From Candidatus Methanomethylicaceae archaeon (GTDB taxonomy: Archaea; Thermoproteota; Methanomethylicia; Methanomethylicales; Methanomethylicaceae): DNA of 40,721 nucleotides. The stretch's first letter is position 1. Every line of letters begins with the position of its first letter. Below are positions 1 to 40,721 of this stretch, one piece after another. A program made the position numbers and the translations under genes. The notes under the pieces were generated by a model, which was given only the letters and a program-made list of their open reading frames with translations, did not search any database and was not told the origin of the DNA. Location: the NCBI GenBank assembly GCA_015660995.1, contig JACTUC010000026.1, forward strand, positions 1 to 40,721, written 5' to 3'.

Positions 1-378
1 GCCGCTAGGTTCTGCCACAGGGGAGGGGGGACATGGGAGCTGACCCACCACTCCGACAACCCTAAGTCAAGGGAGCTAGCCATAGAAGAGGCATGCCAAT
101 GCCCATCTGGTAGGCTCACGGAGTGCGACAAGAAGACGGGGAAGGTCTTCGAGCCGGAGCTCGAGCAGTCCATCAGCCTGATTGAGGACCCGCAGAACAA
201 TGTGAGCGGCCCCATTTGGTTGAAAGGTGGGATCCCCGTGGAGTCGGCAGATGGGACGACATATGAGACCCGCAACCGTCAGACTCTCTGCCGCTGTGGG
301 AGATCGGAGAACAAGCCCTTTTGCGATGGTACCCACATAGAAGTGGGCTTCAGCGACGGAGACGAGTCCCTGAAGTGA
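1..378 (+). CDS. CDGSH iron-sulfur domain protein, 5' end outside window
   Basis: The reading frame is open from base 1 and ends at TGA 376-378, giving at least 125 residues with the N terminus missing. The C-terminal part has the CDGSH signature C-x-C-x2-S-x3-P-x-C-D-G-x-H (LCRCGRSENKPFCDGTH), whose three Cys and one His bind a redox-active 2Fe-2S cluster. Upstream lie two more Cys (CQCPSGRLTEC) and the stretch GPIWLKGGIP, typical of archaeal and bacterial CDGSH proteins with a divergent N-terminal cluster-binding half. The family transfers electrons or clusters in the cytoplasm; the partner is unknown. The family call is sure, the function is not. Confidence 0.9.
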   Translation, partial: AARFCHRGGGTWELTHHSDNPKSRELAIEEACQCPSGRLTECDKKTGKVFEPELEQSISLIEDPQNNVSGPIWLKGGIPVESADGTTYETRNRQTLCRCGRSENKPFCDGTHIEVGFSDGDESLK

Positions 379-421
379 AGCAGCATCGGGCATAAATAAT
401 AAATAAGAAGGCTTTGGGGCC

Positions 422-757
422 TCACTGTTTTTCAGTAAGGTCCTTGAGTTGCTTCCTGTTTAGACCTACGCCGGGTTGTGCGTCCAAGCGCTTTTTTACT
501 TTTCCCTTCTCGAAGAGGATCACGGTCGGGTAGTATTCAATGGCGTACTCCTCGCAGGCCTCGGGTTCATCGTCGACGATTACCTTGAGGCATTCCTTCG
601 GGTTGCTCCTTGCGTACTCCTCGAAGATAGGTAGAAAGCGCTGGGAGAAGGGGCACCAGGTCGCGTAGAAGAGTACATAGGCCCTTTCCCTGCCCCTGAT
701 CACGTCGCGAGCGCCCGTGTCCTTTCCACTTGACTTTGGTTTTGCAGCCCTGCTCAA
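422..757 (-). CDS. thioredoxin-like protein with CxxS active site
   Basis: The 111-residue product has one thioredoxin fold. The active-site stretch is ATWCPFSQ with Cys35 and Ser38, so the second cysteine of CxxC is replaced by Ser. The cis-Pro region is YYPTVILFEKG. A monothiol site suggests disulfide isomerisation, mixed-disulfide trapping or binding rather than classical thioredoxin reduction. No signal peptide is visible, so it is probably cytoplasmic. The start is TTG, one base after the TGA of the SnoaL-like gene upstream (TGA-G-TTG), with AGGTAGG about 10 bases before it. The two genes are therefore translationally coupled. The first 20 residues are polar and basic and may be a flexible tail. 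Confidence 0.82.
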   Translation of the reverse strand: MSRAAKPKSSGKDTGARDVIRGRERAYVLFYATWCPFSQRFLPIFEEYARSNPKECLKVIVDDEPEACEEYAIEYYPTVILFEKGKVKKRLDAQPGVGLNRKQLKDLTEKQ

Positions 758-758
758 C

Positions 759-1205
759 TCACATCAGACCTACCTGCTTCATTAGACCGACTTGATCATA
801 GAAGAGCCTTTCCTCTATAATCTCCCCCTTGTCGTTCCAAGTAGCAATCGTGCAGAATTCGACATGGAAGCTCTTGTTTGTTGGCGGGATGACCTTGTCG
901 CCCATCTTCATGGGGCCATTCATGGTGCCATAGAAGTCAGCCACGCTGCAGGTACAGTTGCCCTGGCCGAAGAGGATCTTGTAGGGATTGTTTATGAGAT
1001 GATTATCTGGGAATGTCTTGAAGAATTCGACAGCCTCGAGGTCATGGTTATGGCGCCCTCTTGTTGGATCTGCCTGACCCGGCCAAAACACGGCGACGTT
1101 TTCTGTATGGCGCTTCCTGAATGTTTCCCAGAGCTTACTGCTAGGTCCTGCGTTCCAGGCATCATCCAGTGTTTTCATTAATTGGAGATTTTCTTTAACG
1201 CCCAT
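759..1205 (-). CDS. SnoaL-like / NTF2-fold protein
   Basis: The 148-residue product resembles the SnoaL-like ester cyclase group of the NTF2 superfamily. It has an N-terminal helix with W17 and W26, an FFKTFPDNH segment, a central strand with YGTMNGP, and a C-terminal W-x-DKGEIIEERLFYD strand typical of these small alpha+beta barrels. Members bind or isomerise small hydrophobic substrates; the substrate cannot be read here. The ATG start follows AGGGGAT, and a TATA-like CATATATG lies on the minus strand at about 1236-1243. It is the first gene of a pair with the thioredoxin-like gene. The C terminus repeats QVGLM twice. Confidence 0.72.
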   Translation of the reverse strand: MGVKENLQLMKTLDDAWNAGPSSKLWETFRKRHTENVAVFWPGQADPTRGRHNHDLEAVEFFKTFPDNHLINNPYKILFGQGNCTCSVADFYGTMNGPMKMGDKVIPPTNKSFHVEFCTIATWNDKGEIIEERLFYDQVGLMKQVGLM

Positions 1206-1214
1206 TTCTATCCC

Positions 1215-1230
1215 CTAAAATCAGTTTTAG
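1215..1230 (-). promoter_or_regulatory. operator-like inverted repeat before the SnoaL-like gene
   Basis: CTAAAA-TCAG-TTTTAG is a perfect 6-base inverted repeat with a 4-base centre. It sits between the TATA-like box (about 1240) and the ATG at 1205, about where transcription should start. This position is typical of archaeal repressor operators. A hairpin in the leader is the alternative reading. Confidence 0.45.
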
Positions 1231-1322
1231 TACTTCTTCATATATGCTTATTATCTCTACGTCACATTTTATGAGCAGTTTACAGTTTTTTAAGCGATTT
1301 TCGTTGGCTATTTCACATGTAC

Positions 1323-1390
1323 TTGATATTAGACCGCGGGGATTTGAACGCGCGAACAGTGGAGGCAAAATATCACTATTCCCTTTTTTG
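1323..1390 (+). repeat. tRNA-3'-like dispersed repeat, copy 1 (degenerate)
   Basis: TTGAT at 1323-1327 is followed by ACCGCGGGGATTTGAACG, then GCGAACAGTGGAGG and a T-run (CCCTTTTTTG). The central GATTTGAAC is the reverse complement of a standard tRNA T-loop. The second stem is poorly kept. It lies in the divergent space between the SnoaL-like and DUF1508 genes. This is the most diverged of the 12 copies. Confidence 0.6.
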
Positions 1391-1466
1391 TCACTTGAGT
1401 AGTTTCCTGTTTTATTGCGATTAAGCCTTATTATGGGGTAATTTCATAATACTGCCAGTGACAAAA

Positions 1467-1649
1467 ATGCCAGCAGAACCAGTTTTTGAAGTAACCAAAG
1501 ACAAAGCGGGCAAATACAGATTCAGGCTGAAGGCAGCAAACGGCGAGGTAATTGCCGTCAGTGAAGCCTACAATGCAAAGGAAAGCTGCATGAACGGTAT
1601 AGAATCTGTAAAGAAGAATGCGCCAAAAGCGTCAGTAAAAGAGCTTTAA
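1467..1649 (+). CDS. DUF1508 (YegP-like) small protein
   Basis: The 60-residue product is a single DUF1508 unit: F-E-V-x-KDKAGKYRFRLKAANGEVIAVSE, then YNAKESCMNGIESVKKNA. The family forms a small beta-alpha fold, usually one or two repeats. Its role is unknown, with links to oxidative or general stress in bacteria. I choose ATG 1467; a GTG at 1458 in the same frame would add three residues. A TATA-like CCTTATTATG at 1426-1435 puts the transcript start near 1458-1460, giving a very short leader. A T-rich terminator follows directly. Confidence 0.85.
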   Translation: MPAEPVFEVTKDKAGKYRFRLKAANGEVIAVSEAYNAKESCMNGIESVKKNAPKASVKEL

Positions 1650-1650
1650 T

Positions 1651-1673
1651 CTATTTTTTTCTTTTTTTCTGTT
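1651..1673 (+). terminator. T-rich terminator after the DUF1508 gene
   Basis: Right after the TAA come two T-runs of seven separated by a C, then TCTGTTTT. This is the usual intrinsic signal for archaeal RNA polymerase. No hairpin precedes it. Confidence 0.55.
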
Positions 1674-1675
1674 TT

Positions 1676-1745
1676 AAATGTTTTTTATAAATTCGAGATG
1701 TCTGAAATCCAGTCAGTTTCGTGTATACTTGATGGTTGTCCTGAA
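1676..1745 (+). repeat. 5' module of the dispersed repeat, without core
   Basis: The stretch runs from a TATA-like TTTTTTATAAATTC through GAGATGTCTGAAA to GTTTCGTGTATACTTGATGG. The motif GATGTCTGAAA recurs at 34297 and 35547, and TTTCGTGxATACTTGATGG recurs at 5025-5042. The tRNA-like core that should follow TTGATGG is absent; the C1 peptidase gene ends at 1762. It looks like a truncated copy. Confidence 0.5.
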
Positions 1746-1761
1746 GATAGAGTTCAACAAT

Positions 1762-3105
1762 TCAATTTTTCTTTGCCAACGTTCCCATAGGATCCCAAGG
1801 TGGAAGAAGAACAGGTTCGGTGCAGAGAACGCTCAAGAGCTTCGGAGAGAGGTATTTTTTGCTAACAGTTATTTCAAACAGGTATTCGTCGAACCACTCG
1901 TCCATCATATACATGTAACCTTTGTCTCCAATATTGGCCCCCCAGCTATTTTCAACCCGCCATTTTCTCGGTTTCCCTGTTTCATCAAGATCCACACCTG
2001 TCAGCACCATAGCGTGTGTCATCTCGCTATTCCTATATTCCAATCTTCCAGCCTTATCTAGCTTAAAATCTGTTCCATAAACGATGTCATAATCATATAC
2101 GTTCAAATCCATTGCGCCCATCTCTGTTTCAAGCATCTGGCCAACATCACAGCCAAACCAAACCGCATGGTTGTCCTTTATCATGTCAACCGCAGCTTTC
2201 TTCAATGTCTTTATATCAACGTTTAGGTAACGAACTGAACGCCCCTCGATGACATTACCAAGATACTGCACCGTGTAGACTTTATCGTAGGGCTTGTCCT
2301 TAGAAGGGGCGTTTATTAAGCAGACTAGATCATCCAGGTCAACGTCCACATACTTTTTGTAGAACTCTCTGGGTGTCATATTACCACCCCTGTGGAATAC
2401 TTTGTCTTTATCTCGCCACTCCCAGTAAAAGCTGCTCGGAGGCTTCCCTAGGTGAATTGCAAGCATTCGATAGAACTCCTCAAGCAACTTGCCCTTTGAC
2501 TTACGCAATTCCTCTATAGAAGAACCTTGAGCATGCATGTCCCGAAGCAACTTCGCATATTCCCTCAGCTTGGAGACTAGCAGAGTGTTCATGGAATCAG
2601 AGTCGCTGCTGCTGTCCGTCTCAGGCATTAAAGACTTTGGCACAATTCCATACTTTTCCACTAGATTCACGAACATGTCCCACTGCCCACCATCAGAAAG
2701 TGGATCGGCGAGAAGCGCCATAAGTATCTGGCTATTCAGTGGCTCATTCCTGGTCTCGATGATGTTCTCAAGGAAATAATTCGCCTTCTCCAATTTGTCC
2801 CAGAACATCTGGTAGACCTCGGAAAGTTCAAAGGTCTGAAGGTTCAACTTTTTCATAGCTTCTAGGCAAAGGAGACTAAGGCCGGAGAATAACCAACACC
2901 GCCCTGACCGCTCTTGATTAGTGGCCTCCGGTGACTCTATGAGATTACTGAACGTGTAGTTAATTCGATCGATTTCTTTTCGACTCAATGCCACAGCTGC
3001 AATACCGTTCTGGGTCACCGCGTTCAACGCAAGAAGATTCTTTGGATCCCTATCAAAAGATACTAAAAATCGCTTAATATCCTCATTCGTGACATTTTGC
3101 TTCAT
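1762..3105 (-). CDS. C1-family aminopeptidase, bleomycin hydrolase/PepC type
   Basis: The 447 residues match the usual length of PepC and bleomycin hydrolase. The catalytic Cys70 is in SGRCWLFSG, His364 in EMTHAMVLTG and Asn386 in VENSWG. The C-terminal segment EPVLLPPWDPMGTLA is the family's conserved tail, which reaches into the active site and gives aminopeptidase specificity. Known members are cytosolic barrel-shaped hexamers that trim peptides. No signal peptide is present. The ATG at 3105 lies about 28 bases from a TATA-like AAGTTTAATATC on the minus strand, so the mRNA is nearly leaderless. The enzyme is commoner in bacteria and eukaryotes than in archaea, so transfer is possible. Confidence 0.93.
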   Translation of the reverse strand: MKQNVTNEDIKRFLVSFDRDPKNLLALNAVTQNGIAAVALSRKEIDRINYTFSNLIESPEATNQERSGRCWLFSGLSLLCLEAMKKLNLQTFELSEVYQMFWDKLEKANYFLENIIETRNEPLNSQILMALLADPLSDGGQWDMFVNLVEKYGIVPKSLMPETDSSSDSDSMNTLLVSKLREYAKLLRDMHAQGSSIEELRKSKGKLLEEFYRMLAIHLGKPPSSFYWEWRDKDKVFHRGGNMTPREFYKKYVDVDLDDLVCLINAPSKDKPYDKVYTVQYLGNVIEGRSVRYLNVDIKTLKKAAVDMIKDNHAVWFGCDVGQMLETEMGAMDLNVYDYDIVYGTDFKLDKAGRLEYRNSEMTHAMVLTGVDLDETGKPRKWRVENSWGANIGDKGYMYMMDEWFDEYLFEITVSKKYLSPKLLSVLCTEPVLLPPWDPMGTLAKKN

Positions 3106-3132
3106 AATATTTCCCGACCATTTGGGATATTA

Positions 3133-3156
3133 AACTTAGATCTAACAAACTAAGTT
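3133..3156 (-). promoter_or_regulatory. inverted repeat over the peptidase promoter
   Basis: AACTTAG-10 bases-CTAAGTT is a perfect 7-base inverted repeat overlapping the TATA-like region 28-50 bases before the peptidase ATG. It could be a repressor or activator site. No protein can be named. Confidence 0.4.
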
Positions 3157-3307
3157 AAAGTTTTTTTGGCGAAGTCTGAAATGGCAAGTTACCTAACTCA
3201 TTTATGGAACTTTGCATGCCTCTTTCACTGATGGTCTTGCATATCTACATAGCTACTGACTGCCCAATGCTGTTCAAAAAGCGCGATTGATGGAGGAGTT
3301 CAGCAAA

Positions 3308-3370
3308 AGTGGATCGGGTGGATTTGCACCCGCGAACGGCGAAGATAAAGGTTCAGTAATCTGCCTTTTG
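3308..3370 (+). repeat. tRNA-3'-like dispersed repeat, copy 2
   Basis: AGTGGATCGGGTGGATTTGC is followed by ACCCGCGAACGG and a second stem-loop in which GGC/GCC and AGAT/ATCT pair around a small bulge, closing on AGGTTCAG. The downstream T-run is short (CTTTTGG). The copy lies in the 450-base space between two minus-strand genes. Apart from it and the small frame 3353-3436, I see nothing else in 3157-3553. Confidence 0.65.
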
Positions 3371-3436
3371 GCCCATAAACGAAAGGGCATCTTCAAATGT
3401 TAACTGTTTCATAAGGTTTTCAACAATTGAATCCAT
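3353..3436 (-). CDS. possible 27-residue peptide or gene remnant
   Basis: An ATG frame of 27 codons (MDSIVENLMKQLTFEDALSF and seven more residues) ends inside repeat copy 2. The frame stays open for about 18 codons upstream of the ATG (PDVIDSGEIQK). The composition looks protein-like, so this may be the tail of a decayed gene into which the repeat has intruded. There is no clear ribosome site. Confidence 0.25.
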   Translation of the reverse strand: MDSIVENLMKQLTFEDALSFMGQKADY

Positions 3437-3553
3437 TTTTGAATTTCCCCCGAGTCTATAACATCAGGGGTCCTCTTTAGTTGATACTATTCACTTTGTC
3501 GTTTCATGGGAATAGCGCACGCAAAAAAACTGCTACGACCTTATGCAAGAGGG

Positions 3554-4951
3554 TTAGAGATCATATTCTTCCATGTATGCCGGTGCGCTCACTTCCCACC
3601 CGCTCTTGGAGCGGATATAGTTCTCTAGGCTCATGATAGGTTCTTCTTCACCATGGACCAGAAAGACGTGTTTCGGTGGGACTTTGAAGTTATCGAGCCA
3701 GCGTTCCAGGTCGTTCATGCCGGCATGGGCAGAAAAGGCCTCTATATTTTCGGTCTTCATTCTGACGGGATAGGTCTGTCCGAGGATTCTGACGGGGGAA
3801 ATGCCGTCTAGGATTTGTCGTCCCAGCGTTCCAGCTGACTGATACCCTACGAAGAGAAGTGTGGATTCTGGGCGGGTTATCTCTCTCACCAAGTGATGTT
3901 CGATTCGTCCTCCTGTGATCATTCCAGAGCCGGCCATGATTATGGTTGAGCCTTTTATCTGATTGATCGCCTTGGACGCCTCAACAGAATCGGTGAGTTT
4001 TAAGCCTGGGAATTCGAAGGGGGATTGGCCATTCTGGAAGAGTTCCTGTGTCTCTTTGTCGAAATACTCCTGGCACCGTTCGAAGACTTTCGTGATTTCG
4101 ATGGCCATAGGGCTGTCGAGAAACGTGACGATATAAGGGATTCTTTTCATGTTTGCCAAGCGGTTAAGGTGGTAAAGCAACTCTTGGGCACGTTCGATGG
4201 CGAAGATGGGGATTAGAAGGTTTCCACCCGCGTTTATCGTGTTATTGACGACCTCCGAGAGCTTATCATCGACGTTCTGCGAGTTGTCGTGGTTGCGGTC
4301 TCCGTATGTGGACTCCATGACCACGTAGTCTGCTCGGTCAAAGACGGAGGGGTTGTTGGTGAGCGGTTTGTCCCACTGGCCTATGTCTCCCGAGAAGATT
4401 ATGTTGCGAGACCCGTTCTCATCTTGGACGACAACCTCGATCATGGCTGAGCCAAGGATATGGCCAGCATCGTGGAAACAAACTTTGACTTGGTCGTTTA
4501 GGGAAAGAGTCTCTTCGTAGGGAACGTCTTTCAGGAGGGGAAAACATTTCTCAGCATCATTGACCGTATACAGAGGAAAATCTAGGTGGGATCCACTTCC
4601 ACCTTCCTTCGCGTGGCGTTCTTTATTGAAGGCTGCATCTTCCTCCTGCATTCGTGCAGAATCCAGTATCACGATCGGGAACAACTCCTTGGACGCGGGA
4701 GTCAGCAGGATGTCTCCTGCGAATCCTTCTTTGACAAGTTTGGGAATTAGCCCTGAGTGGTCTAAATGAACGTGGGTCAAGAGAAGATACTGGATTTGGT
4801 CCGGAGGGAAGGGGAATGGCTCCCAGTTTCTGTACGAGTAGTCGCGTTCCTGAAACATTCCGCAATCGACAAGCATCTTCAATCCGCCAGCATCCAGAAG
4901 ATAGCTTGAACCGGTCACTTGATGCGTCGCGCCCAAGAACTTTATTTTCAT
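3554..4951 (-). CDS. MBL-fold/beta-CASP RNA-processing hydrolase
   Basis: The 465 residues hold a metallo-beta-lactamase domain with HVHLDH (His60, His62, Asp64, His65), DAGHILGS (His164) and SGDIG (Asp189), followed by a beta-CASP insert starting at ESTYGDR. They end with GSGMITGGRIEHH and FSAHAGMNDLERW, which supply the last metal His. This is the YSH1/RNase J-like exonuclease group, acting on RNA in the cytoplasm with two zinc ions. It lacks the KH domains of the archaeal CPSF1 type. I take ATG 4951; a GTG at 4966 adds five residues but coincides with the expected transcript start given the TATA-like GGTATAAG at about 4983-4990 on the minus strand. Confidence 0.92.
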   Translation of the reverse strand: MKIKFLGATHQVTGSSYLLDAGGLKMLVDCGMFQERDYSYRNWEPFPFPPDQIQYLLLTHVHLDHSGLIPKLVKEGFAGDILLTPASKELFPIVILDSARMQEEDAAFNKERHAKEGGSGSHLDFPLYTVNDAEKCFPLLKDVPYEETLSLNDQVKVCFHDAGHILGSAMIEVVVQDENGSRNIIFSGDIGQWDKPLTNNPSVFDRADYVVMESTYGDRNHDNSQNVDDKLSEVVNNTINAGGNLLIPIFAIERAQELLYHLNRLANMKRIPYIVTFLDSPMAIEITKVFERCQEYFDKETQELFQNGQSPFEFPGLKLTDSVEASKAINQIKGSTIIMAGSGMITGGRIEHHLVREITRPESTLLFVGYQSAGTLGRQILDGISPVRILGQTYPVRMKTENIEAFSAHAGMNDLERWLDNFKVPPKHVFLVHGEEEPIMSLENYIRSKSGWEVSAPAYMEEYDL

Positions 4952-5012
4952 GATCTTCCCTTGCACTTAGTTTGGGTTAAACTTATACCCCAATCCAAAC
5001 CCAAAATTGAAG

Positions 5013-5106
5013 AAATCGCTCTGTTTCGTGCATACTTGATGGTCGACCGGGCGGGATTTGCATCCCTGACTAGTGGAGGTGGCACCCGCGATATATTGGT
5101 TTTTTT
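5013..5106 (+). repeat. tRNA-3'-like dispersed repeat, copy 3
   Basis: The upstream module CTGTTTCGTGCATACTTGAT (5021-5040) leads into GGTCGACCGGGCGGGATTTG. The second half is altered (CATCCCTGACTAGTGGAGG, GCACCCGCG) and ends in a seven-T run. It lies between the divergent MBL and GYD genes. The 5' module is shared with the orphan at 1676-1745. Confidence 0.65.
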
Positions 5107-5244
5107 GAAGTAATTAGGGGTAGAAGCATTCGAGAAAAACCAAGACAAGAACGTGAAAAAAGAGAAACTTCAGTTTTTAGATAGGTCCAACCCCTCCTAG
5201 TTTTAACTCTTATTTGTAAGATGTGCTAAGATAATTTATTCGGG

Positions 5245-5517
5245 GTGAATTGTTTGATCTTCATAATGCTCGTCAAGGACAAGGAGAGGCCTACGAAAGC
5301 GAACACGGGTCAGGCCACAAAGGTACTGGAAGAACTGAAGAAGAAGGGCATCAAGATCCTAGGTTTCTATTGGACCCTAGGGCGCTACGATGATGTAATT
5401 ATCTTTGAAGCTCCCAGGGAGAAAGATGCCATGAAGGTAGCTATAGCCCTTAAGGAGTACGTAAGCTCCGAAACATTAGTGGCCATTCCGAGAGAAGAAG
5501 CGCTCAAGCTTCTTTAG
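5245..5517 (+). CDS. GYD domain protein
   Basis: The 90-residue product is one GYD domain, a ferredoxin-like alpha+beta fold. It has strand LIFIMLVKDKERPTK, helix 2 (TGQATKVLEELKKKG), then the name-giving segment FYWTLGRYDDVIIFEAPREKDAMKVAIAL. These proteins are small, cytoplasmic and often act as oligomers; their function is unknown. The start is GTG; the next ATG falls inside the first strand and would break the fold. The codons are richer in G+C than the surrounding spacer. Confidence 0.85.
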   Translation: MNCLIFIMLVKDKERPTKANTGQATKVLEELKKKGIKILGFYWTLGRYDDVIIFEAPREKDAMKVAIALKEYVSSETLVAIPREEALKLL

Positions 5518-5600
5518 CGAAAAGTCAATGCGCCCATATTACCTCTATCTTTTCCTTTTTTTCTCAAATAGAGTGCCCTGTGATATGACTACCATGTCAT

Positions 5601-5927
5601 TCACTTGAACCATCCGACCTCACTCATAATGCTGAGGGTTACCTGGTTGCTAGGACCGTCCCCCCTTGCGACATTTACACTGATGCCCTTTCCTACAGCA
5701 CCCACGATTCGGGCTATCGATGTGTGTGTGAAACCAGGACAAAGGAGAAAAGACTTAACTCCTTCTCTCTGAGCCAGATCCCTGCAGACATTTACAGCAT
5801 CGTCGTCGTCCTTTACAAGAACGCTCGTAAGTTCATAGAGAGATGTCTTTAATATGCTCCTATGTTTGGTAGAATCCGCATCGGGAACGTGGGCGATGAA
5901 AGCTGCCTTAAATTTCTTTTCTGCCAT
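5601..5927 (-). CDS. DUF6506-like small protein
   Basis: The 108-residue product begins KAAFIAHVPDADSTKHRSIL, followed by LYELTSVLVKDDDDAVNVCRDL and a glycine-rich CPGFTHTSIARIVGAVGKGI segment. This order matches the uncharacterised DUF6506 family as I remember it. The pattern of alternating strands and helices with a Cys-x-GF loop suggests a Rossmann-like domain that binds a small ligand. No membrane segment or signal is present. The gene stands alone, convergent to the GYD gene, with T-rich sequence between the two 3' ends. Confidence 0.6.
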   Translation of the reverse strand: MAEKKFKAAFIAHVPDADSTKHRSILKTSLYELTSVLVKDDDDAVNVCRDLAQREGVKSFLLCPGFTHTSIARIVGAVGKGISVNVARGDGPSNQVTLSIMSEVGWFK

Positions 5928-5973
5928 GTTCTTTACCCTAGGTAGTTAATTTAAACGGATAAAATTATAACTA

Positions 5974-6040
5974 TTGCGGGATTTGAACCCGCGAACGGTG
6001 GAGATAAAGGTTCGGTAATCTCCCCCTTTTCCTTTTATTT
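5974..6040 (+). repeat. tRNA-3'-like dispersed repeat, copy 4
   Basis: GCGGGATTTGAACCCGC is a perfect 5-base stem with a 7-base loop, the exact reverse complement of a canonical tRNA T arm. After CGAACGGT comes a second stem, GGAGAT pairing with ATCTCC around AAAGGTTCGGTA, then CCCCTTTTCC and more T. TTGAT and the acceptor half are missing on the left. It lies between two minus-strand genes. Confidence 0.75.
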
Positions 6041-6125
6041 AAAAAAAGTTAAGTTTTAATCCCAAACCCAGTCTGGTATGGAAATGTGCAGGATCATCTT
6101 GGCATCGGGATAATGCTCTCTGGCA

Positions 6126-7325
6126 TCACCGCGTCATTGTCTTTCTGAACACTGGCACCGCAATGGCTATCATAACCGCGCCGAACACTATCAGTATTAT
6201 CAGATCATTGGCTATGGCTGGTACCCCTGCCCCCAGCACCATGACCCTTCTGAGGGCATCCGACGCATAGGTGAGTGGCAGTACCTTTGAGATATCCTGC
6301 ATGTACCACGGCATCAGCTGTATGGGGAAGAACACGCCACTGAGGAACATCATGGGGAACATTAATGTCATCATCATCATCATGGCAGTCTCCTGGTCTT
6401 TTGCGAACGACGTTATCACAACACCCAAACCCACAAAGCTGAACACGCCTAGCAGAAGCAGCCCCAATACTAGAAGGATATTTCCTTGTATGCTGACGCC
6501 AAACAGGCCCACGGCCAGCGCCATGATTATGAGGCCCTGAAGAAGCCCCCTAGCAGTCTGGCCTAGGGTTTTACCAAGTATGATGGAAAGCCTGTTGATT
6601 GGCGCAACCATCATTCCGTCCATGGTGCCAATCTCCTTCTCCATTGAAATTGCTGCTGGTAGCCCGGTCATGACGCTCATCATTACAGTCATTGCCAATA
6701 TGCCAGGAGCTACGAAATCAAAGTAGTTGGAATTGCCGGCGACAACGCCCTCTGTCTGGACTTTGTAGGGTTGCACAATCGCCAGGGAGTTGCTCCCGTT
6801 GATCGCTGGGTTCAGCATCTGGACATGCAGCTGGGCCAGCATTGTTCCCATTTGATTAAATATGCTGGTCAGAACTGATTGTATGGCAGTTGAAATTTGT
6901 GGGTTGGATTGATCAGTCATAATGATTATGGTCGCCTGCTGACCACTCATGACACACGCACTGAAATTGCTTGGTATTATTATGCCGCCATCCAAATCCC
7001 CTCTTTGGATCATGTCCTTCAGATCATTAACGTTGGATACATTGGACAGTACCATCAGGCCTGTCTGGCTGTTGATCTGCTGCACACCCATGACAAAGGC
7101 TTGACTTGCCACGGTGTAATTGCCATAGCCCGAGTCTTCATTCACAAGTGCGATGGGCAAGTTGCTCACGGTTGTGCCGCTGGACGGATAGATAAAGCCG
7201 ACCATGAGCATCATAAACAGCGGCATCACGATAAGCATGACCAGCCCCAGCCTGTTCCGGGACAACTCATGGAGGTCCTTCTGGGCGATCCTCATACTAT
7301 GTGAAAACAGAGATTTTGCGCCCAT
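6126..7325 (-). CDS. ABC-2 type exporter permease
   Basis: The 399 residues have the ABC-2 layout: a cytoplasmic N terminus, one membrane helix (about 27-48), a large external domain (about 50-205), then five hydrophobic segments up to the end. Runs of methionine (AMMMMMMTLMFPMMF) mark one of them. It partners the ATPase encoded just upstream; the ATPase stop and this ATG are six bases apart. Such pairs export drugs, lipids or polysaccharide precursors. The substrate cannot be inferred. A daunorubicin-resistance-like or DUF-type lipid exporter would look the same. Confidence 0.88.
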   Translation of the reverse strand: MGAKSLFSHSMRIAQKDLHELSRNRLGLVMLIVMPLFMMLMVGFIYPSSGTTVSNLPIALVNEDSGYGNYTVASQAFVMGVQQINSQTGLMVLSNVSNVNDLKDMIQRGDLDGGIIIPSNFSACVMSGQQATIIIMTDQSNPQISTAIQSVLTSIFNQMGTMLAQLHVQMLNPAINGSNSLAIVQPYKVQTEGVVAGNSNYFDFVAPGILAMTVMMSVMTGLPAAISMEKEIGTMDGMMVAPINRLSIILGKTLGQTARGLLQGLIIMALAVGLFGVSIQGNILLVLGLLLLGVFSFVGLGVVITSFAKDQETAMMMMMTLMFPMMFLSGVFFPIQLMPWYMQDISKVLPLTYASDALRRVMVLGAGVPAIANDLIILIVFGAVMIAIAVPVFRKTMTR

Positions 7326-7331
7326 TGCCTG

Positions 7332-8393
7332 TCACCTTGCCCTCCCCTGAGGCGCCTCGAATCGCCGGTGCCTTCCCATTGGAATCTTCTGGTCAGCGCT
7401 ATCCCTTACCTGATGGCCGGTTATGTGAAGGAAAACATCCTCAAGCGTAGGCTGAAGATTTTCCATCGCGTTGATCTTTCCGTCTTCAGCCCGGACCGCA
7501 TCGACAACATTGTCGAAAGCTTCGTCGCCATGAACAATTATCCGTAGGTGCGTATCGTCTTCTTGTGAGACGGCATCAACGCACTCAATTGCCCTGATTG
7601 AGTCGATAATTTTAGGCACCAGGTTCGCAATTTCGAGTTTTAGCACTGTAGTATCAGCTCCTGAAATTAATTTTTTCAGGTTCTTTGAGGTGTCAAGAGC
7701 AACAATCTTCCCGTGGTCTACAATAGCTATGCGGTCGCACAACAAATCAGCGTCCACCATCATATGTGTCGTTATCATAATTGTTGTGCCGTTTTCCTTG
7801 TTGAGTTTCTTTATGAATTCCCTTATCTCAACGGAGGACTGGGGGTCCAAGCCTAACGTCGGCTCATCAAGGAATAGCACTTGGGGCATGTTAAGCAGTG
7901 CCCGAATCACATTCACCCTCTGGCGCATGCCTGTGGAAAAGGTGCCTACTTGGGCGTCCTTCCACTTGGTCAGCTGGACTAACTCTAATAACTCGTCGAT
8001 CCTTTTTGTTAAGACATCCTTGGGAATACCAAAGAGGCACCCGAAGAACCATAGATTTTCTTTTGCGGTCAAACGGTTATACATTATCATCTTTTCGGAC
8101 ACAATTCCGATCATTTTCCGGACTTCAGTGTCGTTCTTTACGATATCGTGCCCGCCAATTATGGCAGTTCCCTTGGTGGGTGATGAGAGAGTGGACAGTA
8201 TTCGTAGGATTGTACTTTTGCCCGCACCGTTAGGACCGAGCAGGCCAAATATCTCTCCCTTCCTGACATCAAAAGAGATATCATCGACGGCCACGAAGTC
8301 GCCGAATTTCTTCGTTAAGTTCTCAACCTTGATCATAGAGCCACTTTCAGTGGTGTAGTCAGATGAGACGAGTGTGGTACTGTCACTCAGCAT
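7332..8393 (-). CDS. ABC transporter ATP-binding protein
   Basis: The product has 353 residues. Walker A is GPNGAGKST, the signature loop FSTGMRQRV, and Walker B with the catalytic Glu VLFLDEPTLGLDP; the H-loop is ITTHMM. The C-terminal 100 residues are the DUF4162-like extension of drug-export ATPases. The core domain begins at MIKVENLTKKFG, 19 residues after the first ATG. I keep the longer start because a TATA-like AATATTAAATATG at 8425-8437 (minus strand) would start transcription about 12 bases before it. It forms a two-gene operon with the permease. Confidence 0.92.
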   Translation of the reverse strand: MLSDSTTLVSSDYTTESGSMIKVENLTKKFGDFVAVDDISFDVRKGEIFGLLGPNGAGKSTILRILSTLSSPTKGTAIIGGHDIVKNDTEVRKMIGIVSEKMIMYNRLTAKENLWFFGCLFGIPKDVLTKRIDELLELVQLTKWKDAQVGTFSTGMRQRVNVIRALLNMPQVLFLDEPTLGLDPQSSVEIREFIKKLNKENGTTIMITTHMMVDADLLCDRIAIVDHGKIVALDTSKNLKKLISGADTTVLKLEIANLVPKIIDSIRAIECVDAVSQEDDTHLRIIVHGDEAFDNVVDAVRAEDGKINAMENLQPTLEDVFLHITGHQVRDSADQKIPMGRHRRFEAPQGRAR

Positions 8394-8508
8394 TGCTAAT
8401 CACAGGAGCATGTGTAGGACCGGACATATTTAATATTCACGGCGTTAACTCTTCTGGTAAACGGTGTCATTAATGCGAGTTGCAAGCTGGCGTATCAAGA
8501 AAGCTTGT

Positions 8509-9195
8509 TCATTTCCTGAAGGTTGTTTGGGTTTCCTTAAGGAGGAAAGTTGCCACACCTGTTGCGACAAGAGCAGCGAGGAACTCTATGAAGATGAAGA
8601 CGATCCCGTCCTCGGGGTTTACGCCAGCTATGGCGTAGGTAAAGATCCTGGCGAATGTCACTTGCGGATTCGCGAACATTGTGCTGGACGTAGCAATAAG
8701 AAGACCCCCCACCAGCATGCCAACGACCAACCCTATCAGTTTGGAATGGTATTTGGAAAGGCACCATATGGCTAGGACCAGAATGAATGTGCCAAGGAAT
8801 TCGCTGAAGTAATTTCCTTCAGACCGGGATATTTTCGAGATTGCTATCAGCTTCGGTACAGCTTGGTAGAACATCAGGTGGCTAGAGAGCATGCCCACAA
8901 AGCCACCAAGAAACTGAATTGAGATTTACAGGAGCCCTTCATGGGCTTTCATACTCTTCGCAGCCATGAAAGATAGGGTGACAGCTGGGTTGAAGTGGGC
9001 ACCACTAATGGGACCAAGAACTTCTATCAGAACAAAGAGTATGAAGCCAACAGCAATCGCATCCATGAAAACGGTAAGTGGAATGCTTGCACCCAGCACG
9101 TTATATCCTAGAATGGTCGCAGAGATCGCGGTCATGGTCAGGAAGAGCGAACCAAGGAGTTCGGCAGTGAGCCTCCTCGACAGGGTGTAATCCAT
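8509..9195 (-). pseudogene. aquaporin (MIP family) with an in-frame TAA
   Basis: Read through one stop, the frame gives 228 residues, normal for a MIP channel. It starts MDYTLSRRLTAELLGS, with the first pore motif SGAHFNPAVT and a degenerate second one, ANPQVTFAR (NPQ instead of NPA). The TAA at 8926-8928 falls after KAHEGLL and before ISIQFLGGFVG. Family members usually have Tyr here (YI-x-x-Q-x-x-G), so TAT or TAC to TAA is the simplest cause. No base is lost, so the frame continues unchanged. The ATG follows GGTGAT at a 6-base spacing. It is a recent pseudogene or a polymorphism, unless the stop is read through. Confidence 0.85.
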
Positions 9196-9233
9196 GCATA
9201 TCACCGAGCTTGCAATGTCGGCATGCTGACCCT

Positions 9234-9671
9234 TCAGACCTTGAGGGATTTTGCCGCAGCAACTGTTTTGGCCGCTACCACAGAGACGACCTTCTTTTCC
9301 AGGGCGGTCAGGGTCGCCCTGTTCTTCGATTTTTCCACCGTGATCCCCATTTTTGAGACTATCTTCGGTATGAATACTGTTTTTGCTGGTTTGCAACCCT
9401 TGAGTTCGAGAAGCTTGGTCATGCAAAAGTTGGCACACCCCTCAATCACTACGACCCTTGAGGGATTTTGCCGGACCATCTCCATATCCTCCTCCACATC
9501 GATGTTGAAAGCCGGGAGGCACAGCAGGACGGCCTCTTTTGGCATCAGTTTTTCGACGACCTCATAGGCTGCCTGCCGCGAGATTGTGCCTGCCGTCTGC
9601 CCGATACCGCCGCATGGGGCAACGACGATCTTGTTTGGGAATTGCCAGACTGAAGGCTTCTGCTTTGCCAT
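9234..9671 (-). CDS. DGC-domain putative zinc-binding protein
   Basis: The 145-residue product has the conserved cysteines of the DGC family: APCGGIGQTAGTISRQAAY, LLCLPAFNID and VIEGCANFCMTKLLELKG. These probably bind zinc or an Fe-S cluster. The family is common in methanogens and anaerobic bacteria, without known function. The ATG at 9671 lies about 35 bases from a TATA-like GTTTATATTTAC on the minus strand. The aquaporin frame begins 38 bases after its stop with its own ribosome site, so the two may be cotranscribed. The C-terminal 40 residues are Lys/Ala/Val-rich and helical. Confidence 0.8.
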   Translation of the reverse strand: MAKQKPSVWQFPNKIVVAPCGGIGQTAGTISRQAAYEVVEKLMPKEAVLLCLPAFNIDVEEDMEMVRQNPSRVVVIEGCANFCMTKLLELKGCKPAKTVFIPKIVSKMGITVEKSKNRATLTALEKKVVSVVAAKTVAAAKSLKV

Positions 9672-9838
9672 AGAATATCGGTTTGCTTCTCTGCTTTATG
9701 TAAATATAAACACTGTTTTAATATTTTCTTAATAGTAATGTAAACACGATTCTGAAGCGTACGATTGAATGAAAAATCCTTTTGCTTGAGAAATTTGTAG
9801 CGATTTTGAGTTTGGGTAACTATATGATGATAGTCATT

Positions 9839-9860
9839 ATTGTATAGTTGACTATACAAT
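9839..9860. promoter_or_regulatory. 22-base palindrome upstream of methyltransferase gene
   Basis: Two 10-base arms (ATTGTATAGT and ACTATACAAT) flank a TG centre. The inner TATAGTTGACTA matches the motif at 30328-30340, 32157-32168, 36089-36100 and 36915-36925 in the dispersed repeats. It lies in the 275-base divergent spacer before the gene at 9947, whose TATA-like TTCTTTTATTTG is near 9900. It is a likely regulator site. Confidence 0.5.
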
Positions 9861-9946
9861 TCTGCCTTTACTGTTCTAAATGCCTACGCGACTGTAAATT
9901 CTTTTATTTGATTGTTGACAATGAGTTTCTTGGATGAAGCTGAAAA

Positions 9947-10756
9947 ATGGATAATGTTGTAATTGAAGAGTCTAAGCTTGCAGGGCATTACGACAGCGTT
10001 AGCAATGTACAGTTCCAATTAGGATGCATGCTTATAGAAAGGATGAGGATAAGGGAAGGTGGTGCCGTGCTTGATGTGGGGTGCGGCACGGGGCGCCTGG
10101 CGCTTTACCTATCAAAGATCGTGAAATCCTCTGGAAATGTTGTGGGTATAGATCCATCAATTCACCGCATCGATATCGCTAATAATAAACTGAAGAACCG
10201 GATGCTTCAAAATGTCTGTTTCAAAGTAGGTTCTGCGGAAACACTCAAAAGTTTTCCCGAAAGTGCTTTCGACGATGCTTGCTATTCATCTGTTTTTCAC
10301 TGGATAAACGATAAAAAAGCAGTTCTTAAGGAGACGTATAGGGTCTTAAATAAGGGTGGAAAAATCGGAATTACCACCATTAATAGGGATAATCTCCATT
10401 CGTTCCGGGCAGTCATGATCGAGGTTTTAGGAAAGCCCCCCTACGCAGAATATGCGAAAAAGGGGGAAGGTCGTAGTTATCCAGCAACGATGAAAGAACT
10501 TGAGACGCTTTTAGCTAAAGTTGGGTTCTGTGAAATTACAGTAGACTGTTTAATTAAAAAGCGGCACTATGACTCTCCTCAAAAGCTAATAGATTTCTAT
10601 GAGGCAAGTTCGTTTGGGAACTTTATGAGATCAGTGCCTGAGGACCTTCAAGCGAACGCAAGATGCGATATCAAAAAGGAATTGGAGAGAAGAAGAACAC
10701 CATCCGGAATTGAGCTTACATCCAACATCATATTCGCTACAGCTAAGAAAATGTAA
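9947..10756 (+). CDS. class I SAM-dependent methyltransferase
   Basis: The product has 269 residues with a UbiE/COQ5-like methyltransferase core: motif I VLDVGCGTGRLALYLS (about 43-58), the acidic residue of motif II in VVGIDPS, and motif post-II around FDDACYSSVFHWINDKKAVL, then VLNKGGKIGITTINR. The C-terminal part (LAKVGFCEITVD onward) is a small cap. The substrate is unknown. The gene is A+T-rich and stands alone between two promoter-rich spacers. A TATA-like box near 9900 gives a leader of about 20 bases. Confidence 0.88.
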   Translation: MDNVVIEESKLAGHYDSVSNVQFQLGCMLIERMRIREGGAVLDVGCGTGRLALYLSKIVKSSGNVVGIDPSIHRIDIANNKLKNRMLQNVCFKVGSAETLKSFPESAFDDACYSSVFHWINDKKAVLKETYRVLNKGGKIGITTINRDNLHSFRAVMIEVLGKPPYAEYAKKGEGRSYPATMKELETLLAKVGFCEITVDCLIKKRHYDSPQKLIDFYEASSFGNFMRSVPEDLQANARCDIKKELERRRTPSGIELTSNIIFATAKKM

Positions 10757-10858
10757 AGATTTTACTCTGGCAAAACCAGTCAGTTTCACAGGGGAAGGTA
10801 AAGGAATGCAGTAAAATTACACTTTTTTGAAGGCCATAGAGAACCGCATTGACAATAA

Positions 10859-10904
10859 TCTTTATTTAACTAACATTGAATTGTTTTGTTGGTACATTGT
10901 ACCA
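10859..10904 (+). promoter_or_regulatory. clpB promoter with operator-like palindrome
   Basis: A TATA-like CTTTATTTAA at 10859-10868 is followed by TGGTACA-T-TGTACCA at 10890-10904, a perfect 7-base palindrome centred at the expected transcript start. A repressor bound here would block clpB until it is released by heat or protein damage. The leader to the ATG is about 80 bases and ends with GGAGG at 10964-10968. Confidence 0.55.
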
Positions 10905-10977
10905 TTCGCATTGGCTATGCGATAAGAAATTAGAATGAACACAATATGCTGAACCTAGCTAGAGGAGGTTCATAATA

Positions 10978-13569
10978 ATGAGTATGGATAAATTTACTAT
11001 AAAATCCCAGGAGGCCGTCCAGAAGGCATTGGAAATTGCTACGACCAAAGAGAATCAGTTCATTGAATGCTCGCACCTATTAAAGGGGATTCTGGCGGTT
11101 GACGATAACGTCGTCCCCTACCTGTTTAACAAGCTGAACGTTAACCAGGACACTGTTTCAAGGGCGCTGGACAAGATTATTGATTCCTACCCAAAGGTCA
11201 CCGGCGGAGAGCAGCACCTCTCGCTAAGCCTCAACCAGGCCCTCCAAAAGGCATCGGTGCTTGCCACCGAACGCAAGGACGAATTCGTAGCCATAGAGCA
11301 TCTCCTGCTGGGGATCCTGTCTGTCAACGACCCCACATCGCAGCTACTGAAGGCCAATGGGGTCAATGAGAAGGACTTGGAGGAGGCGATCAGGCAGCTG
11401 CGCAGGGGGGGGACGGTAAATTCCCAGACTGCCGAGGAGACCTACAATGCGCTGAACAAGTACGCCACGAACCTGAACGACATGGCCCGCAAGGGTAAGC
11501 TCGACCCGGTTATAGGCCGCGACGAGGAGACCCGGAGGGTCCTCCAGATCCTCTCGCGGAGGACAAAGAACAACCCCATCCTCATAGGGGAAGCAGGGGT
11601 GGGCAAAACCGCCATAGTCGAGGGGATCGCCCGACGCATAATCGATGGGGAAGTACCTCAGGAGCTGAAATCGAAGCAGATCTACTCGCTCGATATGGGG
11701 GCGCTCATTGCTGGAGCCAAGTTCAAGGGCGAATTCGAGGAGCGACTGAAGAGCGTTATCAAGGAGGTCGTCTCTGCTGAGGGTGAGATCATACTATTTA
11801 TTGATGAGATCCACACACTGGTGGGGGCAGGCGCAGGGGAGGGTGCCATGGACGCTGCCAACATCCTGAAGCCTGCCCTGGCCCGGGGTGAACTGCGCGC
11901 CATAGGAGCTACAACTCTGAAGGAGTACCAGAAGTACTTCGAGAAGGACAAGGCCCTTGAGAGGCGGTTCCAGCCGGTGATGGTCAATGAGCCAGACTCC
12001 TTGGACGCCATATCCATCCTGAGGGGTCTGAAGGAGCGCTATGAGAGCTACCATCATGTCAGGATAAAGGATGAGGCGATAATAGCTGCCGTCGAGCTCT
12101 CCCAGCGGTACATCACCGATCGCTTCCTCCCCGACAAGGCCATTGACCTCATCGATGAGGCCGCAGCCAAGATACAACTGGAGATGAACTCCAAGCCCGA
12201 GGAACTGGAGAATCTAGATCGGAAGATAACCCAGCTGAAGATCGAGGTGGAGGCCATCAAGCGCGAGAAGGATAAGGAGAAGCTCAAGTCGCTTAACGAG
12301 GAGATAGAGAAGCTCAGCGAGGAGCAGAAGCAGCTGAATGCCAAGTGGCAGTTGGAGAAGGGTTTGCAAGAGCAGATCCAAGCAAAGAATAAGGAGATAG
12401 AGCAGCTCAAGTTTGAGGAAGAGAATGCATACCGCGTCGGAGACCTAGGTAAGGTTGCTGAGATACGTCATGGCCGCGTCCCGGAGGCCAAGAAGGTCAT
12501 AGAGTCCCTCAACAAGAAGCTGTCTGAGGCGCAGAAAAACAAGGCCATTGTGAACCAGGAGGTGGACGCCGAGGAGGTAGCCGAGGTCGTTTCCCACTGG
12601 ACTGGCATCCCAGTGAGCCGCATGCTCCAGAGCGAGAAGCAGAAGCTGATGAACTTGGAGACTCAGCTCCACATGCGCGTCATTGGTCAGGATGAGGCCG
12701 TCAAGGCCGTATCGGACGCCATAAGGAGGTCCCGCGCCGGTCTGCAGGACGCCAAGCGACCCATAGGCTCCTTCATTTTCCTGGGAACAACGGGGGTGGG
12801 GAAGACAGAGCTGGCAAAGGCCCTGGCCGAGGCCATGTTCAACAACGAGAACAGCATGGTCAGGATCGACATGTCTGAGTACCAGGAGCGGCATACGGTC
12901 TCTAGACTTATCGGGGCACCTCCAGGTTACGTAGGCTATGAGGAGAGCGGGCAGCTGACCGAAGCCGTTAGGAGAAAGCCCTACTCCGTAGTGCTTCTGG
13001 ACGAGATTGAGAAGGCGCACCCGGATGTCTTCAACGTGCTACTCCAGGTGCTAGACGACGGCCGCCTCACCGACAACAAGGGAAGGACGGTCGACTTCAA
13101 GAATACCATAATTATCATGACCTCGAACTTAGGGTCGGACATCATCCGGGAAAACCTAGAGAGGGTTAATGACCAGAACCGGGTGGAGATCCTGAACAAG
13201 ACGAAGGAGCAGGTATTTGACCTGCTGAGGAGGAGCATGAAGCCGGAGTTCCTGAACCGTGTAGACGAGATCATAATGTTCCAGCCCCTTACCCGGGAGG
13301 AGATACGTAAGGTTGTTGAGCTGCAGATAAGAAACGTCCAGAATGCGCTGGAGAAGAACAACATCAAGCTCACGGTCACCAAAAGGGCTGTGGATCGCAT
13401 AGCAGACACTGGCTATGACCCACAGTTTGGCGCAAGGCCCATCAAGCGCGTCATTCAGAGGGACCTGCTGAACGAGCTCTCAAAGATGATCCTGGACGGC
13501 AAGGTCGACAGGGACTCGGTAATTGTTGTGGACGAGAAGAACGGTAGGCTGGTCTTCAGGAATGGATGA
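10978..13569 (+). CDS. clpB: ClpB protein disaggregase
   Basis: The 863 residues are full length for ClpB. Two Clp N repeats (1-145) precede AAA-1 with Walker A GEAGVGKT (about 204-211) and Walker [12 protein letters not shown] coiled-coil middle domain rich in Lys/Glu/Gln (about 405-530) separates it from AAA-2, which has Walker A GTTGVGKT (about 603-610) and [15 protein letters not shown]. The C terminus [16 protein letters not shown] is the D2 small domain. The middle domain shows it is the disaggregase, working with DnaK on protein aggregates in the cytoplasm, rather than ClpA or ClpC. It lacks an IGF/IGL ClpP-docking loop as far as I can see. Codon use is distinctly G+C-rich compared with both neighbours, and archaeal ClpB genes are often thought to be bacterial in origin. 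Confidence 0.97.
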
Positions 13570-13579
13570 TCTGCAGTTG

Positions 13580-13647
13580 GCGACCGGGAAGTTGCACCCG
13601 CGAACAGTGGAGATAGAGGTTCCGTAGTCTTCACATCCCTTTTTTTC
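13580..13647 (+). repeat. tRNA-3'-like dispersed repeat, copy 5
   Basis: CGACCGGGAAGTTGCACCCG is followed by CGAACA and a second stem, GTGGAGA pairing with TCTTCAC (one G-T pair), around TAGAGGTTCCGTAG, then TCCC and seven T. It starts about 10 bases after the clpB stop and could end that transcript, but the same element occurs elsewhere away from gene ends. Confidence 0.7.
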
Positions 13648-13819
13648 AAAAATTGAATTTCTATCCCCAATTGGCAAAAGGCTGACCTGAGGCCCATGAG
13701 GAGAGATGGGTTTTTCAAAAAAGATTGGTTGGTCATCCAATTGATTATGCCTTTCGTTAATGAGCCGTGCAAATGAAGGGATTATAAAGTTAGTATTCCT
13801 TTGGTTAATAGGGAAGGGC

Positions 13820-15013
13820 ATGAAATACAACTTTCCAGAAGAATTCTTGTGGGGGACCTCCACATCCGCTTTGCAGATAGAGTCAGCTTCAGCTGAAGGT
13901 TCATGCCACGACTGGAAAGGGTTGAGAGCAAAAGATGGAACGGTTTTGAATGAGACGATTAACCACCAGTGCCATAGATCATATGACGCTGACATAATAG
14001 CTTCGCTTGGAAATGCTTACAGGGGAGGTTTCGATTGGTCTCGGTTGCAAAAAGGACCTAAAGAAAAGCTTGAGAAGGAAGTCGTGGACGAGTACAGAGA
14101 CTTCTATGGGAGATTGAAAGAAAAAGGCATGCACCTGATGTTAGTTCTTCATCACTTCGCTAACCCACAATGGTTTGTAGAAGGGGGTTCATGGACTTCT
14201 AACCAAGCCCCAGACATTTTCAATGACTACGTAAAAAAAATGGCAGAATCTTTTGGGGATTTAGCAAATACATGGAATACAATCAATGAGCCTTCCGCCA
14301 TTGCTGTTGAAGGTTATTTGCGAGGTGAATTTCCTCCACGTAAAAAGAATCCTGTAGCTGCTTACAGGGTATTTAATACACTCAGCAAAGCCCATAAGCT
14401 AGCCTACAAATCATTGAAGGAGATTTGCCCGGATGCCCCCGTAGGTATCTCAAATAATACGATGAGTTTCCATGATGAAAACATACTCGGAATTATTCCG
14501 GCCAGAATTGTGGACAAATTATTAATCGACAGTGTTGAAGATCACTTCACTGACTCGGATTTCATTGGATTCAGCTACTACGGGAGAGTGTCATTCGACC
14601 CGTTTCCGTTAATAGAGACTGATGCACCCGGAAAACTCGACAGAAAGAAAAGGGAGCACGACAAAATGTGGGAATTTTATCCTCAGGGAATCAAAGATGT
14701 CGCAATGAGGTACAATGAAAAGTATGGCAAGCCGATCATAGTCACAGAGAACGGCTGTTGTACTGATGATGATATTCAAAGGGTCAGAAGCATAAGTGAG
14801 CATCTGAAATATCTTCATGAAGCGATACATCAAGGAGCTAACATCTTAGGATATTTCCACTGGTCCGCGTTCGACAACTTCGAGCTTCACCTAGGAAGAA
14901 GTTTCAGGTTTGGATTAGTAGGAATAGATTATAATTCCCCTGAGCTGAGGAGGATTCCGAAGCCTTCCGCGATTTACTATTCTCAAATTTCAAAGAATAA
15001 CGGATTAGATTGA
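13820..15013 (+). CDS. glycoside hydrolase family 1 (beta-glucosidase type)
   Basis: The 397-residue TIM-barrel enzyme has acid/base Glu157 in NTINEP and nucleophile Glu310 in IIVTENG. The N-terminal FLWGTSTSALQIES holds the glycone-binding Gln. It is shorter than most GH1 enzymes (about 440-490), mainly in the loops after the first strands. The late motif reads AFDNFELHLGR, where GH1 glucosidases have DNFEW, so the glycone-binding Trp is replaced by Leu; specificity may differ. I choose ATG 13820 because a TATA-like GATTATAAAG at 13780-13789 lies between it and an upstream ATG at 13760. It has no signal peptide, so it acts inside the cell. Confidence 0.92.
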   Translation: MKYNFPEEFLWGTSTSALQIESASAEGSCHDWKGLRAKDGTVLNETINHQCHRSYDADIIASLGNAYRGGFDWSRLQKGPKEKLEKEVVDEYRDFYGRLKEKGMHLMLVLHHFANPQWFVEGGSWTSNQAPDIFNDYVKKMAESFGDLANTWNTINEPSAIAVEGYLRGEFPPRKKNPVAAYRVFNTLSKAHKLAYKSLKEICPDAPVGISNNTMSFHDENILGIIPARIVDKLLIDSVEDHFTDSDFIGFSYYGRVSFDPFPLIETDAPGKLDRKKREHDKMWEFYPQGIKDVAMRYNEKYGKPIIVTENGCCTDDDIQRVRSISEHLKYLHEAIHQGANILGYFHWSAFDNFELHLGRSFRFGLVGIDYNSPELRRIPKPSAIYYSQISKNNGLD

Positions 15014-15126
15014 GATTATACATTCAATCCATTTTTTTATTAATCTTTGGTTTGGAGCCGGAATTCAATCCCAAACCCATTATCTTACTTTTACTCTCTC
15101 TTTCTGTCGCAGTCTTCTGCCAGACA

Positions 15127-15759
15127 TTAATTGCTTATTGCGGGTGCTTGCTGCAAGTATTCCGTGTGCTCTACCTGCTTGAGCATGAAGTCAGCGACAT
15201 CTGCGCGGGAAGTCCATGTGCCAATTCTTCCATCGCCCACATAGCCAGCCTTGACCTTTCCAGTTTTGGGATTGTTGTTAAGCATTGTCAGGCGCACAAT
15301 TGTCCAGTCAAGACCGGAGTTGCGTACCGTTTCCGCTGTGCTGACTATATCTTCGTATGAGTCACGCATTGTGAACTTGACAATGCTGACTAGAGCCTTG
15401 GCCTTTAACTCAGGCTGGTCCTTTGGATCCTTAGCGCTCAGGGTTGACGTAATTATCAGTCTGTGCACGCCTTGTTTCTTCATGGCGGCAATGATATTCT
15501 GCATGCCATGGGTGATTGGTTTATTTTTTGAACCGCCACGTGGACCTAGAGCGCTAATAACCACGCCTGCCCCGCTCACTGCACTCTCAATTAAGGGTTC
15601 ATCGGCCAACTCGCCTTGGATGACCTTCAAACGCTCATGGTTAATGTTGAGTTTGGATGGATTGCAAATATAGGCTACAACTTCGTATCCTGTTGCAAGA
15701 GCTTGTTCGACAAGCTGTCTGCCAGTTTCACCTGTTGCCCCGAAAATTGTGATTTTCAT
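15127..15759 (-). CDS. NAD(P)-binding NmrA/SDR-like oxidoreductase
   Basis: The 210-residue product starts MKITIFGATGETGRQLVEQA, the glycine-rich GATGxTG dinucleotide site of atypical short-chain dehydrogenases. Next come VISALGPRGG and the segment GVHRLIITSTLSAKD, where the usual YxxxK is missing, as in the NmrA, SDR_a5 and biliverdin-reductase-B groups. It could be a flavin or NADPH-dependent reductase or a redox sensor. A TTG-type extension to 15801 is possible but would add residues before the first strand. The gene is convergent with the GH1 gene. Confidence 0.82.
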   Translation of the reverse strand: MKITIFGATGETGRQLVEQALATGYEVVAYICNPSKLNINHERLKVIQGELADEPLIESAVSGAGVVISALGPRGGSKNKPITHGMQNIIAAMKKQGVHRLIITSTLSAKDPKDQPELKAKALVSIVKFTMRDSYEDIVSTAETVRNSGLDWTIVRLTMLNNNPKTGKVKAGYVGDGRIGTWTSRADVADFMLKQVEHTEYLQQAPAISN

Positions 15760-15834
15760 GTTATCATCAAAACCTACGGATTTATTCGTGAGACGGAGCA
15801 AGTCATAATTGTGCCGATTTAGCTTGCCGCCTAT

Positions 15835-16080
15835 TCAGGCACTTCCTTTCTTCTGCCTTGTGTCCAGCAATATCTTATAAATGATATTTTGAAGGGTAGA
15901 GATATCGCCTTCGAACCACATTATCTGCTCCAATTGTAATTCATCAGTGTAACCAATAATCATTCTATTCTTCCTCGTGCTTTGTAGGAACAAGAGCAAC
16001 ATTATTGCAATAAGGATAAGACTAAAGAAACCTAGGAGGATTATTGAAACAAAACTTATGAAAATAATCTCCTGACCCAT
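15835..16080 (-). CDS. small single-span membrane protein
   Basis: The 81-residue product has one long hydrophobic helix (about 5-33, FISFVSIILLGFFSLILIAIM) followed by a basic STRKNR and a soluble tail (YTDELQLEQIMWFEGDIS, ending TRQKKGSA). The start lies 25 bases inside the end of the methyltransferase gene, so translation is probably coupled. I do not recognise the family. The overlap suggests the two products act together at the membrane. Confidence 0.55.
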   Translation of the reverse strand: MGQEIIFISFVSIILLGFFSLILIAIMLLLFLQSTRKNRMIIGYTDELQLEQIMWFEGDISTLQNIIYKILLDTRQKKGSA

Positions 16081-16760
16081 TCAACTGAAAAAATAGCTGC
16101 CAGGTGCATTATCCAAACCGATCTGTATATTGGATCCCTTTTTTTCCAACCTTCAATAACGCTGAATGGATACTGCGCGCACGCCACGGAGCCGAACAGG
16201 ATGTGACGGTTTCTCCTAACAAAGATCTCAATCTGCCTGCTGTCGGACTCTTTCCTGAATGCTTTGAATCCGTTCCTGAGGCTCCCTAGGGGGAATCTCG
16301 AATGGATCCATTCCATCATAACAATGGATAGCTTTGTACTTTCGAAGCAGTTTGCGCTTGTTATGAGCATACCGTCCGCCTTCACATATTTGGAGGAAGC
16401 ATCCAGGATCTCAGCCCTGTGTTTTGGAGTAACATTGTTGGCAACCGCCCAGCAGATGACCACGTCTGCTGCGTGATCCGGATTACCCATTTTTGTGATG
16501 TCCCCCAAAATGAATTCGACCAAATTCTGCCCTCCCGCCTCCTCAACCTGCTGGCTACAATCAATCCCCCTTACATGGCTGCTGATTCCCAAGGATTGCA
16601 ACCTCGTCTTAAGATCAAGCAGTGCAACTCCCGTGGAGCAGCCCACGTCAACAATGTCAATATACCGCCTGTTGGTCCTGTAACAGAACTCCTCGATTGC
16701 GTCGAAAATTCCGCACACATAGTACCTTTCGGGGAAGGTGAAGTCTGCTGGCCAGTTCAT
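16056..16760 (-). CDS. class I SAM-dependent methyltransferase-like protein
   Basis: The 234-residue product has motif I IVDVGCSTGVALLDLK (about 37-52) and GIDCSQQ as motif II. The post-motif stretch is ADVVICWAVANNVTPKHRAEIL, followed by VKADGMLITSANCFE. Only the SAM-binding half is typical; the C-terminal 80 residues (KAFRKESDSRQIEIFVRRNRHILFGSVACAQ) are unlike known families to me. It overlaps the gene for the small membrane protein downstream and is divergent from lemA, sharing a 190-base promoter region. Confidence 0.75.
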   Translation of the reverse strand: MNWPADFTFPERYYVCGIFDAIEEFCYRTNRRYIDIVDVGCSTGVALLDLKTRLQSLGISSHVRGIDCSQQVEEAGGQNLVEFILGDITKMGNPDHAADVVICWAVANNVTPKHRAEILDASSKYVKADGMLITSANCFESTKLSIVMMEWIHSRFPLGSLRNGFKAFRKESDSRQIEIFVRRNRHILFGSVACAQYPFSVIEGWKKRDPIYRSVWIMHLAAIFSVEWVRRLFS

Positions 16761-16897
16761 TTGCAGTTGTTCCTCAGAAGAACAGGAACTGATTTCCTTA
16801 AAAAGGATGGTTCTGAAGCAGCGCTTCTTGTCATATAATTTTCAATGCAAATCCATGCATGATTCGTTCATATACCCAATTTTCTATCGTTGTTTCA

Positions 16898-16945
16898 CTA
16901 GAGTTTATAAAGGGACTTTGTTCAGAAATAGTAATTGGTGGGAGG
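16898..16945 (+). promoter_or_regulatory. lemA promoter and ribosome site
   Basis: A TATA box GTTTATAAAGG at 16903-16913 is followed by GGAGG at 16941-16945, eight bases before the GTG at 16954. Together they fix that GTG as the start and exclude the 72 codons of open frame upstream of it. Confidence 0.65.
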
Positions 16946-16953
16946 AAAATAAA

Positions 16954-17517
16954 GTGGACCTGCTTACTATCGTAATTATTGCTATTATTGTAATAGCAAT
17001 CATCGCAATCCTAGTCTGGTTTATAGCAATTTACAACAGGTTCTACTCGCTGAAGAATTCTGCGGCAGCAACCCTTGGGCAGATAAAGGTTGCAATGAAG
17101 AAGCGGCTGGACATGATCGAGCAGCTCCTAGGCGCCGTCCAGAGCTATGCTAAGTTCGAGCGGGCGACCCTTGAGAGCGTCACAAAGATGAGGGCGGATG
17201 TTGGAGACGCTGGGGCAGAGGGGCTGAGGAACATAGACACGGAGTCGAGGAAGCTCTTCGGTAATATCCTTGCCGTTGCTGAGAACTACCCTGACCTGAA
17301 GACCTCTTCGACGGTGACCAACCTCATGGACTCTGTCCGGGGCATGGAGGAGGAGATAGCACGAGAGAGGTACACCTACAACAACATCGCCCAGGAGTTC
17401 AACATAGCGACCGACGTGATCCCTTCAAACATCGTTGCCCGTCTGATCGGGATGCAGAAGCTGGAATACCTCAAGTTCGAGGAAGAGGTAGAGAAGCCCC
17501 CGGAGATAAAGTTCTAG
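16954..17517 (+). CDS. lemA: LemA family protein
   Basis: The 187-residue product has an N-terminal membrane helix (about 4-25, IVIIAIIVIAIIAILVWFIA) followed by YNRFYSLKNSAAATLGQIKVAMKKRLDMI, the conserved start of the LemA helical bundle. It ends with ARERYTYNNIAQEFN and IPSNIVARLIGM. LemA proteins form a coiled bundle anchored in the membrane by the N terminus; their role in envelope maintenance is poorly known. The GTG start is set by a perfect GGAGG. The DUF2207 gene begins four bases after the stop, the usual partner in archaea and bacteria. Codon use is G+C-rich. Confidence 0.93.
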   Translation: MDLLTIVIIAIIVIAIIAILVWFIAIYNRFYSLKNSAAATLGQIKVAMKKRLDMIEQLLGAVQSYAKFERATLESVTKMRADVGDAGAEGLRNIDTESRKLFGNILAVAENYPDLKTSSTVTNLMDSVRGMEEEIARERYTYNNIAQEFNIATDVIPSNIVARLIGMQKLEYLKFEEEVEKPPEIKF

Positions 17518-17521
17518 GGTA

Positions 17522-19366
17522 ATGGCTTTGCCTGAAACACGGGAGATCCTCACCCTTGCAGCAATCACATTTGCCATAGCCGTTGTGGCGGTTCTCCTGA
17601 TAACCATCGTGCCAGGAATGCTCCAAAGCGACCCCGTGGTGGACTATCAAGCTACCCTGTACCTGAATGGGACGCTGGTAGAGGACTTTGTCTACAACGT
17701 GCAGACCTCAGACCAGTACAACATGCTTTACAGGGATTGGGGCGTACCCATGTCCCTGCAGGACCTCGGGGTGCCCCAGGTGGTCTTCGTCAATATCACC
17801 AGTTGGCCTCCAGGCACCCTCGCCTATCTGAAGGATCACAATTCAAACGTCTGGATAGAACCAGCAGGGGCTGATAGCAGCGCCTATACCTATGTAGAGT
17901 ATAACGCTTACACCGATGAGGCCGGAATCTATGGTCCTAGCTCCTTCTTCCCGGCCGGCTCCTACCACGTGCAGTTCGTTTACCAGCTCAAACCTCCCTT
18001 GGAGTACGATGCTAACTATGTGCATCTGAACCTGCTGCTTGCATCCGCCGGGGAGCACCTGACCTACCGAAACGTGACCATTATCATCATGGATGCCCAG
18101 GATGTGGTCGCAGTCTACCCACACCCACCCTCCTTTAAGGTTGACAATGAGAGCCAGCAGATCGTCCTGACAGGATCCTCCCCCCAGAATGAACTTCTGG
18201 AGGTTGAGCTTCTGATGAATAGGACCGTTCTGACCAGCTTCCAGGGCTATCCGACCCAATATGCCGATGTGGTCTCCCTCACAACCCAGGCGAATAATGC
18301 CTACTCCGAGCAGTACTATGCGGGAGTGGACCTCAGCGCATTAGCCGAGGTGCTACTGCTGGTGATCCCTGCACTGTTTGTCCTCATCTGGGCCTTTTAC
18401 GGAAGGGAGTCACCCTATACGGTCCCCCACTATGTCAGCACAACTCCGAACAAGGACAGGAAACCCTGGCTCGTGAATCTGGTATTTGACCATGATCCTA
18501 CCCATCTCAATAAAAACGCCCTCTACGCGACCGTACTAGACCTGAGCAGGCAGGGCAAGATCAAGATTACGCCAAAGCATGTCACCGACCCCAAGGAGCC
18601 AGGCTTTACCATCGAGATCCTATCCGAAAGCGGGGTCGACGGCTATGAGGGCCATGTACTCGAGTTCCTAAAAAGATTATCCGTAAATGGTGTGGTCGAT
18701 ACGGAGATGGTGAAGAACCGAATGCATGAGCTTTCTCGTGGCGTGGGGGGCTATGGCGAACTTGTCAGCCTGAAGGAAGACATTCAATACCTCACCTATG
18801 GGCCCATGCCTTCAACCATATCGGAATTCGTTACCAGCGGCAGGCGTAAGGTAGTACCATTCGTAGTAGCTGGATTCTTACTATGCTTCGTTTCAATTAT
18901 TCTGGAAAGTACCCTGGTCACCGTTAGTTCAACCTTTATACCAGCCATCGTCGCCTCAATCTTCATAATAATCCAGTCCTTCATCGCAATTTCTTTCCCG
19001 ATGTCCCTATTTGGCAGATGGAAGGGGACCAATTATCAGGAACGCCTTGAATGGGAATCCTTTAAGAGATTCCTTTCGGACCATGCGCTGATAGAGAAGT
19101 ATGCGCCCCAGGACCTCTCAGTTTGGGGCGAATGGCTTGTTTATGGAACCGCCCTTGGGGTCGGCCATGAAGTCGAGAAGGCAATGAAGGACCTAAACGT
19201 CAAAATTCCCGAGCTCGGATTTAGTCCCTATGTGTTCCTCTTTTTCCACCCGGTAATATCCGCAACAGCACGGGGCGGCGCGGCGGGTGGTGGTCATGGA
19301 GGATTCGGCGGCGGCGGATTCGGGGGAGGGGGCGGCTTTGGTGGAGGGGGTGGAGGGGCTAGGTAG
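17522..19366 (+). CDS. DUF2207 membrane protein
   Basis: The 614-residue product starts with a signal-anchor (about 10-32), followed by an external beta-rich DUF2207 domain (about 35-270). Next come a membrane helix (about 280-298), a cytoplasmic domain (about 310-435), a hydrophobic pair (about 440-495) and a soluble tail ending in a Gly-rich stretch (GGFGGGGFGGGGGFGGG). This Gly-rich end is a hallmark of the family. It forms an operon with lemA. The two are often found together and are thought to form a membrane complex, whose task is unknown. Confidence 0.92.
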   Translation: MALPETREILTLAAITFAIAVVAVLLITIVPGMLQSDPVVDYQATLYLNGTLVEDFVYNVQTSDQYNMLYRDWGVPMSLQDLGVPQVVFVNITSWPPGTLAYLKDHNSNVWIEPAGADSSAYTYVEYNAYTDEAGIYGPSSFFPAGSYHVQFVYQLKPPLEYDANYVHLNLLLASAGEHLTYRNVTIIIMDAQDVVAVYPHPPSFKVDNESQQIVLTGSSPQNELLEVELLMNRTVLTSFQGYPTQYADVVSLTTQANNAYSEQYYAGVDLSALAEVLLLVIPALFVLIWAFYGRESPYTVPHYVSTTPNKDRKPWLVNLVFDHDPTHLNKNALYATVLDLSRQGKIKITPKHVTDPKEPGFTIEILSESGVDGYEGHVLEFLKRLSVNGVVDTEMVKNRMHELSRGVGGYGELVSLKEDIQYLTYGPMPSTISEFVTSGRRKVVPFVVAGFLLCFVSIILESTLVTVSSTFIPAIVASIFIIIQSFIAISFPMSLFGRWKGTNYQERLEWESFKRFLSDHALIEKYAPQDLSVWGEWLVYGTALGVGHEVEKAMKDLNVKIPELGFSPYVFLFFHPVISATARGGAAGGGHGGFGGGGFGGGGGFGGGGGGAR

Positions 19367-19462
19367 CAGATTGGAGTTAATCCTTCCATCACAATTAAAG
19401 CAGCTAAATTGAATTTATGAGTAAAAACTGGATCAGTAAGGGGTTATGTGGTCTCTTGAGGA

Positions 19463-20482
19463 GTGTTAAGGGATTTGAGTAAGTGGAGATCCTTGCTGAA
19501 AGCTGACTCAGTGGAGTGGCTGCTGGAAAGGGATAATCCATCAGTACGATACTTTACGCTTACTGATATTTTGTGCAAACCGGAACGCGATTCTGAAGTG
19601 AGAGAAGCGAAACAGGAAATAATGGAAATAGGGGTAGTGCCCAAGATTCTGGCCAAACAGACCAATGAAGGCTATTGGGAAAACCCTCAAAATTTCTACA
19701 CGGCTAAATATAAAGGAACGATATGGCAACTCATAATTCTGGCAGAACTCGGGGCTGACGGAAAGGATGAACGTATCAGAAAGGCATGTGAGTTCATTCT
19801 TGAAAAATCCCAAGACCGCGAGAGTAATGGCTTCTCGATACATGCCAGTGCAAAAATGGGCGGAGGTAGGCATAGTGAAGTGATACCCTGCCTGACGGGC
19901 AATGTGGTTTGGAGCTTGATCCGATCTGGCTATCTGGAAGATCCAAGAGTGCAGCAAGGAATCGACTGGATTGTCAGCTACCAGCGGTTTGATGATGGAT
20001 CAAAAAAGGCGCCGGAGGGTTGGCCCTATGATAGATATGAGATGTGTTGGGGACGGCATACTTGCCACATGGGTGCGGTCAAGGCATTGAAGGCTCTGGC
20101 AGAAATTCCTCCCAACAAAAGGTCCAAGAGTGTGACGAACACAATCGAGAAAGGATCTGAATACATGCTCATGCATCATATCCATAAAAGAAGCCATAAT
20201 TTAGATCGTGTTTCCAAACCCGGTTGGTTACGATTCGGTTTTCCTTTAATGTACCAGACAGACGTTTTGGAAATCTTGGGTATTCTGACAAAACTTGGCT
20301 ATAGGGATGAGCGAATGCAGGAAGCCGTAGATTTGGTAATCTCCAAGCAAGATGACCAAGGCAGATGGAAATTGCAAAATGCTTTTCCAGGGCGTTCCCA
20401 GGTGGACATAGAACCGAGGGGCATGCCAAGCAAATGGATTACCTTACACGCTCTTAAGGCATTGAAAGGGTTCTATGGCTGA
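19463..20482 (+). CDS. prenyltransferase/squalene-cyclase-like alpha/alpha-toroid protein
   Basis: The 339-residue product is built of helical repeats with the Q-x2-x-G-x-W type signature (TNEGYWENP, SYQRFDDGS, KQDDQGRWKL) seen in terpene cyclases, prenyltransferase beta subunits and alpha-2-macroglobulins. The start motif VEWLLERDNPSVRYFTLTDIL and the stretch CWGRHTCHMGAVKALKAL define an uncharacterised archaeal and bacterial family that is sometimes misnamed NifH. No DxDD catalytic motif is visible, so cyclase activity is doubtful. The Cys/His pairs (CWGRHTCH) could bind metal. The start is GTG 19463; TTG 19475 is an alternative. The flavin reductase gene follows after 39 bases. Confidence 0.78.
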   Translation: MLRDLSKWRSLLKADSVEWLLERDNPSVRYFTLTDILCKPERDSEVREAKQEIMEIGVVPKILAKQTNEGYWENPQNFYTAKYKGTIWQLIILAELGADGKDERIRKACEFILEKSQDRESNGFSIHASAKMGGGRHSEVIPCLTGNVVWSLIRSGYLEDPRVQQGIDWIVSYQRFDDGSKKAPEGWPYDRYEMCWGRHTCHMGAVKALKALAEIPPNKRSKSVTNTIEKGSEYMLMHHIHKRSHNLDRVSKPGWLRFGFPLMYQTDVLEILGILTKLGYRDERMQEAVDLVISKQDDQGRWKLQNAFPGRSQVDIEPRGMPSKWITLHALKALKGFYG

Positions 20483-20521
20483 ACAAACTATAGAAAAGCA
20501 AGTAAATTAGGTGAAGCGAAA

Positions 20522-21040
20522 ATGAAGACTGATGTTGAATATCTTAGATTTATGTGGCCGATGAGACATTTTTTGATTACATCGGGAGATATTGAAGGAA
20601 AATCGAACATTATTGCAGTCAGCTTTTGTATGCCAGTATCAAAAGAACCTCCACTCATAGCTTGTGCAATAGGGAAGAGGTTCTATTCATCTGAGTTAAT
20701 TGAAGAAACTGGAGAATTTGTGGTAAATGTTCCTCCACAAGAGCTGAGACGACAGATACAGTATTGTGGGTTTAATTCAGGGTATGATGTTGATAAATTT
20801 AAGGAAACAGGGTTAACTCCAAAACCAGCACGCAAGGTAAAAGCCCCTATTATTGATGAGTGCGAAGCTCATATGGAATGTAAGGTTAGGCAAGAAATAG
20901 AAACGGGAGATAAGAGATTGTTCATAGGCGAAGTCATAGAGGCGTACGCAGATGAAGCTCTTGCGAGGGGAGAAAGGAGTGTTGAATACGCAAAAGGCGA
21001 CTTCCCAAAGAGAGTATATGCAATAAGATTTAGAGAGTAA
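20522..21040 (+). CDS. flavin reductase-like FMN-binding protein
   Basis: The 172-residue product has the split-barrel FMN fold: MWPMRHFLITSGD, NIIAVSFCMPVSKEPPLIACAI, then FVVNVPPQELRRQIQYCG and DKFKETGLTPKPARKVKAPII with a C-terminal FIGEVIEAYADE. Family members reduce flavin with NAD(P)H or carry FMN as a small electron carrier in anaerobes (flavoredoxin). It lies in a likely operon with the toroid protein and is paralogous to the FMN protein at 22170-22736. Low G+C codons suggest a history different from LemA upstream. Confidence 0.9.
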   Translation: MKTDVEYLRFMWPMRHFLITSGDIEGKSNIIAVSFCMPVSKEPPLIACAIGKRFYSSELIEETGEFVVNVPPQELRRQIQYCGFNSGYDVDKFKETGLTPKPARKVKAPIIDECEAHMECKVRQEIETGDKRLFIGEVIEAYADEALARGERSVEYAKGDFPKRVYAIRFRE

Positions 21041-21196
21041 GATGACAGCCTATTCTCTATTTTTCAACTGGGGAGAATGGCACTTATTGCAGATTGAGAG
21101 ATCCATTGCAATTTCAAGTCTGGGGCAACCGTACGATAATAACCTATAAGCATGGCTAGAGAAAATAAATTGGGAGACTTTCATTTGAATGGTAAG

Positions 21197-21517
21197 ATGA
21201 GGATAACGTTGCTCTCCTTGGCCTGCTGTCTTCCAGCATCTGCCGCCTCCGATCAGAAGTACATGGAAAGAATAAACACAGCTTTGGCTAAGGCTAGTGT
21301 AGAAGCAACCATAGACAAGGTCTCTGGCCTTGACGCAGCCTTCGGGATGAGCAATGTGGACCTAAGCAAGCTCGTTCCACTCTACGACAAGTATGGGACT
21401 TCCGTCGCTCCCGTGCTTTTTGTCAATGGGGAGCTTGCCCTCTACGGTGGTGTGCCAACTGTCGAGAAGCTGACGGAGGTTATAGAAAAAGCCAAGGGTG
21501 GCAGCAAGAAAGGCTGA
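21197..21517 (+). CDS. small thioredoxin-fold redox protein
   Basis: The 106-residue product starts MRITLLSLACCLPASAASDQ, with a vicinal Cys pair in the loop after the first strand where thioredoxins hold CxxC. A helix (YMERINTALAKASVE) follows, then VPLYDKYGTSVAPVLFVNGELALYGGVPTVEKL. The cis-Pro in SVAPVLFVNG is typical of thioredoxin folds. The start at ATG 21197 is preferred over ATG 21152 because a TATA-like AACCTATAAG at 21140-21149 would begin the transcript between them. It shares an operon with the next gene (5-base gap). Confidence 0.65.
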   Translation: MRITLLSLACCLPASAASDQKYMERINTALAKASVEATIDKVSGLDAAFGMSNVDLSKLVPLYDKYGTSVAPVLFVNGELALYGGVPTVEKLTEVIEKAKGGSKKG

Positions 21518-21522
21518 TAGCG

Positions 21523-21777
21523 ATGGTTACAGCTCTGATTAAGGTGGGCGTCAAGGAGGAGCACCTGGTGGTGGTCAGCGCCTGTTCCCTATCCGAAGGC
21601 GTGAAGGTATTGGTGGATGGCGATGTAGTCCTCAATACGACTGCCCCAAGGCCACCTGGCATTGCGCAGGTCGAGATTGGTAGAGAGGAGAAGCATCTTC
21701 TGAAAGTTGTGCTGCGGGGGGGCATAGTCTGCAGCATTGAGATCTACGTGGACGGCAAACTTTACGGGTCTTATTGA
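21523..21777 (+). CDS. hypothetical beta-rich protein
   Basis: The 84-residue product consists of alternating short strands (LIKVGVKEEHLVVVSAC, GVKVLVDGDVVLNT, GIAQVEIGREEKHLLKVVL, GIVCSIEIYVDGKLYGSY). The pattern suggests a small beta-sandwich with two cysteines. I do not recognise the family. It follows the thioredoxin-fold gene after five bases, so it is likely a partner or target of that protein. Confidence 0.6.
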   Translation: MVTALIKVGVKEEHLVVVSACSLSEGVKVLVDGDVVLNTTAPRPPGIAQVEIGREEKHLLKVVLRGGIVCSIEIYVDGKLYGSY

Positions 21778-21838
21778 GTCTAGGCAGCCTTACCCTTAAA
21801 TTACGACTTTATCAAATACCATAAATCAAGCGATAGTT

Positions 21839-22048
21839 ATGGACCAAAAAATAAGGGAGATCTCCGCAATTGCCGCGTCAGTGGCCGCGCACTGTCAACC
21901 TTGCCTGAAGTTCCACTAGGGGAAGGTGAAAGAGCTTGGGGTACCTAGGGAAGACATTATCCAGATAATCGAACTGGCTTTGAAAATCAGCGATAAGGGC
22001 GATGAATATATGTCCAAATTTTCTGATGAAGTCTTGCAAGAAAAATGA
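21839..22048 (+). pseudogene. carboxymuconolactone decarboxylase-like gene with in-frame TAG
   Basis: The frame would give 69 residues. It aligns over its whole length, without gaps, with the intact gene at 33088-33297, plus about 50 bases of upstream promoter and a few downstream. Codon 27 is TAG (21917-21919) where the intact copy has TAT for Tyr, just after the C-x2-C-x3-H redox motif (CQPCLKFH). Roughly half of the other differences are silent, so the copy was under selection before or despite the TAG. It is either a young pseudogene or read through. No pyrrolysine genes are in this window. Confidence 0.85.
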
Positions 22049-22091
22049 ACGAACGATTCGTGGAAATAATAACTATCCTTTCTTATGCGAA

Positions 22092-22182
22092 TTGATGGTG
22101 GACCGGGGGGATTTGAACCCAAATGAGGGTGGAACCCACAGCTGATGGAGGTAAAACCTCAATCTCCATTCATATCTTTTTT
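22092..22182 (+). repeat. tRNA-3'-like dispersed repeat, copy 6
   Basis: TTGATGGTGGACCGGGGGG is followed by ATTTGAACCC, an extra unpaired insert (AAATGAGGGTGGAACCCACA) and a second stem, ATGGAG with CTCCAT, that differs from other copies by a compensating G-C to A-T change. Inside it GAGGT-AAA-ACCTC forms another hairpin. A short T-run ends it. The copy overlaps the 3' end of the FMN protein gene by 13 bases and lies between convergent genes. Confidence 0.7.
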
Positions 22183-22736
22183 CCAATTGAGAACGCTTGT
22201 CCTGTGCGTTTCCCAACTTTATGATATGTCATCCCTGCCATATTCCAGATAATCGGTTTCACTTTTTCAATGTCTGGAAGGCCCTTTTCATTAAGCATAG
22301 AAGAATCAGCCTTGACATCCACGATTTCACCTATGAACTCTGTATGTAGCCCAATTTTGACTATCTTAATAACCTTGCACTCTATAATGAGAGGAAATTC
22401 TTTCACATAGGGTGCGTCAACAAGATCGCTTTTCACGGGAGTAAGCCCTGTTGCTGAGAATTTATCCACCGTTTTCCCCGAAGCGATGCCAAGATAATCA
22501 GCCTCCTTGGTATAGGTTTCGGATGGAATACTCACCGTAAACGATTTCCGTTCCATAATATTACCATAGGTATGCGTAGCTTTTCTTAGAGATACATAGA
22601 TACATGGCGGTTGGGAGCAACAAACTCCTCCCCAAGCAGCAGTCATAACATTTGGCTTTCCCTCTCTATCATAAGTTCCCACAACCCAGACAGGTGTCGT
22701 GGGAACGATAGTCATTGCACCCAAAGATTTTTTCAT
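22170..22736 (-). CDS. flavin reductase-like FMN-binding protein of the arsenic operon
   Basis: The 188-residue split-barrel FMN protein starts [20 protein letters not shown], followed by [23 protein letters not shown] and [26 protein letters not shown]. The CC in GVCCSQPP is a feature of a large flavoredoxin-like subgroup in anaerobes. It is the last gene of the arsenic operon, 21 bases after arsM. It might supply low-potential electrons, for example to the corrinoid or to an arsenic species; that is inference. ATG 22736 is preceded by AAGAAGG; a TTG at 22754 is an unlikely alternative. Confidence 0.88.
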
Positions 22737-22757
22737 AAGAAACCTTCTTAACAATTT

Positions 22758-23579
22758 TTACTTAATACCACTGAGTTTAATGCTCACTACTTTTTTCGCA
22801 TAATTCCTTACCTGCTCTCTGGAAATTTTGTATTTCCTTATCGCAGACTTTACTTTGGGATCACTGATTAGAGAACCAATGGGATATACAGACTCGCTAA
22901 CTGTTGATATATCCTTGAAACCCGCTTTTTTTATGGTGCCAATGTAGTCATCCTTTAGCATTGCCCCAGCGACACAACCTGTTAATGCCTCGACTGAATT
23001 CTTAAGGAAGTCAGGCAACTTCTCTAACAGCACAATATCGGAAATCATCACTCGCCCACCATCTCGAAGTACCCTATGGGCTTCATTGAAAACTCTTTCC
23101 TTGTCTGGGGAGAGATTGATAACACAGTTGGAGATTATTATATCCACTGAATTATCTGCCACTGGAAGATTTTCTATTTCCCCCAGCCTAAACTCTACAT
23201 TTTTGAACTTCCCCTTTTTCGCATTTGCTCGTGCTTTCTCCAGCATCTCAGGAGTCATATCGACGCCTATTACCTTCCCGTGCTCGCCGACTCTCTTTGC
23301 AGCCAAAAAAGCGTCAAACCCTCCACCAGAGCCTAAATCCAAAACCACTTCTCCTTCTTTCAGGGAAGCAAGGGCAACTGGATTTCCACATCCGAGTCCC
23401 ATGTTAGCCCCCTTTGGGATTGAGCTTAATTCCTCTTCAGTATAGCCAATTTTCTTGCTCTTAGCCTCTGGCGTATCTCCGCATTCACAGGTACTTTGCA
23501 CTCCGCAACAGGAACTCTCTTCTTTCGCAATTTTTGAATATTTCTTACGAACAATTTTCCTTAAATTTTCATCTTTCAT
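22758..23579 (-). CDS. arsM: ArsM arsenite methyltransferase
   Basis: The 273-residue product has SAM motif I VVLDLGSGGGFDAFLAA. The three cysteines needed for As(III) binding and catalysis are present: Cys64 (GLGCGNP), Cys152 (SNCVINLSPD) and Cys202 (TGCVAGAM). The N terminus adds a Cys-rich ESSCCGVQSTCECGD, which may hold extra arsenic. ArsM turns arsenite into methylated, partly volatile arsenicals in the cytoplasm. The ATG at 23579 has GGAG seven bases before it; the GTG at 23588 in the same frame is less likely. It lies between the pump gene and the FMN protein gene in a tight operon. Confidence 0.95.
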   Translation of the reverse strand: MKDENLRKIVRKKYSKIAKEESSCCGVQSTCECGDTPEAKSKKIGYTEEELSSIPKGANMGLGCGNPVALASLKEGEVVLDLGSGGGFDAFLAAKRVGEHGKVIGVDMTPEMLEKARANAKKGKFKNVEFRLGEIENLPVADNSVDIIISNCVINLSPDKERVFNEAHRVLRDGGRVMISDIVLLEKLPDFLKNSVEALTGCVAGAMLKDDYIGTIKKAGFKDISTVSESVYPIGSLISDPKVKSAIRKYKISREQVRNYAKKVVSIKLSGIK

Positions 23580-23609
23580 TTTGAACACTCCATTATTTTA
23601 TTCCAATCA

Positions 23610-24683
23610 TCACTCATTTTCCATTTTTATTCCATTCTTGAAATATTTCTTTCCCAGCCAGAATGCCACATTGACTAGACTTATCATCACAGGTACTTCT
23701 ATCAAAGGCCCGATCACCGCTGCAAATGCTTCCAAAGAGGCTATGCCGAATATGGCAACTGCAACCGCTATAGCGAGCTCAAAGTTGTTGCTGGCAGCTG
23801 TAAACGACAAAGTTGTTGTCCTCTCGTATCCCAGTTTTGACTTATAACCTATGAAGAATGATGCGAAGAACATTATTACGAAGTATATCAGCAGAGGCAC
23901 AGCAATCAACACAACATCGAAGGGCCTTGTAACAATATACCCCCCTTTCAGTGCGAACATGACAACGATTGTAAATAAAAGGGCAAGGAGAGAAGTCGGT
24001 CCCAACTTGGGCATCAGCACCTTATCGTACCATTCCCGTCCTTTCGTCCTCAAGAAATAGTATCGGGTAATGATCCCTGCGAAGAAAGGTATCCCTAGGT
24101 ATATCAGAACAGATTGGGCAATTTCACCAAGCGAGATTTGGACAACCATCCCTGATACGCCAGTTATCCAAGAGCTGACGATTGTTATGTAGAAGTAGGC
24201 AAGAACCGAGTAGAATATTATCTGAAAGACAGAGTTGAATGCCACCAATATTGCAGCCCATTCGCTGTCTCCTTTAGCTAGGCTGTTCCAAACAATAACC
24301 ATTGCAATGCATCTTGCAAGACCAACGAGTATTATGCCGTTCCTATATTCAGGATAGTTAGCCAAGAAAACCCAAGCAAGGATAAACATCAGTGACGGTC
24401 CAACAACCCAGTTTAAGACAATGGATTCGCCTAGGATAGTTTTCGAACCAGGAGCACGCACTATCTTACGCAAATCCTCGTACCTAACTTTTGCAAGCGG
24501 GGGGTACATCATCCAAATAAGGCCTATTGCAATCGGTATTGAGGTCGTGCCAATACTGATCGAACTGATTGTATTGGAAATACTGGGGAAGAAATAACCA
24601 AGACCCACCCCGACAACCATTGCCAAGAAAATCCATAGGGTCAAAAATTTTGTAAGGAAGGAGAGTCTCGTTTTCTCGCTCAT
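23610..24683 (-). CDS. ACR3-family arsenite efflux permease
   Basis: The 357-residue product has about ten membrane helices. It holds the family sequence [16 protein letters not shown], the functional Cys125 in [15 protein letters not shown], and [21 protein letters not shown] near the end. ACR3 expels As(OH)3 driven by the membrane potential. The start lies 19 bases after the corrinoid gene's stop, and arsM begins about 30 bases after this gene, so all belong to one transcript. The family is often called ArsB in old annotations; this is ACR3 (BASS-like), not true ArsB. Confidence 0.95.
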
Positions 24684-24702
24684 TGCATTCGTCCCATAAC
24701 AG

Positions 24703-25326
24703 CTATTCTGAATGCCCGAGAATTGAGCTTCTAAGCTTGCTAAGATCGTTAATTATCAGATCAGCACCGCTTTTGCCTGCTAATGGTCCGCCTGCTATTA
24801 TCTTGACGTCCTTTCTCTGTTCTCCCACCCCCTCAACAAAAGCACGCAACTTGGCCTCAGTCGGAGGTTCGATGCAGGAAAGCACAACAAACTTAAGCTT
24901 CGGGTCCGAAAGGGCTTCGGACACATCATCTATTCGTACACCCCTCCTTGAGGTGTAAACCTTCAATCCCTTTGCTCTGAGCATGGTTTTAATGATGTCC
25001 CTCATGAGGATGTGCCCCTCGCCGAGCACGGTTACGACCAATACAGAAAAAGGCGAATCCTTCGGAGAGCCTATCTTCGATTCTAATAACTGCAGGATCT
25101 TCTGAGTTGCGTTGAAGCAATCGAGCCATGCCTTCAGTGATTCCTTGGGATCCTTATCATACCAAACACTGAACTCAGACCATGCTTTCAGAATGCCATT
25201 CGTTACGATCTCATCAATGCTCATGCCCGAATCAAGAGCTTTGTTTGCAGCTTCGACAGATGCGATCCCGTTTCCGGATAGTATTGATTTTGAAATATGC
25301 TCAAACACATCATTATGGTTGGACAT
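24703..25326 (-). CDS. corrinoid (B12-binding) protein, first gene of the arsenic operon
   Basis: The 207-residue product has an N-terminal helical cap like PF02607 (about 1-85, [23 protein letters not shown]) and a C-terminal B12-binding Rossmann domain (about 90-200, [20 protein letters not shown]). The cobalt-ligand motif D-x-H-x-x-G reads E-G-H-I-L-M, so His is kept while Asp and Gly are replaced. Such proteins carry methyl groups on cobalamin between methyltransferases. ATG 25326 follows GGGG; an ATG at 25377 lies inside the operator. Its place ahead of acr3 and arsM links a corrinoid to arsenic handling. A PAS- or photoreceptor-like B12 sensor role is possible. Confidence 0.8.
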
Positions 25327-25374
25327 TTTACCCCGCCAGTGACCCTGATGCTTAATTTTCATCTGTCTGGGCAT

Positions 25375-25406
25375 CATATCGCTAAATTGCGATATGGCTA
25401 TAAAAG
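25375..25406 (-). promoter_or_regulatory. ArsR-type operator and promoter of the arsenic operon
   Basis: CATATCGC-TAAATT-GCGATATG (25375-25396) is a perfect 8-base inverted repeat. It lies just downstream of a minus-strand TATA box CTTTTATAG (25398-25406), over the expected transcript start. Placement and symmetry fit binding by an ArsR dimer that leaves when arsenite is bound. Confidence 0.65.
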
Positions 25407-25420
25407 TTTTTTGCTCAAAA

Positions 25421-25453
25421 GATATAATTGGCTCTAAGGGATTTAATTATATC
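25421..25453 (+). promoter_or_regulatory. second operator-like inverted repeat, arsR promoter
   Basis: GATATAATT-15 bases-AATTATATC is a perfect 9-base inverted repeat. Its right arm overlaps the TATA-like TTTAATTATATC about 25-35 bases before the arsR ATG. It is probably the site for self-repression of arsR. The half-site sequence GATATxxTT resembles the other operator's GCGATATG only partly. Confidence 0.5.
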
Positions 25454-25476
25454 AAAAGTTAATCGTTGGAAGGAAA

Positions 25477-25809
25477 ATGTCTGAGATTCATAAAGGCAAT
25501 GAGAATAGAGCAAAAATATTGAAAGCGATTGCAGATCCAGTAAGATTACAGATAATCGAATATCTTAAAGAAGAAGAACAGTGTGTCTGTAAAATTATCC
25601 CAGCAGTAGGTAAAAAACAATCTACTGTATCAAAACATCTGAACATACTTTACGATAGTGGCATTCTGGACAGGCGGATAGATAGTAAATGGACTTATTA
25701 TCGTATAAAAAATCCTAAAATTTTCATTTTGCTCCAAGAACTTGATAGAATAGCTTTGGATAACGCTTCTGATTTAATGGACGCGGTAAAAAAGAAAAAT
25801 AATCGATAA
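25477..25809 (+). CDS. arsR: ArsR-family arsenic-responsive repressor
   Basis: The 110-residue winged-helix protein has IADPVRLQIIEYLKEEEQCVCKIIPAVGKKQSTVSKHLNILYDSGIL. The CVC pair in helix 3 matches the ELCVC arsenite site of ArsR/SmtB repressors, and QSTVSKHL is the recognition helix. The wing is DRRIDSKWTYYRIK. It is divergent from the corrinoid-acr3-arsM-FMN operon, with two inverted repeats in between. It probably represses both directions and is released by As(III). The gene is A+T-rich with Lys-rich coding. Confidence 0.93.
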   Translation: MSEIHKGNENRAKILKAIADPVRLQIIEYLKEEEQCVCKIIPAVGKKQSTVSKHLNILYDSGILDRRIDSKWTYYRIKNPKIFILLQELDRIALDNASDLMDAVKKKNNR

Positions 25810-25831
25810 GCATTTAAAATCTAAGGTTTCC

Positions 25832-25903
25832 AGAGCGGGATTTGCACCCGCGAATGAGTGGAGGTAGTGGTTCGGGCAATCTCCACCTTTTACTTTTTTT
25901 TTG
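25832..25903 (+). repeat. tRNA-3'-like dispersed repeat, copy 7
   Basis: GAGCGGGATTTGCACCCGCG is followed by AATGA and the stem GTGGAG with CTCCAC around GTAGTGGTTCGGGCAAT, then CTTTTAC and nine T. The left acceptor part and TTGAT are missing. It sits between the convergent arsR and 25943-26305 genes. The tail GGTCAAATTTTACTCC follows, then CCCCCCAAAC. Confidence 0.78.
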
Positions 25904-25942
25904 AGGGTCAAATTTTACTCCTCCCCCCAAACTATCAAAGCA

Positions 25943-26305
25943 CTAATAGGTTTCGTCCTCAAACCTGCAAGGCTTCATATCCAACTGTTTTATAGGAATT
26001 TTCAATGACAAACCGTAATCAATGACAGGTTTCCAGCTTGATTTTTCAGGAGATATGCGAAAAATCCTGTCCTTGAATATCACTACTAATTCATCGTCTC
26101 TATAGAAATGTGCATAATATTTTTCTTTAATCACAAGATTTTCTTGAATTAGCTTGATCATTTTCCCCAATTCTTCTGCAGGAAAAGAAATCTTGAGCAA
26201 CACCAATCCTGTGGAGGATCTCCTGCTTCCTATGACATTTAACTTTTCTATTAGCTTTTTATTTCTCAAACTTTTATCAATAATTATGCCATGATATTCA
26301 GTCAT
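25943..26305 (-). CDS. uncharacterised archaeal protein
   Basis: The 120-residue product starts MTEYHGIIIDKSLRNKKLIEKL and has the central segment YYAHFYRDDELVVIFKDRIFRI, then a Trp-bearing WKPVIDYGLSLKIPIKQLDMKP. The order recalls a small uncharacterised archaeal family with YAHFYRD and G-IP-xQLDF motifs, but I cannot name it. No membrane segment is present. It reads as a compact alpha+beta domain. It is convergent with arsR, with repeat copy 7 between. Confidence 0.6.
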   Translation of the reverse strand: MTEYHGIIIDKSLRNKKLIEKLNVIGSRRSSTGLVLLKISFPAEELGKMIKLIQENLVIKEKYYAHFYRDDELVVIFKDRIFRISPEKSSWKPVIDYGLSLKIPIKQLDMKPCRFEDETY

Positions 26306-26529
26306 TCAATCACTGCCGCGTGCCAAGATTGTAATGCCGTTCTTGATGTGTTGTGATGTACTTATGGGTTTTGGGGGGTATGTGGGGATCAAATTTTAAC
26401 TTTTTTTTTGGGCTTCACAGAATCATGCATTGAGGAATAAGACTGAACTGTAGGATTGAGGTTTGAAAGAACTCCCGTATTGAATGGCAGGCAGATTTAA
26501 TTACAGGTCTATTTTTTTAACTAAGATTC

Positions 26530-27087
26530 ATGGAGCTTGATGAGTGTATAAAAAGTAGAAGGAGCGTAAGAGCGTACAAGGATGAGCCTGTCCCGCGAGA
26601 AAAAATTGAATCAATACTTGAAGCTGGAGTTTGGGCAGCCACGGGGATGGGTAAACAACCATGGCGTTTCATAATTATTGAGGACAAGAGCATCATAAAG
26701 TTCGTCTCAGATGAAACGAAAAAGACAGTCATCAAAGCGATGCCCGCATTCGCGAAGCGTTTTGAAACAGAGCAGGACATTATCTGCTACAATGCCCCCG
26801 TCCTAATTTTCATATGCTCCGAGGTTGATCCTAATTTTAGTAAACTCTACCTTGAGGATTGCGTGCTTGCAGCCCAAAACATGTTTTTGAAAGCACATGA
26901 ACTGGGACTCGGGGCCTGCTATATGGGGTGGATCGATGTATTGAATAGGATTAATCCTGAAAGCATAAAAAAAGCAGGTGTTCCGGAAGGCTATGAGATG
27001 AAAGTACCCCTTATCCTCGGCTATCCCAAGAGCCAGCAGGGGCTGGGGAAAAGAAGCGCGCCAGTAATACTGAAATGGATTAAGTAG
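26530..27087 (+). CDS. nitroreductase-family FMN protein
   Basis: The 185-residue product starts MELDECIKSRRSVRAYKDEPVP, the Arg/Ser FMN-phosphate site of nitroreductases, with AATGMGKQPWRFIIIE next and LEDCVLAAQNMFLKAHELGLGACYMGWID and LGYPKS near the end. These dimeric enzymes reduce nitro groups, flavins or enones with NAD(P)H. The real substrate is unknown. A TATA-like GATTTAATTAC about 30 bases before the ATG suggests leaderless mRNA. A T9 terminator follows the gene closely. Confidence 0.92.
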   Translation: MELDECIKSRRSVRAYKDEPVPREKIESILEAGVWAATGMGKQPWRFIIIEDKSIIKFVSDETKKTVIKAMPAFAKRFETEQDIICYNAPVLIFICSEVDPNFSKLYLEDCVLAAQNMFLKAHELGLGACYMGWIDVLNRINPESIKKAGVPEGYEMKVPLILGYPKSQQGLGKRSAPVILKWIK

Positions 27088-27090
27088 GTT

Positions 27091-27125
27091 AATTTTTTTT
27101 TGTTAAAATTTAACCCCCAAACCCA
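27091..27125 (+). terminator. T-run plus tail module after the nitroreductase gene
   Basis: Nine T in AATTTTTTTTTG are followed by GTTAAAATTTAAC (6-base palindrome arms) and CCCCCAAACCCA. The same tail follows repeat copies 8 and 11 and occurs alone at 30276-30296. The T-run probably ends the nitroreductase transcript. Confidence 0.5.
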
Positions 27126-27210
27126 GCTATGCCCTTTTCACTATTACTCTCAGTATGTGCTCAGCCCACGCCTTGCTTGGCTGACAATAAATGCTATGAT
27201 AAAGCGAATC

Positions 27211-27282
27211 TTAAAGTGCTTTCTTATTTTTTCTTTTTTGATTCTTCAGCATTTTGATTTTCTTCTTTTGACTTCTTGCCAT
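27211..27282 (-). CDS. possible 23-residue basic peptide
   Basis: A 24-codon frame (MARSQKKKIKMLKNQKRKNK and three more residues) has a perfect ribosome site, GAGGTGA, six bases before the ATG. A second overlapping frame from ATG 27301 (MSEVSKNGKKSKEENQNAEE, then Lys) shares the region. Both are Lys-rich and could be chance in A-rich DNA, but the ribosome site and position at the end of the small-gene cluster argue for one of them. Confidence 0.3.
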   Translation of the reverse strand: MARSQKKKIKMLKNQKRKNKKAL

Positions 27283-27306
27283 TTTTACTCACCTCAGACA
27301 TAATTC

Positions 27307-27453
27307 CTACGCTAATTTTCTTCCACACCAAGGGCAGTAATGAATTATCCTATTAAACAATGAGAATCTTCTAAGACCGCCTCTCATTTCAATGACAATC
27401 TCACGTCTTATCAATGCCGTATTAAGTCTATCACAACACTCCATTTTTATCAT
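27307..27453 (-). CDS. 48-residue zinc-ribbon-like protein
   Basis: The frame MIKMECCDRLNTALIRREIV continues to HYCPWCGRKLA and TAG. The end C-P-W-C-G is a zinc-knuckle half; the N-terminal ECCD supplies the other Cys pair. Its ATG directly abuts the TAG of the gene at 27454, with GAGG just before, so translation is coupled. This layout resembles small treble-clef or zinc-ribbon proteins found in viruses and mobile elements. It has no recognised family. Confidence 0.6.
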   Translation of the reverse strand: MIKMECCDRLNTALIRREIVIEMRGGLRRFSLFNRIIHYCPWCGRKLA

Positions 27454-27774
27454 CTATTCCTCTTTCTCATCCTTAATCAGCATGTAAATCTTCTTCTCAA
27501 CTAGTTCTTTTAGTAACAACGCACTCATTTCCGTGGCTGTGATCTCCCAGAGGCTATAGATCTTCGATTCTGGGTCTTTTGATAACTTGTTGAATATCTG
27601 CCACTTGAACATCTCCCAAGCTTGGTTGGAGTTGTCAGCGATCACCAGATACTGTGCGTATTTCTCTGTTTCAACTTTTGAGGCTATTCGGAAGAACTTT
27701 TTCTTCTCTTCTTCTTTTCTGTCTTGCTTCTCCATTTCCAATTTATTTTTATCCAAACTTGACACTCTTACCAT
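27454..27774 (-). CDS. uncharacterised 106-residue protein of the small-gene cluster
   Basis: The product has a charged helical start (about 10-27, Lys/Glu-rich, KQDRKEEEKKKFF) and a folded-looking middle (KYAQYLVIADNSNQAWEMFKWQIFN). The end is SLWEITATEMSALLLKELVE. The middle looks like a small alpha+beta domain. No family is recognised. GGGGAG precedes the ATG but nearly touches it, so a GTG four codons in may be the real start. It lies directly before the 48-residue zinc-ribbon gene and is probably in the same mRNA. Confidence 0.55.
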   Translation of the reverse strand: MVRVSSLDKNKLEMEKQDRKEEEKKKFFRIASKVETEKYAQYLVIADNSNQAWEMFKWQIFNKLSKDPESKIYSLWEITATEMSALLLKELVEKKIYMLIKDEKEE

Positions 27775-27783
27775 CTCCCCATT

Positions 27784-27950
27784 CTACACTTCTCCAATCA
27801 GAGAATTTCGATTCCTTCTGGTTTCTCTTGTGGACTTTTCTCTTCTTCCGCTGAAAAGACACTCAGCTTTTAGCCTTGATACGCTTAATTCTGCTGCCAG
27901 CCCACCGAGAAATATGTTCACATCAACATACGGATTGTAAAGTCCAAACC
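27784..27950 (-). other. open frame without clear start, possible decayed gene
   Basis: In one minus-strand frame a protein-like stretch runs from about 28060 to a TAG near 27784 without stops. It includes GFGLYNPYVDVNIFLGGLAA and ELSVSRLKAECLFSGRREKS. It overlaps the gene at 27951-28046 in another frame and has only a GTG as possible start. A frameshift that split one gene into this and the preceding small frame is a simple explanation. Confidence 0.35.
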
Positions 27951-28046
27951 CTAATGGCTCGCCACTCCCATAATGGGTCGAAAGGGAATATAGACTTTGT
28001 CTATTGCTGCTTCTAGTTGCTTCCGTTGGGCATAATCCATATTCAT
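27951..28046 (-). CDS. 31-residue protein, third of a coupled micro-gene chain
   Basis: The frame reads MNMDYAQRKQLEAAIDKVYI and 11 more residues. Its ATG overlaps the TGA of the gene before it as ATGA. The segment M-x-Y-x-x-Q-x-K-x-LEAAIDK is also found in the first gene of the chain (28195-28266), so the two ends of the chain are related, probably by duplication. It may be truncated by frameshift, since a second protein-like frame continues downstream. Confidence 0.5.
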   Translation of the reverse strand: MNMDYAQRKQLEAAIDKVYIPFRPIMGVASH

Positions 28047-28198
28047 CCCAACTTCTTTTCTCGCTTTATTGGGCACTCACTTTCCCACTCGTCACTATTT
28101 TCATTGGTTATGGAAAAGTGTGCATCACAATCTTCGTTGGCACATTCGTAGCACGTATAACCTTGGTCTTCTATAGCATGCCAGTTATGTTTGGTCAT
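28043..28198 (-). CDS. 51-residue Cys-rich (zinc-finger-like) protein
   Basis: The frame starts MTKHNWHAIEDQGYTCYECA and continues NEDCDAHFSITNENSDEW to ECPIKREKKLG. The spacing C-x2-C-x4-C and a later C, with His nearby, suggests a small zinc-binding domain. Both ends overlap neighbours by ATGA (28195-28198 and 28043-28046), a tight coupling typical of compact viral or plasmid gene strings. No family is recognised. The codons are not consistent with a chance frame because both borders match exactly. Confidence 0.6.
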   Translation of the reverse strand: MTKHNWHAIEDQGYTCYECANEDCDAHFSITNENSDEWESECPIKREKKLG

Positions 28199-28266
28199 GG
28201 TAATTTCTCCAGTCCTTTACCTTTGTCAATCGCTGCTTCTAGTTTCTTCTGCTCTTCGTACTCCAT
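28195..28266 (-). CDS. 23-residue protein, first of a coupled micro-gene chain
   Basis: The frame MEYEEQKKLEAAIDKGKGLE plus KLP ends at a TGA that overlaps the next ATG. In-frame GTG codons just upstream would add five or six residues. It shares the Y-x-x-Q-K-x-LEAAIDK motif with the third gene of the chain. A short amphipathic helix is likely. Alone it would be dismissed, but the coupling and the paralogue make it credible. Confidence 0.45.
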   Translation of the reverse strand: MEYEEQKKLEAAIDKGKGLEKLP

Positions 28267-28307
28267 TCCAATTCGCACCACAAATTTTTCTTCTCACGGC
28301 TGAACTA

Positions 28308-28880
28308 CTACTCAGGTTCCCTCGATCTCTCTTTTTGGAATTCCTTCCTTACTATTTCTTTTACACCACCATTGTCTGCCTCTAGCCTAAATAAGATGAC
28401 ATCTTTATTGTTCTGGGCATCTTTGTCATTTGGATCGATACTCAAGACCTTTTCAAAACACTCTAGGGCTTTTTTATAACTCGAATCTCCTAGATTACCT
28501 AATGCGAGACCTTTGTTGTACCATGCATCTTTATCGTTAGGATCAATCTTTAAGACCTCGTTGAAGAACTTCACTGCCTCTTGATAGAACTTCAGCTTGA
28601 TAGAAATATCGCCTTTGTTGAACCAAGCTCCCTTATGGTGCGGATCGATCTTTAGGACCTCATTATAGTAATTAATGGCTTCTCCATAGAATTCATTTTC
28701 TTGATAAGCAACACCTTTGTTGAACAGAGCTTTTTTATTCCCTTCTTTAAACCTTGGAGCCAAAGGTCCAACTCTTTCGGGTCTTCTTCGACTCATTTTG
28801 TTCCCACAGTGAGGACATATGATGGGATTACTTCTTGGGTTTGGCTCAAACTCTTTCGAACAGCGGGAGCATCTGAACAT
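28308..28880 (-). CDS. zinc-ribbon and TPR-repeat protein
   Basis: The 190-residue product has an N-terminal zinc ribbon (MFRCSRCSKEFEPN, IICPHCGNKM; four Cys). Three tetratricopeptide repeats follow (about 48-150), each of the form A-x-x-NKG-x-A...A-x-x-x-Y-NEVLKIDP, with a charged tail (VRKEFQKERSREPE). The repeats are nearly identical, suggesting recent expansion. TPR arrays hold partner proteins; the ribbon may bind nucleic acid or protein. A TATA box 25 bases before the ATG implies leaderless mRNA. It may head the small-gene string downstream. Confidence 0.85.
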   Translation of the reverse strand: MFRCSRCSKEFEPNPRSNPIICPHCGNKMSRRRPERVGPLAPRFKEGNKKALFNKGVAYQENEFYGEAINYYNEVLKIDPHHKGAWFNKGDISIKLKFYQEAVKFFNEVLKIDPNDKDAWYNKGLALGNLGDSSYKKALECFEKVLSIDPNDKDAQNNKDVILFRLEADNGGVKEIVRKEFQKERSREPE

Positions 28881-28897
28881 ACGTCAAGCCCTTTCCG

Positions 28898-28916
28898 CTT
28901 ATTATATATGAGTTTC
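28898..28916 (-). promoter_or_regulatory. TATA box of the TPR gene
   Basis: On the minus strand CATATATAATAAGC is centred about 25 bases before the ATG at 28880, which fits leaderless transcription. Confidence 0.55.
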
Positions 28917-29228
28917 TCCTTTATCAGAGTGTTAACCTTGCCGATGCGATGAAAATGAATAGCATAGTGTCTCTTGCCTGAAACTAAATCCCTCTGACTC
29001 GACCCTTTTTTTAACATCAATTTAATGATCCCGAAGCGAAAATTAGGCGAAAGTGACAGATACTCCTAAAGGCGATCGTTGTGGAACATCCCAAAACCAT
29101 CATTTACGGCGAGCTTTATTCGGGTCAAAGGAAGAAGAGGCGAACGAGGCCTAGAATTAAGCAACATCCTGATCAGCTGTTGCTCCTTAATTAGGATAAC
29201 CTCCTGTGAGACACAGCCGAGCTAGTAG
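28917..29228. other. spacer without recognised gene
   Basis: The 5' side of repeat copy 8. A + strand frame from about 29052 to TAG 29190 reads through a basic stretch (YGELYSGQRKKRRTRPRIKQ) that might be a gene relic, but it has no start codon or ribosome site. Nothing else is seen. Confidence 0.3.
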
Positions 29229-29330
29229 CGGCGGGTGGGATTTGAACCCGCGAATGAGTGGAGGTAGTGGTTCGGGCAATCTCCACCCTTTCCTTTTTTT
29301 AAGGGTTAAAAATTAACCCCCCCCCAGATT
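29229..29330 (+). repeat. tRNA-3'-like dispersed repeat, copy 8, with tail
   Basis: CGGCGGGTGGGATTTGAACC is followed by CGCGAATGA and the stem GTGGAG/CTCCAC around GTAGTGGTTCGGGCAAT, then CCTTTCC and seven T. The tail is GGGTTAAAAATTAACCCC, itself a palindrome, then a C-run. TTGAT and the CCA part are absent. From GGGATTTG to the T-run it is nearly identical to copies 7 and 9. Confidence 0.8.
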
Positions 29331-29505
29331 AATAAAAAAAATTGATCATGGGTTACCCTGATTAATAAGATTGGTTTATCATCAGGACCCTGAGATCGAT
29401 GGTGATCTCAATTTCTTGGATCATAAACCTCAATTGAAGTTGTTAAATAAATCCTACTTGATCTTGAGCAGTAAATCCTTTTATGTTGTTGATGAGAGGT
29501 GTTGA

Positions 29506-30267
29506 ATGATGAAAAGAAAAGTATTGCAAGTGGCAAATGCATTCTCACGCAAACTGATAGATGAGGGAGCAGAAGCAATAGTTCTTTTTGGTTCCTGGGT
29601 GCGAGGAGATGCTTACAAAGAATCCGATGTTGACATTCATATTGTTGGGCCAAGAACGTATAATACCCTAGAAAGATATCAGGGTTTTTTAGTATCCGTA
29701 TCTTGGGCGACCCAGAAGCAGCACTTGAATGCCTTTAAAGATCCAAGTCAAGTTTGCGGGATAATTCTAGCATGGCAGAGTGCCTTGATCATTTATGATC
29801 CGAAGGGGATTGCAAAGGCAATGAAGCAGAAAGCCAAGCGATGGAAATGGGTTCATATGAACAAATATGCAGATGAGTGGGTTGCTAAAGAGCTCACAGG
29901 ATATTCTGAGGAAGTCCACAGATTGGTCGGAAGCCTGCTGTTGGGACGTAAAAGCATCGCTTCAGTTGTGCGTTCTTTACTGGCAATCCATATGGCGCCA
30001 ATATTGGCTGTCCATCACCGAATTTTTTATGAAACTGAGAATCAGTTATGGGACCTTGTTTCCTTAAAAATGGGAAATGAATGGAAGCAAGCGCAGAGTA
30101 TCTCCTTGGGTGAAGGAGGAGAGAGCTTTGAAGATACTTGCAAAGCTGCTCTTAAGTTGTTCTCATTGACAGCACATGAGGTCAAATCTTTGCTAAATCC
30201 AAAACAATATGAAGTTGTCTTTCATGCTTGCGAGATTGCAAGTTTAATACTAACCAATAAGGAGTAA
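29506..30267 (+). CDS. nucleotidyltransferase-domain protein
   Basis: The 253-residue product has the Pol-beta-type active site LFGSWVRGDAYKESDVDIHI (Gly29-Ser30, Asp41 and Asp43), followed by about 150 residues of mostly helical sequence. This looks like an adenylyltransferase of the KNT/ANT type or a MNT toxin-antitoxin antitoxin, but no HEPN partner lies next to it. The substrate is unknown. AGGTG precedes the ATG at a 5-base spacing, and the TATA-like CCTTTTATG at 29477-29485 is the same sequence as in the repeat 5' modules. Confidence 0.82.
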   Translation: MMKRKVLQVANAFSRKLIDEGAEAIVLFGSWVRGDAYKESDVDIHIVGPRTYNTLERYQGFLVSVSWATQKQHLNAFKDPSQVCGIILAWQSALIIYDPKGIAKAMKQKAKRWKWVHMNKYADEWVAKELTGYSEEVHRLVGSLLLGRKSIASVVRSLLAIHMAPILAVHHRIFYETENQLWDLVSLKMGNEWKQAQSISLGEGGESFEDTCKAALKLFSLTAHEVKSLLNPKQYEVVFHACEIASLILTNKE

Positions 30268-30275
30268 GTGTGGAG

Positions 30276-30362
30276 TTAAAATAACCCCCAAACCCAAGGG
30301 CAAAGACATGGCCAAAGAACTTTATCGTATAGTCGACTATCGAATTAAATTTTAGTCCCACA
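30276..30362 (+). repeat. orphan tail plus 5' block of the repeat family
   Basis: GTTAAAATAACCCCCAAACC is followed directly by GGGCAAAGACATGGCC, CTTTATCG and the 12-base palindrome ATAGTCGACTAT (30329-30340), then a second tail-like AATTAAATTTTAGTCCC. The tRNA-like core is absent. The block GGGCAAAGACATGGCC-CTTTATCGTATAGT recurs at 32125 and 36057. Confidence 0.55.
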
Positions 30363-30458
30363 CACACGACTCTTTGGGTCTCGGCTTCAGGTGCTTGGGG
30401 AAGTATGCCTACCTGCTTAACCCTGTAGATCCAGCCTGGGAATCTAACATATCTTTAT

Positions 30459-30986
30459 TTACGCTTTAACAAGTTCGAACTCTGTCTTTGACCCTATATC
30501 GGTGACATATGAGAACTTGCCGGAAAATCGGATATAGTCAAACAGGTTTTTACCGGGGACCCATCCGAGATCCATTGCCTTCACCACCATGAAAGCCATT
30601 GCTATTGGGCATATGTGACCCGAGTAACCCGAGATCTTGAGGCTTTTATGAATGATCCTTGCGATCGAACATGCCTGGATGTTGAGCGAAATATATCCAG
30701 GACGCTCTTGAACGACCTCCATTGAAGGAGCCCGCCTTGTCCGCTTCAGGTATGCCAAGTAGGTCTCTACGTCACTTATGTCAAAGTGGAAAGCTTCTGA
30801 AAGCTTGATCAGGTTTTCAGCATACTTTGTCATAAGAACGGCTTGCACGTCACCCATCGTCTCTGTTAGGGCCCTCGCGAGAGCATAGCCATTCATGTGA
30901 GCCATTACAGCATCCGAGTAGATGCTGATGCCAGCGTCTGATGCAAAATCCAAGGATGCTTGGGAGTCATCATCATTCCGGGTCAT
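30459..30986 (-). CDS. uncharacterised protein
   Basis: The 175-residue product starts MTRNDDDSQASLDFASDAGI. Its middle is helical (LARALTETMGDVQAVLMTKYAENLIKLSEAF) and it ends with GHICPIAMAFMVVKAMDLGW and FSYVTDIGSKTEFELV. The single Cys in GHICPIA and the helical pattern do not let me name a family. ATG 30986 is chosen because a TATA-like CTTAAAAAGCC lies about 25 bases before it on the minus strand; the frame is open further, to 31085. It could be a sensor or regulator of the V4R type. Confidence 0.55.
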   Translation of the reverse strand: MTRNDDDSQASLDFASDAGISIYSDAVMAHMNGYALARALTETMGDVQAVLMTKYAENLIKLSEAFHFDISDVETYLAYLKRTRRAPSMEVVQERPGYISLNIQACSIARIIHKSLKISGYSGHICPIAMAFMVVKAMDLGWVPGKNLFDYIRFSGKFSYVTDIGSKTEFELVKA

Positions 30987-31169
30987 GCTATCCTGTCTAT
31001 GCCATGGCTTTTTAAGCACCCCCAAGCTGGGCGACCTTGCAACGCTCAAACCTGCAGCCGAGGATTGCAGGTTCGATATAATCAATTCTAAAGTCGAATA
31101 TGCAAGAAGGGCATCAGCCTCAGCTGAGGAGATCGGGATTAAGATTTAATCTAACACTCAAACCTACTC

Positions 31170-31253
31170 ATGATTACCAAGAAGCAAGTGCCAGGCGATG
31201 TTGTTACCAAGCTGCTCAGAATTCCAATAGTGACAAAGGTTTCCCTCAGTTGA
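31170..31253 (+). CDS. possible 27-residue peptide
   Basis: The frame reads MITKKQVPGDVVTKLLRIPI and seven more residues, ending at a TGA inside the hairpin at 31252. The amino-acid mix is protein-like. No ribosome site is visible. It lies in the 376-base spacer between the 30459-30986 and 31363 genes. It might be a leader peptide or chance. Confidence 0.25.
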   Translation: MITKKQVPGDVVTKLLRIPIVTKVSLS

Positions 31254-31283
31254 ACCTCAGCTGAACGATCAGCCAGGAGGTTC
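31252..31283 (+). promoter_or_regulatory. strong hairpin upstream of the ECF S-component gene
   Basis: GAACCTC pairs with GAGGTTC, and inside it GCTGA pairs with TCAGC around ACGA, giving 12 base pairs with a small asymmetric bulge. It could be a riboswitch part, a terminator of the spacer transcript, or a palindromic operator. The gene's own TATA-like GCATATATGG (31333) lies downstream, so it may not be in the gene's leader. Confidence 0.4.
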
Positions 31284-31362
31284 TAAAAGAGACCATGCTT
31301 GTGCGTTTTCAGCCCACTAGGTAAGCATTAGTGCATATATGGGTTTAACTATGATTGTGTGA

Positions 31363-32079
31363 TTGATTGCATTGAGATTAAGGGCTAAAAAATTAACAAT
31401 TGTGGCGGTGTTTGCAGCCATGTACGGAGCTGTGAGCCTGCTGCCTGGGTTCCCGATCATTGGTTTATCGGGCTCGGAGATCGGCCTTGCACGATCAATG
31501 GAGATCGGCTATGGCTTGATCCTAGGCCCGGCTCTAGGCCCTGCCTCAGCATTCCTTGGGGGCGTCGTGGGCAAGCTCATCACTGGCGACAGTGTTGGCT
31601 TGCTATTCACACCACTTGCTATTGTCTCCACTTTTATGGCAGCATCGTTGAGTAGGCGCCTTATTTTCAGGGTGAGAGGGTGGTTAATCTCTTCAATCCT
31701 GCTGGCTTTGTTGATCGCATTTTGGTATCTTACTCCCACTGGGCAAAACGCGCCATTGTATGCAGCGCCGCATCTGGTTGGACTGGCGATACTCCTTCTA
31801 TTCAGGAGCAGGATAACGGACAATCTATGCAGCAAGGAAAAGAGGAAACTGACCATTGGCCTTCTCCTCTCCAGCTACCCTTCAACAATGGCGGGGCAGA
31901 TGCTCGGCAATTTAATCTTCATACTACTGCTAAGTCCGAGCCCCTCGTTTTTCGTAGCACTTCTCCCAGTCACTGTTGCCGAGAGGATTATTCTTACAGC
32001 TCTGGCCACAGTTGTTGGGGTTCCCATAGTTTTAGCAGCCAGGAGCACATCCCTAATTCAGGGAAATAATGCAGAATAG
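31363..32079 (+). CDS. ECF-type transporter S component-like membrane protein
   Basis: The 238-residue, very hydrophobic protein has about six membrane helices. It starts KKLTIVAVFAAMYGAVSLLPGFPIIG, as in S components of energy-coupling-factor transporters, with LGPALGPASAFLGGVVGKLI next, similar to vitamin or cobalt-type S subunits. The substrate is unknown and no EcfA or EcfT gene is near, so it would use a shared energising module. The start is TTG 31363, or TTG 31372, near the expected transcript start from the TATA-like GCATATATGG. It is convergent with the DUF1638 gene. Confidence 0.75.
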   Translation: MIALRLRAKKLTIVAVFAAMYGAVSLLPGFPIIGLSGSEIGLARSMEIGYGLILGPALGPASAFLGGVVGKLITGDSVGLLFTPLAIVSTFMAASLSRRLIFRVRGWLISSILLALLIAFWYLTPTGQNAPLYAAPHLVGLAILLLFRSRITDNLCSKEKRKLTIGLLLSSYPSTMAGQMLGNLIFILLLSPSPSFFVALLPVTVAERIILTALATVVGVPIVLAARSTSLIQGNNAE

Positions 32080-32124
32080 CATTCATTATTTTACAATTCT
32101 ATGTTAGCAGATTTGTTTTGATAA

Positions 32125-32279
32125 GGGCAAAGACATGGCCCAGAAGACCTTTATCGTATAGTTGACTACCATGGAAAATGGCTATTTTCGCGTATGTTTG
32201 ATGGTGGACCGGGTGGGATTTGCGCCCGCGAATGAGTGGAGGTAGTGGTTCGGGCAATCTCCACATCTTACTTTTTTTC
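32125..32279 (+). repeat. tRNA-3'-like dispersed repeat, copy 9, full unit
   Basis: In order: GGGCAAAGACATGGCC (32125-32140), a TATA-like CCTTTATCG, TATAGTTGACTA (32157-32168), hairpin GAAAAT-GGCT-ATTTTC (32174-32189), TTGAT (32198-32202), then GGTGGACCGGGTGGGATTTG. GGGTG pairs with CGCCC by one G-T pair. The second stem GTGGAG/CTCCAC encloses GTAGTGGTTCGGGCAAT, and seven T follow. This is one of two complete units; copy 11 is the other. It lies between convergent genes. Confidence 0.85.
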
Positions 32280-32314
32280 AAAAAATCCTTCTATAGATGT
32301 CTGGGAAAAATCGA

Positions 32315-32974
32315 TTAGTGTCGATCTAAATGCGCTTTTTTTAGATTTTCTACTTTCGCTACTGCCTCGAGGATGAGCTTTCTGAAGGGCTCAAGACCTA
32401 CCTCTATTATTTCCAGAACCGGAAGCCCAGTCTTAGAGCTGAACTCCTCAATTTCTTTCTTTAGTTCTTCCATATTACTGAGGGAATCGAAAATTAATAT
32501 CCCCTTCAGTTTCTTGAACTGCCTCTTTGTCTCCTCTTCGCTGAGGTCAAAGATCCCCCTGAACCTTCTGTTTTGCCTCAGCCTTGATGGCATCCAACCC
32601 GGCGAAAGGTAGAAGTAGACATGGTCCGGGTCGATCTTCAGAAGCAAGCTGTGGCCACCCAGAAGGCAATCGATGCAGTTGGCGGCTTCGATCTTGATTA
32701 CATTAGGGTACCTCCCCACAATCTCCTTCATTTTAGGGTGGCAGTAATCGCCGTAAATCACTACAACCCCTCGTGAGCCTCCCCGTGATTGTTCCTCGAT
32801 CGCCTTGGTAAGCCCTTCCTCAAGCTCGCCAAAGTCAGCGTGGAGCCCTGCATCTAGAAAGAGTGGCTCGACATCCAAAGAGCCACTCCCAATAATATGC
32901 TCAACCTCCTCTCTTAGGATGCCACAGCAGATGAGGCAGGGCTTTGAAGTCATCAGAATGGAGACCCCTTTCAT
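32315..32974 (-). CDS. DUF1638 protein
   Basis: The 219-residue product has the family landmarks CGILREEVEHI (Cys in the first strand), VVVIYGDYCHPKMKEIV and CIDCLLGG, then YFYLSPGWM. The conserved cysteines and Gly-rich turns suggest a metal or corrinoid-related role. The family is frequent in methanogens and acetogens near methyltransferase genes, but its reaction is unknown. ATG 32974 is used; ATG 32953 seven codons later also fits the family start. It is convergent with the ECF gene. Confidence 0.88.
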   Translation of the reverse strand: MKGVSILMTSKPCLICCGILREEVEHIIGSGSLDVEPLFLDAGLHADFGELEEGLTKAIEEQSRGGSRGVVVIYGDYCHPKMKEIVGRYPNVIKIEAANCIDCLLGGHSLLLKIDPDHVYFYLSPGWMPSRLRQNRRFRGIFDLSEEETKRQFKKLKGILIFDSLSNMEELKKEIEEFSSKTGLPVLEIIEVGLEPFRKLILEAVAKVENLKKAHLDRH

Positions 32975-33087
32975 GATATGCCGAATCCGATTAAAAAATC
33001 ATATGCCAACAATCGGAGTGAAAACCTTCTATGCGACCTTATCTTTAAATTATGACTTTATCAAATACTGTAAATCAAGCGATAGTT

Positions 33088-33297
33088 ATGGACCAAAAAA
33101 CAAGGGAGATCTCCGCAATTGCCGCGTCAGTAGCCGCGCACTGTCAACCTTGCCTGAAGTTTCACTATGGGAAGGCGAAAGAGCTGGGGATACCTCAGGA
33201 AGACATAGTCCAGATAATCGAGCTGGCTTTGAAAATCAGTGATAAGGGCGATGAGTATATGTCCAAATTTGCTGATGAAGTCTTGCTGGAAAAATGA
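33088..33297 (+). CDS. carboxymuconolactone decarboxylase-like (AhpD-type) small protein, intact copy
   Basis: The 69-residue product has the redox motif C19-x2-C22-x3-H26 (CQPCLKFH) within AAHCQPCLKFHYGKAKELGI and a second helix VQIIELALKI. It is a single AhpD-like unit, probably a hexamer of helical subunits that carries out thiol-based peroxidase or redox work. A TATA-like CTTTAAATTATG at 33039-33050 places the transcript start after ATG 33052, so I use ATG 33088. A near-identical copy with a TAG lies at 21839-22048. The duplicate includes the promoter. Confidence 0.88.
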   Translation: MDQKTREISAIAASVAAHCQPCLKFHYGKAKELGIPQEDIVQIIELALKISDKGDEYMSKFADEVLLEK

Positions 33298-33452
33298 ACC
33301 AACGACTCGCGGAAATAACACAAGCTGCCCTTTTTCTCCCAAGAAAAACTTTTTGTGTCATAGAGTCTATCCAACGGATTTCCAAGATGATTGTCAATGA
33401 GATACTATGCGAATTGGGTGTAATTATTTTGTAAATGGCCTTTCCAGAATTG

Positions 33453-34160
33453 TCACTCGATCAGGATGAGAGTGTACTGCTTGGGTACTTCTCCGTCAAG
33501 GGGGAACTTGACCAGTCCCAGTTTGAGCTTCTCCAAGGTCTTGTCGAGGCGGATGCCAACCCCCATCATGCAGGGTCTCCTCACGGCGGGATGGTGGCAT
33601 CCCTCCTTGCTGTCCTTGGCGCAGTTCACGAAGGAGTAGTCCTCGTTCGCGCACCAGGCACACATGCCAGGGAACGTGGCTAGGGCGATGTTGTATCCGA
33701 GCTTCCACGCTAGCTTCTCCAGCTCTAGGCTTCCCGGCTGGATCCTCTCCTTTCTCTCCCTCAGCACCATGGCCTGAACCTTTTTGAAAGCCTTCTTCGC
33801 CTCGGGGTCGGAGGGGGGTCGCGACCCGTACTCCACAAAATTCTCACTGATCTCCTTAGCGATGATGTTATCGGATTTCCAGTCCACTAGGAGCGCCCAG
33901 CGGTATTCCCTCAGCATCTCCCTGAACTCATCGACGGTCGGGACGTAGGGCGGGCATACCCTGCTACCCCAGCCGTTGCAGCCGAAGATGCACTTCAGGA
34001 CGGTCCTGTCCTCAACGACGATGTCCTTGGCGGGGACGATAATGGCGCTCGTGGCTCCCAGCTTCTTCGCCTTCGCCTCCAGCAGCCTCCGGTGGGAATC
34101 GGGTATCATATTAGAGAGACCATTAGTATTTGCGGTCCTGTAACTAAAATTCCTTGCCAT
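33453..34160 (-). CDS. DUF2284 Cys-rich metal-binding protein
   Basis: The 235-residue product has many conserved cysteines: LKCIFGCNGWGSRVCPPYVP, then GMCAWCANED, NCAKDSKEGCHHP and RRPCMM. The set C-x3-C-x6-CPP-Y and the late C-x2-C and C-x7-C groups are the DUF2284 hallmark and probably bind one or two Fe-S clusters. The role is unknown. It is typical of methanogens and other anaerobes. ATG 34160 follows GAGG, with seven bases between. The region is G+C-richer than its neighbours. Confidence 0.9.
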   Translation of the reverse strand: MARNFSYRTANTNGLSNMIPDSHRRLLEAKAKKLGATSAIIVPAKDIVVEDRTVLKCIFGCNGWGSRVCPPYVPTVDEFREMLREYRWALLVDWKSDNIIAKEISENFVEYGSRPPSDPEAKKAFKKVQAMVLRERKERIQPGSLELEKLAWKLGYNIALATFPGMCAWCANEDYSFVNCAKDSKEGCHHPAVRRPCMMGVGIRLDKTLEKLKLGLVKFPLDGEVPKQYTLILIE

Positions 34161-34281
34161 TGTTGCCTCATGGCAAGTTCATCGCCCGAAGGACTTGCTC
34201 TCTGTCAAGCTGACCGCTTTATCCCTAGCGAGCATCCTCTCCATATTCTTCAGAAATAAATATCGCATCATGGCGATTAAT

Positions 34282-34416
34282 ACTTTTATGTTGTAGATGT
34301 CTGAAAAACGATGGCTATTTGGCAGATACTTGATGGTGGACCGGGTGGGATTTGCACCCGCGAATGAGTGGAGGTAATGGTTCGGGCAGAAAATCTCCAC
34401 CTTTCTCCTTTTTTTC
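34282..34416 (+). repeat. tRNA-3'-like dispersed repeat, copy 10, with promoter-like 5' module
   Basis: The 5' module ATACTTTTATGTTGTAGATG (34282-34301) plus TCTGAAAAA leads to ATGGCTATTTGG, TTGAT (34330-34334) and GGTGGACCGGGTGGGATTTG, with perfect GGGTG/CACCC pairing. The second stem GTGGAG/CTCCAC encloses GTAATGGTTCGGGCAGAAAAT, then CTTTCTCC and seven T. It lies between the divergent DUF2284 and lipocalin genes. The rest of that 380-base spacer holds only the lipocalin promoter. Confidence 0.85.
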
Positions 34417-34543
34417 TATTGTTTTTATTGGCGAAGATTGCCTGTTTCATTGATGATTTCATTCGTTACGGTTTCCCTTACGAAGTAAGAAGTGTGGCAA
34501 ACAAACGAGATAGTTATAAATTGAGGCCTTGTTTAGGGACTTT

Positions 34544-35020
34544 GTGACTTACTTGTCGAAAGAGGAAAATAACATACTTGAAGTCGTGCCACATGTCGAA
34601 CTAGAAAAATATCTAGGCAAATGGTACGAGATTGCACACCTTCCCGCCAAATTTCAAGAAGGTTGTAATGATACGACGGCAACTTACACTTTATCTAAAA
34701 ATGGTAGCATATCTGTACTCAACGAATGCACAAAAAACGGCAAGGCAAAACAGGCAAAGGGCAAGGCAAAAGTGGTTGACAAGAACTCCAACGCGAAACT
34801 AAAAGTAACATTCTTCTGGCCGTTCTACGGTGATTATTGGATAATAAACCTGGGTAAGGATTATGATTATACCGTTGTGGGCACACCAAACCGAAAATAT
34901 CTTTGGATATTGAGTAGAACCCTGCAAATGGACGATAAGCTATTTTCCCAGCTAATAGAATTTGTTAAGGCAAGAGGTTTTGATGTGAGCAAGCTCATTA
35001 AAACCAGCCATAAATTATAG
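34544..35020 (+). CDS. lipocalin (Blc-like), no signal peptide
   Basis: The 158-residue product has the lipocalin start motif LGKWYEIAHLPAKFQEGCND, then TTATYTL, and the second conserved stretch DYTVVGTPNRKYLWILSR of outer-membrane-type (Blc/apolipoprotein D) lipocalins. The lipoprotein signal and lipobox of bacterial Blc are absent, so it is cytoplasmic here. A TATA box TTATAAA at 34514-34520 excludes the TTG at 34529. GTG 34544 gives a leaderless transcript; TTG 34553 is possible. Lipocalins are rare in archaea, and the A+T-rich codons suggest transfer from bacteria. It binds a hydrophobic ligand. Confidence 0.88.
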   Translation: MTYLSKEENNILEVVPHVELEKYLGKWYEIAHLPAKFQEGCNDTTATYTLSKNGSISVLNECTKNGKAKQAKGKAKVVDKNSNAKLKVTFFWPFYGDYWIINLGKDYDYTVVGTPNRKYLWILSRTLQMDDKLFSQLIEFVKARGFDVSKLIKTSHKL

Positions 35021-35129
35021 ATAGATAAATTCAAAAACTTGGCCTTGAAAGGTCACCTGCAACTCTCCCTTTTTCTATTCTTTGTTCTACTTACAAAGCG
35101 CTGCTATGCCTCGCTAATTATTCCGGTAA

Positions 35130-35153
35130 ATCTTTTTATGTTATAGAAGTCGA
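35130..35153 (+). repeat. orphan promoter-like 5' module
   Basis: AATCTTTTTATGTTATAGAA followed by GTCG is a near copy of the 5' module of copy 10, with no core following. It lies in the 222-base spacer before the small gene at 35243 and might serve as its promoter, about 90 bases ahead. Confidence 0.4.
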
Positions 35154-35242
35154 GTTTAACTGGTCAGCTCCACACGTTTATCATAAATAATTTCAATCAA
35201 CCTTTAGAAAAGGAATTTGTATAACATTGTGATATTATTCAT

Positions 35243-35416
35243 ATGGTGAATCGAATGCCAAAGAAGAAAATGCCATACACCCATGCAGATGTAGTTAAAA
35301 AGGAGCTCGCAGGCACACTAAAGGAGGGCAAAAAACCGGAGAAATTTGAGACCCAAACCCATGCCGATCAGATCGCACGCGAAATGGGTGCCAAAGAGGA
35401 AAAGAAAAAAAAGTGA
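35243..35416 (+). CDS. 57-residue Lys-rich protein
   Basis: The frame reads MVNRMPKKKMPYTHADVVKK, then ELAGTLKEGKKPEKFETQTH and ADQIAREMGAKEEKKKK. The ATG at 35255 (MPKKKMPYTHADV) may be the real start. The periodicity and the alternating charged/helix pattern look real, and both ends are Lys-rich. There is no family I can name; it resembles small DNA-associated or ribosome-associated archaeal proteins only in composition. Confidence 0.55.
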   Translation: MVNRMPKKKMPYTHADVVKKELAGTLKEGKKPEKFETQTHADQIAREMGAKEEKKKK

Positions 35417-35526
35417 GATGAACGATACCCGGGCTCAGGCTCCACAATACTTTTTTTTAATTTGGCTATACTGGCCAGTATTTTCCCGTTTGATAAAATA
35501 GATAGCTAGCTAACATTAATCTCACA

Positions 35527-35556
35527 ATAAATCCTTTTATGTTGTAGATGTCTGAA
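35527..35556 (+). repeat. orphan promoter-like 5' module
   Basis: AATCCTTTTATGTTGTAGAT then GTCTGAAAAA is almost identical to the 5' module of copy 10 (34282-34310). No tRNA-like core follows. The rest of 35417-35648 holds nothing recognisable. Confidence 0.5.
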
Positions 35557-35648
35557 AAAATAAATCGAGTATACCCGAGGAAGGGCTGAAGGTATTGCAC
35601 CTAATTAAGGGCAAGTACCTTAATAAAATGAACAGGACGCCATTGCGC

Positions 35649-35882
35649 TTAGTCTCCCATTACAATCATAGTCATGGTTGATCTTACTTTATCGAGCCCC
35701 CGGATCTTTTTTGTTATCGTCTCTCGAAGCTTATCAAGCGTGTCTGATTCTAACATGACGACTATGTCATAGACTCCATAGACCACGTAAGAAGCTTTGA
35801 CTTCGGGGATCTTCTTTATGTTCTCCAGAACTTCCTTCTCCACACCGGTCTCCACATTTAACAACACAAAAGCTAGAGGCAT
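35649..35882 (-). CDS. stand-alone Lrp/AsnC ligand-binding (RAM) domain protein
   Basis: The 77-residue product is a single beta-alpha-beta RAM/SAM domain without a DNA-binding part: AFVLLNVETGVEKEVLENIKKI, SYVVYGVYDIVVMLES and LDKVRSTMTMIVM. The Gly-x-Tyr-Asp loop is the usual amino-acid-binding corner. Such small archaeal modulators bind amino acids and can pair with full Lrp proteins. GGTGAT lies four bases before the ATG. It stands alone, divergent from tbp. Confidence 0.92.
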   Translation of the reverse strand: MPLAFVLLNVETGVEKEVLENIKKIPEVKASYVVYGVYDIVVMLESDTLDKLRETITKKIRGLDKVRSTMTMIVMGD

Positions 35883-36056
35883 AGTATCACCGTACGCGAT
35901 TTTGTATTACTTCTTTCAAGTAATATTACAATAATGCATAGATATTTAAATATAATTGAGATATTTTCATATCTTCTTACTTTATATATTAAACGTTTTC
36001 AATTCAGGCAATTATGCCGGATAGTCTGTATTTTAGATTATTTAGATTGTTCTTGA

Positions 36057-36238
36057 GGGCAAAGACATGGCCAAAGACCTTTGTCGTGTAGTTGACTACC
36101 ATTGAAAATGGCTATTTTCGTGTATTTTTGATGGTGGACCGGGTGGGATTTGCGCCCGCGAATGAGTGGAGGTAGTGGTTCGGGCAGAAAATCTCCACCT
36201 TTCTCCTTTTTTTAAGAGTTAAAATTTAACCCCCCACA
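36057..36238 (+). repeat. tRNA-3'-like dispersed repeat, copy 11, full unit with tail
   Basis: Same order as copy 9: GGGCAAAGACATGGCC, CCTTTGTCG, then palindrome GTAGTTGACTAC (36089-36100; both flanking bases changed together relative to copy 9), hairpin GAAAAT-GGCT-ATTTTC (36104-36119), TTGAT (36128-36132), acceptor and T-arm-like part, stem GTGGAG/CTCCAC and seven T. The tail GAGTTAAAATTTAACCCC and CCACACAC ends it. It lies in the 477-base divergent spacer before tbp; 35930-36010 there is very A+T-rich (ATATTTAAATATAATTGAG). Confidence 0.85.
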
Positions 36239-36298
36239 CACTTGATTAATACAAAGACAAATTTCCTGCTGGATTTTTGGTGTTTTTATGGTGAAAGA

Positions 36299-36351
36299 AC
36301 CTTTATAAAGCCCTTTGAAGCTTTTTTAAGCTTAAGTTGATTTTTGGAGCG
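36299..36351 (+). promoter_or_regulatory. tbp promoter and ribosome site
   Basis: A TATA box ACCTTTATAAAGCC at 36299-36312 and GGAGCG at 36346-36351, eight bases before TTG 36360. Between them AAGCTT-TTTT-AAGCTT (36319-36334) forms an inverted repeat at the expected transcript start, perhaps for self-control by TBP or a repressor. Confidence 0.55.
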
Positions 36352-36359
36352 AGAAATTA

Positions 36360-36905
36360 TTGCCTTCCCATAAGATTGAAAATGTGGTCGCTTCAGTCAC
36401 TATGAACCAGAGAATAGATCTGAACACAATATCCGGGAATGTTCCTGGGGTGGAGTACAACCCCGAACAGTTCCCTGGCTTGGTTTACAGGATCTCAAAG
36501 CCCCGCACTGCAACCCTGATCTTCTCATCGGGCAAGATGGTATGCACGGGCGCGAAGTCTGAGAAGGAGGTTCACAACGCTGTCAAGAAGATAATCAAGA
36601 ACCTCAAGGACAGGAATATCGTGATCATTGGGGCTCCCGAGATTACGATACAGAACATTGTGGCTTCTGCCAACCTCAATGCGGAGGTGAACCTTGAGAA
36701 GGCTGCGTTCCTCCTCGAGAATGTCATGTATGAGCCGGAGCAATTCCCTGGGCTCATATACAGGATGGCCGACCCCAAGGTGGTGCTGCTGATCTTCTCA
36801 TCGGGCAAGATGGTATGCACGGGCGCAAAGCATGAGGACGAGGTAAAAATAGCAGTTGAAAAAATATATCAGAAGCTGAAGGATCTGGGCGTCCTCTACG
36901 AGTAA
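36360..36905 (+). CDS. tbp: TATA-box-binding protein
   Basis: The 181-residue product has two TBP repeats, each with a PEQFPGL-x-YR turn and an [13 protein letters not shown] segment: [16 protein letters not shown] to NLKDR and [16 protein letters not shown] to KLKDLG. They form the saddle that binds TATA DNA and recruits TFB for archaeal RNA polymerase. There is no acidic C-terminal tail. The start is TTG with GGAG before it. It proves the archaeal origin of the window. Confidence 0.98.
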
Positions 36906-36970
36906 CATTTATCGTATAGTTGACTGCCAAATTATTTTTCCCCCAAACCCAAACCCAATGTTAAAATTCA
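36906..36970 (+). repeat. orphan 5' block and CCCAAACCCA tail after tbp
   Basis: ATTTATCGTATAGTTGACTG (36907-36926) repeats part of the 5' block of copies 9 and 11. CCCCCAAACCCAAACCCAAT (36941-36960) is an extended form of the tail motif. No core lies between them; the A-rich sequence downstream leads into the propeller gene's 3' end. Confidence 0.45.
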
Positions 36971-36992
36971 ATCCAAAAAAAAAGAAAATAGC

Positions 36993-38612
36993 TTATTTTG
37001 CTGGTTCTTTTCTGCGCCTCCTTGAGGCTGCTATGAGTAGAGCTATCACTAGGATAATCACTATGATTATAATGATGTACCAAAGGTATTGCAGATAGTC
37101 TATGCCTACAATAGTGGTAGTCTGCCCGACATTGACCGTGTATGTTGGGGACTGCGCTGGGTTGAGTTGACTGTTGCCCACAAATGACGCCTGGAATACA
37201 TAGGTGCCTGGTCCTTGGACTGAATACTGGTAGGAATAGGCATTATTCGAAAGGGTCGGGTTGGCGATCTGCTGGCTGGCAGAACCATTGATCGATACAG
37301 TTAGGGCAACATTGCCTGATGTAGCTGGGGAGATTGTGCCTGAGAGAGTTAACTGCTGCCCTGTGGTCGCGCTTGAAGCCGAGACCGTCAGTGTTAGGGT
37401 TGGTGTCGTTGTAGTTGTGCCTCCACTACCGAAGGCGTATAGCTTACCGTCTTCGGCGTTGGCGTAGAGAATGCCATTCGCGATGGCTGGAGAGGCTACA
37501 AGGGAATAGCCAGTTGCATATTTCCATACAAGTGCACCAGTCTGGGCATTCAGACAATAGATGTTTTTGTCATTGGAGCCGAAGTAGACGTAGTCGTTGG
37601 CGGAGACTACGCCTGTAAATACATAGGCGTTGGCAGTATATTTCCACACAAATGCACCAGTCTGGGCGTTGAGGCAGTAGAAGTTGTCGTTTTCTGAACC
37701 AAAGTAGACGTTGCCGTTAGCGATAGCCGGGCAGGAGAATATCACTGCGTCGCCCGTATAGTTGAATACGCCGGTCGTATAGTTCCATACTGGAGCGCCG
37801 GTGGAAGCATTGCAGCAGTGAAGGGTGCCATCAAATACGCCAGAGTAGTAGACATAGCCGTTGGCGACAGCAGGGGTAAAGCTATCTGTATTGCCATTAC
37901 CTGGGATGTTCCATACCTCGGCACCGGTGGAGGCGTTGAGGCAGTAGAAGTTTTCGGCTTCGTCGCCAAAGTAGACGTAGCCGTTGGCGAGTGCGGGTGT
38001 TCCCACCCAATTGTCCTGACCGACAACTGTGAAGGACCACACATAGGCGCCCGTCATGGCGTTGAGGCAAGTGAGGTTATTGTACTGGTTACCGATAGAA
38101 TCTGTGTAAAGGCTGCCATAGTAGACGTAGCCGTTGGCGACGGTGGGGTCAGAGTCAAATGACCCGAAAGTGGTGTAGGTGGAGTTCCATACTTTGGCAC
38201 CTGTCTGGGCATTGAGGCAGTAGAGGTTGCCGTCCTCAGAGCCGAAATACACGTAGCCATTTGCTACAGAAGGAGAGGATTGGGCTAAACTACTCATTGA
38301 GAAGTTCCATACTTTGGCACCTGTCTGGGCATTCACGCAGTAGAAGTTATAATCCATTGCGCCGAAGTAGACGTTCCCGTTTGCAACAGCGGGCGCGGAG
38401 TACTCAATGTAACCGTAATGGACTGTTGCGTAACTCCACAGGAGTGCGTTTGTGGTGGGTCCGTTAGATGTCGTATAACCCGTATGGCCTAAATCGTTGT
38501 GGTACATGGGCCAGTCATCAGAAGGCGACAGGGCACTCACCATCGGCACGAATGCCAAAAATATTGATACAAACAGAACGCTTAAAATTCCAATTGCAAA
38601 TATTTTATTCAA
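36993..38612 (-). CDS. secreted PQQ-like beta-propeller protein with C-terminal anchor
   Basis: The 539-residue product has a signal peptide (about 1-28, ending SVLFVSIFLAFVPMVSA). Next come about eight propeller repeats of the form PAVANGxVYFGSxDxNxYCLNAQTGAxVW (about 30-395), an Ig-like domain (about 405-495), and a membrane helix with a basic tail (about 508-539, RRRRKEPAK). It is probably cell-surface bound. The propeller lacks visible PQQ or metal ligands, and each blade holds a Cys in FYCLNA. The DNA has matching direct repeats from 37500 to 38400. The role may be adhesion or substrate binding. Confidence 0.92.
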   Translation of the reverse strand: MNKIFAIGILSVLFVSIFLAFVPMVSALSPSDDWPMYHNDLGHTGYTTSNGPTTNALLWSYATVHYGYIEYSAPAVANGNVYFGAMDYNFYCVNAQTGAKVWNFSMSSLAQSSPSVANGYVYFGSEDGNLYCLNAQTGAKVWNSTYTTFGSFDSDPTVANGYVYYGSLYTDSIGNQYNNLTCLNAMTGAYVWSFTVVGQDNWVGTPALANGYVYFGDEAENFYCLNASTGAEVWNIPGNGNTDSFTPAVANGYVYYSGVFDGTLHCCNASTGAPVWNYTTGVFNYTGDAVIFSCPAIANGNVYFGSENDNFYCLNAQTGAFVWKYTANAYVFTGVVSANDYVYFGSNDKNIYCLNAQTGALVWKYATGYSLVASPAIANGILYANAEDGKLYAFGSGGTTTTTPTLTLTVSASSATTGQQLTLSGTISPATSGNVALTVSINGSASQQIANPTLSNNAYSYQYSVQGPGTYVFQASFVGNSQLNPAQSPTYTVNVGQTTTIVGIDYLQYLWYIIIIIVIILVIALLIAASRRRRKEPAK

Positions 38613-38787
38613 GATTATCCCCTCTGAACTAATAATTTTAGGATGTGGGCTACATATAACATTAATTATGTGTCAAACTCATCTTTTTCAATCCTAGGAT
38701 TTGTACGAACCTGGAGCTCAGCGATCCCGTAAGGGTTGTGTCGAGTCGTTTCGTGTATGTTTGGGTTGGGGATAGAATGAAATCCTT

Positions 38788-38916
38788 ATGCGTTGCAAAT
38801 GTCCAAAAAATCCATCAGCTTTGCATATTTTTGATGGTGGACCGGGTGGGATTTGCACCCGCACATGCGTGGAGGTAATGGTTCGGGCAGAAAATCTCCA
38901 CGCTTTTCTTTTTTTA
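38788..38916 (+). repeat. tRNA-3'-like dispersed repeat, copy 12
   Basis: A diverged 5' module (AATCCTTATGCGTTGCAAATG at 38787, shortened here) leads to TTGAT (38831-38835) and GGTGGACCGGGTGGGATTTG with GGGTG/CACCC pairing. The second stem is longer, GCGTGGAG with CTCCACGC: where other copies have an A-C mismatch, this copy has a C-G pair, so the helix is extended. It ends in seven T. It lies between two minus-strand genes. Confidence 0.85.
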
Positions 38917-38945
38917 GAAATTAATCAAGTTCTAGCTTGCGAAAC

Positions 38946-39629
38946 TTATGGCGATTTCATCTCAGGGGACGCGAGTATGAGTTTTTTTATGCCGTAGAGC
39001 ATCAGCAGGATGACCGCTGCCAGCACGAGCGGCACCCCGACGAGGTACATCACCGCCCTTTCGAGGGAGACGGTGGCGAGGCTGGGTACGACGCTGAGCA
39101 TCATTACAACAACGATAGCGAAGATCCCCACGAAGACGCCGAAGGTCTCGATTACTCTTACAAAGTAGGTATTTATCACCTGGTCGTGGGCGCCAATCTT
39201 CTTATGCATGTCAGCCATGTCCGCCTCGAGGGTCTTCTGACTCGTCTCCAGCCCATGGCGGACTTCCTCCATGTCTGTCTTTATCTTGTCGTAGGTGTCG
39301 ACCAGGCGAGTCTCCAGCTCCCTGACCATCACCGTGTCGACCTTCACCTCCTTCACCTCGAAGGACTGAAGCCTCTCGATCCCTGAGGAAGTAATCTTCA
39401 GCCGGACTATCTCCGTCGTCATGAAGGGTGGAGTTACGACGGCCTTCTCGATGTAGCCCTTCTCTGTGAGCTCATTTATCTCTCGCATTATGTCCTCGAT
39501 GCCAGCCTCCTTGTTGGCATCCTCCACGGACTTGATGAGGACGTTCTCGTCTACCTTAATGGGGTAGTACTCCCTGAGCTTCTTCAAAATGTCCTTCTGG
39601 AGCTGGGTGCGTGCATTATCGTCCATCAT
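38946..39629 (-). CDS. winged-helix and coiled-coil membrane protein
   Basis: The 227-residue product has a possible winged-helix domain (about 1-85: LQKDILKKLREYYP, EDIMREINELTEKGYIEKA). A long coiled coil follows (about 90-150, ELETRLVDTYDKIKTDMEEV), and two membrane helices end it (about 157-180 and 190-215). It is anchored to the membrane by its C terminus with the rest inside the cell. No family is recognised. GGTGA lies six bases before the ATG at 39629. It might be a membrane-bound regulator or a scaffold. Codons are G+C-rich. Confidence 0.65.
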   Translation of the reverse strand: MMDDNARTQLQKDILKKLREYYPIKVDENVLIKSVEDANKEAGIEDIMREINELTEKGYIEKAVVTPPFMTTEIVRLKITSSGIERLQSFEVKEVKVDTVMVRELETRLVDTYDKIKTDMEEVRHGLETSQKTLEADMADMHKKIGAHDQVINTYFVRVIETFGVFVGIFAIVVVMMLSVVPSLATVSLERAVMYLVGVPLVLAAVILLMLYGIKKLILASPEMKSP

Positions 39630-39732
39630 GGAGGGTCACCCGCTAGATGGCTTAAATACTATCTTGGGGGCTTGAGTGTAATAAACGATATGATGCAGAG
39701 AGATCCCAGGATGCTTTTACTTATTATGCAAT

Positions 39733-40386
39733 TCAGCGAACCCTCAAAAATCGCTCGCTGTCTCTCATGTAAGTTAATAGTTGGTAAGAGTCAACCACTG
39801 GGTGCTTCTGCTTCAAAGAGATTATGTTGATCTGGCTTTTGTACGCCTTAATGGCCTCCTTCTTCTTGCCCAGTGTGCTGCCTATGTCCATAGCCAAGGT
39901 TCCCATTGAGGCTCTTGGCTCACCCGTTGATATTACATTATACTCGTAAACGACCGGGCTGATGCCAAGCTCTTTAATGGAAGCGGAGACGATGAGGTTC
40001 GTGCTTAGGTGGTCCGGGTGGAACTCGTTCCTAGCGGGGATGAAGACCTCGGAGGGATTATAGTCAACAAGGATTTTAGATACACGCGCTCGGGCTTCCA
40101 CCCTGCTTTCGTACAAATGGATGTCCTCGAAGCCTAGAAAGAGCAGATTCTCCCTTTTCACCCCGAGGATTGAGGTGGCCTTCTCGCACTCCCTCTGCCT
40201 TATCCCTATGAGTTCCGAGGGGGAAGGATCATCCTCTATCCCCATCATCTTGTGGGAGTTACGGCCGTCAGTCATGATTACTACAACGACGCCCTCTCCG
40301 CCCGCAGCTTTCAATGCAATGGTGCCTCCACAGGCTAAGGTTTCATCGTCTGGGTGTGGCGCGAAGAAGATTGCTTTCAATTTCAA
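39733..40386 (-). CDS. PIG-L family deacetylase
   Basis: The 217-residue product starts KAIFFAPHPDDETLACGGTI, with the PHPDDE zinc motif, and has NEFHPDHLSTN as the second metal His site. PIG-L (LmbE-like) enzymes remove acetyl groups from N-acetylglucosamine-linked lipids or thiol cofactors such as bacillithiol and mycothiol precursors; the substrate here is unknown. The start is TTG with GGGA just ahead. It lies just 21 bases after the stop of the gene at 40408-40721, possibly in one mRNA. Confidence 0.92.
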   Translation of the reverse strand: MKLKAIFFAPHPDDETLACGGTIALKAAGGEGVVVVIMTDGRNSHKMMGIEDDPSPSELIGIRQRECEKATSILGVKRENLLFLGFEDIHLYESRVEARARVSKILVDYNPSEVFIPARNEFHPDHLSTNLIVSASIKELGISPVVYEYNVISTGEPRASMGTLAMDIGSTLGKKKEAIKAYKSQINIISLKQKHPVVDSYQLLTYMRDSERFLRVR

Positions 40387-40407
40387 ATCCCTTTCATAAC
40401 GAGTGAG

Positions 40408-40721
40408 TCATCTCTTGGACACGACCCACTTGCAACTGCTGTCCCCACGGGTCATCATGGACTCATACTTGAACTCATAATTGGGGTTGATGACTCTGCA
40501 GACACCGTCTGCGACCTTCTTGTACTGGTAGCACATGCCAGGTCCAGCGAAGGGGCACTGATTGATGGTTCTTGTAACGATATTCGGCGTGAACTGGGTC
40601 AATTCCCCAGTTTGCGTGCTCATGTCGTTCAAAAAGTCCATTATTGCCCCTATCCCCCTGGCATCGGTCTCCTCTATATTCAGTTCCCTTTTCAGCATCA
40701 ATGCTACAGATGCCCCAGCAT
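40408..40721 (-). CDS. uncharacterised Cys-containing protein, 5' end outside window
   Basis: The frame is open to the window edge (the codons for GASVALM come before the first listed ATG), so the start is missing; at least 103 residues remain. The C-terminal half reads NQCPFAGPGMCYQYKKVADGV, CRVINPNYEFKYESMMTRGD and SSCKWVV. The pattern C-P...C...GD-x-x-C is like the end of L-2-amino-thiazoline-4-carboxylate hydrolase family proteins. Other small-molecule-binding folds are possible. It precedes the PIG-L gene. Confidence 0.5.
   Translation of the reverse strand, partial: AGASVALMLKRELNIEETDARGIGAIMDFLNDMSTQTGELTQFTPNIVTRTINQCPFAGPGMCYQYKKVADGVCRVINPNYEFKYESMMTRGDSSCKWVVSKR

Follow-up and report, generated by a model that had tools for sequence, protein, structure and literature searches.

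The described systems closest to the locus reported here are integron cassette arrays and elements inserted at tRNA genes. Integron arrays, including the archaeal CALINs, place direct-oriented structured sites between small gene segments, as does the array described below; CALIN sites are also highly similar within a genome, and most such arrays, again like ours, have no adjoining integrase (PMC9668308). Islands inserted at tRNA genes by a tyrosine integrase share with our locus a displaced tRNA 3' fragment, a regenerated intact tRNA and a hotspot on the 3' side of the gene (Islander, PMC4383910; PMC8371274). Site-specific integration at tRNA genes is conventionally recognised by a regenerated tRNA accompanied by a displaced 3' fragment (PMC4383910). 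The consulted part of the work on tycheposons presents bacterial elements of 4-200 kb from Prochlorococcus and Methylophilaceae that have a tyrosine recombinase; they resemble our cassettes in being cargo-carrying elements tied to tRNA genes, and their cargo is adaptive (PMC10872708). According to the consulted part of PMC6563490, the cryptic integrated elements of Thaumarchaea are archaeal, as here, and often lie at tRNA genes with direct repeats as att sites.

The window analysed here is the whole of a 40.7 kb contig (C23) from a metagenome-assembled genome of 1.63 Mb, the source genome (G000); C14, C8, C9, C1 and C25 are other contigs of that genome. We propose, with a probability of about 0.74 for the explanation as a whole, that mostly integrase-less gene cassettes were inserted serially and site-specifically downstream of tRNA genes, giving an integron-like layout with a different attachment site. 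A string of micro-frames in the window would then be cargo in one of about a dozen cassettes collected downstream of a tRNA gene.

Micro-frames and the cassette that holds them

A preliminary description of positions 27211-28266 drew attention to very short reading frames joined by ATGA overlaps and suggested the remnant of an integrated element, on the ground that such compact strings are typical of viruses or plasmids. All of these frames are found by sequence and ORF check on the minus strand, inside what we call cassette 7:

25891-29233, no strand: cassette 7, between sites S7 and S8; 120-aa frame, nitroreductase, micro-frames and zinc-ribbon/TPR protein (Pfam)
26530-27087, plus strand: nitroreductase (PF00881, E 1.4e-31)
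27201-27360, minus strand: 160-bp block with the Lys-rich frame and the end of the zinc-ribbon frame, 90% identical to C14:41010-41172
27211-27282, minus strand: Lys-rich frame, 23 codons, preceded by GAGGTGA
27307-27453, minus strand: 48-codon frame ending in a CPWCGRKLA zinc-ribbon tail; its last ~15 residues recur on contig C14
27454-27774, minus strand: 106-codon frame, gene-like codon usage, no homologue, possible GTG start at codon 4
27951-28046, minus strand: 31-codon frame (MDYAQRKQLEAAIDK..), holding a 46-bp duplicate of the 23-codon frame
28043-28198, minus strand: 51-codon frame with C-x2-C-x4-C, no relative in 100 related genomes and viral contigs
28195-28266, minus strand: 23-codon frame (MEYEEQKKLEAAIDK..), no homologue seen
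28308-28880, minus strand: zinc-ribbon and tetratricopeptide-repeat protein, 190 aa (Pfam TPR, E 8e-25)

The details read from the letters hold up: the ATGA overlaps of the 23-, 51- and 31-codon frames lie at 28195-28198 and 28043-28046, the cysteine motif is present in the 51-residue frame, the 106-codon frame directly adjoins the 48-codon zinc-ribbon frame, and GAGGTGA stands upstream of the Lys-rich frame. The motif Y-x-x-Q-x-K-x-LEAAIDK is indeed common to the 23- and 31-codon frames, and it originates in a 46-bp DNA duplication (27995-28040 and 28221-28266, 78% identical). The 10 differences between the duplicates are split 2/2/6 over codon positions 1, 2 and 3, a hint of coding history. 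By codon usage, the 106-residue and 23-codon frames are gene-like, the 51- and 31-codon frames intermediate, and the 48-residue frame not gene-like. The ATGA chaining itself, counted over frames of at least 20 codons, is at chance level and nothing unusual, because the window has 2 triple chains against a mean of 0.78 in dinucleotide shuffles, 52% of which contain at least one. Since the overlaps occur at chance frequency, they say nothing for a virus here, and their use as a viral sign falls away.

The preliminary description would give the frames up if no relative conserved them and no peptides or ribosome footprints turned up, and it proposed a comparison with viral and plasmid proteins. 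The first of these two grounds now holds in part. Relatives of the 106- and 51-residue frames are absent both from 100 related genomes and from viral contigs, and the 106-residue frame has no match in GTDB contigs (one genome per species); among the frames tested against relatives, GTDB contigs and viral contigs, no homologue was seen outside the source genome. With the 106-residue frame, a phage search gave nothing convincing, and a plasmid DNA search returned zero matches. A PHROG search with the micro-frames found nothing beyond the short CPWCG zinc-ribbon tail of the 48-residue frame, with several weak matches. The predicted fold of the 106-residue frame is of low confidence and uninterpretable (pLDDT 59, pTM 0.28).

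The Lys-rich frame and the zinc-ribbon tail recur once in the genome, in degraded form, in a second island on C14. This partner of the 160-bp block lies within a tRNA-Phe cassette, and its frames are partly broken there: differences in the Lys-rich block fall 0/4/4 over the codon positions, as expected without coding constraint, and one overlapping frame is interrupted. Because this 90% identical block with broken frames lies in the tRNA-Phe cassette, the 160-bp stretch has either passed from one cassette to another or been duplicated, and in at least one of them it is decaying. As part of the overall explanation given above, the micro-frames would thus be partly decaying cargo of one cassette in a tRNA-linked array. 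What remains of the proposed element remnant is its integration, given the att-like repeats on both sides and the tRNA-linked array, and not its viral or plasmid nature. The direct repeat flanking the region, missed in the earlier reading, is a much stronger signal than the ATGA chain.

Repeated sites ending in tRNA sequence

A profile search of the window finds 12 copies of a direct repeat of ~55-85 bp, which divides the contig into cassettes:

1336-1390, minus strand: S1, att-like, degenerate (profile and covariance model R2)
3316-3370, minus strand: S2, att-like (R2, 58.6 bits)
5035-5104, minus strand: S3, att-like, degenerate, tRNA-Ala-like end; arm resembles the tRNA-Phe 3' flank (profile, arm match)
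5975-6029, minus strand: S4, att-like (R2, 73.2 bits)
13584-13638, minus strand: S5, att-like (R2, 48.4 bits)
22092-22173, minus strand: S6, att-like, degenerate, with insertion (profile)
25834-25890, minus strand: S7, att-like, hairpin and T-arm, left border of cassette 7 (R2, 72.1 bits; direct repeat D2)
29234-29290, minus strand: S8, att-like, hairpin, T-arm and acceptor-like end, right border of cassette 7 (R2, 70.8 bits; direct repeat D2)
32212-32268, minus strand: S9, att-like, tRNA-Ala 3' end at 32198-32229 (R2, 67.4 bits)
34344-34404, minus strand: S10, att-like, tRNA-Ala 3' end (R2, 66.1 bits)
36142-36202, minus strand: S11, att-like, tRNA-Ala 3' end (R2, 63.8 bits)
38845-38905, minus strand: S12, att-like, tRNA-Ala 3' end (R2, 57.7 bits)

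All 12 copies are on one strand (P 0.0005), and all are intergenic except for one 4-bp overlap, though the DNA is 75% coding. Their spacing ranges from 0.9 to 8.5 kb, with 9 of 11 spacings between 0.94 and 3.74 kb; S7 and S8, which flank the micro-frames, are 3,400 bp apart. A degenerate pattern of the site matches the window 7 times and its shuffles 0 times. The window carries 12 of the 15 full-length copies in the genome, the others being one on C8 and two on C14, and a very degenerate extra copy lies on C9. Viral contigs searched for the repeat contain zero copies. In Rfam, no family reaches its gathering score on the window, and a relaxed search gives only a T-arm-sized match to tmRNA.

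On the minus strand, each site reads as an A-run, a GGAGAA-like spacer, the hairpin GTGGAGAT..ATCTCCAC (GGAGAT..ATCTCC on the tRNA strand), a short spacer, a tRNA T-arm and then, in most copies, the acceptor strand to CCA; on the plus strand, a T-run follows the hairpin. The ends of S9-S12 match tRNA-Ala 3' ends, and S4 and S7 have no recognisable acceptor or CCA end. After the CCA comes an arm starting ATCAANNATNCGC. At S9, S10 and the C8 site, the arms match the 3' flank of the intact tRNA-Ala(TGC) gene on C14 (z 12.5, 13.7 and 7.9); at S3, the arm matches that of the intact tRNA-Phe gene (z 13.2). The arms are therefore cassette DNA, because the flanks of different tRNA genes match them, whereas those of 12 other tRNA genes do not (z 3.0 or less). 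At several att-like sites (29303, 36216, C14:40973), the T-run is followed by the palindrome GGGTTAAAWTTTAACCCCC, which occurs also at 27100 near the micro-frames and is possibly a further cassette end signal.

On C14, the tRNA-Ala(TGC) gene lies 3.5 kb away from the contig end. Because its 3' flank matches the arms of S9 and S10, the array on C23 probably lies downstream of this gene, near the C14 end, the two being separate contigs of a metagenome-assembled genome. The right end of C23 would face tRNA-Ala(TGC); it has the best-kept tRNA-Ala ends, and the degenerate sites are mostly on the left.

The cargo of the cassettes comes in discrete functional sets, such as arsenic methylation and export, corrinoid methyltransferases, an ABC transporter or a lipocalin. 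Within the window, the cassettes encode a C1-type peptidase, a beta-CASP nuclease, an ABC exporter, ClpB, a GH1 glycosidase, a nitroreductase, a lipocalin and a TATA-binding protein, among others. The cassette between S6 and S7 is filled by a compact arsenic-type set (22170-25809), comprising an arsenite-methyltransferase-like protein, an SBF-family exporter, a B12-binding protein and, by our own reading, an ArsR-like regulator. Another contains a complete TATA-binding protein gene (36360-36905) adjoining a PQQ-repeat protein. A 291-bp segment is present in two cassettes (21779-22069 and 33028-33318, 90% identical), and both copies read on the plus strand as a small frame that by eye is AhpD-like (carboxymuconolactone decarboxylase-like). 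PADLOC reports for the window only a weak nucleotidyltransferase match, in cassette 8.

Displaced tRNA ends are seen directly on C14. Exactly the last 32 bases of an intact tRNA-Phe gene (c42424-42500) recur twice downstream of it, at 40899-40930 (97% identical) and 32109-32140 (100% identical); both copies are on the same strand, on the 3' side of the gene, 1.5 and 10.3 kb away, and each is joined to the hairpin and T-run. The segment between them carries a corrinoid-methyltransferase gene set by our own reading of the translations. Two Bathyarchaeia-class genomes have the same layout: in G367 (contig C32), tRNA-Phe is at 945-1021 and the site at 6987-7041; in G181 (contig C39), tRNA-Phe is at c5878-5953 and the site at 1384-1437, with a broken tyrosine-integrase gene beside the tRNA. 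Thus in three genomes a displaced 3' fragment lies downstream of its intact cognate tRNA gene.

Of the 9 relatives examined, 8 share the genes on the 5' side of tRNA-Phe with the source genome, and the contig of the ninth stops at the tRNA. Genes that lie on the 3' side in the source genome were found near tRNA-Phe in 0 of the 9, and no precise empty site or clean empty junction was found among them. A variant occurs in G437, where a single-gene cassette of ~1.1 kb stands between a tRNA-Pro 5' fragment and a hairpin with the tRNA-Pro 3' end (G437:C3:78953-80114, L221). This site is part of a split tRNA-Pro copy and lies upstream of an intact tRNA-Pro ~3 kb further on; because the cassette splits the copy, ARAGORN calls one tRNA-Pro with a 1 kb intron. 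For comparison, G003 has an ordinary integration scar, a 46-bp displaced tRNA-Phe 3' fragment 0.8 kb downstream of the intact gene and without a hairpin (G003:C10:3894-3939, L194).

In GTDB contigs, the degenerate pattern finds four archaeal records with the full architecture (Methanoperedens, two Bathyarchaeota and one Thermoproteota). Bacterial matches (L132-L135, L139) have no A-run, hairpin or tRNA context and were discarded as chance. Since nearly all matches of a first covariance model (R1) in a phylum search were ordinary tRNA T-arms, a new one was made from sites of five genomes. Run over 398 genomes of the phylum, it detects sites in 7, and no other genome of the source family reaches the threshold in that search. 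In the class to which G367 belongs, where some records are titled Bathyarchaeota, sites turn up in 20 of 257 genomes. A weak phylum match (L097), which looks like a piece of a real tRNA-like gene, was left out. In total, 39 sites were aligned from 22 archaeal genomes, the source genome included (at least 21 others). Pairing in the hairpin and T-arm holds in 85% of alignment cells, a figure inflated because the alignment was fitted to the structure. Both helices covary, with 32 double-change cells against 16.2 +/- 3.2 in shuffles (0/500), a result that leans upward for the same reason. The tRNA ends vary among sites (Phe, Ala, Pro and others), and the GGGAGATATCTCCA-like core hairpin is constant across genomes of different families plus Methanoperedens.

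Candidate mechanism and alternative readings

Each cassette would carry one attachment site, made of the A-run, the hairpin, a copy of the 3' end of the target tRNA and then the arm. On insertion of a circular cassette, the crossover would fall inside the tRNA 3' end, so that recombination restores the tRNA from cassette sequence and pushes the old 3' end to the far side. Because every insertion displaces the old end in this way, repeated rounds would yield the order tRNA, cassette, hairpin with tRNA end, cassette, hairpin with tRNA end, in one orientation; the oldest copies would accordingly lie furthest from the tRNA.

The recombinase is probably a tyrosine integrase acting in trans. No recombinase gene was found on C23, C14 or C8 (PF00589), and the source genome has three PF00589 genes. 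One of these, a tyrosine integrase on C1 (L058:5672-6729), was dropped as a candidate because its tRNA is tRNA-Ser-like and no repeat adjoins the gene. It overlaps the tRNA gene, which ARAGORN names tRNA-Ala(CGC) with an intron and which we read as an intron-containing tRNA-Ser-like gene; the locus looks like an ordinary integrated-element remnant. The sole integrase linked to sites is the broken gene in G181. The hairpin may be joined to different tRNA ends by structure-specific recognition, and such recognition by a shared recombinase would explain one hairpin on several tRNA 3' ends. That the whole amounts to a distinct archaeal integron-like gene-capture system, with tRNA genes as platform, a folded site read by structure and a shared trans-acting recombinase, is a tentative idea that we find doubtful as yet.

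Much of the layout could also arise by ordinary tandem accretion of separate elements or islands at tRNA genes, whose own tyrosine integrases have since been lost, the hairpin being an arm site or terminator of one integrase family. Archaea are known to show tandem integration and to lose integrases (PMC8371274), island ends are marked by displaced tRNA fragments (PMC4383910), and a broken integrase adjoins tRNA-Phe in G181; we take accretion as a credible alternative, short of probable. It sits poorly with a hairpin that stays constant while the target tRNA changes, across families and in Methanoperedens, and with segments of only 0.9-8.5 kb, many of one or two genes, that carry neither integrase nor replication gene. 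The repeat might instead be a dispersed RNA gene, a tRNA-derived (SINE-like) retroposon or a terminator. Its T-arm and hairpin do fold and covary, with a T-run after the hairpin on the plus strand, but a retroposon would scatter in both directions, whereas the copies in the window are clustered in one orientation. In three genomes, moreover, sites end in the 3' sequence of the tRNA gene immediately upstream of them, and a search of the window against Rfam gives no known RNA. We hold an RNA gene, a retroposon or a terminator to be distinctly unlikely.

For the micro-frames themselves, the third-position bias of the 46-bp duplicate and the gene-like codon usage of the 23-codon frame speak for a real co-translated micro-protein operon with a shared motif. 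We nonetheless judge the operon unlikely: the tested frames have no homologue in relatives, GTDB contigs or viral contigs, ATGA chains occur at chance level, and the neighbouring Lys-rich block shows no coding constraint in its C14 copy, where one overlapping frame is broken. Viruses commonly have small zinc-ribbon frames, and the 48-residue tail weakly matches several PHROGs, so the linked micro-genes could be viral small genes in a virus or plasmid remnant. With chaining at chance level, no viral, phage or plasmid relatives, no viral hallmark or plasmid replication genes, and metabolic or cellular genes in the neighbouring cassettes, this reading is already disfavoured and seems very unlikely. 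Serial cassette insertion downstream of tRNA genes is the explanation we prefer.

Relation to integrons and tRNA-linked islands

By the spacing rule for integrons and CALINs, at least two direct-oriented sites less than 4 kb apart, C23 qualifies, with its 12 sites and 9 of 11 spacings of 0.94-3.74 kb. Unlike integron sites, those of the C23 type contain a tRNA 3' end and, where visible, lie downstream of tRNA genes. No pair of the attC boxes R'' (GTTRRRY) and R' (RYYYAAC) occurs in the 12 sites with 60 bp flanks. Among the recombinases examined, none is of IntI type by the integron-integrase cut-off: the two full-length PF00589 genes, and the third over its matched stretch, either fall far short of the TIGR02249 cut-off or give no score. 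Integrons recombine through a folded single-stranded substrate; in the present sites, the hairpin covaries. In view of the missing attC boxes and the negative search for an integron integrase, we do not class the array as an integron.

Islands at tRNA genes are defined in part by an integrase encoded on the island, and none is encoded on C23, C14 or C8. Unlike such islands, the present array has many short integrase-less segments in series, and a conserved hairpin is joined to whichever tRNA end was the target. The consulted part of the tycheposon work (PMC10872708) does not describe a conserved T-arm and hairpin site, nor does that on the Thaumarchaeal elements (PMC6563490) describe an array of repeated structured sites; in the open-access literature searched, we found no description of an array of conserved T-arm and hairpin sites.

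How uncultured sediment archaea such as Bathyarchaeia take up genes is poorly explained. An attachment site that can be scored by a covariance model, here in 22 genomes, would allow captured cassettes with arsenic, demethylation, transport and stress genes to be mapped, and would also permit tests for excised circles in metagenomes and a hunt for the recombinase. If serial capture at tRNA genes is true, archaea gain a cassette-array mechanism that is parallel to integrons and built on tRNA ends.
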